A stretch of DNA of 64,000 nt from Marinomonas sp. UCMA 3892 (lineage in GTDB: Bacteria > Pseudomonadota > Gammaproteobacteria > Pseudomonadales > Marinomonadaceae), in contig NZ_PTXN01000001.1 of the NCBI RefSeq assembly GCF_012726345.1, positions 124,001 to 188,000 of the forward strand. Reading direction: 5' to 3'. Each line of letters starts with the position of its first letter. Position 1 is the first letter of the stretch. Below, in pieces: positions 1 to 64,000 of the stretch. The position numbers and the translations under genes are program-made. The notes under the pieces were generated by a model. The model was not told the DNA's origin and ran no database searches. It saw only the letters and a list, made by a program, of their open reading frames with translations.

Positions 1-2
1 CC

Positions 3-473
3 AGTGAAACCTTTCGAACATTGCAGGGCGCAGAAATCTGGCACGAACATGGCAAATGGATTAAGAGTCTAGAAAACCTCGAGGGCGTTGATGCCTCGGC
101 GGTATTTGCGCCAGACATTCAATCTCGTTTTGATTGGTCGAAAAGCATTTCGGCAGCCGATGTGGCGACCGCGCAGCAACAAAGACAGCGATTCGTTGAT
201 TGGCTAGAACAGGAAATCGAAGGGGCTGTGTTAATCATCCCGACTACTCCCGGTTTAGCGCCTTTGTTTGATGCGGCGGAAGATGAATTAGCGGCTTATC
301 GCAACCAGTTAATGGACATCACTGCCATTGCTGGATTGGCTGGATTGCCGCAATTGCATTTACCGGTTTGTACCTTAGATGGCGCGCCATGTGGCTTGTC
401 CTTAGTGGGTGCTAAAGGGACAGATTTAGCGCTGATAGAATTCGCAAAACACTTAATGGAGTCGGCGTCATGA
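3..473 (+). CDS. Amidase signature family protein, AtzE/HpxY-type (3' end only)
   Basis: The reading frame is open at the left edge, so only the last 156 or so codons are present. The C-terminal segment carries amidase-signature features: a LQGAEIW-H motif near the start, a PTTPG turn, and the closing pattern GLPQLHLP...GAPCGLSLVG. The catalytic Ser-Ser-Lys region lies outside the window. The stop overlaps the start of the downstream hydrolase by 4 bp (ATGA), indicating translational coupling. In Klebsiella hpxWXYZ an AtzE-like amidase (HpxY) accompanies HpxW, so a role in hydrolysing a ureide-derived amide such as oxalurate is an inference from context. A generic amidase or GatA-like protein remains possible. 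Confidence 0.8.
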   Translation, partial: SETFRTLQGAEIWHEHGKWIKSLENLEGVDASAVFAPDIQSRFDWSKSISAADVATAQQQRQRFVDWLEQEIEGAVLIIPTTPGLAPLFDAAEDELAAYRNQLMDITAIAGLAGLPQLHLPVCTLDGAPCGLSLVGAKGTDLALIEFAKHLMESAS

Positions 474-2122
474 GTACTTTGAATCCCAATAATGACTCAC
501 ACACGAATAACATAAAAAATAACGATATTGCGTTTACTGCGCCCCATTTTAAAGCCACCGAAGCAGGGCAAAAAATCCTTGCGCAAGGTGGTACAGCGAT
601 AGAGGCCATGGTGGCGGCTGCGGCGGCGATTGCCGTGGTGTATCCCCATATGAATGGCTTGGGCGGAGATGGTTTTTGGTTGATTAGTGAGCCGGGTAAA
701 AAGCCAATTGGCATTGATGCTTCTGGAAAATCAGCCGCATTGGCCACATTGGATTTTTATTGCGGGCACGACAGCATTCCAGCGCGAGGCGGCAAAGCGG
801 CTTTGACTATGGCGGGTGCTGTGGCTGGCTGGCAAGAAGCCTTGGCCGTCAGCCAAACGTGGCAAGCCGTCTCCAACGCACAAAACATGCCCTTAACTTG
901 CTTGTTGGAAGACGCTATTGAGTTAGCGAAAAACGGCAGTGAGGTAACAAAAACCTACCTTGATGCGAGCAACAAAACCTTCGCCGATTTGGTCAGTGTT
1001 CAAGGTTTTGCTTCGACATTTTTAAAGCAGGGCAGCCTGTATGAACAGGGTGATAACTTGACCTTGCCAGTACTGGCACAAACGCTGGAACAACTTGCTG
1101 AAAAGGGTTTAAACGATTTTTATCAGGGCGATATTGCCGAGCGCTTAGCGAAAGATTTGGCGACGGCAGGGTCTCCGATTCGTTTAACAGACTTTCATTC
1201 TTATCAGGCAAAACGAGTAGAACCTTTGCAGGTCAAAACCAGCGTCGGCTCTCTTTATAATCTGCCTGCGCCGACACAAGGCATCGCATCTTTATTGATT
1301 TTGGCCTTGTATGACAAGTTGTATACGCAAGGGAAAAGTGCCACAGACATGGCGCATTTGTTGATTGAATGTACCAAACAAGCCTTTATCGCTCGTAACC
1401 AATTTGTGACTGACGAATCTCGTCTAGCAATGGATTTATCGTCTTTATTGGATGACGAACAGCTAGAAAAAATGTGCCACGAAATCGCCTTAGAGCGAGC
1501 GCAAGCTTGGCCACATCAAGCCAAACATGGCGACACCATTTGGATGGGCGCGTGTGACAGCGAAGGGCGCATGGTCAGCTACATTCAAAGTTTGTACTGG
1601 GAATTCGGCAGTGGTGTGGTCAGTCCTTCGACTGGCATTGTGTGGAACAACCGCGGCTCGTCGTTTTCTCTTGAGAAAGGTTCTTTGCAAGAGCTGGGGC
1701 CGAATTTAAAACCCTTTCATACCTTGAATCCTGCGTTCGCTGAGTTGAACGATGGTCGTCGTATGAGTTACGGCACCATGGGTGGCGAAGGTCAGCCACA
1801 GACTCAAGCAGCCTTGTTTAGTCGTTATGTTTATCATCAAATGCCATTGGCGCAAGCCATCAGCGAAGGCCGTTGGTTGCTGGGGCGTACTTGGGGCGAC
1901 GTTAGCCATAATTTGAAAATCGAAAGGGATTTTGCCGATATGGTCGCAGAAGAACTGGTTAATCGCGGTCATGACTTGGTGGTCGTTGATTCGTGTAATG
2001 AATTAATGGGTCATGCCGGTGCAGTGGTGCTTCATAACGAAGGTCACACCGAAGCCGCGACAGATCCACGCAGTGATGGCTTGGCCATCGACAGTCATTT
2101 TATTCGTAACAATCTCATTTAG
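470..2122 (+). CDS. hpxW: Oxamate amidohydrolase-like gamma-glutamyltransferase family Ntn hydrolase (HpxW-like)
   Basis: This 550-residue protein belongs to the gamma-glutamyltranspeptidase fold of N-terminal-nucleophile hydrolases. The N-terminal part has the family pattern around residues 25-70 (APH, GGTAIEAMVAAAAA, GLGGDGF). The likely self-cleavage site and nucleophile is Thr356 in KHGDTIWMG, followed by small-subunit motifs (NNRGSSFS, PAFAELNDGRR, GTMGGEGQPQTQ). There is no signal peptide, unlike true periplasmic GGT, which fits a cytoplasmic amidase. The Klebsiella homologue HpxW hydrolyses oxamate in purine ureide breakdown; the neighbours (amidase, ureidoglycine aminotransferase, allantoate hydrolase) support that role here. 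Start ATG overlaps the upstream stop. Another short-chain amide or gamma-glutamyl substrate is the main alternative. Confidence 0.75.
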   Translation: MSTLNPNNDSHTNNIKNNDIAFTAPHFKATEAGQKILAQGGTAIEAMVAAAAAIAVVYPHMNGLGGDGFWLISEPGKKPIGIDASGKSAALATLDFYCGHDSIPARGGKAALTMAGAVAGWQEALAVSQTWQAVSNAQNMPLTCLLEDAIELAKNGSEVTKTYLDASNKTFADLVSVQGFASTFLKQGSLYEQGDNLTLPVLAQTLEQLAEKGLNDFYQGDIAERLAKDLATAGSPIRLTDFHSYQAKRVEPLQVKTSVGSLYNLPAPTQGIASLLILALYDKLYTQGKSATDMAHLLIECTKQAFIARNQFVTDESRLAMDLSSLLDDEQLEKMCHEIALERAQAWPHQAKHGDTIWMGACDSEGRMVSYIQSLYWEFGSGVVSPSTGIVWNNRGSSFSLEKGSLQELGPNLKPFHTLNPAFAELNDGRRMSYGTMGGEGQPQTQAALFSRYVYHQMPLAQAISEGRWLLGRTWGDVSHNLKIERDFADMVAEELVNRGHDLVVVDSCNELMGHAGAVVLHNEGHTEAATDPRSDGLAIDSHFIRNNLI

Positions 2123-2136
2123 GAGCAAACAGAAAC

Positions 2137-2955
2137 ATGTCATTCATAATGGAAAACTATTCCATGATTCTCGCCATGATGGCAACTGGTGTAGTAGGTG
2201 GAATCTTAGCCGGTTTGTTAGGCGTTGGCGGCGGTATTGTTATCGTGCCTGTGTTGTATTTCTTGTACCAAGGTATGGGCGTTAGTGCGGATTCTGCCAT
2301 GTTAGTTGCCACAGCGACCTCATTGGCAACCATTATTCCTACTTCAATCAGTTCGATCCGCTCCCATAAGGCCAAAGGTAATGTGGATTTCGATTTGCTG
2401 AAGCGTTGGGGCTTTTTCATCTTCGCTGGTGTAATGGTGGGGAGTTTTGTCGTAACGCGTGTGGATGGTCAATGGTTGTCCTTGCTGTTTGGCGTTATTG
2501 CTACTTTATCTGCGCTAAATATGTTGCTGGGTAAAAAAGACAGCGTGTTCAAATCCTTGCCTGGTAATGCTGGCCAAAGTGTTATGGCCACTTGCATTGG
2601 CTTTTTCAGCTCTATGGTGGGCATTGGTGGCGGTACGCTGACGGTGCCGACTCTGACGTTTTGTAACTACCCAGCCCATCGCGCAGTCGGTACGGCCGCA
2701 GCGGTTGGCTTGATCATTTCATTACCAGCCGCATTAACCATGCTGATTTTTGGTCAAAGTCCTGTTGATGCACCTTATGGCACAGTGGGCTTAGTTAACT
2801 TAATTGGCGTTATTTGCATCATTCCATTGACGGTTTTGTTTGCACCTGTTGGCGCGGGATTAGCTCATCGTTTAGATGCTTCTAAGTTGAAGAAAGTCTT
2901 CGCTGTTGTGTTGATATTCACTGGCATCAAGATGCTTTATCAGGTTTTAGGTTAG
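2137..2955 (+). CDS. TauE/SafE family membrane permease
   Basis: A 272-residue polytopic inner-membrane protein of the TauE/SafE (DUF81) family. Two family repeats are visible: GILAGLLGVGGGIVIVPVL near residues 22-40 and SSMVGIGGGTLTVPTL near 155-170, each followed by hydrophobic helices. An AGGAG ribosome site lies about 11 nt before the ATG, and the gene sits 14 nt after the HpxW-like gene. Family members move small organic or sulfur-containing anions. In this operon, between an oxamate-type hydrolase and a ureidoglycine aminotransferase, it may import or export a ureide-derived acid such as oxamate or oxalurate. The substrate cannot be read from the sequence. Confidence 0.85.
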   Translation: MSFIMENYSMILAMMATGVVGGILAGLLGVGGGIVIVPVLYFLYQGMGVSADSAMLVATATSLATIIPTSISSIRSHKAKGNVDFDLLKRWGFFIFAGVMVGSFVVTRVDGQWLSLLFGVIATLSALNMLLGKKDSVFKSLPGNAGQSVMATCIGFFSSMVGIGGGTLTVPTLTFCNYPAHRAVGTAAAVGLIISLPAALTMLIFGQSPVDAPYGTVGLVNLIGVICIIPLTVLFAPVGAGLAHRLDASKLKKVFAVVLIFTGIKMLYQVLG

Positions 2956-2964
2956 GAGATTATT

Positions 2965-4185
2965 ATGCAGCCACTTTCATTGCCGCCAAGACTTCTTATG
3001 GGCCCAGGTCCAATTAACTGCTATCCACGCGTGTTGTCAGCGATGTCGACTCAGTTAGTGGGGCAATACGACCCAAGCATGACCAGCTACATGAATGAAG
3101 TCATGGAATTGTATCGCCGTGTTTTTAATACTCAGAACCAGCAAACTTTTTTGATCGATGGCACGTCTCGTGCGGGTATCGAAGCCGCTTTGGTGTCTTG
3201 TTTGGAACCGGGCGACAAAGTATTGATTCCTATTTTTGGTCGTTTCGGTCACTTGTTGGCTGAAATTGCTGAACGCGCCGATGCGGAAGTTCACACCATC
3301 GAAGTGCCTTGGGGGGAAGTGTTTGATCCTCAGCAAATCGAAGACGCCATTAAGAAAGTGCAGCCTAAATTATTGGCGATTGTTCAGGGCGACACTTCAA
3401 CCACCATGTTCCAACCTTTGGAAGAGTTAGGTGATATTTGTCGCGCTCACGATGTGTTGTTCTACACCGATGCCACGGCGTCAATTGGTGGCAACCCGTT
3501 GGAAGTAGACGCATGGAAAATCGATGCGGTGTCTGTTGGTTTGCAAAAATGTTTGGGTGGCCCATCAGGTAGTGCGCCGATTACTTTGAGTGATCGTTTT
3601 GTGTCTTGCGTGCGCAAGCGTGCCCATGTGGAAGCAGGGATTCGTGATGCTCATCATCAAGGGTCATCTGGCATGCGTATTCGCTCTAACTATTTTGATC
3701 TACCTATGATTATGGATTACTGGGGAGAAGAGCGTCTGAATCACCATACGGAAGCCGCCACCATGTTGTTTGGCTCCCGTGAGTGTGCGATCCAGTTGCT
3801 TACCGAAGGTCAGGATGCGGTGATTAAACGCCATCAATTGGCTGGTAACGCTATGTTACAAGGTGTGATTGCGATGGGCTTGCAGCCGTTCGGAAATCTT
3901 AAACACAAGATGAGCAACGTGGTTGGCGTTAATATTCCAGAGCAAGTAAATGGTGAGCAAGTTCGCCATGATTTACTGAACATCTTTAATATCGAAATCG
4001 GCACCAGCTTTGGTCCATTAAAAGGCAAGGTGTGGCGTATTGGCACCATGGGCTACAACGCTCGCCAAGATGCGGTATTGCATACTTTGCAGTCACTGGA
4101 AACCGTACTTCGTCGCGCTGGTTTTGCGTTACCTGCTGGTGCAGCGGTAGACGCAGCAATGGCTGTCTACAATGGAGATAAATAA
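2965..4185 (+). CDS. pucG: (S)-ureidoglycine--glyoxylate aminotransferase (PucG/HpxJ-like)
   Basis: This 406-residue protein is a PLP-dependent class V aminotransferase of the alanine-glyoxylate type. The N-terminal LMGPGPINCYPRVL, the central DTSTTM and TDATASIGG, and the PLP lysine in VGLQKCLGGPSG (Lys195) are diagnostic. PucG and HpxJ transfer the amino group of ureidoglycine to glyoxylate, giving oxalurate and glycine. Overlap of its stop by 1 nt with the allantoate hydrolase start strongly supports this assignment over plain serine- or alanine-glyoxylate transamination. The ribosome site TAGGAG lies 7 nt before the ATG. The protein is cytosolic, with no targeting signal. Confidence 0.82.
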   Translation: MQPLSLPPRLLMGPGPINCYPRVLSAMSTQLVGQYDPSMTSYMNEVMELYRRVFNTQNQQTFLIDGTSRAGIEAALVSCLEPGDKVLIPIFGRFGHLLAEIAERADAEVHTIEVPWGEVFDPQQIEDAIKKVQPKLLAIVQGDTSTTMFQPLEELGDICRAHDVLFYTDATASIGGNPLEVDAWKIDAVSVGLQKCLGGPSGSAPITLSDRFVSCVRKRAHVEAGIRDAHHQGSSGMRIRSNYFDLPMIMDYWGEERLNHHTEAATMLFGSRECAIQLLTEGQDAVIKRHQLAGNAMLQGVIAMGLQPFGNLKHKMSNVVGVNIPEQVNGEQVRHDLLNIFNIEIGTSFGPLKGKVWRIGTMGYNARQDAVLHTLQSLETVLRRAGFALPAGAAVDAAMAVYNGDK

Positions 4186-5411
4186 TGATTGATTGCAACA
4201 ATCTCGCTCAGCTGGTCATGGACCGCTGTGACGAACTTGGCAAAATCAGTCAAAGCGACGATTGCCTAGATCGTCGCTATCTCACCAAGGAACACAAACA
4301 AGCCAATGGACTGGTGGGCGGCTGGATGCAAGAAGCAGGTATGCACACTTGGCAGGACGCCGCCGGTAACCTTTGGGGACGCTGGGAAGCCGCTGATCCA
4401 CAAGCGCCTCGCTTTATCATGGGCAGTCATTTGGATACCGTGCCAAACGGCGGTCAATACGATGGCATGCTGGGTGTTATCACGCCGGTGACCTTGATCG
4501 GTGCTATGCAAAAAGCGGGAATCCGTTTGCCATTTCATCTTGATGTGGTGGGATTCGGGGATGAGGAAGGCACGCGTTTTAGTTCTACTTTGTTGGGAAG
4601 TCGTGCCTTGACGGGTCAATGGCCTGAGAGTTGGGCGGATTTAACGGACAGTGATGGCATTAGTTTGTCTCAAGCCCTTAAAGACTTTGGTTCGGACTTT
4701 GCGAACATTCCCAATGCGACCATATCGACGGACAACTTGCTTGGTTACCTTGAGTTGCATATTGAACAAGGGCCAGTATTAGAAAGTTTGGATTTGCCCG
4801 TCGGTGTCGTGAGCGCCATCGCAGGAGCGAAACGCTTCGAGTTTAATGTTACTGGTATGGCGGGACACGCAGGCACGGTTCCAATGAATCTGCGACAGGA
4901 TGCTCTTTGTGCCAGCAGTGAAATGATTTTGGCAATAGAGAAAGTCGCACAGCAGCATGGCATTGTGGCTACAGTAGGCCGTATTCAGAATCGCCCTAAT
5001 GGTGTGAACGTGATTTCGGGTAACACGGGATTTTCTCTTGATATTCGTAGCGAATTTGATGACAAACGCGATGTGGCTCTGGATGAAATTTTGCAGCAAT
5101 TAGACGCCATTGCGGCTCGCCGGAATGTCCGTATTGAACGCAAAGCCACTCATGCAGCCAATGCGGTTCATTGCGACGAAAAACTGCAAAGTAAACTGCG
5201 CAACGCCATTGAAGCGCAAAGTATGGCTGTTCATACCTTGTTCTCAGGAGCGGGTCATGATGCCATGGCGATTGCGGATATTTGCCCTGTGGCAATGCTG
5301 TTTATGCGTTGCGATAAAGGCATTAGTCATCATCCAGCGGAAGCCATTGATACGCCAGATGTGGCGGTGACCTTGGCGGTGTTGAACCACACATTACAGA
5401 ATTTGGCCTAA
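4185..5411 (+). CDS. allC: Allantoate amidohydrolase, M20 family (AllC/HpxK-like)
   Basis: A 408-residue Zn/Mn-dependent amidohydrolase of the N-carbamoyl amino acid hydrolase/allantoate amidohydrolase group. Visible metal and catalytic motifs are GSHLDTVPNGGQYDG (His82, Asp93), GDEEGTRF (Glu127/Glu128), LHIEQGP (His192) and the late SHHPAEAIDT histidine. The MAGHAGTVPM segment is the dimerisation/substrate lid motif of the family. It would convert allantoate to ureidoglycine, CO2 and ammonia, feeding the aminotransferase encoded just upstream with a 1-nt overlap. Beta-ureidopropionase is the main alternative, but the neighbours favour allantoate. It is the last gene of the operon before the repeat block. 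Confidence 0.82.
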   Translation: MIDCNNLAQLVMDRCDELGKISQSDDCLDRRYLTKEHKQANGLVGGWMQEAGMHTWQDAAGNLWGRWEAADPQAPRFIMGSHLDTVPNGGQYDGMLGVITPVTLIGAMQKAGIRLPFHLDVVGFGDEEGTRFSSTLLGSRALTGQWPESWADLTDSDGISLSQALKDFGSDFANIPNATISTDNLLGYLELHIEQGPVLESLDLPVGVVSAIAGAKRFEFNVTGMAGHAGTVPMNLRQDALCASSEMILAIEKVAQQHGIVATVGRIQNRPNGVNVISGNTGFSLDIRSEFDDKRDVALDEILQQLDAIAARRNVRIERKATHAANAVHCDEKLQSKLRNAIEAQSMAVHTLFSGAGHDAMAIADICPVAMLFMRCDKGISHHPAEAIDTPDVAVTLAVLNHTLQNLA

Positions 5412-5493
5412 CGTTTTTTGTGGCTACTCTGCATAACGCCTCGCTCCTTCTGTACTTTATCCAGAATCACGCCTCGCTCCTTCTGTGCTTTAC

Positions 5494-5563
5494 CCAGTAT
5501 CACGCCTCGCTCCCCGAGCAGGCTCGAAGAATCGCTCTGGCGTGATTCTGGGTTCAGTGAGTA
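5494..5563 (+). repeat. 70-bp hairpin repeat, copy A
   Basis: The unit runs from CCAGTATCACGCC to TTCAGTGAGTA. Its ends form a stem: CCAGTATCACGCC pairs with GGCGTGATTCTGG with one mismatch. The inner part carries CTCCCCGAGCAGGCTCGAAG, itself partly self-complementary (CGAGCAGGCTCG). It matches copy B at 69 of 70 positions by eye, the one difference being T versus A at the fifth base. High identity of neighbouring copies suggests recent duplication or gene conversion. Confidence 0.85.
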
Positions 5564-5601
5564 GACGTTTAAGAATTGAATAAACCGAAGCAAACTCGTA
5601 G

Positions 5602-5635
5602 GTCAGATGAGACGAGGAACGAGGCGTGATCTGAC
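5602..5635. repeat. Hairpin with CGAGGAACGAG loop core
   Basis: A perfect 7-bp inverted repeat, GTCAGAT at 5602-5608 and ATCTGAC at 5629-5635, encloses a loop holding CGAGGAACGAG (5613-5623) and GGCGTG. The loop is close to the complement of the ACGCCTCGCTCC motif of the neighbouring units, so it looks like a diverged, inverted member of the same family with its own stem. Confidence 0.7.
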
Positions 5636-5697
5636 GGTTGAAGAGGCATGAGATGATTGAAAATGGCACATGACGCCTCGCTCCTTTTGTTCTTCAA

Positions 5698-5767
5698 CCA
5701 GAATCACGCCTCGCTCCCCGAGCAGGCTCGAAGAATCGCTCTGGCGTGATTCTGGGTTCAGTGAGTA
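5698..5767 (+). repeat. 70-bp hairpin repeat, copy B
   Basis: Near-identical to copy A, with the outer stem perfect: CCAGAATCACGCC at 5698-5710 pairs with GGCGTGATTCTGG. It lies 204 bp downstream in the same orientation. The repeat is non-coding by appearance and could act as a REP/BIME-type element affecting mRNA ends or nucleoid proteins. Confidence 0.85.
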
Positions 5768-5774
5768 AGCGGTT

Positions 5775-5811
5775 GAAGAATCGCTCTGGCGTAATTCTGG
5801 GTTAAGTGAGT
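5775..5811 (+). repeat. Partial third copy of the hairpin repeat
   Basis: This stretch repeats the right half of copies A and B (GAAGAATCGCTCTGGCGT through GTGAGTA) with two substitutions and no left half, so it cannot form the outer stem. It begins directly after copy B and looks like a truncated tandem copy. Confidence 0.75.
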
Positions 5812-5843
5812 AGTTTTGCATTCGATGCATACACGACGAAAAG

Positions 5844-5916
5844 CTTCCATGCGTTTAATTGGCGCTGACGTGTCGAGGAACGAGACAATACGCAAGCCAA
5901 TTGAATTGCATGGAGG
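5844..5916. repeat. Long imperfect palindrome upstream of the cupin gene
   Basis: Nested inverted repeats are CTTCCATGC (5844-5852) with GCATGGAGG (5908-5916), AATTGGC (5857-5863) with GCCAATT (5896-5902), and TGTC (5871-5874) with GACA (5884-5887). The loop again carries CGAGGAACGAG (5874-5884), as in the hairpin at 5602-5635. It ends 32 nt before the cupin start and could be a mobile repeat, a leader hairpin or a regulatory structure. Confidence 0.65.
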
Positions 5917-5948
5917 CTAATGATTTACGATAAATAGAGGAATACTTG

Positions 5949-6314
5949 ATGAAATTCACGCGCATTTTTAACGACGATCAGGGTAAAAGCCATTTTGGCG
6001 AGATAAATCTGGATGTTCGAGATGGCGGTGCCATTGGTTTTTTGTCTGAGCGTTTTCCAGCGGGTGAGATGATTTTCCGTGAAACCCCAAGTGATTACGA
6101 TTTTAAATGGCATCCAGCGCCACAGCGTCAGTTTCTCTTCATCATCAAGGGGCGTTGTGAGTTTAAGGTGTCTTCAGGTGAAACTCGTCAATTCGGTGCA
6201 GGGGATGTGGTCTTGCTTGAAGATACACAAGGCGAAGGCCATTGCAGCAAAGCGTTATTTAATGAAGTTAGGCACTCGATTTTTGTCACTGTGCCAGACG
6301 ATGTGGTGTTTTAA
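5949..6314 (+). CDS. Small single-domain cupin protein
   Basis: A 121-residue protein with one cupin barrel. The two cupin motifs are visible as WHPAPQRQFLFIIKG followed by E and G residues, then GAGDVVLLEDTQGEGH. The metal site is probably reduced, since the first motif keeps only one histidine. An AGAGG sequence 8 nt before the ATG at 5949 decides the start. The function is unknown. It is too short for the bicupin ureidoglycine aminohydrolase, but its position after the ureide operon leaves open a role in that pathway. A hairpin terminator follows directly. Confidence 0.7.
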   Translation: MKFTRIFNDDQGKSHFGEINLDVRDGGAIGFLSERFPAGEMIFRETPSDYDFKWHPAPQRQFLFIIKGRCEFKVSSGETRQFGAGDVVLLEDTQGEGHCSKALFNEVRHSIFVTVPDDVVF

Positions 6315-6323
6315 ATACAGGTG

Positions 6324-6352
6324 AAAAAAGCAAAGGGCGCAATGCCCTTTGC
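6324..6352. terminator. Bidirectional hairpin terminator
   Basis: A perfect 9-bp stem, GCAAAGGGC (6330-6338) and GCCCTTTGC (6344-6352), separates convergent genes. On the minus strand it is followed by a run of six T (A run at 6324-6329), so it best serves the chemoreceptor gene; it may also end cupin transcription. Confidence 0.8.
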
Positions 6353-7423
6353 TTATAAGTGAGAGAATAAATAGGTTTGCGATTCTTTTAGTCGCTGATG
6401 TATCCCATTGATATGTTTTTCCATCTCTATTTGTAGTTGGGCTAATTTCTCAATGTCACTGGGACTGGTTTGCATCATGGTCTGTGCCAATGCATCCAAT
6501 TGCTCGAACTCGCCAGCCATGTTGATGAAGCTGGACGTATGTCTAAAATCGAATTCGTTATCTGTGCCATTGAAGTACCAATCTGCAGCGGCCGTTTCGC
6601 GCACGTTTATCATGGTGTTCTTACCTTTTATGACATTGATCAGGCAGCTTGTCTGCCAGTTGTTCAGTTCCAGCAATGATGCTGAAACGTGAGAATATGC
6701 CATGGATTTATAGCTCGCTTCCATGAGGCTTTGTGTGCTTTCGGCGGTTTTATTGAACGAGTGATTGAGGTTTTCACAGGTTTGGCTAACGCGTAATGTA
6801 TTTTCATGTAGCTTTTCGATCTGCTGGCTAACTTTGATCGTACGGTTATCGATACGATTTACCAAGGCGGAAATCTGTTCGCTGGAATCTTTGGCTTTGG
6901 TGGCCAAGGTTCTGACTTCATCGGCTACCACGGCAAAGCCTCGGCCATGCTCTCCCGCCCTTGCGGCTTCGATAGCGGCGTTAAGTGCTAATAAGTTAGT
7001 TTGTTCAGAGATGCTTTGGATGGTGTTGGTAAAGCCTTTGATTTCATTGGCAATATCTTTGAGTCCATTAACATCTTCTAGGCTGAGTTGCGTTTGGCCA
7101 GCAATCTCATTGAGTGACGTTGAGAGTTGGTTAATGTCCGCTTTGTTTTTCTCAATCTCTGCATTGCTGCCTTCTGCTGCACTCATGGGCTCGAATAATA
7201 GTTCTAACACCTGATTTATGGCAGCAAAGGATTCTTGGTTGATATTTCTTTGTGGCAGGAAAAAACGGTTATCGAGCTGAGTAGCTGGTGCTTCTGATAT
7301 GTTTCTGAGTGATTCAATGGTCGCGGTCAGTTCAGACATATCTGTTTCAAGAGCCTGTTTTTCAGCGGTTACTTGAGTTAATTCATTTTCTAAGGCTTGG
7401 AAGCGCTTTTTGTTTAACCACAT
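6353..7423 (-). CDS. Soluble methyl-accepting chemotaxis protein with degenerate CZB-like C-terminus
   Basis: A 356-residue cytoplasmic chemoreceptor with no membrane segment. Residues 5-45 are predicted coiled coil. The signalling hairpin tip is clear at about 125-175 ([26 protein letters not shown], then [15 protein letters not shown]) and would contact CheA and CheW. Residues 248-315 align with the chemoreceptor zinc-binding (CZB) domain, keeping W256 and DWYFNG, but the positions expected to hold one Cys and three His are occupied by other residues ([23 protein letters not shown]). It may therefore sense something other than zinc or act structurally. It is monocistronic, with terminators on both sides. 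Confidence 0.85.
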
Positions 7424-7485
7424 AGACAGTCCTTACTAGGAGCGGTGAGAATGAATAGTTTATTCAGCAAAAAAATACCAACTGT

Positions 7486-7514
7486 AAAAAACAACGCCGT
7501 TTAGGGCGGCGTTG
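7486..7514 (-). terminator. Rho-independent terminator of the permease operon
   Basis: CAACGCCG (7492-7499) pairs with CGGCGTTG (7507-7514). On the minus strand the stem is followed by six T. It lies 22 nt beyond the stop of the APC permease and ends the four-gene minus-strand operon. Confidence 0.85.
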
Positions 7515-7536
7515 GTTGATCAAAATGGTGATTTAT

Positions 7537-8931
7537 TTATTTTGAGTCAGGCTCAAATAAGCCACGTTTCATGAAAAACTTCACCCATATCGCGCCAATC
7601 ACACACAATACCAGCAATATACCACCGGTGATGCTATACACCATTTCGGTCATTTCTGGTGACGGTGAGTTGTTCAAGGCAACATATAGCATGGCCGCAA
7701 TACCTAAAATTTGTGGTAATGGGTAGAAAGGTGTGCGGTATGGGCGAGGGTGATCAGGCATACGCTTACGCAGTACGATGACATTGATATGGGCGACGAT
7801 GTAAGCCAAAAGCCAGCTGGTGGTCGCCGCAATAACAAGCGTTATAAGTGAGTCAATACCCAAACTAAAGTATGGAATGGTTGTTAAGCCAGTGATCATT
7901 AGGATGCCAACCCAAGGTGCATCAAAGCGGTTTTTCGCTTTGAGTTGTGGGAAAGCTTGGCCTTGTTCAGCCATGCCTTGCAACATTCTAGGAACAGCAG
8001 CAAGTACCGTGTTCATGGTGCAACATGTTGCAGCTAAGCCCATGGCAGTTGCAATGATCAATCCACTTTTACCAAATACGGCATTGGCGTAGTCCAAGAA
8101 AGGCAGAGGCGAGCCGACAAGCTCATCCACGTTGAGATACAGGCTTGCTCCATACACAAAAGCAGTAAATATGAAGAAAATCATAAACAATGATAAGTGC
8201 ATAGAACGCGGAATATTTTGATGAGGATTTTTTACCTCTTTAATCATAGGGCAAATGAATTCTACCCCAACCATGGTCCACAAGGCTAAACCCACTAAAC
8301 CGATAAAGCTGCCATCTAATACACCAGCAAATCCCCAGTCTACGGTCGCTCCCGCAAGAACAGGATGAGGCTCGCTGGTGCCAGAAATAGCAACAACACC
8401 CGTAAGAATAAGGGCACTAACCAAGATAAACGCAAGAACGTTTTGTATGCGCGCAAATACGTCTGTACCTATTAGGTTGGTTGCAGTGAAAAGCAACAAG
8501 ATAAGCAATGGACCGACTTTTTCTGGTAGAAGGCCAGGTAGTAGCTGACTCAGCATGGCATCGACCAGAAACATTTCGACTGGTATCGCTAAAACTGCAA
8601 CGACGACGTAGCCTGCAAATACTGACACAATGGCTGGAAAGTGTCCTATTGCCTTTTGCGTATAGGTTGCCAGTGTTCCTTTTTCTGGGAACATTAGTGA
8701 CAACTCAGCAAAGCTCATGGCATTGAATTGCGCCAATATTAAGGCGGTTATCATGGCAAAGATAAAACCCATGCCGCCGATCCCGATACCTTGCAATGCT
8801 GAAATCATAGAACCTTGCACAATAACTAAGCCAATACAAATAGCCATCATAGTTGGCAAGCCTAATTTTTGAATTTTTGTCGCTGATTTGTCAGCTGTCA
8901 TTATTGTTCCTACATTTGTGATATCGCTCAT
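7537..8931 (-). CDS. APC-superfamily amino acid/amine permease
   Basis: A 464-residue polytopic inner-membrane protein with about twelve hydrophobic segments and APC features: GIGIGGMGFIF early on, GTLATYTQKAIG after helix 2, and a glutamate-containing VGVEFICPMIKEVKNPHQNIPRSM loop. It is the last gene of an operon with a DadA-like oxidase, RidA and a cyclodeaminase-family protein, so it probably imports the amino acid or amine that they degrade. GAGGA upstream of the ATG at 8931 supports this start, though an internal Met about ten codons later is possible. The substrate is unknown. Confidence 0.85.
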   Translation of the reverse strand: MSDITNVGTIMTADKSATKIQKLGLPTMMAICIGLVIVQGSMISALQGIGIGGMGFIFAMITALILAQFNAMSFAELSLMFPEKGTLATYTQKAIGHFPAIVSVFAGYVVVAVLAIPVEMFLVDAMLSQLLPGLLPEKVGPLLILLLFTATNLIGTDVFARIQNVLAFILVSALILTGVVAISGTSEPHPVLAGATVDWGFAGVLDGSFIGLVGLALWTMVGVEFICPMIKEVKNPHQNIPRSMHLSLFMIFFIFTAFVYGASLYLNVDELVGSPLPFLDYANAVFGKSGLIIATAMGLAATCCTMNTVLAAVPRMLQGMAEQGQAFPQLKAKNRFDAPWVGILMITGLTTIPYFSLGIDSLITLVIAATTSWLLAYIVAHINVIVLRKRMPDHPRPYRTPFYPLPQILGIAAMLYVALNNSPSPEMTEMVYSITGGILLVLCVIGAIWVKFFMKRGLFEPDSK

Positions 8932-8986
8932 GGCTTTGTTCCTCGTTTGAGTAAAACGTTATTACGATTTCAGCTCTTTTATAATT

Positions 8987-10279
8987 TCATAGTCGTGTAA
9001 ACCGGTATGGCTTGGGATCTATGAGGGGTTCCACTCCAGACACAAGGTCAGCTGCCAGTTGCCCTGCCGCTGGCCCAGTGCCAAATCCATGCCCTGAAAA
9101 GCCAGTCGCTATCGTCAATCCGGGGATATCTTCGATATGGTCAATAACAGGGTTTGAATCGGGTGTTACATCAATCACGCCAGCCCAAGCCTCTTCTATT
9201 TGTGCTTGGTTAAAGATTGGCCAAGCGTTGCGTAGGTTGGTGAGGGCTTCGTGATTCAGGTCTGGATTAGCAGCAGGGTCCATGGTGCGGATCTTCTCAA
9301 ACGGTGAACGGCTGTTTGCCGTCCAACGCCGCGCTAGTCCAAGATCTTTGAAAAACTCGCGTCCAAACGAGGTGCGTAAAAAGCTACGTTGGGCGCGAAG
9401 TTGGCTAAGGTAGCGCCAGCCAATAAGCAAATGATCTAGAGTGATGTGGGCATCCAAAGCACCTCGTTGGGTGATAATGAAGCCGCCATCTTTATGTTTT
9501 CTAAAGGAAAAATCTGGCCCACCGACGGAAATATCGGTTGGGCCATCCATTGGTTTGGTTCTTAGTACGGAGCAAACCAAAGGCAGTGTCGGTAAAGAAA
9601 TACCGTGATTGCCTAAAAAGCGACGAGACCATGCACCGCCAGCCAGCAAGACTTGTGAGCAGCGTATTTCTCCCTTTTCTGTGACCACGCCACTGATCTT
9701 ACCTGCGGTGGTTGAAAGGGTTCGAACAGCACAGTTTTGTACTAGGATGGCGCCTTTTTCAATAGCGGCTTTCGCCATCGCGGGAACAGCAATGGAGGGC
9801 TCGGCACGACCGTCGGAAGGTGTGTAAATGCCACCTTCCCACTTGCCTTGTCCACCAGGAACATGCTGATCTATTTCCTGCGAGCTGAGCATTTTTGAGT
9901 CCAGTGAAAGGGAATCGACGGATTTTAACCAGCCTTCATGCATGGCCATTTGTTCTTCTGTTTTTGCTAAGAACATAATGCCAGACTGCTTGTAACCAAC
10001 AGATTGGCCAATACGTTCTGGCATTTCCGCCCAAAGCTTATCCGCCGCTAATGCCAAAGGAACGTCTTCAAAATGACGGCTGGTTTTGCGTATCCAGCCT
10101 AAGTTGCGTGACGATTGCTCTCCAGCAATATGGCCTTTTTCAATCAAGACCACGGGAATATTACGCTCAGCTAACGTTAATGCGGCCGTTACACCAATTA
10201 CGCCACCGCCGATAATAACCACGGTTGTGGACTCCGGTAACTGGTCGGTTGTATGCACTGCATCAAGTGTTTTTGTCAT
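8987..10279 (-). CDS. FAD-dependent amino acid/amine oxidoreductase (DadA-like)
   Basis: A 430-residue flavoprotein of the DAO superfamily. The dinucleotide-binding fold is at residues 20-50 (VVIIGGGVIGVTAALTLAERNIPVVLIEKG), followed by GEQSSRNLGWIRK, the FAD-contact region GGAWSRRFLG, and a C-terminal FAD motif GFSGHGFGTGPAAGQLAADL. It would oxidise an amine or amino acid to an imine. The downstream products (RidA, cyclodeaminase family) fit imine handling. The gap to the permease gene is 55 nt and to RidA 32 nt. Specific substrates such as D-amino acids, N-methyl amino acids or an amine cannot be distinguished here. Confidence 0.85.
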   Translation of the reverse strand: MTKTLDAVHTTDQLPESTTVVIIGGGVIGVTAALTLAERNIPVVLIEKGHIAGEQSSRNLGWIRKTSRHFEDVPLALAADKLWAEMPERIGQSVGYKQSGIMFLAKTEEQMAMHEGWLKSVDSLSLDSKMLSSQEIDQHVPGGQGKWEGGIYTPSDGRAEPSIAVPAMAKAAIEKGAILVQNCAVRTLSTTAGKISGVVTEKGEIRCSQVLLAGGAWSRRFLGNHGISLPTLPLVCSVLRTKPMDGPTDISVGGPDFSFRKHKDGGFIITQRGALDAHITLDHLLIGWRYLSQLRAQRSFLRTSFGREFFKDLGLARRWTANSRSPFEKIRTMDPAANPDLNHEALTNLRNAWPIFNQAQIEEAWAGVIDVTPDSNPVIDHIEDIPGLTIATGFSGHGFGTGPAAGQLAADLVSGVEPLIDPKPYRFTRL

Positions 10280-10311
10280 GGCTCGTATCCTAAATTAGGC
10301 GCAATATGCCG

Positions 10312-10734
10312 TTATTTGGCGGTATTAATGATTTCAACTTCTGCATTGGAGGCACCACGGAAAGCAGTTACTTCCAACTCCATTTTGTAGATAGTTGAAC
10401 CAAGTGGTGGACAGGTCACCGTAGTGGCAGGGTCGATGCCACGGAACTTTTCACCAATTAACGTCATGACGGCTTCTGTGTCTGCTGGTTTTTGGATAAA
10501 CACTCGTGACATGACTACATCTGCGAGGCTTGAACCAACCGCTTTAAGCGCTGCTTCAACGTTGCTGAATACTTGGTGAGTTTGTTCTAGTACATCGTCT
10601 GGAATTTCTTTTGTTTCAGGGTTTCGGCCAGCCGTGTTGGATACAAATATCCAATTATCGACGCTTACTAAGCGCGAGTAGCTGCTTATTTCTTCTAGTT
10701 TTGAACCTGTTTTTACTTTTACTATCTTGGTCAT
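10312..10734 (-). CDS. RidA/YjgF family protein
   Basis: A 140-residue protein with RidA features: NTAGRNPETKEIPDDVLEQTHQVFSNVEAALKAVG, then VMSRVFI and the closing PPLGSTIYKMELEVTAF. RidA enzymes hydrolyse reactive enamine/imine intermediates to keto acids and ammonia. The GS-YKMELE segment replaces the typical arginine-bearing LP-..-VEIE pattern of RidA proper, so it may belong to a side subfamily that is common in oxidase operons. It lies between the cyclodeaminase-family and FAD oxidase genes, which suggests it clears the imine made by the flavoprotein. Confidence 0.85.
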   Translation of the reverse strand: MTKIVKVKTGSKLEEISSYSRLVSVDNWIFVSNTAGRNPETKEIPDDVLEQTHQVFSNVEAALKAVGSSLADVVMSRVFIQKPADTEAVMTLIGEKFRGIDPATTVTCPPLGSTIYKMELEVTAFRGASNAEVEIINTAK

Positions 10735-10779
10735 GGCTGTCTTCTTAAAATCTAATATTTGGAATGAAAGGAGGTGTGG

Positions 10780-11928
10780 TTATCGCAAAACTGGTGTTTC
10801 CCAAAGGTTTAACTTCACGCCAATGTTTTGTGCGATTGCGTTGCGATACACCTTGGTGGCCCAAGCGACGTCTTCTACTGGCATGCCACCGACTGACATA
10901 ATGATGATTTCGTCATCATTTTTGCGGCCAGGAGCTTCACCCGCGGTGATTTTTCCGATGTCTTCTAGATCATCTAACGTGATTTTGCCTTCCGCGATCA
11001 TGTCCATGAAGCGCACGCCTGGTAGAGGAATGTAGTTGTGAGCTGGCTTTGGTACTTCTTCGTACCATGCTTGGTAAAGGCCAGTGTTATCGAGTACTTT
11101 ACGAACATCGTCTTGTTCCATGCCATCGTCTAGGCTGCAATAAGCTGGCATAACAAGGAAGGTTCCTGGTTTTACCCATTCGCGTTTTACAATTGGGTAA
11201 GTAGACGGGTCACCGGTTACGCCAGAGTTGCAGTAGGTCACTATGTCTGAACCACGAACGACTTCTTCTAAGGTGTCGACAATCTGAACATTGTTGATTT
11301 GTGGGAAGGTCTCATTGACCCATTCAATAAAGACATCAAGACTTTTTTGTCCGCGGCCTTTCACTTTAATCGTATCGATTTCAGGGCAAACTGCCATAAA
11401 TGCTGCAACCGCTGTTTTACCCATCACTCCTGGCCCAAGTAGACCGATGACTTTAGAATTTTTGCGAGCAAGGTAGCGAGCACCAACGCCTGGAACTGCA
11501 CCGGTACGGTACGCTGAAAGTAGGTTAGCTGACATGTAGGCCAATGGTGCGCCAGTGTCTGTATCACTTAAGATGAACATCAGGATTGAACGTGGTAAGC
11601 CTTTTTCGCGGTTCGCAATGTTCGATCCATACCATTTCACACCAGATGTTTGGAAGTCTCCACCAAGGTAAGCAGGCATCGCCATTAAGCGGCGGTCTGC
11701 GGTCGGTTTTGGCATAGTTGGAAACGGTGATTCGTCAGGGAAAGTGATCATGGCGCCGTGGGAATCGCTGTTTGGCCCAGCCATTCGGTAGTCACCTTTG
11801 TACAACAGAGTAAACATCTCGTCCATGGTGTCTACGCACTGGGGCATATCCATAACACCTGCTTTAATCATGTCTTGTTCAGAGAGATAGATAAAATCGA
11901 TATTCGTGTTTTCAGAAGTTGTAGACAT
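10780..11928 (-). CDS. Ornithine cyclodeaminase/mu-crystallin family protein
   Basis: A 382-residue NAD(P)-dependent enzyme of the OCD/mu-crystallin family. The substrate-side fold (residues 30-130) includes RRLMAMPAYLGG and GVKWYGSN with the conserved lysine. The nucleotide fold starts at VIGLLGPGVMGKTA. The protein is longer than typical OCD (about 320-350), resembling proteins annotated as tyramine oxidase subunit B. It is the first gene of the operon; AAGGTGAT before the ATG supports the start. Reduction of a cyclic imine, deamination, or an amine-oxidase accessory role are all possible, and I cannot choose among them. Confidence 0.8.
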   Translation of the reverse strand: MSTTSENTNIDFIYLSEQDMIKAGVMDMPQCVDTMDEMFTLLYKGDYRMAGPNSDSHGAMITFPDESPFPTMPKPTADRRLMAMPAYLGGDFQTSGVKWYGSNIANREKGLPRSILMFILSDTDTGAPLAYMSANLLSAYRTGAVPGVGARYLARKNSKVIGLLGPGVMGKTAVAAFMAVCPEIDTIKVKGRGQKSLDVFIEWVNETFPQINNVQIVDTLEEVVRGSDIVTYCNSGVTGDPSTYPIVKREWVKPGTFLVMPAYCSLDDGMEQDDVRKVLDNTGLYQAWYEEVPKPAHNYIPLPGVRFMDMIAEGKITLDDLEDIGKITAGEAPGRKNDDEIIIMSVGGMPVEDVAWATKVYRNAIAQNIGVKLNLWETPVLR

Positions 11929-12163
11929 AACATCACCTTAAAAAATTTGGAGAGAAATCGTGTATTTCCGTGCTTGGCTCACGTTGTGGTTGCGCTGATG
12001 CAGAGCTTTTCAAGCAGCGGATGAATTTGATCCTAGAAGCTTAGATTTTTTCCGTATTGAATTTTTGCGACATGATGAAATAGATATTTTGCGCCCCGGA
12101 ATTGGCATCTGCTTTGCAAAACTAAAAGATCGTTTTGATCATTTTGGTAAACAGGTGCGGATC

Positions 12164-12997
12164 ATGTTGAAAGATTCTGTGTACGATCGAGTTTCAGGAA
12201 TTCACTCCAAACAGCCTTGGTTTGTATTGGGTGCGGCACAGGATTTTTTGCTATATCACTCTGATATTCCTAGTATTTCTCACTTTTACAGTTTTGAAAC
12301 AGATGTTTTAACAGAGCAGGTACTGGCTATTCCTGATGGCTGTGTGGATATTTTGTTTGATTGTGATGAACTTCGCCCAAGTGCCAAAGTGTGTGGAACA
12401 ACGTTGGCTGCTAGCAACGCAGAATTTATTCCAAACCATAGATATTTTGGTGTGAGGTTTGCGCCAGGCGTGATTCCCGACTTTTTGGACGTGTCAGCCA
12501 ATGAGCTTATTGAGCATCAGTTAAACTTTTTAGAGGTGGCGCCTAAGTTTTGTCACTTCTTCGAGCTTATTGTGCGTAGTAATGTATTTGCTGATCAGGT
12601 CGCGTTATTTGAAAAATTCTATTCTAATCAATCAACTAGACAGCCTTCGAAATTAACTTTACAGGCAATGGATGAGATTTTTATCCATAAAGGGAACATT
12701 CAAATACAAGATATAGCAGAGACAACTGGCTACACAACAAGAACCATCCAACGCCAATTCCGTGCAGATATGGGTATGTCGCCAAAAGCATTTAGCCGAA
12801 TTATTCGTTGTCAGTCTGCCGTTTACGATATTAATCACAGTAAGGGAGTTACCTTTTCCGATCTGGCTTGTGATCTTGGTTTCAGTGACCAAGCACACTT
12901 TTTAAGAGAATTTAAAAAGCTAGTTAGCGTCACGCCATTAGACTACTTACAACGTGTTAAACAAGAAGCGTATGTTGGACGCTTGCGCTATTATTGA
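12164..12997 (+). CDS. AraC-family transcriptional regulator
   Basis: A regulator divergent from the cyclodeaminase operon and its probable activator. The C-terminal DNA-binding domain has two HTH units: IQIQDIAETTGYTTRTIQRQFRADMGMSPKAF and VTFSDLACDLGFSDQAHFLREFKKLVSVTP. The N-terminal half resembles the DUF6597-type sensor (QPWFVLGAA, IPDGCVDILFD, RFAPG). I prefer the ATG at 12164 (277 residues), preceded by an AGGTG sequence. The frame continues upstream to a TTG at 12065 that would give 310 residues, but that stretch looks like AT-rich promoter DNA. The inducer is unknown. Confidence 0.8.
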   Translation: MLKDSVYDRVSGIHSKQPWFVLGAAQDFLLYHSDIPSISHFYSFETDVLTEQVLAIPDGCVDILFDCDELRPSAKVCGTTLAASNAEFIPNHRYFGVRFAPGVIPDFLDVSANELIEHQLNFLEVAPKFCHFFELIVRSNVFADQVALFEKFYSNQSTRQPSKLTLQAMDEIFIHKGNIQIQDIAETTGYTTRTIQRQFRADMGMSPKAFSRIIRCQSAVYDINHSKGVTFSDLACDLGFSDQAHFLREFKKLVSVTPLDYLQRVKQEAYVGRLRYY

Positions 12998-13154
12998 GCT
13001 TTGGTAAGACATTTATTGCTGTATCGCACAAGCGCTGTGCAATCCCTTCTCGCAATCGTCATTTTATTCTGATCTTTTTTATCGCGCTCTCACTTTTCTC
13101 ACTTGTGTTTGATGGGTGACTTCTATCATTTTATCTATGGTTAATGATTATGAG

Positions 13155-13173
13155 GATGATAATTGTTATTATA
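13155..13173. promoter_or_regulatory. Putative Fur box upstream of the iron ABC operon
   Basis: The core TGATAATTGTTATTA (13157-13171) is an imperfect palindrome similar to the Fur consensus GATAATGATAATCATTATC. It is embedded in an AT-rich stretch with further TATC/GATTA repeats from 13121, 40-60 nt before the binding-protein gene. Iron repression through Fur is the expected consequence. Confidence 0.6.
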
Positions 13174-13213
13174 ACGCCTTATTTAAAAGAACAGTGGAAG
13201 GAAGCACCTTAAG

Positions 13214-14140
13214 ATGCAGGTAAACCAAGTAAGAAAATGGGCATTTCTGCTGATAGCGTTTTTGCTGATTTTAGCGCCTGTAAATCAGGTGATGGCGTCA
13301 GAGAAAAAAACGATTATTCATGCGATGGGGAGTTCTGAGGTTCCCCAAAAAGTCTTACGTGTGGTGACCTTGTTTCAAGGAGCAACTGATTCTGTGGTGG
13401 CGTTAGGTGTGACGCCTGTTGGTGTGGTGGATTCTTGGGCGCAACAGCCAACTTATGAATATTTACGAGATGCTTTAAAGGGCGTCGCTCATGTGGGGTT
13501 GGAAACTCAACCGAATCTTGAGGCAATTGTGGCGTTAAAGCCAGATTTAATAATTGGCACCAAGTCTCGTCATGAAAAGATCTATCGTCAGTTATCGCAA
13601 ATTGCTCCCACTGTGATGGCTGAGGATGTGTACGACTTTAAAACCACTTTAGATTTAACCGCCGAGGCTCTGAATAAACAAGAAAAAGGTAAGCAGGTTT
13701 GGGACGGTTTTCAACAGCGCATTACTAACTTCCATAATGTCATTAAAAAGCGAGAAGCGAACTGGCCACTAACCGCAGCGATTCTGAATATTCGTGCTGA
13801 TCATTTACGCCTATATTTGAATCAAAGTTTTCCAGGTGTAGTGCTAAAGGAGATAGGTTTTAAATTCCCTTTGCCGAATGAAAATGGTTGGGGCGTGAAG
13901 CTGAAAACTAAAGAAGCCTTGCCGAGCGTGAATGCGGATGTGTTCTTTGTAATTTTACACTCTAATGATGCTGCCGTTAGACAAAACTACGATGTATGGC
14001 GTGCGCATCCGCTATGGAAAATGCTGACGGCTCCTAAAAATAAACAAGTGTATGAGGTAGATAATGTAGCTTGGTTGTTGTCTGGTGGAATTCTGGGGGC
14101 TAATAAAATTTTAGATCAGCTGTACCAAATCTACCAATAA
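13214..14140 (+). CDS. Iron-siderophore ABC transporter, periplasmic binding protein
   Basis: A 308-residue protein with an N-terminal signal peptide (basic MQVNQVRKW, hydrophobic LLIAFLLILAPV, cleavage near MAS). The FhuD/FecB-like fold is indicated by VVTLFQGATDSVVALGVTPVGV, LKPDLIIGTKSRHE and the long central helix followed by GWGVKLKTKEALPSVNADVFFV. It would deliver a ferric siderophore from the periplasm to the FecCD-type permeases encoded next, 25 nt downstream. A GGAAGG ribosome site lies about 11 nt upstream. The siderophore type cannot be inferred. Confidence 0.87.
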   Translation: MQVNQVRKWAFLLIAFLLILAPVNQVMASEKKTIIHAMGSSEVPQKVLRVVTLFQGATDSVVALGVTPVGVVDSWAQQPTYEYLRDALKGVAHVGLETQPNLEAIVALKPDLIIGTKSRHEKIYRQLSQIAPTVMAEDVYDFKTTLDLTAEALNKQEKGKQVWDGFQQRITNFHNVIKKREANWPLTAAILNIRADHLRLYLNQSFPGVVLKEIGFKFPLPNENGWGVKLKTKEALPSVNADVFFVILHSNDAAVRQNYDVWRAHPLWKMLTAPKNKQVYEVDNVAWLLSGGILGANKILDQLYQIYQ

Positions 14141-14165
14141 CCTAAGACTAATCGCTAGAGCATTT

Positions 14166-15176
14166 ATGCACTTACACAGCAGCCACACTTTTAAATGGAG
14201 CTTTCTTGCTCTGTCTATTTTATGCCTGATGCTCTCCTTGTTGGGGAGCATTGCCTATGGACAATATGTCATTTCAGCTAAATCAGTTTGGACGGCGTTT
14301 TGGGCGTTTGATCCTCAATCGATAGATCACGTTATTATCCGTACCACGCGTTTATCCCGCGCTCTTGTTGCTTGTTTAGTAGGCTCAGCGTTGGCGGTTT
14401 CCGGTGTTTTGATGCAAGCGTTAACGCGTAATCCGCTGGCTTCACCGTCTATTTTTGGTGTCAACGCAGGTGCTGTGTTCTCCATCGTTTTGTTCTCGAC
14501 CTTCTTTTCAGTTACTTCCTTGAATACTTTTTTATGGCTGGCTTTTTTGGGTGCGAGCGTGGCTGGGGCGTTAGTGTATGGACTCGGTAGTTTAGGCAAA
14601 GACGGACTATCTCCGGTTCGTATTGTGCTGTCTGGTGCTGCGATCTCGGCGCTGTTTATGGCTTTTACTCAAGGCATATTGGTTATTGGTCAAGAAGGTC
14701 TAGACAGTGTTTTGTTTTGGGTGGCTGGTTCTGTATCCGGTCGTGATTTGTCTATGGTGATGCCATTAGTGCCAGCTTTTGTTGCTGGTATTGTGTTGGC
14801 GATACTGGCGGCACCGCAGATCAATATTTTGTTGTCCGGTGACGATATAGCTAAAGGATTGGGGCAGAACACGGTGCTGATTAAAGTGGTGCTGAGCCTG
14901 CTGATTATTGGTTTGGCGGGTGGTTCGGTCGCGCTTGGCGGTAGCATTGGTTTTATCGGTTTGATGGTGCCGCATATGGTGCGTTCAGTGGTGGGTTATG
15001 ATCATAAATGGCTAATTCCGTTAAGTGCTTTGTGGGGCGCTATTTTGTTGTTGTGTGCGGATGTGATCAGTCGTTTTGTAATCATGCCAGAAGAGGTGCC
15101 AATTGGTGTGACGACCGCGATTTTAGGCGCGCCTTTCTTTATTTATTTGGCGCGAAAAGGGGGCAAACGTGAGTAA
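14166..15176 (+). CDS. Iron-siderophore ABC transporter permease (FecCD family), subunit 1
   Basis: A 336-residue inner-membrane permease of the BtuC/FecCD family. Typical motifs are LSRALVACLVGSALAVSGVLMQALTRNPLASPSIFGVNAGA (residues about 60-100), GSVSGRD in the middle, and GGSIGFIGLMVPHMVR near the C-terminus, which contacts the ATPase. It overlaps the next permease gene by 8 nt and would form a heterodimeric channel with it. Confidence 0.92.
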   Translation: MHLHSSHTFKWSFLALSILCLMLSLLGSIAYGQYVISAKSVWTAFWAFDPQSIDHVIIRTTRLSRALVACLVGSALAVSGVLMQALTRNPLASPSIFGVNAGAVFSIVLFSTFFSVTSLNTFLWLAFLGASVAGALVYGLGSLGKDGLSPVRIVLSGAAISALFMAFTQGILVIGQEGLDSVLFWVAGSVSGRDLSMVMPLVPAFVAGIVLAILAAPQINILLSGDDIAKGLGQNTVLIKVVLSLLIIGLAGGSVALGGSIGFIGLMVPHMVRSVVGYDHKWLIPLSALWGAILLLCADVISRFVIMPEEVPIGVTTAILGAPFFIYLARKGGKRE

Positions 15177-16200
15177 GTCTTTTAGCATTCGTCACCGTTT
15201 GTTTTCATTTTCGACACCTGTTCGTTCTTTGTGGTCGATACTTGCTCTCCTCGTTTTTTTTCTTTCGATTATTTTGCTTTCCCTGTGTTTAGGTGAAGAG
15301 TTCATAGCTTTGCCGCAATTGTTTCAGGTACTGCTTGGAAAGGGTGGTCAGGCTGCGCAGTTTGTCGTGGAAACTTTGCGTATGCCTCGTGTACTGATGG
15401 CGGCCATGGTGGGCGCAGCGCTGGCTTCGTCTGGATTGGTGCTGCAATCCATGATACGCAATCCGCTGGCGTCACCAGACATTATTGGCATTACTGGCGG
15501 AGCCTCTGCCGCCGCGGTGTGTTTTCTGTCTTTTTTTGCGACTGCAATGGGGGTTATCTGGTTACCTGTTTTTGCCATCGCGGGTGCTTTGCTGGCGGCT
15601 TTGTTAATTTACGCGCTCGCTTGGAATAGTGGCGTGACGCCGATGCGATTGGTATTGGTTGGTATTGGTATTTCCTCGGCGATGGGCGCGGTGACGACCT
15701 TTGTTATTGCAGCCAGTCCGCTTTCTACCAGCATTACCGCGTATATCTGGCTAACGGGCAGTGTGTATGGCGCGAGTTGGATTGAGGTGAAAGCTTTGTT
15801 GCCGTGGTTGTTGATTTCATGGCCCTTGGCGTTTTATTTAGCGCGCCGAGTGAATACCCAAGAATTGGGTGATCAGTTAGCAACTGGGCTAGGAATTCCT
15901 GTGCAGCGCTTGCGTTTAATTCTGTTGTTTTTGAGTGTGATTATGGCTGCACCTGCTATTGCTTATGCTGGTGCGGTGGGCTTTGTGGGTTTGATCGCAC
16001 CACACATTGCCAGGCGTCTTGTTGTGCGGAGTTTTGCGCTTTTATTGCCTACCTCAGCCTTGGTGGGGGCTTGTTTGGTCATGCTGGCGGATTTATGTGG
16101 TCGTTTGTTGTTTCAGCCTTTGGACATTCCCGCTGGTGTGTTTGTGTCTGCTATTGGCGCGCCATTCTTTATTTATTTACTCTATCGACAGCGTTTCTGA
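15169..16200 (+). CDS. Iron-siderophore ABC transporter permease (FecCD family), subunit 2
   Basis: A 343-residue second FecCD permease. The motifs parallel subunit 1: RMPRVLMAAMVGAALASSGLVLQSMIRNPLASPDIIGITGGA, then GSVYGAS and the ATPase-contact segment GFVGLIAPHIARRL. Translation appears to start at GTG (15169), overlapping the preceding stop by 8 nt, which suggests coupled synthesis. Its partner subunits are encoded on either side. Confidence 0.9.
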   Translation: MSKSFSIRHRLFSFSTPVRSLWSILALLVFFLSIILLSLCLGEEFIALPQLFQVLLGKGGQAAQFVVETLRMPRVLMAAMVGAALASSGLVLQSMIRNPLASPDIIGITGGASAAAVCFLSFFATAMGVIWLPVFAIAGALLAALLIYALAWNSGVTPMRLVLVGIGISSAMGAVTTFVIAASPLSTSITAYIWLTGSVYGASWIEVKALLPWLLISWPLAFYLARRVNTQELGDQLATGLGIPVQRLRLILLFLSVIMAAPAIAYAGAVGFVGLIAPHIARRLVVRSFALLLPTSALVGACLVMLADLCGRLLFQPLDIPAGVFVSAIGAPFFIYLLYRQRF

Positions 16201-16230
16201 GTCGGTTAGCTATATTGGGATTTTTTAATC

Positions 16231-17091
16231 ATGAGTTTGTCTGAACATTCTTTAGTGGACGATAATTTATTCGCTCAAAGCCCATTAGAAAGTGTGGCGC
16301 TGTCTTTAGGTTATGAGAAAAAAACTATTATTAAGTCTTTGGATTTAGCTATTCAGTCGAACCAAATTACGGTGCTGGTAGGCGGCAATGGTTGTGGTAA
16401 ATCTACCTTGTTGAAGTCGTTTGCCCGATTGTTGAAACCTTCGACTGGTCAGATTCTCCTGAATGGTGCAGATATTCATTCCTTGTCTGGAAAGGACGTG
16501 GCTCGCAAGCTGGCTATTCTTCCCCAAGGCCCTGTTGCGCCAGAAGGCTTGACGGTTGAGCTGTTGGTTCGTCAAGGCCGTTATCCTCATCAAAATTGGC
16601 TACAAAGCTGGACCGAAGACGACGAACGATTAGTGCGTAAAGCTTTACACGACACCAATATGACCGAGTTTGCAGATCGTTCCATTGATGCTTTGTCTGG
16701 TGGTCAGAGACAGCGTGCGTGGATTGCTATGGCGCTGGCACAGAATACCGATATTTTGTTATTGGATGAACCAACAACCTATTTGGATTTAACCCATCAG
16801 ATAGAGATTCTTGATCTGCTGTTTGAGCTGAATGCGACCCAGAATACGACCATCTTAATGGTATTGCATGATCTGAACCTTGCTGCTCGTTACGCCCATA
16901 ACATGATTGCTATTAAAGACGGTGCGGTTTTTTGCCAAGGCGCACCAGAGACGATTTTAGATCATGATATGGTGAAAGCTGTGTTTGATATGGAATGCCA
17001 TATCAGTGCCGATCCACTGTTTGGTACGCCAATGTGTATTCCTTATGGGAAAGGACGCAAGGTCGACTCTCAGGCAGCTAAGCATGTTTAA
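16231..17091 (+). CDS. Iron-siderophore ABC transporter ATP-binding protein
   Basis: A 286-residue ABC ATPase of the FepC/FhuC type. Walker A is GGNGCGKST, the Q-loop is LPQGPVAPEG, the signature is LSGGQRQRAWIAMALAQ, Walker B is ILLLDEPTTYLD and the switch histidine is in LMVLHDLNLA. It energises the two permeases encoded upstream. The C-terminal end overlaps the reductase gene by 8 nt. Confidence 0.93.
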   Translation: MSLSEHSLVDDNLFAQSPLESVALSLGYEKKTIIKSLDLAIQSNQITVLVGGNGCGKSTLLKSFARLLKPSTGQILLNGADIHSLSGKDVARKLAILPQGPVAPEGLTVELLVRQGRYPHQNWLQSWTEDDERLVRKALHDTNMTEFADRSIDALSGGQRQRAWIAMALAQNTDILLLDEPTTYLDLTHQIEILDLLFELNATQNTTILMVLHDLNLAARYAHNMIAIKDGAVFCQGAPETILDHDMVKAVFDMECHISADPLFGTPMCIPYGKGRKVDSQAAKHV

Positions 17092-17887
17092 ACAAGCTCC
17101 TAAGCAAGCATTGCTTCCAGAAGAGTGGGACGTTTTGGCCGCATTCGGGCTTAAGGCTTACCAAGCGGATGAGCCACTGGCCATCGATTCTAGCAAGTTA
17201 TTGGATGATGCTTTGTGCTTGGAAACATTACGCAATATCATGCCAGAACTCGGTGCGCCGAACCTGAAAGTCACGGCGTCATTAGTGATAAAGCGTGTGG
17301 CGTTTCTTACGTTGGCACCTGTCTTATACGCCATGTCTGGGTTTAATAAAGGCCTTGATGCTTCAATAGAAAACAGTGTCTTTGAATATCCGTTAGATAA
17401 CAGAATTTGGCAGTCCAAGATGCCATTAAAAAATACATCGGTATCAGTGTTAGAACGTTCGGATAAAGAAGATCGAGCGGTATGGCGGCATGAGATCTTG
17501 AGCAAGGTATTTTCGGGGCATTTAACCTTATTGGTCGAGCAATTTTACCGCCTAACAAAAGTGTCTAGACGTATTCTTTGGGAAAATGTCGCAGTGCGGG
17601 TTTTTAGCATCTATGAACAACGTATTTTAGTGAGTGTGATAGAAGAGAAAAGAGCGACAGCGGAAGCAGATTATGCGTATCTGCTGGATAAAAGTACGAC
17701 TGCATTGTTTGGCTTAAATGAAAACCCGCTGACGGTGTTTTATCAAGACAAGCAGTTAACGGCACTATCGGAAAACCCTGTTCGTGTTAGACGTACCTGT
17801 TGTTTTTACTACCAAGCTACTGAGCCGCCAGTGTATTGCGGTTCTTGTCCTTTGCCTTTGAAGAAAAAGAGAACAACCCTACCTTAA
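17084..17887 (+). CDS. FhuF-like ferric-siderophore reductase (2Fe-2S)
   Basis: This 267-residue protein has the FhuF C-terminal iron-sulfur motif, RTCCFYYQATEPPVYCGSCP: a CC pair, about ten residues, then CxxC. Such proteins bind a 2Fe-2S cluster and reduce ferric siderophores in the cytosol to release iron. I chose the ATG at 17084, overlapping the ATPase stop by 8 nt as in the rest of the operon. The frame extends upstream within the ATPase gene, but the extra 33 codons have no reason to be used. It is the last gene of the iron import operon. Confidence 0.82.
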   Translation: MFKQAPKQALLPEEWDVLAAFGLKAYQADEPLAIDSSKLLDDALCLETLRNIMPELGAPNLKVTASLVIKRVAFLTLAPVLYAMSGFNKGLDASIENSVFEYPLDNRIWQSKMPLKNTSVSVLERSDKEDRAVWRHEILSKVFSGHLTLLVEQFYRLTKVSRRILWENVAVRVFSIYEQRILVSVIEEKRATAEADYAYLLDKSTTALFGLNENPLTVFYQDKQLTALSENPVRVRRTCCFYYQATEPPVYCGSCPLPLKKKRTTLP

Positions 17888-17888
17888 T

Positions 17889-17912
17889 CCTCCCCTTGAA
17901 GATAAGGGGAGG
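17889..17912. terminator. Hairpin between convergent iron genes
   Basis: CCTCCCCTT (17889-17897) and AAGGGGAGG (17904-17912) form a 9-bp GC-rich stem with a 6-nt loop between the FhuF-like gene and the TonB receptor gene. Neither side has a strong T run, so it may be a weak terminator or an mRNA-stabilising end. Confidence 0.6.
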
Positions 17913-17935
17913 AGGCTGTTCTCGTTCTTAGGAGG

Positions 17936-20368
17936 TTAAAAATCCAAACCATAAGCCAATGTCAGGGTACGACCGCGGCCTTTGAAATAGAAGCTATCAT
18001 CCGCATAAGCTGCTTGTGAATAGTAAGTGAAATAATCTTCGTTCAATAGATTAGCCACTGCGACACTCATTTTACCAACGGGCAGTTTATAACCGAAAGA
18101 TGCATCGACAAGGGTATAGCCGTCAAAGTTTAAATCCTCGTCATCAAAGCTTCGGCTGAACGCATGGCTGACTTGTATTAGGGAAGACAGTCTTTCATCC
18201 CAACGCGCGTTCCATGATGTCACTAAGCGATTTGGTGGAATATCGGCACCGGTTAATTTGGTGTCGACTTGTCCATCACCATCCGTGTCTGATTTGCCTT
18301 GAATGAAAGAGTAGCTGGCTTGTAGCCTATGTTCTTTGTTGAGTTGAAAACCTAACGAAGCTTCGGCACCTTGAATCTCTTTTTTCTCACGTTTGACCAC
18401 ATAGAGTCCATTCTGGTTTTCAATGCGGCTGCCCAAATCGGAGTTTGATTCGTAGTAGCTTAATTCGACATCGTATGGATGACGGTTTACACGCAAGCCG
18501 ACTTCATAGTTATCCGTCAAAATAGGAGAGAGATCAATGAGTGTGTCAACGTCTTGATTCGCGGTGGATACGCCTCTTAGTATGCGTCCAACGTCAGGCA
18601 TACCAAAGCCTTGTGAGTAGTTGGCAAATACACTGACAGTAGGGGTGATCTTAAACACCGCGCCAGCATTGTAAACCGTATCACTAAAGCTTGGAGAGCC
18701 GCCATTCACTGAAACCGATGTGTTTTTATTGGTTGCCACTGTCTGGTAAGTGTCCACATCTAATTTTGCATGTTCATTACGGGCACCTGCTTGTAGAACT
18801 AAGCGGTCAGTGGGTTTATATTCAAATTGCAAGAATGGTGCGTAATTTGTGTATTCCGTTTCTGGGACATAAGTACGGTTGGTCAATATTAGCGTCTGAC
18901 TGGTGGTGTCTTGCAGCAAATCTAAGCCTGCCGTGACACTTAAATCGCTATCTAACAGGTCATCTTTGGTTAAGCTGAATTTGGCCCCGATTTTTTCAGA
19001 TTGGTTTTGGCTTTGGTCGTAGAGCGTACCGATGGGGGCTAAGCTTACGTCCTGAAAGCTATTTGAGTTTGACGCGCCATAACGGCCTTCGAAGTCCTGG
19101 TGGAAGACTTGTGCTTTAAGCTCCATGCCATCAAGATCACTGTCCGTATAAGAAAGGCTGGTGGTTTGCACATCGTTGAAAGGTGCTACTCCATTTGGTG
19201 GGGTGCCTTTGATAGAACTGGTTGCGATACCATTGTCTCTGTCGCCATCAACGCCAGTAAAGTTCATCCGGCTTTTTAAACGATACTTGTTGAGTTCAAG
19301 CTCCAGTCTTTTGTCGTCAGTTAGCCAGTAACCCAGTTTAACAAAGGCGTCGTGGCTTTTAGAATCCATGATGTCACCACGAACCGTTGCCGCCCCGACA
19401 TAGTCATCATTGGCATCAAGGTAAACGCCTTGTACTTCGTGGGTTAAGCCTACAAGGTAGTCAAAATCCTCTTTTGCCCCTTCTACTTGATAGCCGATTT
19501 TATAACCTAACGTGTCGCTGTTAACCTTATCTGTCGGTGTGGTTAGCTGTATATCGACATGTTGTTTCACCTCGTTTGAACGATTGGATTTGGTGATGAA
19601 GTTAATAATGCCGCCTGTTGCTCCTAAGCCATGAATTGCGCTTGCCCCATGAATGACTTCAATACGATCAACCATAGCAAGGTCAATGGTATGAGCGGAT
19701 CGGCTACCTTCTCGAATAGGGTTAGATTGCGGTACGCCGTCGACCATGTATAAAACAGAACGGCCACGGAAGGTTTGGCTGCTGTTATTTAATTTTTGTG
19801 TATTGGGCGAGTAGGCCGGGAGAAGATTAGAAAGCGCTTGGGAGCTATCGGTTGAAATAGACAGTTGCTCTTCAATTTGCTTCCGATTGATCACCGTGAT
19901 GACCTGAGGGCTGTCTTCTTTTTTGGTATTAGAGCGGCTGGTTTGGATAATCAATGTATTTAGATTAATAGTTTGATTGTCCTCTGTAAGGCCTTGGTGA
20001 CTCTTTGTTAAGCTGTAAGTGCCGTCTTGATTAGCAATCACCACCAAACCTTTGTTAGAGAGTAACTGCTCAATGAGTTCTATCGGACTGCCGTTACCTG
20101 AAATGCCCTCGCTTTTCAGGTTTTGTGTTAAGGCTGGATTAAACGATAGAGCGATATTGTGACGAGCAGAAAATTCAGTAAGTACGCTCCCAAGGTCACC
20201 AGCTTCAATGCGTAATGACTCGCGGATCGTTTGCTTTGTGGCATCTTGCGCAACAACAAATGGGCTAAGACTCGCCGCGATGATTAACCCACTACAGGTC
20301 AATGTTGTACCGATAGTCTTCTGAAATTGCGTTTTTAGACCAATTTTTTTACGGGTAGTCACAGCCAC
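17936..20368 (-). CDS. TonB-dependent siderophore receptor with N-terminal signalling (STN) domain
   Basis: This 810-residue outer-membrane receptor carries a long signal peptide ending near VVAQDA. An STN domain follows (about 45-125: ESLRIEAGDLGSVLTEFSARHNIALSF, GNGSPIELIEQLLSNKGL), then a TonB-box/plug region (about 150-270: RGRSVLYMVDGVPQ, IDRIEVIHGASAIHGLGATGGIIN-type pattern) and a C-terminal 22-strand barrel ending in phenylalanine. The STN domain marks a transducer that signals ligand occupancy to the FecR protein encoded upstream, as in FecA/PupB systems. The convergent ABC operon would take up the same ferric siderophore. The ligand is unknown. Confidence 0.92.
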   Translation of the reverse strand: MAVTTRKKIGLKTQFQKTIGTTLTCSGLIIAASLSPFVVAQDATKQTIRESLRIEAGDLGSVLTEFSARHNIALSFNPALTQNLKSEGISGNGSPIELIEQLLSNKGLVVIANQDGTYSLTKSHQGLTEDNQTINLNTLIIQTSRSNTKKEDSPQVITVINRKQIEEQLSISTDSSQALSNLLPAYSPNTQKLNNSSQTFRGRSVLYMVDGVPQSNPIREGSRSAHTIDLAMVDRIEVIHGASAIHGLGATGGIINFITKSNRSNEVKQHVDIQLTTPTDKVNSDTLGYKIGYQVEGAKEDFDYLVGLTHEVQGVYLDANDDYVGAATVRGDIMDSKSHDAFVKLGYWLTDDKRLELELNKYRLKSRMNFTGVDGDRDNGIATSSIKGTPPNGVAPFNDVQTTSLSYTDSDLDGMELKAQVFHQDFEGRYGASNSNSFQDVSLAPIGTLYDQSQNQSEKIGAKFSLTKDDLLDSDLSVTAGLDLLQDTTSQTLILTNRTYVPETEYTNYAPFLQFEYKPTDRLVLQAGARNEHAKLDVDTYQTVATNKNTSVSVNGGSPSFSDTVYNAGAVFKITPTVSVFANYSQGFGMPDVGRILRGVSTANQDVDTLIDLSPILTDNYEVGLRVNRHPYDVELSYYESNSDLGSRIENQNGLYVVKREKKEIQGAEASLGFQLNKEHRLQASYSFIQGKSDTDGDGQVDTKLTGADIPPNRLVTSWNARWDERLSSLIQVSHAFSRSFDDEDLNFDGYTLVDASFGYKLPVGKMSVAVANLLNEDYFTYYSQAAYADDSFYFKGRGRTLTLAYGLDF

Positions 20369-20464
20369 CTCCTTCTTTACAATGATGGTGCTTATTAGTG
20401 GTTTACCCTGTAGGCCACTTGAAAAGAAAAAAAGTGTCAGTTGAAATAAGAATTATTTCGTTTT

Positions 20465-21430
20465 TTAGGCGGATTCTATGGTGACCCAATAATGTCCAAG
20501 ATGACTGTTTATTTGGATCGGATAGGTGTGCGATAACATATTGAGAATCATGTTGAGATCTTGGACAGGATACGCTCCTGAGATAGCCATATTGGCAATC
20601 GCAGGAGAAACCCGTAATAAGCCGTTATGGTAACGGGAAACCTCTTGAGCAAACTGACTTAATGGCATCTTGTGCACAGCAAGCATTTTGTTTAACCAAG
20701 AGGTCGTATTGGATTCGAGTGCTTTACGAGACAAAAATGCCTGACGTGATAATTCGATTTGGTAACCGGCGCTAATAGCATGGTCTGGCGTAGCTTGTGC
20801 TAGTTTAGGTGATGCTTTGACAAGGCCTTCAATCACGCCCAAGCGTGTTAAATCACGATACTGACGCACGGTGAAGTTGGCCTCTAAAGGCGATAAAACC
20901 GCGTCCCGTGTTGTTACGACAAAAGGGGTCGGTAAGTGAGCATTGGCGGTGGCCGTATTAACTTGGATTTCGCCTTCTCTTAACGACAACAAACGAGCTT
21001 GGTGATCAAACGAAATATCAAATGCCGTTGCAGTATTCAGCTTAACTTGGGTTCCATCTGGTAGCGTAACTTGCTTTTGCTGGCCCTTCGCAGTGCGATA
21101 ATCGGCGCTCCACTGCTGACTGTCGACCGCTTTATAACTTCCCCATATTAAGGGGCCAGAGGCTAACAGAAGCGCCAGTTTGCCAATATGCAAACGGCGT
21201 GTTGCATCGTCTGGTCGGTTCAGTACCGCGTAAGCTACTTCCTTCGGTAGTGTGTCGACTTTATTGATAAAATGTTGTGCACGCTGCCATGCGCACTGGT
21301 TGTCTTTGCTTGATTGTAACCATTGCTGCAGCTGTTCTTGCTCGCTATTTGTGAGCGGTTTTTCTTGTTGTCTGATGAGCCAATCCGCGGCTTCGTGTAG
21401 ACTTTTTTTCGAGAGCTTATTCAAACACAT
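20465..21430 (-). CDS. fecR: FecR-type anti-sigma/sigma regulator
   Basis: A 321-residue membrane-anchored regulator. The cytosolic N-terminal domain has the FecR-N pattern AADWLIRQQEKPLTNSEQEQLQQWLQ...AWQRA. A single hydrophobic segment (LALLLASGPLIWG) lies near residues 85-100, and the periplasmic FecR domain reads VTLPDGTQVKLNTATAFDI...LREGEIQVNTA. It would receive the signal from the receptor's STN domain and control the sigma factor, whose gene overlaps its own by 14 nt. GGGAGACG immediately before the ATG supports the start. Confidence 0.9.
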   Translation of the reverse strand: MCLNKLSKKSLHEAADWLIRQQEKPLTNSEQEQLQQWLQSSKDNQCAWQRAQHFINKVDTLPKEVAYAVLNRPDDATRRLHIGKLALLLASGPLIWGSYKAVDSQQWSADYRTAKGQQKQVTLPDGTQVKLNTATAFDISFDHQARLLSLREGEIQVNTATANAHLPTPFVVTTRDAVLSPLEANFTVRQYRDLTRLGVIEGLVKASPKLAQATPDHAISAGYQIELSRQAFLSRKALESNTTSWLNKMLAVHKMPLSQFAQEVSRYHNGLLRVSPAIANMAISGAYPVQDLNMILNMLSHTYPIQINSHLGHYWVTIESA

Positions 21431-21944
21431 CGTCTCCCATTAAGATGAGGCATTTTACATAAGCTTGTTTCATGTATCGCTTCACGGTGGCAAGAGAAAG
21501 CTGCATTTCATCGGCTATTTGCTGATATTTTTTGCCTTCTATTTGCGACAGCAAAAAGACTTGTTTTACCTGTTCGGGAAGGGCATTAAGCAGCCTGTCT
21601 ACTTCTTCTAACGTTTGTAAAATAATGAATTCATGTTCAGGTGAAATAACGAAGGGCTCAGGCTGTGTGGCTAAAAGTTCCAGATACGCCTGCTCTAAGG
21701 ATCTACGTCTGTAGAAATGGCACACAAGGCCTTTGGCGATGGTGGCTAAATAGGCTTTGGGTTCTTTAATGGTGGCCGCATTCTGCTTTGCGTGAACGCG
21801 CAAGAAAGTATCCTGAGTCAAATCAGCGGCATCGAATTGGCTGTCTAATCGTTTTCGAATCCATGTGTACAGCCAATTATGATGATTGGCATATAAAGAG
21901 TGCATTACGTCATGTTGCACACTGTGGCTCGCATTGTGCGGCAT
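21417..21944 (-). CDS. fecI: ECF sigma factor, FecI-type
   Basis: I start the gene at the ATG at 21944 (MPHNASHSVQHDV..., 175 residues), the normal FecI length; the frame runs further upstream through a putative Fur site, so the longer version is unlikely. Region 2 reads WLYTWIRKRLDSQFDAADLTQDTFLRVHA. Region 4 reads LPEQVKQVFLLSQIEGKKYQQIADEMQLSLATVKRYMKQA. It should direct RNA polymerase to the downstream receptor promoter when FecR signals, and be repressed by Fur when iron is plentiful. Confidence 0.9.
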   Translation of the reverse strand: MPHNASHSVQHDVMHSLYANHHNWLYTWIRKRLDSQFDAADLTQDTFLRVHAKQNAATIKEPKAYLATIAKGLVCHFYRRRSLEQAYLELLATQPEPFVISPEHEFIILQTLEEVDRLLNALPEQVKQVFLLSQIEGKKYQQIADEMQLSLATVKRYMKQAYVKCLILMGDDVFE

Positions 21945-21970
21945 GAAACCGAACCTTATAAAAAAGTATA

Positions 21971-21989
21971 AATGATAATTACTATCATT
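21971..21989. promoter_or_regulatory. Fur box upstream of the ECF sigma gene
   Basis: AATGATAATTACTATCATT is a near-perfect 19-bp palindrome (TGATAAT-T-ACTATCA core) close to the Fur consensus, lying 27 nt before the chosen sigma gene start. This placement and the downstream iron genes make iron-dependent repression likely. Confidence 0.8.
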
Positions 21990-22050
21990 AAAAAGCTTTG
22001 TGCTTGCCTTGTCAAGATAGGGTTGTTGTGACGGTGATTTTTGCTTTGCA

Positions 22051-22090
22051 AAGAGAAAGAAAAGCGCCAAGATAAGACTGACTGGCGCTT
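22051..22090 (-). terminator. Terminator after the allantoinase gene
   Basis: AAGCGCCA (22062-22069) and TGGCGCTT (22083-22090) pair with a 13-nt loop. On the minus strand the stem is followed by a pyrimidine tract of mostly T. It lies between the allantoinase stop and the sigma gene promoter and separates the two minus-strand operons. Confidence 0.7.
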
Positions 22091-22117
22091 CTATTTTTGA
22101 GTTAGTCCAACGCCAGA

Positions 22118-23041
22118 TCATTTTGGCGGATGATTTTTAATCCAATGATCGGCGATATCCTCACGGCGAGCAATCCAGACGTTGTCGTGGGATTGTACGT
22201 AGTCTAAGAATTTCTTCAGGGCCATAAAGCGGCTTGGCTTGCCAAGGGTTCGGCAATGCATGCCGATGGACATCATCTTCGGTGCAGTCGCCCCTTCCTC
22301 ATATAAACAGTCAAAGTTGTCTTTTAGATACTGGAAAAACTCTTCACCGTGATTGAAACCGTATGGAGAAGAAAACTTCATGTCATTGCAATCGAGTGTA
22401 TAAGGCACGATCAAATGCGGTTTGCTATCACCATCAGGTGTATCGACTTTTACCCAATAAGGGAGGTCATCACCGTAATTATCTGAGTCGTATTTGAGCT
22501 GGGTTTGTTCTGCGACCAAGGCGCGAGTATTTGGCGAATCTCGCCCTGTATACCAGCCAACAGGTTTAACACCAGTGACTTCTTCGATTAAAGCAAGCGC
22601 TTGTTGCATGTGCTCGCGTTCTTGCTCGATTGGCATTTCTTGATAATGAATCCATTTTAAACCATGGCAAACAATTTCGTGTTTGCCTTCCACAAAAGCT
22701 TTGGCCACTTCTGGATTACGTTGTAATGCAGTCGCAATGGCAAAAACAGTGAGTGGCAAACCGCGTCGCTCAAACTCATTTAAAATACGCCACACACCAG
22801 TGCGAGAGCCATATTCGTATAGAGACTCCATGCTCATGTGGCGGTCTTTGAAGGGCTGCGCGCCGAAGATTTCCGATAGAAATGTCTCGGCGTGTTCATC
22901 GCCATGAAGAACGCAATTTTCACCACCTTCTTCGAAGTTTAAAACAAACTGGACTGCAATTCTGGCATTGTTTGGCCATTTTACGTTTGGCAGCCCTTGG
23001 CGACCATAACCCGCGTAATCGCGTTCTAAGTAGTGTTTCAT
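22118..23041 (-). CDS. puuE: Allantoinase, PuuE type (polysaccharide-deacetylase fold)
   Basis: A 307-residue cytosolic protein. The N-terminal YAGYGRQGLPNVKWPNNARIAVQFVLNFEEGGE is characteristic of PuuE, an allantoinase recruited from the polysaccharide deacetylase family. Further motifs are YEYGSRTGVWRIL, EIVCHGLKWIHYQ, GWYTGRDSPNTR and MMSIGMHCRTLGKPSR. It opens the allantoin ring to allantoate, the substrate of the amidohydrolase encoded at 4.2-5.4 kb. It is the last gene of the GntR-racemase-allantoinase operon, 40 nt after the racemase gene. The Klebsiella equivalent is HpxB. Confidence 0.92.
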   Translation of the reverse strand: MKHYLERDYAGYGRQGLPNVKWPNNARIAVQFVLNFEEGGENCVLHGDEHAETFLSEIFGAQPFKDRHMSMESLYEYGSRTGVWRILNEFERRGLPLTVFAIATALQRNPEVAKAFVEGKHEIVCHGLKWIHYQEMPIEQEREHMQQALALIEEVTGVKPVGWYTGRDSPNTRALVAEQTQLKYDSDNYGDDLPYWVKVDTPDGDSKPHLIVPYTLDCNDMKFSSPYGFNHGEEFFQYLKDNFDCLYEEGATAPKMMSIGMHCRTLGKPSRFMALKKFLDYVQSHDNVWIARREDIADHWIKNHPPK

Positions 23042-23081
23042 AGTCTGTGTTCCATTATTTTTTTATGTAGTTTGGGAGCAG

Positions 23082-23813
23082 TTATAAACTCCAGTGGGCA
23101 TAGCGCCCAGTAAAAGCTTTGCTAACACGCTGTCCGTATTGACCTTTTTTAGAGGTTTGTAGCCCTAACTGATGCAATGATTCTGCCAGTTTTACCGCGG
23201 CGACAACGCCATCAATAATAGGAACAGGTAATTCGGCAGATAGCTTTTCCACCAAACTCGACATGCCAGCACAGCCCAAGACGATGGCTTCCGCGCCGTC
23301 TTCCTCTATCGCGGCTAGGCATTCTGTTTTAAGTAACTGATATGCTGCGGGATCGATATTTTCTAAGGCTAAAACGGGAATGTCGGTGGCTCTTACACCG
23401 CTGCATTTATGTTGATGACCGTATTTTTGAAGTAAGTGTTCACTTGCTGGTAAGGTTCTGGATAACGTGGTGACGACGCCAAAGCGGTGGGCAATTAAAC
23501 TTGCCATTTGAAATCCCGCCTCGGCAATGCCTATCACAGGTGCATCCGCTAATTCACGGGCGGCGTCTAAAGCCGGATCGCCAAAGCAGGCGATAATATG
23601 AGCATCAACACCTTGTTGCTTGCCTTGTTCTATTAGGTCGAGAAGGGCTGCACTGGCAATGACTTCATCAAAAGCGCACTCTATGCTTTTCGGTCCGTGT
23701 TCTGGTGTGCAGGCGATAATTTGCGTGCTGTCTAGCGCAACAGATTGTGCGCTCAGTGCCATGGCATTAGTCATGTCCGCGCTGGTGTTTGGGTTAATGA
23801 GCTGAATTCGCAT
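23082..23813 (-). CDS. hpxA: Allantoin racemase (Asp/Glu/hydantoin racemase family)
   Basis: A 243-residue racemase of the hydantoin/allantoin group. The N-terminus MRIQLINPNTSADMT is typical, and the two catalytic cysteines lie in IIACFGDPALDAAREL and AIVLGCAGMSSL. I place the start at 23813, preceded by TAGGAG, which removes six extra residues of a longer frame. The order GntR, racemase, PuuE matches hpxSAB of Klebsiella, where HpxA interconverts (R)- and (S)-allantoin so that both can be degraded. Hydantoin racemase is the alternative. Confidence 0.88.
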   Translation of the reverse strand: MRIQLINPNTSADMTNAMALSAQSVALDSTQIIACTPEHGPKSIECAFDEVIASAALLDLIEQGKQQGVDAHIIACFGDPALDAARELADAPVIGIAEAGFQMASLIAHRFGVVTTLSRTLPASEHLLQKYGHQHKCSGVRATDIPVLALENIDPAAYQLLKTECLAAIEEDGAEAIVLGCAGMSSLVEKLSAELPVPIIDGVVAAVKLAESLHQLGLQTSKKGQYGQRVSKAFTGRYAHWSL

Positions 23814-23820
23814 GGTGCTC

Positions 23821-24486
23821 CTAGCGGCCAAAAAGTCGTTGAAAATCGATATTTTCTTCGGGTTTGCTTTCGAGAATAAGTGACGATTTAATATGTTTTA
23901 AGTGGTGACTCATCCAAGTTTTAGCTTCATCTTTTCTACCCTGGTCAAGAATATCGAGTAGCTGTGAATGATCACCACATTCGCAACCCACGCTGCCGCG
24001 AGTACCGTAAGCGGCTAGAATCAAGGAAGACCGATAGCACAGCTGTTCAACAAAGCTAGCCAGCACCTGATTACCAGAAAGCTTTGCTAATTCGTAATGG
24101 AAGCGAGCTGTTAGTTGTATAGAGTCTGCCAGTTGGTTGGCCTCTTCTGCGCGTTTTTCTTCAGTGACCATGATTCGAAAACGTTCAGAATGTTCTGTAT
24201 TCCAATGATCAAGTAAGGCTGGAATGAGTTGCGGCTCAATCAATATGCGGCTGTCTAGCACTTCCGAAGCTTCGGCTTCATTAGGTCGGTTTACTTGCGC
24301 GCCTTTGTTTTTTTCAATGATCACAAAGTGTTCTAAGGCGAGCCGCTGTAATACTTTGCGTATGCCTGTTCGGCTTACACCAAACGCTTCTGATAAACGA
24401 TCTTCTGGTAAACGCGCCCCTGGCGGTAATTGATGTTCGACAATGGCGTTTAGCATTTGTCGGTAAATGTTCTCGTCATTCGACAT
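23821..24486 (-). CDS. GntR/FadR-family transcriptional regulator
   Basis: A 221-residue regulator. The winged HTH occupies residues 5-75 (HQLPPGARLPEDRLSEAFGVSRTGIRKVLQRLALEHFVII), followed by an all-helical FCD ligand domain (RFHYELAKLSGNQVLASFVEQLCYRS, CEC/HSQLLDILDQGR). It is the first gene of the racemase-allantoinase operon (7 nt gap) and divergent from the NCS1 permease gene. The same ATTGTATACRAT palindrome lies before both, so it very likely controls both promoters in response to a ureide, as HpxS does. Confidence 0.88.
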   Translation of the reverse strand: MSNDENIYRQMLNAIVEHQLPPGARLPEDRLSEAFGVSRTGIRKVLQRLALEHFVIIEKNKGAQVNRPNEAEASEVLDSRILIEPQLIPALLDHWNTEHSERFRIMVTEEKRAEEANQLADSIQLTARFHYELAKLSGNQVLASFVEQLCYRSSLILAAYGTRGSVGCECGDHSQLLDILDQGRKDEAKTWMSHHLKHIKSSLILESKPEENIDFQRLFGR

Positions 24487-24502
24487 GAGTGCTTCTCTAT
24501 GG

Positions 24503-24514
24503 ATTGTATACGAT
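24503..24514. promoter_or_regulatory. Putative GntR operator upstream of the regulator/racemase/allantoinase operon
   Basis: ATTGTATACGAT matches the perfect palindrome at 24726-24737 in 11 of 12 positions and lies 17 nt upstream of the regulator start. The GTATAC core and flanking AT/AT are typical of FCD-type GntR operators. Confidence 0.7.
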
Positions 24515-24725
24515 GTCTTATTAAATATAGTTCTTAAGACAATATAGCATGCTAGTTTGTTTCGTACATCTTAAACAAAAAATGAATTAATTGTGCACAA
24601 TATTGGTGTGGTTTTCGTTTTTTTGACTTGCAATGGTGCAGTAAATATTGGTTTTTTGGGGTCATACTCCTATTTTTACTTAAGTTCTTTAGGTTCTGTT
24701 TTTTGGCACAAAAATTGTATTTATC

Positions 24726-24737
24726 ATTGTATACAAT
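24726..24737. promoter_or_regulatory. Putative GntR operator upstream of the allantoin permease gene
   Basis: ATTGTATACAAT is a perfect 12-bp palindrome, 17 nt before the permease start. It has the same sequence and the same distance as the site before the divergent regulator gene, which suggests symmetrical autoregulation and permease control. Confidence 0.75.
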
Positions 24738-24754
24738 TAAAAAGGAACGCAATC

Positions 24755-26191
24755 ATGAAACAAGAATTTGAGCAAAGTCCTAAATTAGCGAATAGGGATC
24801 TGCTGCCAGAGAAAGATCAGAAATGGGGTTGGTATAGCATCTTCGCTTTTTGGATGTCAGACGTTCATAGTGTGGGTGGATATGTGTTTGCTGCCAGCTT
24901 GTTTGCACTGGGTCTAAATGGTATTCAAGTGTTTATTAGCTTGTTATTGGGCATTTCTATTGTGTTGGTGTTTGCCAACTTGATGGGTAAACCGGGACAA
25001 AAAGCAGGCGTGCCGTTTCCTGTGGTGGCACGAATGTCTTTTGGTGTGTTCGGTGCCAATATTCCAGCCATCATTCGTGGCTTGATCGCGGTCGTTTGGT
25101 ACGGTATTCAAACCTTTCTGGCGTCTAGCTCCTTCATTATTCTGTTGTTGTATTTTTTTCCTGGTATGGCATCTCTTGCAGATCAATCTTTCATCGGTCT
25201 TTCATATCTTGGCTGGATTGGTTTCACGGCAATGTGGGTTGTACAGGGAATCGTCTTCATGTTTGGCATGGACATGATTCGTAAGGTAATCGATTGGTCA
25301 GGCCCTGCTATCTATGTCGCTATGTTTGCATTGTGTATTTATATGGTGGATCGAGCGGGTTGGGAAAATATCAGCTTTAATTTGAGCTCAAATAACCTGA
25401 CAGGCATGGATGTGATTGTGCAGATGTTTATTGCAATCGCGCTAGTAGCGGGTTATTTCGCTGGCCCAACGCTGAACTTTAGTGATTTTTCACGTTATTG
25501 CGGCAGTTATAAAAAATTAAAACTGGGTAACCTATTGGGCTTGCCACTTAATTTTGTCTTGTTTTCTTTGTTTAGTGTGGTGATTGTGTCGGCTTCTATC
25601 CCCGTATTTGGTGAGATGATTACCGACCCTGTGGAAACGGTGAAACGTCTCGATTCTGGATTTATTACGGTACTTGGTGCGTTAACTTTTATTTTTGCTA
25701 CCGTGGGGATTAATATCGTCGCGAACTTTGTGGCGCCAGCGTTTGATTTCTCCAACGTATCACCACAGAAAATCAGCTTTAAAGCGGGTGGTTTTATTGC
25801 TGCGTTTGGTTCTGTTTTGCTAACGCCTTGGAATTTATTCAATAATCCAGAAGTAATTCACTACACAGTGGACGTTTTGGGCGCGATGATTGGGCCTTTG
25901 TACGGGATTATTATTGTCGATTATTTCTTTATCAAAAAAGGCCATATTGATATTCCTGCTTTGTATACAGAATCGCCAAAAGGCTGTTATTGGTATGAAA
26001 ACGGAGTGAATAAGAAAAGTGTATATGCCTTGCTGATTGCGGGTGCAGTATCTATTCTAGCGACCTTCGTCTTCAGTGCCTTGGCAAACTACGCCATCTT
26101 TATTGGTGGTATCGTGGCGGCATTGTCTTATCGTTACATGATGGAGCCAGAGCGTCTTGCTTTGCAAAGTATGAGTCTTGCTAAGCCGTAA
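24755..26191 (+). CDS. NCS1-family allantoin/nucleobase permease
   Basis: Starting at the ATG at 24755 (AAAGGAACG ribosome site) gives 478 residues. NCS1 features are the entry motif NRDLLPEKDQKWGWYSIFAFWMSDVHSVGGYVFAASLFALG, then GIPFPVVARMSFGVFGANIPA-type sequence (here GVPFPVVARMSFGVFGANIPAI) and the long NFSDFSRYC loop, with about twelve helices. The frame extends upstream of this start through the operator region, which is unlikely to be coding. Divergence from the allantoin regulator identifies allantoin as the probable substrate (PucI/HpxC/AllP role); hydantoin or a nucleobase is possible. Confidence 0.88.
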   Translation: MKQEFEQSPKLANRDLLPEKDQKWGWYSIFAFWMSDVHSVGGYVFAASLFALGLNGIQVFISLLLGISIVLVFANLMGKPGQKAGVPFPVVARMSFGVFGANIPAIIRGLIAVVWYGIQTFLASSSFIILLLYFFPGMASLADQSFIGLSYLGWIGFTAMWVVQGIVFMFGMDMIRKVIDWSGPAIYVAMFALCIYMVDRAGWENISFNLSSNNLTGMDVIVQMFIAIALVAGYFAGPTLNFSDFSRYCGSYKKLKLGNLLGLPLNFVLFSLFSVVIVSASIPVFGEMITDPVETVKRLDSGFITVLGALTFIFATVGINIVANFVAPAFDFSNVSPQKISFKAGGFIAAFGSVLLTPWNLFNNPEVIHYTVDVLGAMIGPLYGIIIVDYFFIKKGHIDIPALYTESPKGCYWYENGVNKKSVYALLIAGAVSILATFVFSALANYAIFIGGIVAALSYRYMMEPERLALQSMSLAKP

Positions 26192-26213
26192 TCAGTTTAC
26201 GGATAACATCTAG

Positions 26214-26260
26214 AAAACCAAAAGCCTCGCTTCGAGAAAAGCGGGACTTTTGGTTTTTTT
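26214..26260. terminator. Bidirectional terminator between the permease and IclR genes
   Basis: AAAACCAAAAG (26214-26224) pairs perfectly with CTTTTGGTTTT (26247-26257), with an inner GC-containing stem, and is followed by T residues on the + strand. It overlaps the end of the convergent IclR gene. Confidence 0.8.
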
Positions 26261-26993
26261 AATTAGCGCATCTTTCAATAGCTGAGGCGGCTTGTTTTAA
26301 GTGTTCTACGAGTACGACAAGACTGGTGGGCTCAAACTCACTGGCCGTGCCAAGGAAGGCAACACTGCCAATAATTTCGTTGTTTTCTAGGTTGAATATC
26401 GGTGCAGCGATACCGGTTAAGCTAAGGTTGTTGAGTTCATTGTGGGTTACGCAAAAGCCGTTTCTACGAATTCTTTTTGTTTCGGTGTTAAATTGATCCC
26501 ATGTCATGTCATAGTCTTCATTTTGAGCAATGTGCTCATCATAGATTTTTTTAAGGCGAAATGCTTTTTGATTTGCTACTAAGACTTTAGATTGTGCTCC
26601 TTTAAAGATGGGAAGAGCGCGGCCACGACCAAAGGCTAAAGTATACTCTTTATTGTCAGATTCGATATGTGTATTGATAATATGACCATCGCAAAACATG
26701 CTCATATACACGGTAAGCTCCGTGCTTTTAGAGAGTTGAGCCATGATTTCATGACCCTGTGAAATGATTGGATTGTATTGCCTCATCATCCAGTCAAGCT
26801 CAATGATTTTAGGGCCTAATGTGTAATTCTTGTCAAAACGAGTTAGTAAGCCTGCGTCACACAATTCTCTTACATAACGGTAAGCCGTTGCTCGGGAAAG
26901 CGACAGCTTTTTAGCAATATCATCTACGTTGATCACTAGAGAGTCTGGTCCAAAAATGTTCAGGACATTAAGCATTTTATTGAGACTGGTCAC
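26259..26993 (-). CDS. IclR-family transcriptional regulator
   Basis: A 244-residue IclR regulator. The winged HTH is near residues 5-60 (VINVDDIAKKLSLSRATAYRYVRELCDAGLLTRFDKNYTLG) and the C-terminal GAF-like effector domain contains GRGRALPIFKGAQSKVLVA, RRNGFCVTHNELNNLSLTGIAAPIF and a final IGSVAFLG. Its target is not clear: it neighbours the allantoin permease (convergent) and the porin (same strand, downstream end facing away). Control of a ureide or porin gene is a guess. Confidence 0.88.
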   Translation of the reverse strand: MTSLNKMLNVLNIFGPDSLVINVDDIAKKLSLSRATAYRYVRELCDAGLLTRFDKNYTLGPKIIELDWMMRQYNPIISQGHEIMAQLSKSTELTVYMSMFCDGHIINTHIESDNKEYTLAFGRGRALPIFKGAQSKVLVANQKAFRLKKIYDEHIAQNEDYDMTWDQFNTETKRIRRNGFCVTHNELNNLSLTGIAAPIFNLENNEIIGSVAFLGTASEFEPTSLVVLVEHLKQAASAIERCAN

Positions 26994-27303
26994 TTTAACC
27001 TCTTATTTAAAAGTTATTCCATATTAAGTGTTGGTGTATCAGTCATACGGATTTTAGGTATTGTACACATGTTTTAATGGGGTAAATGAGAGTTTTTGGA
27101 TTTTGACAACGTCTTATCTTAAAGACCAATTTGTCGGTGTTTTTTTGGGGATGATCTAGTGTTGAGGTGAAAGCCTGTATTTAAGATGTAGCAGCGTGTT
27201 TTTCGATATCAAGATAGTAATGTAGTCAAAGTTATTGGACGGAAAGTTAAACTAAGAAAAAAGGCTAGATGAGTCTATTTTTAGCTGAGATCGAACCAAA
27301 CAT
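26994..27303. other. Gene-free interval between the IclR and porin genes
   Basis: An AT-rich interval of about 310 bases. It must hold the IclR gene promoter, reading leftward. I see no coding frame, no repeat of the local families and no convincing operator; TTGTACAC near 27061 only loosely resembles the GntR sites. Confidence 0.5.
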
Positions 27304-27344
27304 ATAATAAAACGACGACCTGAAAAGGGGAACAGGCCGTCGTT
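27304..27344 (-). terminator. Terminator of the porin gene
   Basis: AACGACGACCTG (27311-27322) and CAGGCCGTCGTT (27333-27344) form a stem with one internal mismatch. On the minus strand it is followed by TTTTATTA. It lies 24 nt beyond the porin stop. Confidence 0.8.
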
Positions 27345-27367
27345 GTCGAACTCGCTATGTTAATGCG

Positions 27368-28678
27368 TTAGAAAGGCATAATCGCGATAATTTGCATATA
27401 CGTGTTTGTATTGGTATTTCCTTGCTTACTATCGTATTTAGGTGTGTAAAAACCTACCAATGGAGACACAATAAGATGTTCGTTGACTACCCATTCCGCC
27501 CAAATATCTAACTCTTGAGCATCATTTTTCTTGCCTTCAGCTGTTTTATTTTTTGAAATATCAAAATAAGCAGCACCTACGCTTAGCATCTCAGTGGGGG
27601 TTGCTTTGATGCTAATAGACTGAATGTCTGAGGCAATAGTGCTTCCAGATGTCCCGGCGTAGTTTGCAGCGACCTCACCTTGGAACCAGGTTCCATAACC
27701 ACGGCTGAAGCCATAGAACAATGGATCATAGCCCTCGTCATATCGAGTAAAGCGATAATTCACACTTGGAGACCATGTTGTGTCAGCAAATGTCCAACCT
27801 GCTTCGGCATACCATGCGTTGGCATCTTTAGAGTTGTCACCTTGTGTTTGTTTCACATACTCAGAGGATAGGAATAAGTTCTCGACTCCTGCATTACCTT
27901 GGAAGCGCACACTCATGGTTTTTTGACCATCACGCTTCTCTAAGCCAAAGAAGTTGGCTTCTTTCGCATCGACGCTTAGACCTTGGTTATATAAAAAACC
28001 AACAACACCGTATTGGTTGTTGTTCTCAATATTGATTCCTGCCATTTCTGTACTGGCTTGTCCTGCATTATCAGATTGCAACCAATAAACATCAGAGCGC
28101 CATCCCTCATCTCCACCTACTCGAAGAATCGCAGTATTACTAAATGCTTTACGTGGAGCGAACCAAAGTCCGCCGCCGCGATTGAGGGTTATTCCAGCGG
28201 CACCTGGAACAGAGTCTAAGCCGCTACCAAGGTTTAAAGCATCGCCATTGATAATAAAGCCATCTCCGACACGGAATGATTGGCGACCAACGGATAATTC
28301 AAACTGACCAGTTCGATAGCCTATGAATAGCTCTTCAAGTTTGGTTTTTCTTTCATCCCCAGTGGTGGCACCACCTGCATCGCCATCACCCCATGTACCA
28401 CTAGAAAGCGCACTTACTGATCCAAACAGTTCGCCATCATTGAGCGTTTTATCACCTGTTAGGCCGTATTTTATATAGCCTTCTTGCCAAGAAGGTGAGC
28501 TCTTGCTGTTGCCATAAGTTTCCTGACTTTTAAAGGCGCCAATGGCTGCTTCACCAGTGAAGGTTACGTGTGAATCTTCATTGTCAGTAATTGAGTAAGC
28601 TTGAGCGGCGCTAGTGACGCCAGCTAATGCCGCACAAACACACATGTTTAAAGTATTTCTTTTGAGCAATATTTTCAT
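27368..28678 (-). CDS. Outer-membrane porin, alginate-export/AlgE-like barrel
   Basis: A 436-residue protein with a signal peptide (MKILLKRNTLNMCVCAALAG...AQA) and a C-terminal phenylalanine, as expected for an outer-membrane barrel. Alternating aromatic/polar strands run throughout. FELSVGRQSFRVGDGFIINGD and YRFTRYDEGYDPLFYGFSRGYGTWFQGE resemble the alginate-export (AlgE-like) porin family. The ribosome site AAAAGGA lies before CCCCCCATG. It is monocistronic. It may admit a substrate for the neighbouring allantoin or ethanolamine systems, but nothing in the sequence shows which. Confidence 0.78.
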   Translation of the reverse strand: MKILLKRNTLNMCVCAALAGVTSAAQAYSITDNEDSHVTFTGEAAIGAFKSQETYGNSKSSPSWQEGYIKYGLTGDKTLNDGELFGSVSALSSGTWGDGDAGGATTGDERKTKLEELFIGYRTGQFELSVGRQSFRVGDGFIINGDALNLGSGLDSVPGAAGITLNRGGGLWFAPRKAFSNTAILRVGGDEGWRSDVYWLQSDNAGQASTEMAGINIENNNQYGVVGFLYNQGLSVDAKEANFFGLEKRDGQKTMSVRFQGNAGVENLFLSSEYVKQTQGDNSKDANAWYAEAGWTFADTTWSPSVNYRFTRYDEGYDPLFYGFSRGYGTWFQGEVAANYAGTSGSTIASDIQSISIKATPTEMLSVGAAYFDISKNKTAEGKKNDAQELDIWAEWVVNEHLIVSPLVGFYTPKYDSKQGNTNTNTYMQIIAIMPF

Positions 28679-28883
28679 GGGGGGTCCTTTTGTTCTTCGC
28701 TGATTATTATAAGAAACGCAGTGCTTTACGTAAGAAAATAGATAGAAATGAGGAATGATTCAATAAAAATTATCACCATGTGATATTTTTTATGTTTTTT
28801 TTTACAATTTTTGCTTCCTTACAAAGCTCAGGATGAGAAAGCAGAATGCGTTTGGGTTGCTTCTTTCTAGAGGGGGGCTAAGT

Positions 28884-28914
28884 AAAAAGCCCCGCATTTT
28901 TCAATGCAGGGCTT
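28884..28914 (-). terminator. Terminator of the ethanolamine operon
   Basis: On the minus strand, AAGCCCTGCATT pairs with AATGCGGGGCTT (28887-28914, one mismatch) and is followed by a five-T run (A run at 28884-28888). It lies 28 nt beyond the eat stop. Confidence 0.8.
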
Positions 28915-28942
28915 CGGTTTGTTAGCAATTTATTCAGAGGAG

Positions 28943-30349
28943 TTAAGGTGAAGTAGCGAGATCCGCTTCAGCCGCAGCCAGCATGTCAAATTCTTCTTCT
29001 GGCGTTTTCGCCACAAGGCGATTTTTGCTGTACAAGAAGTAATAAGCCGCACCAATTACGAACAAGACAAGTGTGTAGTTAAACGCGCGTGGATCGTATG
29101 CATAGACACCAGTTAGCGCCAATAAAGACAAAGCCAAAGCCACAGACGAAGTGAAGATACCGCCTGGTGTTTTATATGGACGATGTAAGTCTGGTTGCTT
29201 GATGCGAAGCAATATGTGGCTAAGTGCCATCAAAGCATAAGACACAGTCGCGCCAACTACCGCCATTGCCAACATCAGATCGCCTTCACCAGTCAAAGAA
29301 GCAAGGAAGCCCAAAATACCAGGTACAATCAGAGCTCTAGAAGGTACTTTGCGTTTATCAGTAACAGACAAGCTTTGTGGCAGGTAACCAGCGCGGGACA
29401 AGGCAAATACCAGACGGCTGTAACCGTAGATAATTGAGAAGAAGGATGCAATTAAGCCAGCAAGACCCAATACGTTTACTGTGGTTGCTAAAGATCCGTG
29501 ACCTGCGAAGTTTAAGGCATCGACCAAAGGAACGGCACTCTTACCCATAGCGTCTGCACCAGCCGCACCGGCCAATAAGAATACAACCAACACCGCCGTG
29601 AAAAGTAAGAAAATCATTGCGCCGATAATGCCTTTAGGCACATCTTTCGCTGGATCTTTCGCTTCTTCTGCCGCTAAAGGCACACCTTCAACGGCTAAGA
29701 ACAACCACATACCAAATGGTAGAGCTGCCCAAACGCCATACCAACCCATTGGCATAAATTCAGACGCGCCAGCGGCATCGGTTACAGCCACATCAAATAA
29801 ACGACTAGTATCGAAGTCCCCAATCAAAGCAACAGCCGTTGCCAAAATAGCAATCACGGCCAAGCCACTGATAACCATCATGACCTTAAGCGCTTCACCC
29901 GCTCCCGCTAAGTGAATGCCGATAAAGACAATATAAAAGGCGGCATAAACCCAAGGCCCGTTAAAGCCTAATAGCGCTTCTACAGCAGAGCCGATGAAAA
30001 TCACAATGGCCGCAGGCGCCAATGCGTATTCAATTAACACCGCTAGCCCAGTTAAAAAACCACCAGTAGGTCCCATCGCTTGACGAGCAAAACTATAACC
30101 ACCGCCTGCAGCAGGAATAGCCGCCGACATTTCCGCTAAAGATAAAACCAGCGTCAGGTACATGATTGCCATTAAACCTGCGGCAATGGCAAAACCGCCC
30201 CAGCCAGCTTCAGCGATACCAAAGTTCCAGCCTGCGAAGTCGCCAGAGATAACGTAAGATACGCCCAAACCCGCGAGCAGAATCCAGCCAGCGGAGCCTC
30301 TTTTTAGCTGGCGTTTCGCCAGATATTCTTTATTGATTTGATCAGACAT
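28943..30349 (-). CDS. eat: Ethanolamine permease (Eat, APC superfamily)
   Basis: A 468-residue inner-membrane transporter. The N-terminus KRGSAGWILLAGLGVSYVISGDFAGWNFGIAEAGWGGFAIA is characteristic of the proteobacterial ethanolamine permease, followed by GGGYSFARQAMGP and VEGVPLAAEEAKDPAKDVPKG. It lies 137 nt downstream of eutC on the same strand, so it is probably co-transcribed with eutBC and supplies their substrate. The AAAAGGAAACTAAA leader gives a good ribosome site. Confidence 0.93.
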   Translation of the reverse strand: MSDQINKEYLAKRQLKRGSAGWILLAGLGVSYVISGDFAGWNFGIAEAGWGGFAIAAGLMAIMYLTLVLSLAEMSAAIPAAGGGYSFARQAMGPTGGFLTGLAVLIEYALAPAAIVIFIGSAVEALLGFNGPWVYAAFYIVFIGIHLAGAGEALKVMMVISGLAVIAILATAVALIGDFDTSRLFDVAVTDAAGASEFMPMGWYGVWAALPFGMWLFLAVEGVPLAAEEAKDPAKDVPKGIIGAMIFLLFTAVLVVFLLAGAAGADAMGKSAVPLVDALNFAGHGSLATTVNVLGLAGLIASFFSIIYGYSRLVFALSRAGYLPQSLSVTDKRKVPSRALIVPGILGFLASLTGEGDLMLAMAVVGATVSYALMALSHILLRIKQPDLHRPYKTPGGIFTSSVALALSLLALTGVYAYDPRAFNYTLVLFVIGAAYYFLYSKNRLVAKTPEEEFDMLAAAEADLATSP

Positions 30350-30486
30350 TTTAGTTTCCTTTTGTTCCAGTTGTGCTCTATACGTTGAGTTTTAAACCGT
30401 CATTTTTTGCCCAGTGGGCTTATAGTTTTCTTGTGTTTTTTCTTGAACGTCTTCGTGCGTTTTGTTTTTTCTTATCTTTTTTCGTA

Positions 30487-31353
30487 TTAGGAGATGAGGA
30501 AGTTTTTTGACTCCTTTGAAGTGTCTACGATTAAGTCATCGTCTGATCTGTCTTTGAGCTTTACGCCAGACAGCTTCAGGGTTCGTGCTTCTTTTAATAG
30601 ATAAAAGGCTTTACGTGCGGCTTCTTGGTAAACCAAGCCCGCTGGGCGAACGTTGGAAATGCAGTTACGGTAGGCATCTGTTAGGCCGACTTTGCCGCCC
30701 CAAGTCAGGTACAAACCTAAGCTATCGGGCGAGCTCAACCCAGGGCGCTCACCGATCAATACCAAGACGCATTTGGCATTTAGGCGCTCACAAACATCAT
30801 CACCAATTGCCACGCGGCCTTGCTTTACAAAACAAACAGGCGCGAGGTTCCAGCCGTTTATATGGCTAGAAAGTGCTTGTAAAAACGGTAAGGTATTTTG
30901 TTCAACCGCCAGAGAGGACAAACCATCCACCACGACAATGGCAAGGTCATAGTCTTGCGAAGTAGAAACTCTGTGCTCGTCTAGTTTATTGGCAGATTCG
31001 TCATCCAATCTGCGACCGTAATCTGGACGCTGCAAATAGGTTGCGCGGTCCGTCGCGCGACTGTGCAACAGTAGGGGGGCACAGTGCTTTGTCCAATCTT
31101 TCGCCCAGTCTTGTTCTATCATAGCCTTCGACAAAGCATCGGTGTCGAGTTGCGTGTGTACCGCATCAATAGCCTGAGCATGGGCAAGCTGAAAGGCCAA
31201 TAAATGTTTGGTTGGTACACTGACACCAGAACGTCCCAAACCAACGCGCGCGTCGGTAAAGGCATTGAGCTTGCTCCATGCGTTCTCTGTTACTGGCTCT
31301 GCATGAGGGTGTGTTGGGAAAGACTTGTCTGAATGAGTGGTGTCTTGGCTCAT
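30487..31353 (-). CDS. eutC: Ethanolamine ammonia-lyase small subunit
   Basis: A 288-residue EutC. Recognisable segments are WSKLNAFTDARVGLGRSGVSVPTKHLLAFQLAHAQAIDAVH, RPDYGRRLDDES, DLAIVVVDGLSSLAVE and LVLIGERPGLSSPDSLGLYLTWGGKVG with CISNVRPAGL. Together with EutB it forms the adenosylcobalamin-dependent lyase giving acetaldehyde and ammonia. Its ATG overlaps the eutB stop by 4 bp. The N-terminus lacks the microcompartment-targeting peptide of enteric EutC, which fits the absence of shell genes here. Confidence 0.94.
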   Translation of the reverse strand: MSQDTTHSDKSFPTHPHAEPVTENAWSKLNAFTDARVGLGRSGVSVPTKHLLAFQLAHAQAIDAVHTQLDTDALSKAMIEQDWAKDWTKHCAPLLLHSRATDRATYLQRPDYGRRLDDESANKLDEHRVSTSQDYDLAIVVVDGLSSLAVEQNTLPFLQALSSHINGWNLAPVCFVKQGRVAIGDDVCERLNAKCVLVLIGERPGLSSPDSLGLYLTWGGKVGLTDAYRNCISNVRPAGLVYQEAARKAFYLLKEARTLKLSGVKLKDRSDDDLIVDTSKESKNFLIS

Positions 31354-32771
31354 GACTTGCCTCCAATCATCTTATGCAGTGATTTATGAAATGCATCTGG
31401 TAGCTGGTGGTTGAGGGTAAATTGCTCGTTATTTTTGAAGATTTCCATTTTAGCTAACCAAAGGTCAAACTCCGGCGCAGGTTTTAACCCCAACACTCGG
31501 CGAGCGTACAAGGCGTCATGAAACGAGGTGGTCTGGTAGTTCAGCATGATGTCGTCGGAACCGGGGATGCCCATAACAAAAGTACAACCCGCGACACCTA
31601 AAAGTGTCAGTAAGTTATCCATGTCATTTTGATCGGCTTCCGCGTGGTTGGTGTAACACACGTCGCAACCCATAGGTAAGCCAAGTAACTTGCCGCAGAA
31701 GTGATCTTCCAAACCCGCGCGGGTGATTTCTTTGCCATCGTATAAATATTCTGGACCGATAAACCCAACCACGGTGTTAACCAGCAATGGATTAAACTTA
31801 CGTGCCACCGCATAGGCCCGTGCTTCGCAAGTTTGCTGATCTAAACCATGATTAGCATTGGCGGATAAAGCGCTGCCTTGGCCTGTCTCAAAGTACATGA
31901 CGTTATTACCAACCGTGCCACGATTCAGCGACAAGGCTGCTGCTTGGGCTTCGGCCAGTGTGGCGAGGTTAAAACCAAAGCTGTCGTTGGTTGCTTGGGT
32001 GCCGCCTATGGATTGAAAGACCAAATCCACTGGCGCGCCTTGTTCAATGCATTCGATGGTGTTGGTCACGTGAGTGAGCACACAGGATTGAGTCGGGATT
32101 TCATAATGCTGGATGACTTCGTCCATCATCTTGATCAAGCGTGTGGCTTGCTGCACGTTGTCCGTGGCAGGGTTAATACCAATCACAGCGTCGCCATTGG
32201 CGTAGAGCAAACCGTCCAACATGCTGGCGGCGATGCCAGTTAAATCGTCCGTTGGATGGTTAGGTTGTAATCGCGTCGATAAATGTCCTGGTAAGCCAAT
32301 AGTGTTACGAAACGCGGTTTTTACATGGCACTTTTTCGCAACTAAGATCAAATCCTGATTACGCATAATCTTACTGACCGCTGCCGCCATTTCCGGTGTG
32401 ACACCGGGACGAATCTGAATAAGCACCTCGCTGGAGGCAAGGTCGCTTAACAACCAATCACGAAAGCCACCTACGGTAAGGTGTGAAATCAAAGAAAAAG
32501 CGCTTTTGTCATGATCGTCTAATATTAGTCGGGTAATTTCATCTTCTTCATAGGGAACGAGGGCTTGCTCAAGAAAAAGGCACAGTGGTACATCGGCAAG
32601 CGTCATCTGCGCGATGGCGCGTTCTTCGGCGCTTTGGGCCGCAACACCGGCTAAGCGATCCCCCGAACGTGCGGGTGTTGCTTTCGCCATTAAATCGGCA
32701 AGATCGACAAAGCCGAAGGTGCGTTCGCCTACTGTGTTCTTAAACTGAAAAGTCGAATTTGGCTTGCTCAT
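31350..32771 (-). CDS. eutB: Ethanolamine ammonia-lyase large subunit
   Basis: A 473-residue EutB with the start taken at 32771 (MSKPNSTFQFKNTVGERTFGF), which has a GAG-type ribosome site; the longer frame adds an unlikely 28-residue extension. Diagnostic stretches include KATPARSGDRLAGVAA, GLPGHLSTRLQPNHPTDDL, NGDAVIGINPATD, GTQATNDSFGFN and MYFETGQGSALSANANHG. It holds the active site and binds adenosylcobalamin jointly with EutC. First gene of the eutB-eutC-eat unit, divergent from the AraC regulator. Confidence 0.95.
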   Translation of the reverse strand: MSKPNSTFQFKNTVGERTFGFVDLADLMAKATPARSGDRLAGVAAQSAEERAIAQMTLADVPLCLFLEQALVPYEEDEITRLILDDHDKSAFSLISHLTVGGFRDWLLSDLASSEVLIQIRPGVTPEMAAAVSKIMRNQDLILVAKKCHVKTAFRNTIGLPGHLSTRLQPNHPTDDLTGIAASMLDGLLYANGDAVIGINPATDNVQQATRLIKMMDEVIQHYEIPTQSCVLTHVTNTIECIEQGAPVDLVFQSIGGTQATNDSFGFNLATLAEAQAAALSLNRGTVGNNVMYFETGQGSALSANANHGLDQQTCEARAYAVARKFNPLLVNTVVGFIGPEYLYDGKEITRAGLEDHFCGKLLGLPMGCDVCYTNHAEADQNDMDNLLTLLGVAGCTFVMGIPGSDDIMLNYQTTSFHDALYARRVLGLKPAPEFDLWLAKMEIFKNNEQFTLNHQLPDAFHKSLHKMIGGKS

Positions 32772-32998
32772 AATTATCTCACGCGCTTTACTGACATGGT
32801 GTTGGTTCAAAAAAGCAAACAAGAAAAGGGTGTAAATCTTGCATAGTTTGAACATATATAACGTTAGTTAACATTACGGAAATCCATAAACCGACGTTAT
32901 CGAATAATGGCAAAAATATTAATGTCTATATATTTCAATTAGTTAGATTTTTATTAAATAAACATTTAATAAAAATCGATATATAGCGGGATGAAGAT

Positions 32999-33976
32999 AT
33001 GTCGTTAAACCTCAAAAGCGCACCAAAAGAGGGCTTTCCCCCTCACATATCGAAAGTTAGATTGTCGGAAGCTCACGATGCCGATTTGCATGCGAGTAAT
33101 TTGACCAACTGGCAGCAAGAGTACGACCAAATCAGCCGTGGAAGTTTTTACGGCCGTATTGTCGAGTTGCCTTTTGATGGTTTGCAGGTGTTTTGTGAAC
33201 ACACCAGCCAAGCCTTGCAGCAAAAATGCGTCGTTTGGCCGGACTCTGTTTGGCTGGGGATTCCTCTTGTTGATCAAGAAGAGAGTCGCATCAACGGCTT
33301 AACCATCAATCCCAATAATATTATGTGCCGTCCAGGTGATTGTGATTTTCAGCTATCCACACCGCAGGATTATGATTTATATGGATTAGTGGTGGATCGA
33401 TCAAAGGTGATCAAAATGGCGGCGATTCACGGGGTGGATCTAAATTGGAAAGAACTCACCGAATGTGGCCGTCTTGGCGTACCCGATAAAACCTTAGAGG
33501 AAGCGCGCTTTGTGCTGGCACGTTTGTTGTCTTTGCAAAACAACACAACACCGCCACGCTTGCAGCAAGACATCGTTATGATGGCATTGCTTGAAGTGCT
33601 CAAAGTAGAAACCCCACAGCCAGCCAAAACACAAAGCTATTATCACCGTAAAAAAGTGGTCGATTGTGCCCGTCAGTTTTTGGATTATCATCTTGATGAA
33701 CCCTTTACCGTGACGCAATTGTGTGAAATAACCAACGTCAGCCGTCGCACTTTACAGTACAGTTTTGAAAGCATCCTCGGCGTCAGCCCGATTCAATACC
33801 TACGCATCAGCCGACTAAACGGCGTTCGCCGTTCCCTCGTCCAAGCCAAAGATGGTCAAGCCGTCAGCGACATCGCCGCCCAATGGGGATTTTGGCACCT
33901 CAGCCAATTTGCTAAAGACTACAAACAACTCTTTGGTGAACAGCCCTCAAAAACACTCACGGGGTTGAGTGGTTGA
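32999..33976 (+). CDS. AraC-family regulator of ethanolamine genes (EutR-type)
   Basis: A 325-residue regulator. The C-terminal AraC domain has FTVTQLCEITNVSRRTLQYSFESILGVSPIQYLRISRLNGVRR and SDIAAQWGFWHLSQFAKDYKQLFGEQPSKTL; the WGFWHLSQFAKDYK pattern is common to EutR and related regulators. The N-terminal region (WPDSVWLGIPL, YDLYGLVVDRS) is a sensor domain. It is divergent from eutB across a 227-bp AT-rich gap and should activate the operon, probably with ethanolamine and adenosylcobalamin as signals, as known for EutR. Confidence 0.85.
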   Translation: MSLNLKSAPKEGFPPHISKVRLSEAHDADLHASNLTNWQQEYDQISRGSFYGRIVELPFDGLQVFCEHTSQALQQKCVVWPDSVWLGIPLVDQEESRINGLTINPNNIMCRPGDCDFQLSTPQDYDLYGLVVDRSKVIKMAAIHGVDLNWKELTECGRLGVPDKTLEEARFVLARLLSLQNNTTPPRLQQDIVMMALLEVLKVETPQPAKTQSYYHRKKVVDCARQFLDYHLDEPFTVTQLCEITNVSRRTLQYSFESILGVSPIQYLRISRLNGVRRSLVQAKDGQAVSDIAAQWGFWHLSQFAKDYKQLFGEQPSKTLTGLSG

Positions 33977-34023
33977 TAGTCATGTAGACAGATGACAAAA
34001 GAAATGATTTTTCATCTGACCCT

Positions 34024-34260
34024 AATACTTTACTAATACTTAAAGAAAAGAAAACCGACGGATTTGATCTTACTCTGACACGTTGTCTTCCTAGTGGTTG
34101 TGTTGCGGTGACAAAATTAGATAGCAAAATGCGTGCACAGATGAGTGCAGGAATGACTGGTCAGCTGCAATTTATCAGTGCGAATGGGCAAGAAATTGGC
34201 ATTCCATTGTCTTGGATGGGGTTTACGCAGGCGATGAAAGCATTAGATAAAAAAGGCTAG
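34024..34260 (+). pseudogene. C-terminal remnant of an IalB-family (invasion-associated locus B) protein gene
   Basis: An open frame with no plausible start (the preceding in-frame stop is at 33985) encodes LKEKKTDGFDLTLTRC, then LPSGCVAVTKLDSKMRAQM and a C-terminal SWMGFTQAMKALDKKG before TAG. The pattern of a GFDL-x-RC segment followed by SGC and a final helix matches the C-terminal half of IalB-family periplasmic proteins. The signal peptide and N-terminal half are absent. It ends 29 nt before a strong terminator, which probably belonged to it. I read it as a 5'-deleted gene, with the deletion breakpoint near the end of the eut regulator. Confidence 0.7.
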
Positions 34261-34289
34261 ACGTTTAGCGTCAGTTTCTTTCTTTTTTG

Positions 34290-34329
34290 CGTTGTCTACA
34301 CATTAATAATGAGTAGACAACGTTTTTTT
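34290..34329 (+). terminator. Strong rho-independent terminator
   Basis: CGTTGTCTAC (34290-34299) pairs perfectly with GTAGACAACG (34313-34322) and is followed by seven T. It terminates transcription from the IalB remnant and the eut regulator direction. Confidence 0.9.
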
Positions 34330-34372
34330 GTTTAGTGATCGGTGCCATTATTCGTCGCGGAGTCTTAATTGC

Positions 34373-35302
34373 TCAATCATCCGGTTGCTTATTCCCATCT
34401 TCTCGAAGCATCTCAATAATTGTGTGTCTCAGCCAATTGTGCCCGGCATCACTCTCCCGTCGTGAGTGCCAGACCATGCTGAACTTAAAAGGATCAATGG
34501 GGTACGGTGGCGTAAAAAGCTGCAGCGGTGAGTCTTCTAGAAACAGATCGAAGCTGCGCCGAGCAGCCGTTAAGATTAAATCCGTGTTTGCCACCATGCG
34601 GCTGGCTACTCCCCAGTGGGGCAGGGTCATGGCGATCCGACGGCTGACGCCTTCTCGATGCAATGCATTCTCTATCTCATTGCTTTCGTTGGTTTGCATG
34701 GCGACCAAGATATGCGGTCGCGAGAGCCACTGAGTTTTCTCAAGACTGCCTGTTTTGGGTAGCGTATTTTTATCAGCAGCACAAATGAAGTGCTCGATAA
34801 ATAGTGTATGGGTATGTAGCTCATCAGACAAAGGCGAATTAAAAACGCCAAAAGCCATGTCGATCTCTCCATCATAGACACCCGTCAGCATCAAGGTGCG
34901 GCTACCTTGAATCACTTGTAGATCAATCCCTGGGGCGCGTGATCTGAGTATCTGAATCAGGCCTGGGAGTACTACACGAGATCCATAGTCCGACATGGCA
35001 AGCCTAAATACTCGTTTTGCCTGGGTAGATTCAAATGTGGGCTGTTCAATCAGCGCGCCGAGCTGATGCAGCGCTTCTGTTAATGCTGGTAATAATTCAT
35101 TGGCGCGTGAGGTGAGCTCCAGCTTGCCTGTTCGTCGCACCAACAATGGGTCGTTAAAGATAGCTCGCAGATTGGCGAGTGCATGGCTGATGGCCGGCTG
35201 GCTTTTATGTAAGCGCTGTGCCGCACGAGATACATGCTTTTCCACCAATAGTGCGTGCAGAGTGACCAGTAGGTTGAGATCGATGCGTCTTAAATTATTC
35301 AT
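34373..35302 (-). CDS. LysR-family transcriptional regulator
   Basis: A 309-residue regulator when started at the ATG at 35302 (MNNLRRIDLNLLVTLHALLVEKHVSRAAQRLHKSQPAISHAL). The longer frame adds 37 residues of hydrophobic, AT-rich sequence covering the divergent promoter and is rejected. The HTH is at residues 8-65 and the substrate-binding fold follows (FRLAMSDYGSRVVLPGLIQIL). The N-terminus LRRIDLNLLVTLHAL groups it with NodD/NahR-type LysR proteins. It is divergent from the DUF606 membrane gene, its likely target. Confidence 0.88.
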   Translation of the reverse strand: MNNLRRIDLNLLVTLHALLVEKHVSRAAQRLHKSQPAISHALANLRAIFNDPLLVRRTGKLELTSRANELLPALTEALHQLGALIEQPTFESTQAKRVFRLAMSDYGSRVVLPGLIQILRSRAPGIDLQVIQGSRTLMLTGVYDGEIDMAFGVFNSPLSDELHTHTLFIEHFICAADKNTLPKTGSLEKTQWLSRPHILVAMQTNESNEIENALHREGVSRRIAMTLPHWGVASRMVANTDLILTAARRSFDLFLEDSPLQLFTPPYPIDPFKFSMVWHSRRESDAGHNWLRHTIIEMLREDGNKQPDD

Positions 35303-35396
35303 GGCAAGAATATAGATAAATAAAAAATAGAATTTCAATTCATGATATGAATTGTACATGATGAAAGACCTTTTACAATGTCTCGGGAGTCTTGTT

Positions 35397-35933
35397 ATGA
35401 ATTCATCTTTCACTTTAGTGATGCTTGCGGCTGTGGCGGTTATCGCGGGTGCCTTAGTGCCTTTTCAAGCCGGCAGCAATGCTGAATTGGGCCGAGCGCT
35501 AGGCCACCCTCTTTGGGCGACTTTGGTCTCTCTGATAGTAAGCATACTTGTCGTCATCCCCATCGTGCTTGCCATGCAGGCACCTCTTCCCGCCTTGGGT
35601 GTCATTAAGCATCTACCAGCTTGGGCCTGGCTGGGGGGTGTGGCAGGAGCTATTTATATTTCGTCTGCGTTGATCCTTGTGCCACGCGTTGGAGCGACCA
35701 GCTTCATTGTATGTGTCATTGCAGGGCAACTGATCACTTCACTGTTGCTAGACTACCACGGCTGGATGAATCTGCCCGAGAGGGAAATCAGTATTGGACG
35801 GATGGTTGGTGTCACACTGGTGTTGGTCGGGATGGTGACTGTTCAGTGGTTTTCGCCGGCCGTTGCACCGCCTCACCAGAACGCTACACAGGTAGCAACT
35901 AAAAACTCTGGAGTTGTTAAGTCTAAGGGGTGA
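35397..35933 (+). CDS. DUF606/YdcZ-family membrane protein (DMT-like)
   Basis: A 178-residue membrane protein with five hydrophobic segments. PFQAGSNAELGRALGHPLWATLVSLIVS and WLGGVAGAIYISSALILVPRVGATSFIVCVIAGQLITSLLLDYHG are typical of the DUF606 family, which is related to drug/metabolite transporters. GGGAG about 9 nt before the ATG at 35397 favours this start over one 15 codons upstream. It is divergent from the LysR gene and may export a small toxic compound under its control. The substrate is unknown. Confidence 0.82.
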   Translation: MNSSFTLVMLAAVAVIAGALVPFQAGSNAELGRALGHPLWATLVSLIVSILVVIPIVLAMQAPLPALGVIKHLPAWAWLGGVAGAIYISSALILVPRVGATSFIVCVIAGQLITSLLLDYHGWMNLPEREISIGRMVGVTLVLVGMVTVQWFSPAVAPPHQNATQVATKNSGVVKSKG

Positions 35934-36287
35934 CGCTGTCGAATAATCACAGAGACGAGAGCCCTTTGTGTCAATCTAAACCGGGTGCCGATCGCGATTT
36001 CTCAACAGCGATCAAGCTCTGACAGTGTTGTACCGGACAAGCCGCTGAATGCGGCGTAACACGGAATCAACTTATTGACTAGCGAGGCACCCACACAAAC
36101 TTATCAAGAGTGGCTGGTAACGCGTGACGTTTCTAGTCTCCATAAATGCCTGACTTTTCATCGCCCAGAAAATTATTTTTAAAAAATATCGTTTATATGA
36201 AACCTTTTTTTAAAATATGAGTATCTCTGTATGAGCCACCAAATTGGGTGACACCAGGTTTACTAATAAAACTCATATAGGATGATT
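35934..36287. other. Gene-free interval before the DUF4394 lipoprotein gene
   Basis: About 350 bases with no convincing coding frame. A small hairpin, GCCGC-TGAAT-GCGGC, lies near 36040. The right third is AT-rich and probably holds the lipoprotein promoter. The left part has higher GC and resembles degraded coding DNA, but I could not recognise a protein. Confidence 0.45.
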
Positions 36288-36290
36288 ATG

Positions 36291-37160
36291 ATGAAAAAGA
36301 CGATTATTGCTGCCACGACTGCTTTCGCTGTTTCTGCTTGTTCAACTGGCTTTTACGGAACATCGGACCAAGATAGCCCTATCTCTGGGTACGCACTTGC
36401 TAATAATGGAACGACTTTGGTCACAATGGGGTCTATCGCGTCTCCCGCTAAAATGGATACTTTTACGCTAAGCAATAAGCTGGATGCCGTGGCTTATCGC
36501 CCCGTCACTGGCGAGCTGTTGGGGTATTCCAACGGCGCGGTTTATGCTGTGAATACTAAGACTGGTAAGCTAACTGATCTGGGTGCTACCTTCACAAATG
36601 GCGCCATGATTTCCAAGGATGCATCAGCCACCGCGATGGATTTTAATAACGCCATCGATGCGGTTCGCATGGTAGGTTCTGACGGTACAAACTTGGTGTA
36701 TTTCCCTGTCGGTTTTGGTGACCAAGATAAGCGTGCTAATTCAGTATTAAAATTCACCTCCACCTTTTATGTAAAAGGCGACAGCAACGAAGGTATGACA
36801 CCTGAAATTTTTGCCAACGCTTACACTAACGCCATTGCCGGAGCTAAAGCGTCGAGCACTTTCCAGTTTGCGTTAGACAGTAAAACAGATTCATTGGTCA
36901 GCCTTGCGAATAATACAGGCGAATTAAAAACCGTCGCTAAGATCACCATCAATGGCAAAGCCGTTGACGTATCTTCAATGGGTGGCTTCGATATTATTTC
37001 TGCCGAAGAAGGTTCTGACGATGCTTACGCCATATTGCAGCTCGAAGGTGCATCAAAAGCCGGCCTTTACTCTATAGACCTGACGACAGGCACGGCAACT
37101 TTAATGGCCGGCCTACCAATGGGTGGCTTTAGTGGTTTTGCTGTCTCTGGCGGCAAATAA
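36291..37160 (+). CDS. DUF4394-domain lipoprotein
   Basis: About 290 residues. The N-terminus MKKTIIAATTAFAVSAC is a lipoprotein signal with a VSAC lipobox; the mature protein starts at Cys followed by STGF. The body matches DUF4394 proteins: ALANNGTTLVTMGSIASPA, LDAVAYRPVTGELLGYSNGAVYAVNTKTGKLTDLG, then YFPVGFGDQDKRANSV and a closing GLYSIDLTTGTATLMAGLPMGGFSGFAV. These repeats suggest a beta-propeller. ATG at 36288 or 36282 are alternative starts after the AGG at 36279. The function is unknown; it is probably surface or periplasmic. Confidence 0.75.
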   Translation: MKKTIIAATTAFAVSACSTGFYGTSDQDSPISGYALANNGTTLVTMGSIASPAKMDTFTLSNKLDAVAYRPVTGELLGYSNGAVYAVNTKTGKLTDLGATFTNGAMISKDASATAMDFNNAIDAVRMVGSDGTNLVYFPVGFGDQDKRANSVLKFTSTFYVKGDSNEGMTPEIFANAYTNAIAGAKASSTFQFALDSKTDSLVSLANNTGELKTVAKITINGKAVDVSSMGGFDIISAEEGSDDAYAILQLEGASKAGLYSIDLTTGTATLMAGLPMGGFSGFAVSGGK

Positions 37161-37205
37161 TGATAGAGGGTGTTTTTACATTCATCGTAATTTAATGGTA
37201 GGTAG

Positions 37206-37243
37206 GATCAAGATGAAAAATCCCCGTATTCTTCATCTTGATC
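37206..37243 (+). terminator. Hairpin after the DUF4394 gene
   Basis: GATCAAGATGAA (37206-37217) and TTCATCTTGATC (37232-37243) form a perfect 12-bp stem with a 14-nt loop, followed by TTAATT. The T run is short, so termination may be partial. Confidence 0.65.
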
Positions 37244-37325
37244 TTAATTCGTCGACAACTATTTGGCGAACAACCCTCGCAAACTTTAGAATGATGAGGT
37301 GAGTAATTAATAAGGTTTGCTTCCC

Positions 37326-38084
37326 ATGTCTCGTTTTTCAATGGCCTTATGGCTGTATTTTTTGGTTATCCCCGTTCAGGCACAGTCAGTTGAGCAAGAT
37401 ATGAGTCATGGGGATTTCGGCCCTTTTATGCGTTCGTTAAATAATACGAGCTATGGTTATCAAGTTATTCAGGACATTACCGAGGGCGCGCCAACCAAAC
37501 TAATCGAGAAATTCGAGGTGCGTCCAGGAGACTGCTACTGGAATAAAGGCTGGAACGATTGCAAGCAAGATCGCGAACGCAGTGAGTTATCCGAGCAAAA
37601 GAAAACAACTCCGGCTGGCAGTGAAGCTTGGTACGGTTGGTCGATGTATTTTCCTGATGATTATCCCAATGTTTTTCCTACCAAGGTTGCTCTTGGTCAA
37701 TTTCATCAAGCTAACTCTCATCCGATCTGGATGTTTCAAAATGGCCGTGGTGGGTATCATCTAGACGATCATATCTCCGGCACTAAGAAAAACTACGAGC
37801 TGATTAAAGAGTCTGATCTGCGAGGTCGATGGCATAAAATCGAAGTATATGCTCGCTGGGAAAAAGACGATTCTGGTGTATTCCAAGTTTGGGTAAACGG
37901 CGAACAAAAAGTCGACTACCAAGGCCCGACGATGGACGCAGATATTGTGTATTTTAAATACGGCGTGTATCGATCTTTTTTATCGAGATATAAACAAGCC
38001 AAGCAGTTAAACGCAGTACCGCCGCAAATTGTCTATTACAGTAATGTGAAGCGTGGTAAAAATAGAGCATCGCTTCAGCCTTAG
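37326..38084 (+). CDS. Secreted polysaccharide lyase-like protein (heparin lyase I-type jelly roll)
   Basis: The ATG at 37326 gives 252 residues with a signal peptide (MSRFSMALWLYFLVIPVQAQS). The mature part has EKFEVRPGDCYWNKGWNDCKQDRERSEL, GSEAWYGWSMYFPDDYP, FHQANSHPIWMFQN and LRGRWHKIEVYARWEKDDSGVFQVWVNGE, the pattern of the Polysacc_lyase (heparin lyase I-like) jelly-roll family. It would cleave an acidic glycan outside the cytoplasm, but the glycan is unknown. Cys residues in the GDCYWNKGWNDC segment may form a disulphide. It sits 22 nt before the acetyltransferase gene. Confidence 0.75.
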   Translation: MSRFSMALWLYFLVIPVQAQSVEQDMSHGDFGPFMRSLNNTSYGYQVIQDITEGAPTKLIEKFEVRPGDCYWNKGWNDCKQDRERSELSEQKKTTPAGSEAWYGWSMYFPDDYPNVFPTKVALGQFHQANSHPIWMFQNGRGGYHLDDHISGTKKNYELIKESDLRGRWHKIEVYARWEKDDSGVFQVWVNGEQKVDYQGPTMDADIVYFKYGVYRSFLSRYKQAKQLNAVPPQIVYYSNVKRGKNRASLQP

Positions 38085-38106
38085 ATTATTGCCATTGGGA
38101 GATAAA

Positions 38107-38619
38107 ATGAGCGTTCAAATTCGTCCAGCTGTGATTGAGGATTTACCCGCGTTAACCGATCTTTATAATCACTACATAGTGAATACGGCGACTACTTTTG
38201 ATATAGAGCCTTACACATTAGAAGGTCGAGCGGTTTGGTTTTCGCAGTTTGCTCCAACTGGTCGGTATCGTTTACTGGTGGCGGAACAAGACGGTGAAAT
38301 TCTCGGCTATGCCTGCAGTGGACAATTCAAACCAAAACGCGCCTATGAAACCTCTGTAGAAGTCAGTATTTACCTAAAGCCAAACACCAAAGGTCGAGGA
38401 TTGGGAACCGCCTTGTACCTTGAACTGTTTGAGCAACTGGAAACTGAAGACGTGCACCGCGCCTATGCTGGCATCACCTTACCCAACGAAGCTTCCCGTA
38501 TTATCCATGAAAAATTCGGCTTTGAATCTGTTGGTGTTTACCTAGAAGTTGGCCGAAAATTTGGACAATACTGGGATGTTGAATGGTTTGAAAAAGAGAT
38601 TCATCGTTCCAGCATATAG
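38107..38619 (+). CDS. GNAT N-acetyltransferase (phosphinothricin acetyltransferase-like)
   Basis: A 170-residue GNAT enzyme with the start at 38107 (TGGGAG ribosome site). The N-terminal MSVQIRPAVIEDLPALTDLYNHYIVNTATTFDIEP, the acetyl-CoA site KPNTKGRGLGTALY and ITLPNEASRIIHEKFGFESVGVYLEVGRKFGQYWDVEWFEK are typical of the Pat/Bar/MddA group, which acetylates phosphinothricin or methionine sulfoximine-type amino acids. Cytosolic. The actual substrate may be a general amino acid analogue. Confidence 0.88.
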   Translation: MSVQIRPAVIEDLPALTDLYNHYIVNTATTFDIEPYTLEGRAVWFSQFAPTGRYRLLVAEQDGEILGYACSGQFKPKRAYETSVEVSIYLKPNTKGRGLGTALYLELFEQLETEDVHRAYAGITLPNEASRIIHEKFGFESVGVYLEVGRKFGQYWDVEWFEKEIHRSSI

Positions 38620-38635
38620 GTATAGCTGGCACTAT

Positions 38636-39574
38636 TTATGTATTTTTACATCCATTTACCATTCTTAGCTGTTCTATTAACTTTAGTGTAGTCGGCGTCT
38701 TTTCTCTGCCATCTAAAGTGATTATACCTATAGGTGGCAAATCAATTTCTAACTCTATTGGAATAATAGACATTAGCCCTTGTTGCTCGAAATGCTGTGC
38801 AACTTGATGAGCCATAAAGCCTATGGCTGAGCCTGTTTGTAATGACATCAGTATATTTAAAAATGATGCTGACTCTATGATGTTTTCTGGTGGATGTAAG
38901 TTATGTTTGTAAAATATTTGGTTCAGTTTTGTTCTAGATGCTGCCCAAGATGGCGGAACAATCCAAGCTTGTTGTGATAGCAGTAGCCAATCAATAATTT
39001 TTCCTTTCAGGATTTCATGATTCGGTGAGCAAATGAGACACATGGATTCGTTATAGAGTACTTCTGTATCTAAATCTGGGGCTGCATAACCAGGCTCTAA
39101 CCTTCCTACAATGAGATCTAGCTCCCCAGACCTTAATCGGGGTAATAAGCGCCTTAGGTCACCTTCTTCTATTAGAACTGTTGTTTTGGTCGCATTTTTT
39201 TTAAGGTTGTTAACGGCTTGCGTTAATAGGGTAGGTGTTGCTGCAACCATAGCACCTACTTGTACTCTACCAGCTGAACCTTCCGTAACCGCTGCTATCT
39301 CAATTTTAGCTCTGTCATAATCTGCTAGTACTGAACGCGCAAATTTAATAACGGTTACGCCGTATGGGGTAGGTTCAGTTCCTCTACTCGAACGTTCAAA
39401 TAGCTGTAAGTCGAATGTTTTTTCTATTTCTGCGAGCATTTTTGATACGGCAGGCTGAGTCACAGATAGAAACTCTGCGGTTCTTCCTAGGTGTCGAAAT
39501 TCATCTAATGCTACTAATAATTGTAAGTGTCTTAGCCTCAGATTAGAGCGTAAGACGCGATCAATGCCTATCAT
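38636..39574 (-). CDS. LysR-family regulator of the aldarate operon
   Basis: A 312-residue LysR protein resembling GbpR/CbbR-like regulators of sugar-acid genes. HTH: LRLRHLQLLVALDEFRHLGRTAEFLSVTQPAVSKMLAEIEKTFDLQLFERSSRGTEPTPYG. Effector domain: RVQVGAMVAATPTLLTQAVNNL and LRSGELDLIVGRLEPGY. It is divergent from the galactarate dehydratase-type gene with a 144-bp gap, so it most likely controls that operon in response to an aldarate. Confidence 0.9.
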   Translation of the reverse strand: MIGIDRVLRSNLRLRHLQLLVALDEFRHLGRTAEFLSVTQPAVSKMLAEIEKTFDLQLFERSSRGTEPTPYGVTVIKFARSVLADYDRAKIEIAAVTEGSAGRVQVGAMVAATPTLLTQAVNNLKKNATKTTVLIEEGDLRRLLPRLRSGELDLIVGRLEPGYAAPDLDTEVLYNESMCLICSPNHEILKGKIIDWLLLSQQAWIVPPSWAASRTKLNQIFYKHNLHPPENIIESASFLNILMSLQTGSAIGFMAHQVAQHFEQQGLMSIIPIELEIDLPPIGIITLDGREKTPTTLKLIEQLRMVNGCKNT

Positions 39575-39718
39575 GAAATGTTTTACTCTTTTTTATTTTC
39601 TTATCTACTTCATAACATAATGGAATGAGAGGAGTCTATTGTTTCATTTTACATTCATATAGATGCTCAACATACTTGCTCACATAACTACAACAAATTT
39701 AGTGTGAGTGAATAAAAT

Positions 39719-41248
39719 ATGTCATCCTCATCGTCCCCTCTAATTAAATTGCATAGCAATGATAATGTATGCATCGTTCGTGAGTCAGTATCAATAGGGC
39801 AGCAAGTTCCAGAGTTTAATCTTCGTATTCGAGCTCAAGTTTCGGGTGGTCATAAAATCGCTGCAAGGCTTATTGAGGCTGGTGAGCCGATTATCAAATA
39901 CGATACACGCATTGGTGTGGCATTACGTCGAATTGAAGCTGGAGATCATGTTCATACGCACAATCTTGAATTAGTTGATTATGAAAGAGATCCTAGCTTT
40001 TGTCAGGATGTTGTCCCTGTCGATTATGTGGACGTTTCAGCAAGAGCGACTTTTAATGGTATTGTGCGCTCCAATGGAAAAGTAGCAACGCGTAATTATA
40101 TTGGTATTCTTTCAACGGTTAATTGTTCTTCTACTGTTATTCGACAAATTGCAGATCATTTTACTCCAGAACGACTTTCCGCTTTCCCTAATGTTGATGG
40201 CATTGTTGCTTTTCCTCATACCAGTGGATGTGGCATGTCTTCTCCTAGTTATCATTTTGATGTCCTCCGTAGAACTTTGTCCGGATATGCACGTCATCCA
40301 AATTTAGCTGGTGTGCTTATTGTTGGGCTTGGATGTGAACGGAATGAGATGTCCTCTTTAATTGCTTCTCAGCAACTCGAAGAAAACTCTCATTTACAGA
40401 CCTTGGTTATGCAGGCTGTGGGTGGAACTAGAGCAACGATTGCAGCTGGTATTGCTGCAATTGAAAGTATGTTGCCAGAAGCCAATAAGGTGGTGCGAGA
40501 ACCAGTGAGTGTAGAGCACTTAAAGATAGGTTTGCAATGTGGCGGCTCTGACGGGTTTTCAGCAATTACTGCTAATCCTGCATTAGGTATGGCCATGGAT
40601 ATTTTGGTTAGACATGGCGGTACAGCCATTTTATCTGAGACTCCAGAAATTCATGGTGTCGAATATATGCTGACTCGACGTGCTATTAGTCAGGAAGTCG
40701 GTCAGAAGCTATTAGATCGTCTTTCTTGGTGGGATGAATATACCCGCGGTCACAATGGGCAGTTTAATGGTGTGGTTGGGCAGGGCAATCAAGCTGGCGG
40801 CTTGGCAAATATCTTTGAAAAATCGTTGGGATCCGCCATGAAAGGCGGTACGACACCTCTTCAAGCGGTTTATGAATATGCAGAACCTATTGAACAAAAT
40901 GGTTTTGTTTTTATGGATACTCCTGGATATGACCCAGTTTCAGCAACCGGACAAATAGCTGGCGGAGCGAATTTGATCTGCTTTACGACAGGGCGGGGGT
41001 CTATGTTCGGTTCAAAGCCTGCTCCTACGATTAAATTAGCATCTAATTCAAATATGTATAACCGCTTACAAGAAGATATGGATATTAACTGTGGGTTAAT
41101 ACTGGATGGAAAAATGAGCCTTGAGGAAATGGGGCAACATATTTTCGAACATATTATTAAAGTGGCATCCGGAGAAAGTACCTCTAGCGAACGCTTAGGC
41201 TTAGGTGATAACGAGTTTATTCCTTGGCACATCGGTATTGTTAGTTAA
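39719..41248 (+). CDS. garD: Galactarate/altronate dehydratase family protein (GarD/UxaA)
   Basis: A 509-residue full-length dehydratase. The N-terminal SAF domain occupies about residues 10-90 (CIVRESVSIGQQV, IKYDTRIGVALRRIEAGDHVHTHNLEL) and the catalytic core begins at FNGIVRSNGKVATRNYIGILSTVNCSSTVIRQIADHF, then HTSGCGMSS, GLGCERNEM, LQCGGSDGFSAITANPALG and TGRGSMFGSKPAPTIKLASN. The length lies between UxaA (about 495) and GarD (about 523). With an HpaI/GarL-type aldolase downstream, dehydration of galactarate or a related aldarate is the best reading. It is the first gene of the operon. Confidence 0.82.
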   Translation: MSSSSSPLIKLHSNDNVCIVRESVSIGQQVPEFNLRIRAQVSGGHKIAARLIEAGEPIIKYDTRIGVALRRIEAGDHVHTHNLELVDYERDPSFCQDVVPVDYVDVSARATFNGIVRSNGKVATRNYIGILSTVNCSSTVIRQIADHFTPERLSAFPNVDGIVAFPHTSGCGMSSPSYHFDVLRRTLSGYARHPNLAGVLIVGLGCERNEMSSLIASQQLEENSHLQTLVMQAVGGTRATIAAGIAAIESMLPEANKVVREPVSVEHLKIGLQCGGSDGFSAITANPALGMAMDILVRHGGTAILSETPEIHGVEYMLTRRAISQEVGQKLLDRLSWWDEYTRGHNGQFNGVVGQGNQAGGLANIFEKSLGSAMKGGTTPLQAVYEYAEPIEQNGFVFMDTPGYDPVSATGQIAGGANLICFTTGRGSMFGSKPAPTIKLASNSNMYNRLQEDMDINCGLILDGKMSLEEMGQHIFEHIIKVASGESTSSERLGLGDNEFIPWHIGIVS

Positions 41249-41281
41249 TTCCATTTTCTATATTGCAGAGGAATCAATTGC

Positions 41282-42742
41282 ATGAGTCAACATACAATTA
41301 CGAATCAAAACTATATCGCGGGAGTTTGGACAACGGCTCAGTCAGAGCAAACGTTTGAGGTTTTGAATCCTGCTAATCAAGGAGTGATTGCTCATGTTCC
41401 AGATAGCGATGCTAGTGATGCTTTGGCTGCCGTTGATGCAGCGCATCAGGCTTTTTTAACATGGCGGTTAGTGCCTGCAAGAAAGCGAGCTCAGTATCTA
41501 AAGGCTTGGCATGCTTTGATTTTAGCTAATTTGGATACGTTAGCTGGGCTCATTTCGTTAGAGCAAGGTAAGCCATTAGCCGAGGCCAAGGGTGAGATTA
41601 GCTATGCAGCAAGTTATGTTGAATGGTTTGCCGAACAAGCTCCTCGAATTGAGGGAGATTTAATCGAATCTCCTGTAGTTGGTCGAAAAATGATGGCGAT
41701 TAAAGAGCCTGTTGGTGTCACAGCAGTCATAACGCCATGGAACTTCCCTGCTGCCATGATTACTCGAAAAATCGCACCAGCTTTGGCTGCTGGTTGTACT
41801 GTCGTCGCTAAACCAGCAGAAGACACTCCGCTTACATCGCTTGCCTTGGTTAAGCTGGCCGAGGTCGCTGGAATACCTAGTGGTGTGATTAATATAGTGT
41901 GTTCATCTCGTAATAATACACCAGCGATGGTGAACAACTGGTTGCAAGATAGTCGAGTTCGTAAAATCAGTTTTACTGGTTCAACACCAGTTGGTAAGCA
42001 TTTGGCTCAAGCCTCAGCGGCAACGTTGAAAAAACTTTCTTTAGAACTTGGAGGTAATGCTCCTTTTATTGTCTTCGAAGATGCAGATTTAGACGCTGCA
42101 GTGTCTGGCTTAATGGCAGCGAAATTTCGTAACGGTGGTCAAACCTGTGTGTGCCCTAATCGAGTTTATGTGCAAGCAAAGGTTTATGACGAATTTGCTG
42201 CAAAATTAGTGGAGAAAGTTCGTGCTCTAAAAGTTGGCCCTGCCAGCGAATTAGATAGTGAAATTGGCCCAATGATAAATGAGAGAGCAGTAGACAAGAT
42301 ACTGTCTCATATCGACGATGCTGTACAGAAAGGTGCAAGGGTATTAGTTGGTGGAAATAGGGTTCGAATATCTGATGGCCCTAATTATATTGCTCCCACA
42401 GTGCTAGGGAATGTGAGTAAAAATGCCGTTCTTTGTCAGGAAGAGACGTTTGGTCCAGTTGCTCCATTATTTTGTTTTGATAATGAACAAGAAGTCATAG
42501 AACAAGCCAATGATACTCCTTTTGGCTTAGCTGCTTATTTTTACTCTGAAAATGTTAGCCGTATTTGGCGACTTGCCAGTGCATTAGAAACAGGGATTGT
42601 AGGTATTAACGAAGGAGCTATTGCGGCAGATTCAGCCCCATTTGGAGGTGTTAAAGAATCTGGTTATGGTCGAGAAGGCTCTAAATATGGATTAGATGAT
42701 TACCTGCATATTAAATATTTATGCCAAGGAAATCTTTCTTAA
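41282..42742 (+). CDS. NAD(P)-dependent semialdehyde dehydrogenase
   Basis: A 486-residue aldehyde dehydrogenase near the succinate-semialdehyde/alpha-ketoglutarate-semialdehyde group. The cofactor region reads TPWNFPAAMITRKIAPALAAGCTVVAKPAEDTPL, the catalytic Glu255 is in LSLELGGNAPF and the nucleophile Cys289 in NGGQTCVCPNRV. It lies 33 nt after garD and 9 nt before the aldolase gene, so it should oxidise an aldehyde of the aldarate pathway (tartronate semialdehyde or alpha-ketoglutarate semialdehyde). Which one is not decidable from sequence. Confidence 0.88.
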   Translation: MSQHTITNQNYIAGVWTTAQSEQTFEVLNPANQGVIAHVPDSDASDALAAVDAAHQAFLTWRLVPARKRAQYLKAWHALILANLDTLAGLISLEQGKPLAEAKGEISYAASYVEWFAEQAPRIEGDLIESPVVGRKMMAIKEPVGVTAVITPWNFPAAMITRKIAPALAAGCTVVAKPAEDTPLTSLALVKLAEVAGIPSGVINIVCSSRNNTPAMVNNWLQDSRVRKISFTGSTPVGKHLAQASAATLKKLSLELGGNAPFIVFEDADLDAAVSGLMAAKFRNGGQTCVCPNRVYVQAKVYDEFAAKLVEKVRALKVGPASELDSEIGPMINERAVDKILSHIDDAVQKGARVLVGGNRVRISDGPNYIAPTVLGNVSKNAVLCQEETFGPVAPLFCFDNEQEVIEQANDTPFGLAAYFYSENVSRIWRLASALETGIVGINEGAIAADSAPFGGVKESGYGREGSKYGLDDYLHIKYLCQGNLS

Positions 42743-42751
42743 GAGGTTGTT

Positions 42752-43558
42752 ATGAAAATAAAAAAAACTAACGAATTTAAACAAGCTTTATCCAGAGGAG
42801 AACAGCAGGTTGGGTTCTGGCTTTCAATGGGAAGCTCATACAGTGCTGAAATGTGTGCTTCTGTTGGGTTTCAGTGGCTTTTGATTGACGGAGAGCATGC
42901 ACCTAATAACTTGCAATCGATGCTTTTACAATTACAAGCTATTGCTCCTTATTCTTCTCATCCAGTCGTGCGTCTAGCTGATGATAATCCTACTTTTATT
43001 AAGCAAATATTGGATGTTGGTGCACAGACTTTACTTATACCTATGGTGCAAAGTGCTGAGCAAGCAGAGGCGATTGTTAAGTCGACTCGTTATCCTCCTT
43101 TTGGAACGAGGGGGGTTGGTGCCGCCGCAGCAAGAGCGTCTTTATGGAATGGTATAACGGATTATGTTCATAACGCCAATCAAGATATTTGTGTATTGGT
43201 TCAGGTTGAGTCTGTTACTGCCCTTGAAAATTTAGAATCAATTTGTGCCGTTGAAGGTGTTGATGGTGTTTTTATTGGGCCTGCGGATTTAGCAGCGTCT
43301 ATGGGGCATGTTGGCAATCCCAGTCATCCTGAGGTCAAGCAGGCGATTGAAGAAAGTATTCGAAAAATAATAGCGAGTGGAAAATCAGCAGGTACGTTAA
43401 CCAGTGATTCTGCACAGGCAAAACGGTACATGGAATTAGGCGTAGGATTCGTTGCTGTTGGGTTAGATGTATCACTCATGATGCAAGCGATCAGGAAGCG
43501 TGCAGAGGAATTTGAATTTGGTAAGTCTGCAGTGCAGTCAGACCAATCTGTCTACTAA
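42752..43558 (+). CDS. HpcH/HpaI-family aldolase (5-keto-4-deoxy-D-glucarate aldolase-like)
   Basis: A 268-residue class II aldolase of the HpaI/GarL family. Visible are the general base His49 in [24 protein letters not shown], the metal ligand Glu in [13 protein letters not shown] and Asp in [13 protein letters not shown]. GarL cleaves 5-keto-4-deoxyglucarate to pyruvate and tartronate semialdehyde, which fits the dehydratase encoded two genes upstream. A different 2-keto-3-deoxy acid is possible. An AGAGG ribosome site precedes the ATG. Confidence 0.87.
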
Positions 43559-43652
43559 ATGACTAGTAGCAAATTATGAAATGGAAAAATTAATAATGTG
43601 TGTTTAGGCACATTAATGCAAAGACCAACAAACAAAATAAAAGGCATTAAGC

Positions 43653-44609
43653 ATGAAAAAGCATATAAAGTTACTTTCGCTCTCTCTTACTCTCGCTGGG
43701 GCTGTCCTAGCTCAGAGTTCATACGCAGCTTATCCTGAAAAAACCATTACTATGTTGATTCCTTATGGAGCTGGTGGCGGTACCGATGTTTTGGCTAGGG
43801 CCCTACAGCCTGCATTGGAAGAGTCGCTAGGTCAAACCGTTATCGTGAAAAATGTCCCTGGCGGCGGTGGTATTCTAGGTTTTACTCAGCTAGTACATGC
43901 TAAGCCTGATGGTTATACCGTGACAATTCCTAATAATGTAATTTTTGCTACAGAGGGCATGGGGAATGCTACTTACAAGTACAAAGATTTTGATTATTTA
44001 GGCAATATCTTAACGGAAGATTATATTGTAGCCGTTCGTGCTGATGGCCCATGGAATAGTTGGAATGACTTATTAAAAGATATGGAAGAGCATCCAAATA
44101 AAATTAAATTTGGTTTCTCAGGTTATGGCGGATCAACTCATGTTGCTAGTCAGATACTAGCGAATGTTGCAGGTTATCAAGCTAAACAAATCCCTCATGA
44201 TGGTTCTTCTAAGGCAGTAGTTGCTGCAATGGGAGGGCATATTGATGCATTAATGTTGAACCTAGGTGATCTATCTTCTGGTATTAAATCTGGAAAATTG
44301 AAACCATTACTTTCTTTGGGTAGCAAGCGTCTCAGCGAGTACCCAGATGTTCCTACGTTACAAGAAACTGGTATAGATTTAAATTTGACCAATTGGCGAG
44401 GCATTGCAGCACCTGCTGGAGTGAGTGATGAAGTAAAAGTGGCTTGGAATAAAGCCCTAGAGCATGCAGTCAAGGATGAAAAATTTCAGCAGCTGATTGC
44501 TACTCAGGGAGGTCAAGTTGATTTTCAAAAATCAGGTGAAAATTTAGACAAATGGATGTCACTGTTAGCTGAGTCTTTTATTAATACGGCTCATAACTTG
44601 AAAAAATAA
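43653..44609 (+). CDS. tctC: Tripartite tricarboxylate transporter, solute-binding protein (TctC/Bug)
   Basis: A 318-residue periplasmic protein with a signal peptide (MKKHIKLLSLSLTLAGAVLAQSSYAA). The TctC/Bug signature is clear: YPEKTITMLIPYGAGGGTDVLARALQPALEESLGQTVIVKNVPGGGGILGF, then FSGYGGSTHVASQIL. It would capture the aldarate substrate for the TctAB membrane parts. A 60-bp gap with a hairpin separates it from tctB, probably allowing higher expression of this subunit. Confidence 0.93.
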   Translation: MKKHIKLLSLSLTLAGAVLAQSSYAAYPEKTITMLIPYGAGGGTDVLARALQPALEESLGQTVIVKNVPGGGGILGFTQLVHAKPDGYTVTIPNNVIFATEGMGNATYKYKDFDYLGNILTEDYIVAVRADGPWNSWNDLLKDMEEHPNKIKFGFSGYGGSTHVASQILANVAGYQAKQIPHDGSSKAVVAAMGGHIDALMLNLGDLSSGIKSGKLKPLLSLGSKRLSEYPDVPTLQETGIDLNLTNWRGIAAPAGVSDEVKVAWNKALEHAVKDEKFQQLIATQGGQVDFQKSGENLDKWMSLLAESFINTAHNLKK

Positions 44610-44617
44610 GTATAAAA

Positions 44618-44644
44618 GGTCAGGTGGATGTTAGACACCTGACC
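44618..44644 (+). terminator. Intra-operon hairpin between tctC and tctB
   Basis: GGTCAGGTG (44618-44626) and CACCTGACC (44636-44644) form a perfect 9-bp stem with a 9-nt loop, followed by ATATTTTAAC. It probably acts as partial terminator or mRNA 3' protector so the binding protein is made in excess over TctAB. Confidence 0.7.
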
Positions 44645-44669
44645 ATATTTTAACTATTTAGGTGACAAT

Positions 44670-45137
44670 ATGTTTCACTTGAAAGAACAACATGTTTTTT
44701 ATCTTTTTCTCATGGCTGGCGCCGGTTTTTTCTTAAAACTATCTTGGGATATTCCTTCAGGAATAGGTGTAGAAAATGATCCAGGGGCAGCTTTTCTTCC
44801 TATTGTTATTTGTGTCTTGATCTTATTTCTTGTTTCTTATTTGTTTGTTATAGAATTTAGAGAAAAAAGTGAAAAGCTATTTTTTAGTCGTGCTGAGTTT
44901 TTTGCATTAGCTGGAACTTTATTATTGATCTTTGTTTATATATTTATCTTATCTTTAATAGGTTTTTTTGCTTCGACAATAATTTTCTTATTTCTATTTC
45001 AGCGGCTTAATAGTTACCTTTTAAACAGTGGAGGCTTGAGTTATAAATCTTATTTGGTGTCAGCTCTGTTTTCTTTTATAGCGACGCTTTCAATTTATTT
45101 TGTCTTCTCGGTTCTTTTTAAAATGAGTTTGCCGTAG
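44670..45137 (+). CDS. tctB: Tripartite tricarboxylate transporter, small membrane subunit (TctB)
   Basis: A 155-residue membrane protein with four hydrophobic segments and a polar loop after GIGVENDPGAAFLPIVICVLI, a TctB-type arrangement. The position between tctC and tctA identifies it; TctB sequences are otherwise poorly conserved. It is very AT-rich, like the rest of the operon. Confidence 0.85.
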   Translation: MFHLKEQHVFYLFLMAGAGFFLKLSWDIPSGIGVENDPGAAFLPIVICVLILFLVSYLFVIEFREKSEKLFFSRAEFFALAGTLLLIFVYIFILSLIGFFASTIIFLFLFQRLNSYLLNSGGLSYKSYLVSALFSFIATLSIYFVFSVLFKMSLP

Positions 45138-45153
45138 TTAAAGGTGGATTATT

Positions 45154-46638
45154 ATGTTTATGCAATTTGTTCATTCGTTTGACGCTTTTTTAGAACCAAC
45201 CATCTTTCTTGCTATTGCTGCTGGTACTGTTTTAGGGCTGATTTTTGGTTCTTTACCCGGCCTGACAGCTACTATGGGGATTGCTCTTTTATTGCCATTG
45301 ACATTTAGTATGCCGCCTATCAGTGGTATGGGGATGTTGTTTGGTATGTATTGTGGTGCTATATCTGGAGGGTCGATACCTGCTGCTTTGTTAAATATAC
45401 CTGGTACTCCCTCTTCTGTTGCAACCACACTGGATGCTTATCCAATGTCGAAAAGAGGAGAGCCAGGAAGAGCTTTAGGTCTATGTGTTGTCGCTTCTTT
45501 TATTGGCGGAATAATTAGTGTTTTAGTTTTTGCATTATTGTCACCTATTATTGCCAAAGCTGCTCTTGAATTTAGTGCCGTAGAGTATTTTTCATTAGGT
45601 ATTTTTGGTTTAACTATTATCGCATCAGTTTCAGGGCAATCAATTGTGAAGGGATTGGTTGCAGGCCTTATTGGTGTATTGATTTCCTTGATTGGGATTG
45701 ATTCATTGAGTGGCATAGTTAGGCTCACTGCAGATATTCCTGATTTAATTGGCGGTGTAGACTTCATGCCTGCACTAATAGGCTTGTTTGCGTTGTCCCA
45801 AATTATTGGCGATATTGTTTCGAGTCGAAATGCTAAGGGCGCAGAAATAAAAATTAAAGTGGATAATGCTTATCCTCGCTTTAAGGAAACTTTTGGTCTG
45901 TGGCGAGTTTGGTCTGTTAGTTCTGTAATTGGTTCTTTGGTCGGTGCTGTTCCTGGGGCCGGAGGAAGTATTGCTTCTTTTTTAGCTTACGATGTTGCTA
46001 AAAGACAATCAAAGACACCGGAAAAATTTCAAACAGGCCATAATGAAGGAATTGTTGCGTGTGAATCTGCTAATAATGGTATGACCGGCGGTGCATTAAT
46101 TCCAATGATGACATTAGGTATTCCTGGGGATGCTTCTGCCGCAGTGTTAATGGGCGGACTTCTTATACATGGATTACAGCCTGGGCCATTATTGTTTCAG
46201 GATCATGCTGATATCGCTTATGGAATTATTATTGCGTTTCTAATTGCAAATATTTTTATGTTTTGCTTTCAAGCAGTTGGAATAAAACTGTTTGTGAAAG
46301 TTCTACAAATTCCTCGATCTTTCCTTATGCCGTTTATATTGGTTATGTGTATCGTAGGAGCTTATGGAATCAGTGGTTCTCTAACATCTGCTTGGATTTT
46401 ATTGTTCTTTGGGATATTTGGTTACTTTTTGAATCGTTATGGGTTTAGTTCTGCACCTGTTGTCTTAGGTATGATATTGGGCTATATGGTTGAATCTAAT
46501 TTTAGACGAAGCATGGCAATGTACGATAGTGATTGGACTATATTTTTTAGTCATCCTATTAGTCTTGGTTTTATTCTTCTATCTGTAGTTTCTATACTGC
46601 TTCCTTTTTATTACAGATATAAAAGTGCTAAAAAATAA
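45154..46638 (+). CDS. tctA: Tripartite tricarboxylate transporter, large membrane subunit (TctA)
   Basis: A 494-residue polytopic permease. TctA signatures are LGLIFGSLPGLTATMGIALLLPLTF, YCGAISGGSIPAALLNIPGTPSSVATTLDAYPM and the repeat GAVPGAGGSIASFLAYDVAKRQSKTPEKFQTGHNEGIVACESANN, then PMMTLGIPGDASAAVLMGGLLIHGLQPGP. It is the transport channel of the tripartite system and the last gene of the operon; a strong terminator follows. Confidence 0.95.
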   Translation: MFMQFVHSFDAFLEPTIFLAIAAGTVLGLIFGSLPGLTATMGIALLLPLTFSMPPISGMGMLFGMYCGAISGGSIPAALLNIPGTPSSVATTLDAYPMSKRGEPGRALGLCVVASFIGGIISVLVFALLSPIIAKAALEFSAVEYFSLGIFGLTIIASVSGQSIVKGLVAGLIGVLISLIGIDSLSGIVRLTADIPDLIGGVDFMPALIGLFALSQIIGDIVSSRNAKGAEIKIKVDNAYPRFKETFGLWRVWSVSSVIGSLVGAVPGAGGSIASFLAYDVAKRQSKTPEKFQTGHNEGIVACESANNGMTGGALIPMMTLGIPGDASAAVLMGGLLIHGLQPGPLLFQDHADIAYGIIIAFLIANIFMFCFQAVGIKLFVKVLQIPRSFLMPFILVMCIVGAYGISGSLTSAWILLFFGIFGYFLNRYGFSSAPVVLGMILGYMVESNFRRSMAMYDSDWTIFFSHPISLGFILLSVVSILLPFYYRYKSAKK

Positions 46639-46683
46639 ACTATGTCTTTCATATAAAGATCATTAATTTTATCCCTGATGTCT

Positions 46684-46732
46684 AAAAAAAGAGAAGGAGT
46701 TAACTTAGGTTAATTCCTTCTCTTTTTTTTTG
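46684..46732 (+). terminator. Rho-independent terminator of the aldarate operon
   Basis: GAGAAGGAGTTAA (46691-46703) pairs with TTAATTCCTTCTC (46710-46722, one wobble pair), flanked by an A run on the left and a run of ten T on the right. It ends the garD-tctA operon. Confidence 0.9.
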
Positions 46733-46782
46733 CAGTAGTCTTGGTCGTATTCCATGTATGTTGATTATTAAGGAAGTGAAAT

Positions 46783-47628
46783 ATGCCGTTATCATCCAGT
46801 CTACAAAATTATCTATCTGACCTAGGTTTGGTTGTACCAGAGCAGCCAAATATTAAGTTTGTTCAAGCCCTGCAGGCTGAGCATGTGGCTCGTTATAGTT
46901 TCAATAGCTTGGCAGTGGTGTTGGGTGAAGATATTTCTTTGGATCTTGATGCGATCAGCCAGAAAATAGTGACTCGTAGTTTGGGCGGTTATTGCTTTGA
47001 ACATAACAAGCTAACGTTTGAGCTATTAAAAGCCTTGGGTTATGACGTGCAGCTTAAGTTGGCAAGAGTACTGAATAACAATTTTGAGCGCGAAGCGGGC
47101 AGAACGCATCGTGTGACCTTGTTAACGCTAGAAGGAGTGAGCTATTTAGTTGACACCGGTTTTGGTGGTAACGGGCCGATTGCACCATTGCGGTTAGATA
47201 TAAACACACAGCAAGTAGCTGGTTTAGACCGTTATCGAATGCTCGCTAAAGGTAAGGGTGAATATGATTTACAGGTAGTGAAGGGCGATGACTATTTTAC
47301 CCTTTATCGTTTTGATAATGCGACTTACAGCGATGCAGATTGTGCGCTGGGGCATTTTTATTCTCATAAAAACTCCAATGCGGTGTTTCTTAAGAACCTA
47401 ATGGTGACCTTGAAGAAGCAAGACCAGACGATCGCTTTGGTGAATGCAGAGCTGACTATTAGAGACAGCCAAGGTGAGCAGAAGCTGTTGATTGAAAGCC
47501 CTGAGTCCCTTGGGAATATTTTGAGCTCTGAGTTTGATATCAATCTTGAACCTTCGGTAGTTGAACATCTTTTTATCCGCTTTGTAGCGCCTGTTTTGGC
47601 CGAAAATAAAGTTGGGATAACGTCATGA
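46783..47628 (+). CDS. Arylamine N-acetyltransferase (NAT)
   Basis: A 281-residue NAT with the full catalytic triad: Cys71 in RSLGGYCFEHN, His109 in AGRTHRVTLL and Asp124 in YLVDTGFGG. Such enzymes acetylate arylamines and arylhydroxylamines with acetyl-CoA, or act as amide synthases in biosynthetic clusters. Its stop overlaps the next gene (an exporter-like protein) by 4 bp, and a Crp/Fnr gene follows, suggesting a small detoxification unit. The AAGGAAG ribosome site supports the start. Confidence 0.92.
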   Translation: MPLSSSLQNYLSDLGLVVPEQPNIKFVQALQAEHVARYSFNSLAVVLGEDISLDLDAISQKIVTRSLGGYCFEHNKLTFELLKALGYDVQLKLARVLNNNFEREAGRTHRVTLLTLEGVSYLVDTGFGGNGPIAPLRLDINTQQVAGLDRYRMLAKGKGEYDLQVVKGDDYFTLYRFDNATYSDADCALGHFYSHKNSNAVFLKNLMVTLKKQDQTIALVNAELTIRDSQGEQKLLIESPESLGNILSSEFDINLEPSVVEHLFIRFVAPVLAENKVGITS

Positions 47629-48584
47629 GTTCATTTTTTACATTGTTACTTTGGGCTTGGTTGATGGCGTCTTCTTTTATCGTATCGGGTCATATGGTGG
47701 AATACGCCAGTCCGGTTGCGACGTCGGCGTTTCGTTTTTTATTGGCGATGTTAATTATGTTGCCAGCGCTATTGTTTAATTGGCAGCGGGCTAGGTTGAA
47801 TAAAACCGAGCAGTTTAAGGCTTTGTTCGCTTCTCGTCAGCGGCTTTTTCATTATGTGGTGATAAGCGGCGCATTAGTGGGATTTTTTATTGGTTTGTTT
47901 GTGGCGTTGCAGTCGACAACGCCGTTGAATACCTCTGTTTTGTATACGCTTGTTCCCTTAATTGGTGTGATGATAGCGAGAGTTTGGCTCAAGGAAGTCG
48001 CGCCTTTATGGCGAGTCATTGGGTTTGTTCTTGGCTCAATTGGCGCGATGACTGTGTTGTTTTCTACACAAGGTTTTTCTGTACAAGACAACGACGGATT
48101 TCAGTGGCATTCCGGCGATTATATTTTTGTTGGGGCATGTTTCTTATTGGCTTTGCATGTAGTGTCGGTACAAAAATGGGGGCGTTCGTTAGGGGCATTA
48201 TCCGGTGCTTTCATGATTATGTTGTTTGGAACGCTTTGGCTACTGCCTATCGCGTTGATTTGGGGAGAGCTTGATCAGGTGCAATGGTTGTCGCAAGGTT
48301 TCTGGATAAATGTGTTGTATCTGACGGTGTTTACTACCTTATTTACCTTTGTGTTACAGCAGCGTTTGGTCATGACGGTTGGGGCAAGTCGCTTGCTTGC
48401 GATATCTTATACAATACCAGTTTGGGTTGCGTTATTTACCGCGTTGACTCAATCACGTTTATTAAGCTTGGTCGATTGGCCTTTTGCTTCTGGCATTGTA
48501 TTTTTAGGCGTCGCACTGTTTCTTATTGATGGCAATTTAAGCAAGGTAAAGCTCGCTCATGGATCGAACTCAACTTCAAAATAG
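47625..48584 (+). CDS. EamA/DMT-family transporter
   Basis: A 319-residue membrane protein with ten hydrophobic helices in two EamA halves: WLMASSFIVSGHMVEYASPVATSAFRFLLAML and VISGALVGFFIGLFVALQSTTPLNTSVLYTLVPLIGVMIARVWLKE, then FALQQRLVMTVGASRLLAISYTIPVWVAL-like sequence. The ATGA overlap with the NAT gene and 26-bp overlap with the regulator gene show a tight operon. It may export an acetylated or aromatic amine; the substrate is unknown. Confidence 0.88.
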   Translation: MSSFFTLLLWAWLMASSFIVSGHMVEYASPVATSAFRFLLAMLIMLPALLFNWQRARLNKTEQFKALFASRQRLFHYVVISGALVGFFIGLFVALQSTTPLNTSVLYTLVPLIGVMIARVWLKEVAPLWRVIGFVLGSIGAMTVLFSTQGFSVQDNDGFQWHSGDYIFVGACFLLALHVVSVQKWGRSLGALSGAFMIMLFGTLWLLPIALIWGELDQVQWLSQGFWINVLYLTVFTTLFTFVLQQRLVMTVGASRLLAISYTIPVWVALFTALTQSRLLSLVDWPFASGIVFLGVALFLIDGNLSKVKLAHGSNSTSK

Positions 48585-49152
48585 CTTCGAAGCGTATTTT
48601 AACGAATTAGGCTACGATATTGATTGGCAAAGATTGACGGTACCAATGGATGTCCATGTGATTTGCAAAGGCGATTACCTGTTTCAGCAAGGTGATTTTG
48701 CGAATCGTTTGTATTTTTTACATTCTGGATTGGTGCGCTATGTGAGTGTTTCCGATGAGGGGAAAGAGTTCACACAAACTTTTGCGAAGAGCCCGAGAAT
48801 CATTGGTTCAACCAAGGCAATGGTAACCGAGACTCGAGTTTTGTTCGGTATCCAAGCCTTGGAAGACAGTATGGTGTCTTCTTATACTTGGCAAGCTTTT
48901 TACGCCCAAATGCGCCACGATATAGGCTTTTTAGAGTGTTACGCTAAATTCCTTGAGCGTATCTTTATCGTCAAAGAGGAGCGTGAAAATGCCTTTGTAA
49001 AACATTCCGCTGAACGACGCTATTTGGATTTTTGTGCTGCTTATCCTGAGTTAAAAGATTCTATTCCACAGCAGCAAATTGCGTCTTATATCGGTATCAC
49101 GCCAGTCGCTTTGAGTCGTATTCGGCAGAAGCTAAAACTGAGTCGTGGGTGA
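48559..49152 (+). CDS. Crp/Fnr-family transcriptional regulator
   Basis: A 197-residue regulator. The cyclic-nucleotide-type barrel includes MDVHVICKGDYLFQQGDFANRLYFLHSGLVRYVSVSDEGKEFTQTF. The short C-terminal HTH is IPQQQIASYIGITPVALSRIRQKLKLSRG. No Fnr-type cysteine cluster is present. It overlaps the exporter gene by 26 bp, so translation is probably coupled. A ligand cannot be inferred from the sequence; control of its own operon is likely. Confidence 0.87.
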   Translation: MDRTQLQNSFEAYFNELGYDIDWQRLTVPMDVHVICKGDYLFQQGDFANRLYFLHSGLVRYVSVSDEGKEFTQTFAKSPRIIGSTKAMVTETRVLFGIQALEDSMVSSYTWQAFYAQMRHDIGFLECYAKFLERIFIVKEERENAFVKHSAERRYLDFCAAYPELKDSIPQQQIASYIGITPVALSRIRQKLKLSRG

Positions 49153-49285
49153 TTGTCTCGCTTTTAGTCATTGTTTAAATCATCAATCGTTTTATTTCTC
49201 TACTTTCATAATTTAATCATTTGATTAACTGAGTGCATTATTATGCACTGGGCTTATTTATTTATGTTCTGATTAACTCTTGATA

Positions 49286-49317
49286 AAAACGTCAATATAT
49301 CAATGCCTTGACGTTTT
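49286..49317. promoter_or_regulatory. Inverted repeat upstream of the sigma-54 promoter of the SDR gene
   Basis: AAAACGTCAA (49286-49295) and TTGACGTTTT (49308-49317) form a perfect 10-bp inverted repeat with a 12-nt spacer containing TATATCAAT. A TTGATAAA motif at 49280-49287 overlaps its left end; the same motif occurs in the element upstream of the aldehyde dehydrogenase gene. It is a candidate enhancer site for the sigma-54 activator. Confidence 0.55.
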
Positions 49318-49350
49318 CATAAAATAAAATTGTGGCTTTTTTTCGATTTG

Positions 49351-49364
49351 GGCACACTCCATGC
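49351..49364 (+). promoter_or_regulatory. Putative sigma-54 promoter (-24/-12) of the SDR gene
   Basis: GGCACACTCCATGC matches the sigma-54 consensus: GG at 49351-49352, exactly ten bases, GC at 49363-49364, with CAC directly after the GG. It lies about 80 nt before the ATG of the coniferyl-alcohol-dehydrogenase-like gene. Confidence 0.65.
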
Positions 49365-49444
49365 AATTCTCCTTGTAGCTGACTGGCAAAGTGGTGTCTC
49401 TCTACTTTGCCTTACGTTTCATAAAAAAAATAAGGGGAAACAAG

Positions 49445-50212
49445 ATGACATTAGTGAATAAAACCATTGTGGTTACCGGTGTGTCTTCAGGTATCGGTGC
49501 TGATGTTGCTCGATTAGCTCGCTTTCATGGTGCGCGTGTTATCGGAGTAGATCGCAATGAACCAAGTATGACGCTGGATGGCTTTGTACAAATAGATTTA
49601 GGTAATCCTACGGCGATTGATGCGGCGCTCGCTGCTTTGCCTGAAAAAATTGATGCCTTGTGTAATATCGCTGGTGTGCCAGGCACTGCAGATGCCGAGT
49701 TGGTTGGTCGCGTGAATTATTTGGGGTTGCGCCATTTAAGTGAAGCTTTGATTCCTAGATTCAATCAAGGGGCCAGTATTGTCAATGTGGCTTCTGTGTT
49801 AGGTATCGAGTGGCCAGAGCGTCTTGAACAGCATAAAGCATTGGCTGGTACCTCTTATTTTGAAGAAGGTGCTGCTTGGCTGAAAAAGAACCCAGTTCCA
49901 CAAGAAACCTGTTATCAGTATTTCAAAGAAGCTCTTATTGTTTGGTCAACGCAGCAAGCTTTTACTTGGTTCCGTGATCATGGCGTACGTATGAATTGCG
50001 TGGCTCCAGGTCCTGTTTTTACGCCAATTTTAGGCGATTTTGTATCTATGCTTGGTGAAGAGCGAGTTCAAAAAGACGCCGAGCGTATGTTACGTCCTGC
50101 TTATTCGGATGAAGTGGCAGAAGTGATCGCTTTTCTTTGCTCCGATGCTTCCCGTTGGGTATGTGGCGTGAATATACCTGTTGATGGTGGATTGGCTTCG
50201 ACTTATCTTTAA
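49445..50212 (+). CDS. calA: Short-chain dehydrogenase, coniferyl-alcohol dehydrogenase-like
   Basis: A 255-residue SDR with the start at 49445 (AAGGGGAAA ribosome site). The NAD site is TGVSSGIGAD (residues 11-20), the catalytic Ser117 lies in NVASVLG, and Tyr157/Lys161 in CYQYFKEAL. The C-terminus RWVCGVNIPVDGGLAS is usual for the family. The overall sequence and exact 255-residue length recall coniferyl-alcohol dehydrogenase of Pseudomonas, which oxidises lignin-type allylic alcohols to aldehydes. The adjacent sigma-54 aromatic regulator and aldehyde dehydrogenase fit. Other hydroxysteroid- or aryl-alcohol dehydrogenases are possible. Confidence 0.78.
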   Translation: MTLVNKTIVVTGVSSGIGADVARLARFHGARVIGVDRNEPSMTLDGFVQIDLGNPTAIDAALAALPEKIDALCNIAGVPGTADAELVGRVNYLGLRHLSEALIPRFNQGASIVNVASVLGIEWPERLEQHKALAGTSYFEEGAAWLKKNPVPQETCYQYFKEALIVWSTQQAFTWFRDHGVRMNCVAPGPVFTPILGDFVSMLGEERVQKDAERMLRPAYSDEVAEVIAFLCSDASRWVCGVNIPVDGGLASTYL

Positions 50213-50243
50213 ATATTCAGAATATGGTAGATCGACGGAAGCT

Positions 50244-50287
50244 GATAAGCCTGTGATTGTGCTGTATCACAGGCTTATCTGATTTTT
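50244..50287. terminator. Strong hairpin terminator between convergent SDR and sigma-54 activator genes
   Basis: GATAAGCCTGTGAT (50244-50257) and ATCACAGGCTTATC (50266-50279) form a perfect 14-bp stem with an 8-nt loop, followed by TGATTTTT on the + strand. Confidence 0.85.
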
Positions 50288-50306
50288 AAATGACCACTTT
50301 TTTGTT

Positions 50307-52070
50307 TTACTTATTCTTCTTTAGACGATAAGCCAATTGTGGTCTGCTTAGACCAACTCGTCTTGCCGCTTCAGATAAATTGCCTTGGGCGTTTTCTACG
50401 GCTTCTCGTAATAAGCTTTGCTCAAGCTCTTCAATATCAAGATGATCTTTTCCACCGACAAATTGAGTGATGTGTTCCAAGAGCGATTCTGTCGCTTCTT
50501 TTTTGCTATCGGCATGGCTTAAGGTGCCTTGGTGATTCACTGAGTAGATAATTTCTTCTGGAATAAACTCGTTTCTAAACAAATGTGGAAGATCAATCGG
50601 TTCACCTTCTTCTGATGCAATCACGCCGCGCTCCATTAGATTTTGTAACTCGCGAATATTCCCCGGAAAACCATAATTTAATAACGCTCGTCGCGCTGTT
50701 TGCGTCATGCCAGATGGCGCTTTTTGATGCAGTTGGCAAAAGTGATGGTAGAAGTGATTAATGAGCAATGGGATGTCAGCTTTTCGCTCCCTTAGCGGAG
50801 GTAGATGTATTGGGAAGACGTTTAAACGAAAGAACAAATCTTCCCGGAATTCGCCTTTTTCAATGGCTTTACGTAGGTCTACATTGGTTGCAGCGACGAC
50901 TCTTACATTGATTTTAATAGCTGAAATACCGCCGACTCGTTCTACTTCTTTTTCTTGTAAAACACGTAATAATTTACTCTGTCCTGCTAGGCTTAGTGTG
51001 CCAATTTCATCTAAGAATAGTGTACCGCCATTGGCTCTTTCAAAGCGACCGGGACGGCTACTCGTTGCTCCTGTATAGGCGCCTTTTTCGACGCCAAACA
51101 GTTCAGTTTCTATGAGATTTTCAGGAATCGCAGCACAGTTAAATGCGACAAAAGGACCAGTTTGGCGACTGAATTTATGCAGCATACTGGCAAAAAGCTC
51201 CTTGCCTACTCCAGATTCGCCAGTGAATAGCACTGTAGCATTGGTTGGTGCGACCTTTTGTAATGAATGATTAGCAGCGGTAAAAGCGGCGGAAACTCCA
51301 ATCATTTTTGGCTGATCGTCTAACAGTTCTGGTTCCATTAGGTCGAGTTTAGGGGAAGGTTTAGTAACCAGTTCAGCATTTTGAGAAGTGACGTTAAGGA
51401 AGCGAATATCGTCTTCGATATTATCCCAAAGTTCGGCAGATTTACCGATGACCCGACAGACCGAATGCCCCATAGATTGACATTCTATTTCCCTGAAAAT
51501 GACCAGAGATCCTACTAAGCCAGAGACATAACCGATGGCGTAACCTAATTCCATCCAGCATGCGGGTGAGCTACCAATGCCGTAAGCGGTAATGTGTTCT
51601 TCATCTTCACTGCTGTGATGCCAAAGAAATTCACCATCATATGCACCTTTTTCGGTGTCAAATTCAAAGTGAATAGTTTCCACTTTGACGACACCTTCTA
51701 GCCCATGAAGATGAGTGCCAGCAGTGAAAATGGAGGCTGGATCTGAGTCTGGCCAGCGCTTTTGAATGAGCTCTGCGTCTCTTAGGCCAGATAAATAACC
51801 TGTTCGAGTAAGAATGTCGCGCGATTTTTCGAGACCAAGGGAATCAATCATCTCGCGACGCAATAGACCAAACGACGAGCTGTGGATTAGTAACATGCGT
51901 TGATCGTCTAACCAAATGCGACCATCACCGGGCGAAAAAAACAGACATTCTGTCAGCTCCTCTACGGTGGGTGCATGTTGGCCATCTAGTTCACGGGAGC
52001 TGCCTTTGAGTAGGATTTTTTGATTGCTTTTAGCTAAGTCTGCTAAAGAAATGCGATGAGAGTTCGTCAT
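50307..52070 (-). CDS. Sigma-54-dependent activator of aromatic catabolism (XylR/PoxR/DmpR type)
   Basis: A 587-residue three-part enhancer-binding protein. The N-terminal XylR-N and V4R sensor covers about residues 35-215 (V4R with Cys171, Cys197, Cys205). The AAA+ domain has Walker A GESGVGKE (284-291), a GAYTGA loop that contacts sigma-54 and LDEIGTLSL. A Fis-type HTH ends the protein (LSEAARRVGLSRPQLAYRLKK). Sensors of this kind bind an aromatic compound directly and derepress the ATPase. It lies between two genes with GG-N10-GC promoters, facing the SDR and divergent from the aldehyde dehydrogenase; both are probable targets. Confidence 0.92.
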   Translation of the reverse strand: MTNSHRISLADLAKSNQKILLKGSSRELDGQHAPTVEELTECLFFSPGDGRIWLDDQRMLLIHSSSFGLLRREMIDSLGLEKSRDILTRTGYLSGLRDAELIQKRWPDSDPASIFTAGTHLHGLEGVVKVETIHFEFDTEKGAYDGEFLWHHSSEDEEHITAYGIGSSPACWMELGYAIGYVSGLVGSLVIFREIECQSMGHSVCRVIGKSAELWDNIEDDIRFLNVTSQNAELVTKPSPKLDLMEPELLDDQPKMIGVSAAFTAANHSLQKVAPTNATVLFTGESGVGKELFASMLHKFSRQTGPFVAFNCAAIPENLIETELFGVEKGAYTGATSSRPGRFERANGGTLFLDEIGTLSLAGQSKLLRVLQEKEVERVGGISAIKINVRVVAATNVDLRKAIEKGEFREDLFFRLNVFPIHLPPLRERKADIPLLINHFYHHFCQLHQKAPSGMTQTARRALLNYGFPGNIRELQNLMERGVIASEEGEPIDLPHLFRNEFIPEEIIYSVNHQGTLSHADSKKEATESLLEHITQFVGGKDHLDIEELEQSLLREAVENAQGNLSEAARRVGLSRPQLAYRLKKNK

Positions 52071-52177
52071 TATTATTTTTCCTCTTTCATCTAGTTGATG
52101 AAATGGTTAACTGCTTTTTCCTAGTTTTGATTGTATTTAACGATATCGTCAAGTTGTTGTTGGATATTTATACAATG

Positions 52178-52229
52178 CAATATCGGATTATCGATATTGA
52201 TAAAATTACAAACCTTTATTTATCAATAT
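52178..52229. promoter_or_regulatory. Overlapping inverted repeats, candidate enhancer (UAS) of the sigma-54 activator
   Basis: Two perfect inverted repeats overlap: CAATATCG (52178-52185) with CGATATTG (52192-52199), and ATATTGATAAA (52194-52204) with TTTATCAATAT (52219-52229). They lie 45-95 bp upstream of the putative -24/-12 promoter, within the range for enhancer sites of XylR-type proteins. TTGATAAA is shared with the SDR upstream region. Confidence 0.65.
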
Positions 52230-52272
52230 GTTGCGTTTTATATTTTGATGGAATTTGCTGAAGTATTATTTC

Positions 52273-52286
52273 GGCATAGCTATTGC
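52273..52286 (+). promoter_or_regulatory. Putative sigma-54 promoter (-24/-12) of the aldehyde dehydrogenase gene
   Basis: GGCATAGCTATTGC: GG at 52273-52274, ten bases, GC at 52285-52286, with TTGC at the -12 element as in the consensus TGGCAC-N5-TTGC. It lies about 106 nt before the start codon, downstream of the paired inverted repeats. Confidence 0.7.
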
Positions 52287-52391
52287 TGTAGTGTACGAAT
52301 GGTATGAATAACCAAAATACTGAACTTCCACTTGGCTTGATTTGTCTTAGTAGAAATTCAGTGGCTAATAAAAATAAATAGGAGAATGCAT

Positions 52392-53852
52392 ATGACGGTA
52401 TCTGTACTTGAATCTAAAAAATGGTCTGGTAAGTTTTTTACGGGTGACTGGGTTGCTGCTTCAAACAAGCAAGACGTTATGGAGCCAGCGACAGGTAAGG
52501 TTTTGAGTGACGTTGGTATTGCTACAGCAGATGAAGTTTATTTGGCTTGTCAGCGAGCCAATGAAGCGCAAAAAGAATGGTTAAAAGTCCCACCAAGAGA
52601 CAAGGCTACATTGTTTCATAAAGCCGCCGCTTTCATGCAAGAAAACTTTGACGAACTGGCTTTGTATATTGCCCGTGAAACCGGCGGTATTATTCCTAAA
52701 GGCCAGCACGAAGTAAAAGAAGCCATTCTAATTCTGCAATTAGCTGCCAATATGACGTTGGAGCCAAATGGTCTAACCTTGCCTTCTGTCCCCGAAAAAA
52801 TGTCTTACGCGACACGTAAGGCTATTGGTGTTGTGGGTGTTATTTCTCCCTTTAACTTTCCGATGATTCTCTCTATTCGGTCTATTGCTCCAGCCTTGGC
52901 GACAGGTAATGCGGTAGTCACCAAACCAGATCCACAAACGCCTGTCACTGGCGGTTTTATTCTTGCTCTTGCCTTGGAAGCTGCAGGTTTGCCAAAAGGC
53001 GTATTTCAAGTCTTACCGGGTGCTGTTGAAGCTGGTGAAGCGCTTTGTGCTGCGCCAGAGATCGGTATGGTAGCGTTCACTGGATCTACTGCTGCAGGCC
53101 GAAAAGTGGGTGAAGCCTGTGGTCGTAATTTGAAAAAAGTGTCTCTTGAGTTAGGTGGCAAAAGCTCCTTGATCATTTTGGAAGATGCCGATTTAGATGT
53201 GGCTGCCAGTAATATTGCTTGGGGTGCGTATTTCCACCAAGGACAAATTTGCATGGCGTCTGGTCGTATCTTGGTTCAAGAAAGCATCGCAGATGTGCTA
53301 ACGGCTAAAATCGTCGAAAAAGCCAAGCATTTACCCGTTGGTGATCCAGCTTCAGGAAAAGTCGCTTTAGGGCCGCTGATTAATCAGCGGCAGTTAGAGA
53401 AAGTGCATGCTATTGTTCAGGACACCATCGCGGCGGGCGCTAAGCTAGAAGCGGGCGGAACGCACGAAGGGCCTTTTTATGCGCCAACCGTATTGAGCAA
53501 TGTGAAGCCGGGAATGCGCTCTTTTGATGAAGAAATCTTTGGTCCAGTGGTTAATATTGTGACCTTTAAACACGATGACGAAGCTGTGGCTATGGCCAAT
53601 AATACGCAATATGGTTTAGCTGGAGCGGTGATTTCGAACGACCTTTCTCGTGCACAAAATATCGGCGCTCAGTTGCATGTGGGCTTGCTGCATATCAATG
53701 ATCAAACTGTGAATGATGAATGTATTAACCCATTTGGTGGTTGCGGCGCATCAGGCAATGGCAGCGCGGTGTGTGGCCCTGCAGATTGGGATCTTTATAC
53801 TCATTGGCAATGGGTGACCGTTAAGCAAGCGGCAACGCCTTATCCTTTTTAA
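52392..53852 (+). CDS. Aromatic aldehyde dehydrogenase (benzaldehyde dehydrogenase/XylC-like)
   Basis: A 486-residue NAD(P)-dependent aldehyde dehydrogenase. Motifs are ISPFNFPMILSIRSIAPALATGNAVVTKPDPQTPVTGG, catalytic Glu in VSLELGGKSSLIILEDADLD and nucleophile Cys in YFHQGQICMASGR. FNFPMILSIRS and the closing GCGASGNGS are usual for benzaldehyde/vanillin-type enzymes. AGGAG sits 7 nt before the ATG at 52392, so the ATG two codons upstream is not used. Its likely role is oxidation of the aldehyde made by the SDR (coniferyl, vanillyl or benzyl type) to the acid. Confidence 0.85.
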   Translation: MTVSVLESKKWSGKFFTGDWVAASNKQDVMEPATGKVLSDVGIATADEVYLACQRANEAQKEWLKVPPRDKATLFHKAAAFMQENFDELALYIARETGGIIPKGQHEVKEAILILQLAANMTLEPNGLTLPSVPEKMSYATRKAIGVVGVISPFNFPMILSIRSIAPALATGNAVVTKPDPQTPVTGGFILALALEAAGLPKGVFQVLPGAVEAGEALCAAPEIGMVAFTGSTAAGRKVGEACGRNLKKVSLELGGKSSLIILEDADLDVAASNIAWGAYFHQGQICMASGRILVQESIADVLTAKIVEKAKHLPVGDPASGKVALGPLINQRQLEKVHAIVQDTIAAGAKLEAGGTHEGPFYAPTVLSNVKPGMRSFDEEIFGPVVNIVTFKHDDEAVAMANNTQYGLAGAVISNDLSRAQNIGAQLHVGLLHINDQTVNDECINPFGGCGASGNGSAVCGPADWDLYTHWQWVTVKQAATPYPF

Positions 53853-53885
53853 GGTGTTTTTTTAGCTAGATAAATCTTAGAAATG

Positions 53886-53918
53886 AAAAAGCTCCATGCT
53901 GATGGTATAGAGCTTTTT
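53886..53918. terminator. Bidirectional terminator between the aldehyde dehydrogenase and LysR genes
   Basis: AAAAAGCTC (53886-53894) pairs with GAGCTTTTT (53910-53918). The A run on the left and T run on the right let it work for both convergent genes. Confidence 0.8.
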
Positions 53919-53944
53919 GTTATTCGCGGTCTCATGGTTATCGG

Positions 53945-55162
53945 TTATTGTGTTTTTAGCTTGTCTATAACCGTTAACTTTAACTCTTCAATGAATGTCT
54001 GAATAATGGTGGATTGTCGTTCGCGATGCAGTGTTATCCCTATGGTGCATTCTGGATTGGGGAGTGGAATAGAAATTTGTTTTAGGCGAGGGTTGAGTTT
54101 GTTTATATTCCAGTCGTCATAGAACAACAGCGCGATGGCGTCACTGTGGATAACCAGCTCTTCTGAAGAGGCAAAGGTCAACATTTCCAGTGCTTGGATG
54201 GGCGGTTTGTTGTCTATGCTATGGAACAGACTTTCGAAATAATCCCTAATAGGCGTGCCGTGACGCGCTACAATCCAGCGTTCATTAACCAGATCATTGA
54301 GTGTCTTTGCTTCGTTGTGAATCGGATGATCAGCACGAGCAATCAAAGCGTATTGGGCTTTTAATAAGGGCAGTTCAATTAACTCTGGATGAAGCGGACC
54401 TTTTCTCATTAGGCCTAAAAAGCAATCGATCTCACCTTGTCGTAGGGCGTTGGCTAACATGTGGTAGGGACCTTGCATGGCTTGTAGACGAATCCCTGAG
54501 TGTTGTTTAAATATAGAAGCAAACGCAATGGGAACAATATCTTGGCAGGAAAACGACAGCATACCTACGGACAGTCTACCGGTTAGCTCGTTTGGCAGTG
54601 ATTGAAGACTGTGATGTAGCGATTGAGCCACAGGTGAAATTCTTAGGAATAACGAAGCCAGTTGCTTAGCTGCAGTTTGTGGAATCAAACCACGGCGCGC
54701 TCTTAAGAAGAGTGGCTGCTGCACCATATTTTCGATTTCTTTTAATGTTTTACTGACTGCTGGTTGTGTCATGCCAAGTGTTTGCGCGGCAACAGAGGCA
54801 CTGCCAACTTTTACGACAGCTTCAATGATCAATAGATGTCGCCATTCTACGTAGGTTTTTAATTTTAGTAAGGTAGTAACGTTACTTTGCAATTGGCGCT
54901 CTGTATCGGAAATCGCTTGTAAAATGCTATTACAAGATGAGATCACCACTTCTCCTGCTGACGTTGGTTCTGCTCCACTCCAGCCACGGGTAAAAATATC
55001 CACCTGCAATGCTTGTTCGGCTTGTGACAGTGCACGCGAGACACTGGATTGACTTAGGTTTAACGACGAGCTTGCTTCTTTTTCGGTACCTTTCTTCATT
55101 ATTTCCCTGATAACACGGCATTGTTTGAGTGTCAGTGGAAAATTTGAATTAGGGTTGCTCAT
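53945..55162 (-). CDS. LysR-family regulator with two N-terminal HTH domains
   Basis: At 405 residues this is about 100 longer than usual LysR proteins. The extra length is a second HTH: HTH-1 at about residues 10-70 (LTLKQCRVIREIM...ASSSLNLSQSSVSRALSQAEQAL...IFTRGWSGAEPTSAG) and HTH-2 at about 105-165 (VEWRHLLIIEAVV...AAQTLGMTQPAVSKTLKEIE...LFLRARRGLIPQ). A normal LysR effector domain follows (GRLSVGMLSFSCQDIVPIAF, LRQGEIDCFLGLMRKGP). It is divergent from ligA and should control the dioxygenase operon. The start has an AAGGA ribosome site. Confidence 0.88.
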   Translation of the reverse strand: MSNPNSNFPLTLKQCRVIREIMKKGTEKEASSSLNLSQSSVSRALSQAEQALQVDIFTRGWSGAEPTSAGEVVISSCNSILQAISDTERQLQSNVTTLLKLKTYVEWRHLLIIEAVVKVGSASVAAQTLGMTQPAVSKTLKEIENMVQQPLFLRARRGLIPQTAAKQLASLFLRISPVAQSLHHSLQSLPNELTGRLSVGMLSFSCQDIVPIAFASIFKQHSGIRLQAMQGPYHMLANALRQGEIDCFLGLMRKGPLHPELIELPLLKAQYALIARADHPIHNEAKTLNDLVNERWIVARHGTPIRDYFESLFHSIDNKPPIQALEMLTFASSEELVIHSDAIALLFYDDWNINKLNPRLKQISIPLPNPECTIGITLHRERQSTIIQTFIEELKLTVIDKLKTQ

Positions 55163-55369
55163 CCTTGGTTTCCTTTTAAAAAGTCATTTCGTGAAGTCGT
55201 GGTGAGTAAAAGTTCGTTATTTATAATTTATGATATAACCAAAATTTAAGCCATGTTTTTGATTGTGCATATGTAAGGTTGGTTTTTTCTGTGTACCTTT
55301 AATTGAATAAGTTCTACTTAGTTAATTCCTCTTTAGTGAGGATAAGAAGCGAGCAAAGGTAAGACGCGA

Positions 55370-56631
<1,262 letters not shown>

Positions 56632-56637
56632 ATCACA

Positions 56638-57351
56638 ATGAATGTGCGTATAACTAGACCCAAATTAGTTTGTTTAGCTGGTTTGCTATGTGATCAACGA
56701 ATGTGGCAGAAGGTCGCAGCTCAATTAGAGAATGATGCCGACATTGAAATTATTAGCTTTGCAGGGTTTGATGATCTGACCGACATGGCTCGGTCTGTGT
56801 TATCCAGTATTGAAGGTGACTTTGCCTTGGCGGGTCACTCTATGGGAGGACGAGTAGCACTGGAAATATATCGTCTTGCACCGCAGCGGGTAACGCGTCT
56901 AGCGCTTTTAAATACAGGTGTTCATCCCAAGTCGGACAAAGAAATTCCGGGGCGTATGCGCTTGATTGAAGCCGCGAAAACGAGTGGCACTTCAATTTTA
57001 GTAACGCAATGGCTAATCCCCATGATGTCCCCTAAAGGATTAAACAACGCAAATTTGATGGCCGATTTGACAAAAATGGTCGAGTCTTACTCGGTTGAAG
57101 ATTTTGAAAAGCAGATTCATGCATTGATAAATCGCCCTGATGCCGAAGTGCTTCTTTCACAGATATCGGTGCCAACTTTACTACTTTCCGGCTCGCAAGA
57201 TACTTGGAGTCCAGTAGCTCAGCATCAGGCTATTCAACAACATATTATTGGCAGTGAGCTTGTTGTGATCGACGACGCTGGGCACATGGCTCCGGCGGAA
57301 GATCCAGAAAATGTCGCAGCGGCACTGCACTCATGGTTAAAGAAAAAGTAG
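56638..57351 (+). CDS. Alpha/beta hydrolase of the dioxygenase operon
   Basis: A 237-residue alpha/beta hydrolase with complete triad: Ser68 in AGHSMGGRVAL, Asp188 in LSGSQDTWSP and His216 in DDAGHMAPAED. The length is close to carbon-carbon and enol-lactone hydrolases but shorter than MhpC. It lies 6 nt after ligB and 6 nt before the SnoaL-like gene. In usual 4,5-cleavage routes the product is handled by a dehydrogenase and a lactonase, so a hydrolase here suggests either an ester-cleaving step before ring cleavage or a lactone/ring-product hydrolysis after it. The substrate is unknown. Confidence 0.8.
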   Translation: MNVRITRPKLVCLAGLLCDQRMWQKVAAQLENDADIEIISFAGFDDLTDMARSVLSSIEGDFALAGHSMGGRVALEIYRLAPQRVTRLALLNTGVHPKSDKEIPGRMRLIEAAKTSGTSILVTQWLIPMMSPKGLNNANLMADLTKMVESYSVEDFEKQIHALINRPDAEVLLSQISVPTLLLSGSQDTWSPVAQHQAIQQHIIGSELVVIDDAGHMAPAEDPENVAAALHSWLKKK

Positions 57352-57357
57352 GGGATT

Positions 57358-57822
57358 ATGAGCAATCAAACGATCGAAAATATGCTGATTGAGTGGCAGT
57401 GCCAAAAGCTGGTAACTCGTTCCATTAATTTGCTAGATCAAGGGCGCTGGCAAGAATTGGCAAATTGCTATACCGAAGATGGCGAACTGTACCGCCCAAG
57501 TGCACCTACCGTAAAAATTGAAGGTCGCGACTCGATTCTTGAGTCTTTTACCTCGCGTCCAGCGAAGGAAACCTGCCATGCACTAACGAACATAGATGCC
57601 AATATTATTAATGAAGGTCTTGTCGTCGTAACATCGAGAGTGGTGCTTTTTGCTGCGAATAAAAAAGCCGAAGGTATTGAAAGCATGGTGCAAGCGAATG
57701 CAGATATTTTTATTGGTCGTTTCATAGATGAAATTAAAAGTGTCAATGGTGAGTGGTTAATAGCCAAAAGACAGGGTTCGATTGAACTGCACTACAAAGG
57801 AACTTCAGACAAAACAGGGTAG
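57358..57822 (+). CDS. SnoaL-like/NTF2-fold protein of the dioxygenase operon
   Basis: A 154-residue protein with NTF2-like (SnoaL/ring-hydroxylating dioxygenase beta-subunit-like) features: LLDQGRWQELANCYTEDGELYRPSAPTVKIEGRDSILESFTSRP near residues 20-65, then TSRVVLFAA and a closing strand WLIAKRQGSIELHYKG. Proteins of this fold act as small isomerases, decarboxylase-like enzymes or subunits. Nothing fixes the reaction. The tight spacing to the hydrolase gene puts it in the same aromatic pathway. Confidence 0.75.
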   Translation: MSNQTIENMLIEWQCQKLVTRSINLLDQGRWQELANCYTEDGELYRPSAPTVKIEGRDSILESFTSRPAKETCHALTNIDANIINEGLVVVTSRVVLFAANKKAEGIESMVQANADIFIGRFIDEIKSVNGEWLIAKRQGSIELHYKGTSDKTG

Positions 57823-58005
57823 CTGTTAAAGAGTAACTGTCAAATAGCAAAAGGAGTCGCGAGGGAAAGAGTTGTCTCAAGGCTTGGTAAATGATTAAGA
57901 GTAGAGTTTCTATTTAAAAAGGACGGTCCGTTGATTCGGTCAGTCTCATAACAAAAATAACAAAGCCTTCAAGTAAGGCATTAAAGCAACATTGGGAGAA
58001 CAGAG

Positions 58006-58986
58006 ATGAAATTAAATAAATTCATTATTGCTACTTCAGCGGCCATTGCATTATCCACTCAAGTTTTTGCCGAGGAATTGAAGTTCGCCAGCTTCACTCC
58101 GCCGTTTCACACTATTAATGCATCGGTGATTGAAAAGTTAAATGCTGATCTGTCGGCGGCCACAAATGGTTCTCTTACTGTTCGCGGATATCATGGCGGC
58201 GAGCTGGGCGCTGGGCCTGCCGAGCAATATGTGCGTGTTTTGCAAGGTGCAGCGGATATGTCTTGGGGCTTACCAGGTTACACCTCGTCACAGTTTGGTA
58301 AAACAATGATAGCTGAATTACCTGGTGCGATTCCTGAAGATATGCCAGGTTACGAAGCACTATGGCGTGCGTATGATAAGCATTTGAGTAGTGAGTTTCC
58401 GGGGACTAAACCATTAGCATTGTGGACCTCTGAGCCTAATATTTTCATCATGCGTAATAAAGTGATTCGCACACCAGCAGATTTGGCGGGGCTTAAAATT
58501 CGTGTTGCTGGTGCAACTGCCGCAAAAGTCGCAAGCGCCTTAGGTGCAACCCCTGTGCAAATGCCAGCTAGTCAGATCTATAATGCCATGCAAACCGGCC
58601 TTATTGATGGTGTTATTACCGGAGCATCAACACTAAAAGACTTCAAACTTGACGAAGTGGCTGATTCTCTCACTCTGGGCGCGCCATTAGGTCGTCTTGT
58701 CTTTTATACGGTACTTAACCGCAGAGTTTATGATGGATTAAGTGCGAGTGAAAAGGCTGCCGTTGACGCAGCAAGTGGTGCTGGGCTGTCTAAAAGTGCG
58801 GAAGATGCTTGGCTAAAAACGGCTACTGAAGCGCTTGAAGTGGCTCGGGCCGATAGTGCAAATACCATAACTAACCTAACCGATGATGAAAGAGCGGCGT
58901 TTACCAAAGCTGTTTCTGGTGTGGTTCAGTCTTATGTAAAAAGCGTAAATGGCGCAGCGACACTTGCGGCAATGGAAGGCAAGTAA
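58006..58986 (+). CDS. dctP: TRAP transporter solute-binding protein (DctP)
   Basis: A 326-residue periplasmic protein with a signal peptide (MKLNKFIIATSAAIALSTQVFAEE). DctP features include LKFASFTPPFHTINASVIEKLNADLSAATNGSLTVRGYHGGELGAGPAEQYVRVLQGAADMSWGLPGYTSSQF and the carboxylate-contact region LAGLKIRVAGATAAKVASALGATPVQMPASQIYNAMQTGLIDG. It probably binds an aromatic carboxylate feeding LigAB. A 183-bp gap with no clear terminator separates it from the SnoaL-like gene; it may be an internal promoter region. Confidence 0.93.
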   Translation: MKLNKFIIATSAAIALSTQVFAEELKFASFTPPFHTINASVIEKLNADLSAATNGSLTVRGYHGGELGAGPAEQYVRVLQGAADMSWGLPGYTSSQFGKTMIAELPGAIPEDMPGYEALWRAYDKHLSSEFPGTKPLALWTSEPNIFIMRNKVIRTPADLAGLKIRVAGATAAKVASALGATPVQMPASQIYNAMQTGLIDGVITGASTLKDFKLDEVADSLTLGAPLGRLVFYTVLNRRVYDGLSASEKAAVDAASGAGLSKSAEDAWLKTATEALEVARADSANTITNLTDDERAAFTKAVSGVVQSYVKSVNGAATLAAMEGK

Positions 58987-58989
58987 TCC

Positions 58990-59511
58990 ATGCTTGCTAT
59001 CATTCGTAAACTGGCGGATGGGATTATTTCCCTATCCGCCGCCTTGGGCGCCTTAGGTTTAATCTTTGAGGTGATCATTATTCTCGCGGATGTCATTGGT
59101 CGTGCGATGGGATCACCACTTTATGGATCGCAGGACATAGTTACTATGACCATGGTTATTCTACTCTTTGGCGCAATGGCACTGTGTGACCGTCAGGGTG
59201 GCCATATCGCGGTTGATCTTTTCGAACGCAGCTATCCGGCGGTGCTTAATCGATTAATCGATATATTTTCCGCATTACTGGGCACTGTCATCTTTGTGGG
59301 CATAGCTTATGCGGTAAATGAAAGCGCTAAGATTTCAACTATGTTGAACCTTTCGACCAATCTTTTACTTATACCCAAGGCGTGGTTCCAAAATGGGCTT
59401 TCTGTCTTTGCTCTGATCACAGCGGCTGGAATGGCATTACGTGCTGTTGAATTAACCTTGTCAGGTCGTGACATTCGTAAAGTAGACACGGACAAAGGAG
59501 ACGCTGCATGA
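58990..59511 (+). CDS. dctQ: TRAP transporter small membrane subunit (DctQ)
   Basis: A 173-residue protein with four hydrophobic helices. The central motif LYGSQDIVTMTMVILLFGAMALCDRQGGHIAVDLFERSYP is typical of DctQ. It lies 3 nt after dctP and overlaps dctM by 4 bp. Confidence 0.9.
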   Translation: MLAIIRKLADGIISLSAALGALGLIFEVIIILADVIGRAMGSPLYGSQDIVTMTMVILLFGAMALCDRQGGHIAVDLFERSYPAVLNRLIDIFSALLGTVIFVGIAYAVNESAKISTMLNLSTNLLLIPKAWFQNGLSVFALITAAGMALRAVELTLSGRDIRKVDTDKGDAA

Positions 59512-60812
59512 GCGCATCAATGATTGGTTTTGTTGGCATCTTGATCATGTTCGGTCTGTTGGTGCTGCGTATTCCTGTGGCTTTTGCCATGTTTTCCGTG
59601 GGATTTGTGGGTATTACAATACTTGATAGCAGCCGATCCGCATTAAGTTTACTGGCATCAGAAACCTTCACTTTAGCCTCATCGCCGGAATTGGTTGTTA
59701 TCCCACTGTTCATTCTGATGGGGAATGTCGCCTCCATAACCGGAATGAGTCAGAAACTCTACGATGCCGCTTATGCCATCATAGGCCAGTTACGTGGCGG
59801 ATTGGCTTCGGCTACGGTGATTGGTTGTGGCGGCTTTGCGGCGCTGTCTGGTTCGTCAGTTGCATCTGCATTGACCATGGGGAAGGTTGCGTTAGGACAG
59901 ATGGATCGTTTCAAATATAACAAAAGACTATCTACCGGCGTGGTTGCCGCTGGTGGCACACTGGGGATACTCATTCCACCGTCGACTGGATTCGTTATTT
60001 ACGCGATTCTCACCGAGCAAAGTATCGGGCGATTGTTTTTAGCCGGTGTTCTGCCTGGCATTATGTTGCTGCTATTGTTCATTTTAGTGATTACAGTTAT
60101 TTGTTGGTTTCGTCCAGAATTCGGGCCTGCTGGGCCTGCGACAAGCTGGAGTCATAAAGGCAAAGCCTTGTTAGGTGCTGGGCCGATTGTAGCTGTGATA
60201 CTTCTGACGATTGGTGGCATTTATGGTGGATTATTTTCACCTGTTGAGGCCGCTGCCGTTGGCGCAGGAGTTGTGATCTTAGTCGGATTTGTAACGCGGT
60301 CCTTATCATTAAAAGCCCTTTGGCATGCGTCTAGGGACGCGGTTGTTACCACGGCGACAGTGATGTTAATTTTGATTGCAGCTCACCTGATCAACCCATT
60401 TATGGCGCTTAGTCATATTCCTTCGGCGGTAGGGGAATTGTTATCTGGATTGGGATTGGGAGTAACGGGAACGCTTATTCTTATCCTTGCAATCTATCTT
60501 GTGCTGGGCTGCTTTCTGGAAGGCTTCGCCATGCTGGTTCTGACCTTGCCGATTTTCTTTCCTATCATTATGTCACTTGGGATAGATCCGATTTGGTTTG
60601 GTGTGCTGACGGTTCTGACTCTTGAAATGGGCTTAATTTCTCCTCCTGTTGGCATTAATGTTTTCATCGTAAAATCAGTTGCGCCAAACGTGGAGTTAGG
60701 TGACATCTTTCGAGGAGTTCTGCCTTTCTGGTTGATGATGATCTTGGCGGTGGCTTTGTTGATTATCTTCCCGCAGATTGTACTGTTACTTCCTAATACC
60801 ATGTTTGGTTGA
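59508..60812 (+). CDS. dctM: TRAP transporter large membrane subunit (DctM)
   Basis: A 434-residue polytopic permease, the Na+-coupled channel of the TRAP system. Family motifs are VVIPLFILMGNVASITGMSQKLYDAAYAIIGQLRGGLASATVIGCGGFAALSGSSVASALTMG, GTLGILIPPSTGFVIYAILTEQSIGRLFLAGVLPG and TLEMGLISPPVGINVFIVKS. The ATGA overlap with dctQ indicates coupling. A long terminator hairpin follows. Confidence 0.94.
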   Translation: MSASMIGFVGILIMFGLLVLRIPVAFAMFSVGFVGITILDSSRSALSLLASETFTLASSPELVVIPLFILMGNVASITGMSQKLYDAAYAIIGQLRGGLASATVIGCGGFAALSGSSVASALTMGKVALGQMDRFKYNKRLSTGVVAAGGTLGILIPPSTGFVIYAILTEQSIGRLFLAGVLPGIMLLLLFILVITVICWFRPEFGPAGPATSWSHKGKALLGAGPIVAVILLTIGGIYGGLFSPVEAAAVGAGVVILVGFVTRSLSLKALWHASRDAVVTTATVMLILIAAHLINPFMALSHIPSAVGELLSGLGLGVTGTLILILAIYLVLGCFLEGFAMLVLTLPIFFPIIMSLGIDPIWFGVLTVLTLEMGLISPPVGINVFIVKSVAPNVELGDIFRGVLPFWLMMILAVALLIIFPQIVLLLPNTMFG

Positions 60813-60855
60813 TTTAAGTGCTTTGTAGTCGAAAGGGTAATTAGTCTAGATGATA

Positions 60856-60905
60856 AAAGCCCCATGTTGATTTCCAATAGCTGGAAAAACAACATGGGGC
60901 TTTTC
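60856..60905 (+). terminator. Strong terminator of the TRAP operon
   Basis: AAAAGCCCCATGTTG (60856-60870) and CAACATGGGGCTTTT (60891-60905) form a perfect 15-bp stem. It lies between dctM and the convergent DsbA-family gene and can terminate both. Confidence 0.92.
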
Positions 60906-60961
60906 GGTTTTTATAATCCGTTAAATGTTTGCGTGAATAGTTGGAGTGAAGTGACAGTGAA

Positions 60962-61642
60962 TTAAACTAGTTGTTCCGCTTTTTGTTTTTCTGCTTTTTG
61001 TTTCTCTAGTACCTCTTCAATCGCGCTTTTGAATACTTCTGCTGGCTGTCCGCCTGAGATAGCGTAGGCGTTGTTGATGATGATAGTAGGAACAGAAGTG
61101 ATGCCATTTTGTTGCCAAATTTGTTCTTGCTGGCGGACTTCATCGGCAAAGTGGTTATTTTCCAAAATGCCTTTAGCTGCGGCTGGGTCAAGATTAACGC
61201 TGGCAGCAAGATTGGCGAGCGTTTGGTAATCGCTTATATCTTGATTATGCGTGAAGTGAGCTTTAAATAGTGCCATTTTTAGCTCAGCTTGTTTGCCTTC
61301 TAACTGCGCCCAATGCAACAAACGATGGGCATCGAACGAATTTCGCATACGGCTTTCTGGTGTGAAGTTGAAATCGAAATCGACTTCTTTGCCGCGAGCT
61401 TGAATCATGACTCTGTTTTGGTCTGATTGCTCTTTGTTGATGCCGTACTTTTCTGTGATGTGCTCGTTTAGGTTTTGGCCTTCCGCTGGCATTTTCGGAT
61501 TAAGCTCGAAAGGCTGAAATGATAATTGCGTATCAACTTTGTCGCTCAGTTGTTCTAGGGCTTTGTTGAGGTTACTTAAACCGACCACGCACCAAGGGCA
61601 CATAACATCGGAAATGAATTGAATGTCTAAAGAGTCTTTCAT
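60962..61642 (-). CDS. DsbA-family oxidoreductase (FrnE-like)
   Basis: A 226-residue cytosolic thioredoxin-fold protein with an N-terminal CPWC motif (Cys15, Cys18 in ISDVMCPWCVVGLSNL) and the DsbA helical insertion (RNSFDAHRLLHWAQLEGKQ). The cis-proline region is SVPTIIINNAYAISGGQP. I start at 61642, where GGAAAACATC precedes the ATG; a start four codons upstream is possible. The FrnE group includes 2-hydroxychromene-2-carboxylate isomerase relatives, so either redox or isomerase chemistry is possible. No signal peptide. The C-terminus is a lysine/glutamate-rich tail (LEKQKAEKQKAEQ). Confidence 0.88.
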   Translation of the reverse strand: MKDSLDIQFISDVMCPWCVVGLSNLNKALEQLSDKVDTQLSFQPFELNPKMPAEGQNLNEHITEKYGINKEQSDQNRVMIQARGKEVDFDFNFTPESRMRNSFDAHRLLHWAQLEGKQAELKMALFKAHFTHNQDISDYQTLANLAASVNLDPAAAKGILENNHFADEVRQQEQIWQQNGITSVPTIIINNAYAISGGQPAEVFKSAIEEVLEKQKAEKQKAEQLV

Positions 61643-61929
61643 GATGTTTTCCATCTTTCATGTTAAAAATTATATTAGAAAAGTAGATTGGGGCGTGGCA
61701 AAGGATTAAAAGAGCATTTCTTGAGCAGTGAATATGGTTGCTCATAATTTACATAATACTGAAAGATTTTCGCATAGTAACAAATAGCGTTGTGCCTTTT
61801 GCCAAAATAAAAACCCCTTGAATATTCCTTAATTAGTGAATGGAAAGTTGGTATAAAATGGGCTTTTATTTTATTGATTGAGCGCTCTATTAATTAAGGT
61901 GGTTCTTAGAGTGTTTTTTGAGGGAGTCT

Positions 61930-62861
61930 ATGCTGTTAGAAACGCAAAGCGTGATTTTTCAAGTGGCTGCGCCTGTGCTGTTGATGATTGCGATGGGCGC
62001 ACTTTTGCGTCGTATTCAGCTAATAAACGATGATTTCATTCTGGTTAGTTCGCGATTTGTTTTTAAAGTTTCTATGCCTGCTATGTTCTTCTTTGGCATG
62101 TTGGGAAATAGTTTAAATGGACTTATTAGTGTCAATTTAGCGGCCTATTTTATTACCTCCATTGTTCTAACTTTTCTGCTGTCGTGGTTATTAGCTGTGA
62201 AGCTCGATGTTCCTGAACGGCAGCGTGGCGTTTTTGTTCAAATTGCTTTTCGTGGTAATTGTGGGATTTTTAGTGTCGCGTTAGTGGTTAATATGTTCGG
62301 CCAGGATGGGGTTGCGCTGGGTGGCGTGATGTCAGGCTTGAGTGTTTTATTGTTTAATATTCTTGCGGAAGTCATTTTAACCCGTTACAGCCACGGTAAA
62401 TTGCATTTGGTTCCCGTTTGCTAAAGAACCCGCTAATACTGGGTATTGTACTTGGTGTGGTCGCGAATTTTATTGGTTTAAAACTCCCAGCTTTTGTTGT
62501 GAAAACCGGTTCTTTAATTGGCGGATTGTCTTTGCCGTTGGCATTGATTTGTATTGGTGGCTCGCTAGTTACCAGCGGTTTCACCTTGCCTAAACACTTT
62601 CCTATGGCGATTTTAAGTAAAGTCGCATTAAGCCCTATTTTATTTACATCGTTGGGTTATGTGCTTGGTTTTAGCCAAAAAGAATTGTTGTTTTTGTTTA
62701 TCTTTCTAGCTGCTCCGACGGCGGCATCAGCTTATGTTACTGCAGTGGCAAAAGGTGATGATGGGAAATCAACGGCAAATGCCATTGCCGCAACGACGTT
62801 GGTTTCTTCTGTCGTGATTGTGGTGTGTATTCCAGTGATTATTTGGGTGACAGGCAGTTAA
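61930..62861 (+). pseudogene. AEC-family (auxin efflux carrier) transporter gene with a frameshift
   Basis: Two abutting frames together make one AEC transporter. The first (61930-62424) holds the N-terminal half (VAAPVLLMIAMGALLRRIQLI, then IAFRGNCGIFSVALV, an AEC hallmark) and ends ILTRYSHGKLHLVPVC. The second begins in another frame at about 62415 with LLKNPLILGIVLGVVANFIGLKLP and ends with the usual GDDGKSTANAIAATTLVSSVVIV. A single-base change near 62415 would restore about 310 residues. Either the gene is inactivated or the read has an indel. A functional copy would be an inner-membrane carboxylate or amino-acid-type carrier. Confidence 0.8.
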
Positions 62862-62876
62862 ACGTTACATGAAAGC

Positions 62877-62917
62877 AAAAAGCCACTGCCCATATCGATA
62901 TGAGTAGCGGCTTTTTT
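62877..62917. terminator. Bidirectional terminator
   Basis: AAAAAGCC (62877-62884) pairs with GGCTTTTTT (62909-62917), with an inner ATATCGATAT palindrome. It lies between the AEC gene and the convergent 2OG oxygenase gene. Confidence 0.78.
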
Positions 62918-62943
62918 GATTGTTAAAATGAAAAGTTTGAAGG

Positions 62944-63783
62944 TTAAATAACGCCCAATTCAACTAATCGTTCGTGTAAATAGGTTTTGGCCGTATGGCG
63001 TTCCGACAAGACCACTTCAGGTTTTGGATGAAGGAACAAAGGCAAAGAAATACGTGATTTGGTTTTGTCTGCGCCTTCTGGGTTAATTACGCGATGAGAA
63101 GTCGACGGAAAATAGCCGCCAGATGCTTCCTGTAGCATGTCGCCAATGTTTACTATCAAAGTACCGAAATCACAAGGCACGTCCATCCAAGAGCCATCTT
63201 TCGCTTTAACCTGTAAACCAGGCTCATTAGCGGAAGGTAGTATCGTCAATAGATTAATGTCTTCGTGTGCGCCAGCACGAATCGCTCCCAACTCTTCGTC
63301 ACCTTTAAGTGGCGGGTAGTGTAAGACGCGCAGCAATGTCTGATCGCTGTCTTCTACCATGCTGGAAAGGGATTGTGAATAATGCAGAGCTACTTCAGCT
63401 GGCGAGTGCTTTTCAACCCATGCTAGTAGTTCGGATGCAAGTGTGTTTGCTTCTGTATAATATTGTTCTAAAAGCGCTTTTTTATCTTCTGGGCATTGCC
63501 CCCATGGATAATAGTGAAAGTACTCTTTAATGTCTTTTTTAGTGTGCCCTTTGGCGGTTTCTGAAACATCAGGTGGGAAAAAACCGTCTTGTGTGCCGAC
63601 ATTGTAGCGATAGTCGTATTTAGACTCGCTATCAAAGAAGGTTTGCCATTCTTTATAAATAGCAGACACTAAATCTTTTTGAATAGGGTGGTTTTTAAGA
63701 ACGCCAAATCCTGTCTCGCGAAGGGATTTTACAAAGTCTTCGGCAGCGGTTGGGCTGGTGTAATCGATCGCTTGTAGTTGCAT
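62944..63783 (-). CDS. 2-oxoglutarate/Fe(II)-dependent oxygenase (isopenicillin N synthase-like)
   Basis: A 279-residue enzyme starting at 63783 (ACAGGAAA ribosome site). The iron triad is His-x-Asp in AGAHEDINLLTIL and the distal His in STSHRVINPEG; the 2OG-binding arginine follows at KSRISLPLF. The N-terminal DIOX-N segment reads FVKSLRETGFGVLKNHPIQ. Bacterial relatives hydroxylate varied small molecules. The flanking genes give no clear pathway. The gene is 89 nt downstream of the unidentified partial gene. Confidence 0.88.
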   Translation of the reverse strand: MQLQAIDYTSPTAAEDFVKSLRETGFGVLKNHPIQKDLVSAIYKEWQTFFDSESKYDYRYNVGTQDGFFPPDVSETAKGHTKKDIKEYFHYYPWGQCPEDKKALLEQYYTEANTLASELLAWVEKHSPAEVALHYSQSLSSMVEDSDQTLLRVLHYPPLKGDEELGAIRAGAHEDINLLTILPSANEPGLQVKAKDGSWMDVPCDFGTLIVNIGDMLQEASGGYFPSTSHRVINPEGADKTKSRISLPLFLHPKPEVVLSERHTAKTYLHERLVELGVI

Positions 63784-63872
63784 GATAGTTTCCTGTATTA
63801 CCAATTATTTTATTGAAACACGGCTTTCGTTGAGTCGAAAAGCAGTTGGTTTGTTTGGGCAATATGGAAAGT

Positions 63873-64000
63873 CTAAGAAGACCAGCCGCTATGGAAAAAG
63901 TAGCGTAAATCGACGGTTTCTGCTTGGTAGTGCTGAATCCATGCAGCCAAACTCATCGCATGTAGACGATCAAACATCTCAGCATAAGCTAATTGTATTT
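63873..64000 (-). CDS. Unidentified protein, C-terminal end only
   Basis: A minus-strand frame open at the right edge encodes 42 residues ending AYAEMFDRLHAMSLAAWIQH, then YQAETVDLRYFFHSGWSS and TAG. I do not recognise the family. The sequence is helical and aromatic-rich with a regular codon pattern and no stop back to the edge, so it looks like a true gene end. It is upstream of the 2OG oxygenase on the same strand and could share its transcript. Confidence 0.5.
   Translation of the reverse strand, partial: IQLAYAEMFDRLHAMSLAAWIQHYQAETVDLRYFFHSGWSS

Follow-up and report, generated by a model that had tools for sequence, protein, structure and literature searches.

An intergenic block of palindromic repeats behind an M20 hydrolase gene in Marinomonas, with two hairpin families of nearly fixed core and changing arms

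Bacterial MITEs are short, dispersed and non-coding elements capable of forming hairpins, and their conserved ends serve a transposase. REP families are defined by their stem, loop and terminal tag, in an account that is without Marinomonas as far as its main text goes (PMC3733652). Pairs of REPs and transposases from Marinomonas have already been published: REPtron Ma of Marinomonas sp. MWYL1 comprises a group 2 TnpA-REP and the elements REPMa1 and REPMa2 (42 and 38 nt), with the REPs concentrated near the transposase gene (PMC8266576). Template switching is described as keeping hairpin stems paired, in that case for RNA genes (PMC8794818).

The repeat block described here lies in the window, i.e. 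the whole stretch of 64,000 nucleotides from Marinomonas sp. UCMA 3892 that was analysed. Similar to the REP/BIME of E. coli and the GTAG/CGTC repeats (PMC3733652), it is an intergenic mosaic of palindromes that mostly do not lie between divergent genes; none of 59 copies of its element B and 6 of 102 copies of its element C have such a position (some neighbours unassigned). In contrast to REP/BIME as described there, B and C have a conserved inner core and arms that differ between sites (PMC3733652).

Architecture of the block

The block (positions 5436-5918) is intergenic, with an M20 hydrolase gene upstream and a cupin gene downstream, in a member of the genus Marinomonas. Its features and the flanking genes are as follows.

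4185..5411, plus strand: M20 hydrolase gene; the best NCBIfam match above cut-off is allantoate amidohydrolase
5436-5468 and 5469-5501, plus strand: two 33-bp half units, corresponding to the 5' half of element B (direct repeat, ACGCCTCGCTCC matches)
5494..5563, plus strand: element B, copy 1; hairpin 5494-5551 with a single T-T stem mismatch; model R1 90.8 bits
5598..5635, plus strand: element A, predicted REP; GTAG at 5598-5601, then an imperfect hairpin at 5602-5635
5673..5705, plus strand: 5' half unit of B preceding copy 2 (direct repeat, ACGCCTCGCTCC match)
5698..5767, plus strand: element B, copy 2; hairpin 5698-5755 with a perfect 13-bp outer stem; model R1 87.9 bits
5775..5813, plus strand: 3' half unit of B (direct repeat, 95%)
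5842..5918, plus strand: element C, large hairpin; fold z -6.5; model R2 109.5 bits
5949..6314, plus strand: gene of a small cupin protein; likely start ATG 5949, the start in the ORF list being TTG 5946

The block is best explained as a mosaic resembling a BIME, in which three distinct palindromic elements (A, B and C) lie behind the M20 hydrolase gene, with a probability of roughly 0.55 for the explanation as a whole. The single family of related repeats seen in a preliminary description of this DNA was replaced by three families, into which the hairpins of the block fall. Its more local observations held. The two 70-bp units (5494-5563 and 5698-5767) differ solely at 5498 (T) versus 5702 (A), a truncated third unit is present (5775-5813), and the single motif ACGCCTCGCTCC occurs exactly at 5436, 5469, 5502, 5673 and 5706. 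Both reported hairpins are real, and the 11-mer CGAGGAACGAG is common to them (5613-5623 and 5874-5884). With up to one mismatch, ACGCCTCGCTCC has seven matches in the window versus 0.15 expected, a number reached by none of 100 shuffles.

When folding was compared with 200 shuffles, the large hairpin had a z of -6.5, the second 70-bp unit of -3.1 and the first of -1.8 (11 shuffles equally stable). The REP hairpin alone is not unusually stable, since its z is -0.8 and 46 of the shuffles are equally stable. Promoter predictions in the block did not exceed those in shuffles.

Element A and its transposase

Element A is present in 23 copies in this genome (degenerate pattern, up to three mismatches); the reversed control gave none. 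The preliminary description had called for such a genome-wide count. The tag GTAG stands directly 5' of an imperfect hairpin in the window copy and in 22 of the 23 pattern matches, and is lacking in a copy with two mismatches at position 423575 of contig C10. Twelve of the 23 copies are located within 6.3 kb of this contig (C10:423575-429907), where they flank an ORF of 159 residues on both sides.

L034:3122-3601, minus strand: transposase ORF with copies of element A on both sides

The encoded protein matches the NCBIfam model NF047646 (REP-associated tyrosine transposase) with 174.4 bits versus a cut-off of 80. It also matches Pfam Y1_Tnp and, at E 1.1e-48, the TnpA-REP structure PDB 4er8. 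It is 99% identical to a transposase of M. shanghaiensis, and relatives at E 1e-20 were found in 14 of 48 Marinomonas genomes. The REP-associated tyrosine transposase that had been proposed as a check is hence encoded elsewhere in the genome, with copies of element A around its gene. Judged from sequence, element A is a predicted REP of the type processed by REP-associated tyrosine transposases, and an ordinary representative of a system already known. With 38 nt including the tag, it is most likely of the REPtron Ma kind, a likeness drawn from the published description. What the two share, as far as REPtron Ma is described, is the genus, the GTAG tag, a long imperfect hairpin and copies crowded round the transposase gene (PMC8266576).

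A second REP-like family, TGTAGGTCGGCCTTTAGGCCGTCAA, occurs at L042:889-1988 (contig C10 of this genome, approximately 412,727-413,826) in several copies 52 bp apart. These repeats flank a Y1 transposase fragment on both sides and apparently form a second REP/transposase pair.

Cores and arms of elements B and C

Element B is a hairpin with an asymmetric, nearly fixed core of about 29 nt on a long stem. Among 17 loci at the gap between the M20 hydrolase and cupin genes, species differ by 2.7% in the B core, by 27.8% in its arms and by 46.8% at fourfold sites of the cupin gene. The changing arms stay paired. In 24 aligned B copies, 89.1% of cells pair versus 79.5% in shuffled ones, and changes on both sides affected 53 cells versus 19 in shuffles. 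Two of the five measures of covariation are weak, values as high being reached for pairs changed on both sides by 35 of 500 shuffles and for pair types by 138 of 500. Across all sites, 56 B hits reduced to 19 stem-distinct hairpins with a median score of 12 for their own arms and of 3 for swapped ones; own arms scored at least 8 in 15 of the 19 hairpins and below this in four, versus at least 8 in 6 of 342 swapped combinations. These hits were 56 out of 61 (four reverse-strand duplicates and one partial hit were left out), from source loci selected by hand (42 for the B set, 66 for the C set). The apical 4-bp stem also covaries with its partner, as CGAG/CTCG, CGCG/CGCG and CAAG/CTTG round a CARG loop, and at a site shared by two genomes (G030 and G017) the arms differ alike on both sides by eye. 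Mismatches between the arms comprise 5 G-U versus 11 A-C with hairpins scoring under 6 left out, and 23 versus 32 in a wider set; a preference for G-U is thus absent.

The pattern in B fits arm-to-arm copying at the level of DNA better than selection on RNA, on small numbers. The arms of one B copy (L058) do not match, which looks like an uncompensated or recombinant state. The isolated compensations of single pairs at the gap also fit ordinary point changes. A cloverleaf fold of the core (RNAalifold) was set aside because core variants break its helix; CGCG-CAAG-CGCG keeps the apical stem and breaks the cloverleaf helix.

In this genome, the 70-bp B units were found only at this block, whether by BLAST or by covariance model. 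At E 0.001, the whole block has matches in 34 of the 48 Marinomonas genomes, many of them to A or C. B is present in 17 of the 20 fetched loci with the gap intact (the window and 16 relatives) and absent from three, a fraction biased by the fetching of loci for a matching block; one further contig is truncated and stands outside the 20. The B covariance model R1, built with the cloverleaf inner pairs and scored on the best 104 candidates per genome, found B in at least 33 of 48 Marinomonas genomes at E 0.01, many of the matches lying at other sites. At least three such sites are common to species by matching flanks (judged on 80 of 374 locus pairs). In one relative (G021), four B copies distributed over three sites have almost identical stems, which suggests a spread of whole hairpins. 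In three loci of this relative (L152, L168 and L169), another palindromic repeat, GGTACGAGGGGATTGTATCCCCGAT..., adjoins copies of B and C. Two relatives also have hairpins of the B type in the vicinity of 5S rRNA genes (L294, L299 and L194; G016 and G024). The block had no match at E 0.01 in plasmids and E. coli genomes, and in the neighbourhoods of 50 non-Marinomonas RAYT relatives neither B nor C was matched at E 1. Viral contigs gave two matches to the B pattern, with stems unpaired by eye, and none to the C pattern.

Element C is a longer, likewise dispersed hairpin family with a nearly fixed asymmetric core of about 33 nt. At E 0.001, its model R2, scored on the best 91 candidates per genome, found it in at least 34 of 48 genomes, with at least 37 matches in one genome and at least seven in this one. 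Of the same 20 loci with the gap, 16 contain it there, with as many as four copies in tandem, and a 5S rRNA gene adjoins it in 4 of 14 loci scanned, including this genome. For 13 loci at the gap, differences were 7.6% in the core, 10.5% in the arms and 46.7% at fourfold sites. Core and arms are both constrained there, since both lie far below the fourfold sites, and the core is only a little less variable than the arms. Of 105 C hits, 93 were used (eight opposite-strand duplicates, three weaker hits and the strong hit L265:550-639 were left out); the core was recognised in 90 of them. Among 15 stem-distinct C hairpins, own arms scored at least 10 in 14, versus 12 of 210 swapped combinations, and a stricter rule of distinctness left 6 of 7 versus 1 of 42. 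C stems contain 95 G-U versus 16 A-C mismatches in 73 copies, an excess that is not clean evidence because the copies share stem positions; the poor stem-distinct set has one of each. The excess may speak against an account of C at the level of DNA alone and would fit selection on RNA, the shared positions being the alternative. Tandem arrays of about 220-250 bp, in which C alternates with other palindromes, were seen in at least two further genomes (G004, locus L313 on contig C22; G022, locus L316 on contig C12), and some of the alternating palindromes carry a GTAG head.

B and C are not REPs in the strict sense. At the ends of B, 5' GTAG and 3' CTAC were each found in 2 of 56 hits, unenriched relative to the control (95/1986). 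For C, of which 62 hits were used in this test, 5' GTAG (2/62) was likewise unenriched relative to its control (112/2283), and 3' CTAC (6/62) was slightly more frequent than in that control. G021, with at least ten B and at least six C matches, yielded no PF01797 (Y1) match; the loci fetched for B or C (L188-L312) gave no match to the RAYT model. The 12-kb locus of the transposase in turn contains only A, with no match to the B or C model. As bacterial MITEs, B and C are short, dispersed, non-coding and hairpin-forming; whereas the ends of MITEs are conserved, those of B and C vary and the middle is conserved. Their terminal inverted repeats are not conserved, the arms varying by site (19 stem-distinct hairpins of B, 15 of C), and the ends of both elements lack a sharp boundary. 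Unlike REPtron Ma in its published description, B and C have neither the tag nor a nearby transposase (PMC8266576). With the published cases of template switching they share arms that change and yet remain complementary; those cases are RNA genes, whereas B and C are dispersed repeat families with a fixed core (PMC8794818). No published description of B or C was found in the open-licence papers searched.

Two proposals of the preliminary description therefore apply to parts of the block. The mobile REP-like family is retained for one hairpin, that at 5598-5635, with its GTAG tag and a transposase gene in the genome. A conserved loop with changing stems is found within B and less strongly within C. 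It does not describe the pair from which it had been drawn (5602-5635 and 5844-5916), since these belong to two different families and the 11-mer is replaced in other C copies.

Origin and meaning of the B and C hairpins

The architecture of B and C is uncommon for repeats that are dispersed and palindromic. We infer their function and their movement, the latter because no empty site was found for either. They are likeliest REP-like elements with a selected core and with arms kept paired at the level of DNA. Selection would act on the core, which some protein would recognise within a DNA hairpin, either single-stranded or cruciform. The stem would stay paired mainly because replication switches template from one arm to the other (quasi-palindrome correction), and selection for the hairpin perhaps also contributes. 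Both elements would have spread as REP-like, non-autonomous repeats via some mobiliser.

It is unlikely that B and C are instead structured RNAs that stabilise mRNA, resemble terminators or bind proteins in 3' untranslated regions, the apical domain being conserved and the stem kept by ordinary compensatory evolution. Such RNAs would agree with the position of B, which at many loci follows a gene in sense orientation, frequently 30-100 nt past the stop (simple ORF calls), as well as with the nearly invariant core, the superior folding of the large hairpin and the G-U excess in C. However, B is without the G-U preference, 9 of its 59 copies (orthologues uncollapsed) are antisense to both neighbours, and ten flanking proteins scanned, one of them beside a C copy, have no function in common. 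In the block itself, terminator-like sites do not exceed the shuffles (2 versus a mean of 1.1), and an Rfam scan gave five matches at E up to 5, none of them at gathering score. Somewhat more doubtful is an interpretation as DNA sites bound by gyrase, IHF or some other protein of the nucleoid or of replication, maintained by selection and with no mobiliser. The strong conservation of the core and the persistence of B, which occupies the gap at 17 of the 20 fetched loci and three further sites common to species, speak for it, but not the wide variation in copy number (0 to 37 R2 matches per genome) nor the G021 copies that carry nearly one stem at separate sites.

A single mobile REP family with the common loop CGAGGAACGAG would account for the shared 11-mer; we consider it very improbable. 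The loops of A and C (5613-5623 and 5874-5884) both read GAGGNACGAG and vary at the same base, and eight of the nine occurrences of CGAGGAACGAG in the genome lie inside REP copies by position, the ninth being the loop at 5874. The 11-mer by itself is mildly unusual, as 5 of 100 shuffles also give two matches at up to one mismatch. B is without it, other C copies have it replaced (e.g. by GAGCTTGCGAAAC or GTCTCGGNACGAGAC), GTAG is unenriched at the ends of B and C, and only A surrounds the transposase gene. The 11-mer is thus treated as a minor resemblance between A and C. That the 70-bp units are merely a local duplication is hardly credible for B as such and correct for its second copy. In the window strain the REP adjoins B, and the second B copy arose by a local duplication of 204 bp. 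In a relative (G039; 97.6% identity in the cupin DNA), half units and a single full B copy are present, with the second copy and the REP match absent here; in G035, three truncated REP matches at intervals of 136 bp come after the one B copy. The units were found nowhere else in this genome, the outcome that had been named as pointing to a mere duplication, but 16 relatives carry B in this gap too, and the genus has it at other sites as well. The sole difference between the copies makes copy 2 a perfect palindrome, a base change that could be an arm correction or a recombination; the half unit at 5461-5473, the partner in the latter case, carries the same base.

For B and C as REP-like elements with a selected core, a broader formulation is offered tentatively: they may represent a dispersed class of bacterial hairpins whose identity resides solely in an internal core, the arms being nearly free because each is repeatedly rewritten from the other. 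It is similarly conceivable, at the same low confidence, that the core is the recognition target of a dedicated protein processing single-stranded DNA, and that this protein moves the hairpin or makes use of it.

Searches for palindromic repeats usually rely on similarity over the whole unit, and in this way families with a fixed core and changing yet paired arms are easily missed. In our case, BLAST returned a single B locus in this genome, and the covariance model returned B in at least 33 of 48 genomes. B and C offer many natural replicates for the study of template switching from arm to arm in bacteria. They also prompt the question of which factor recognises their core.
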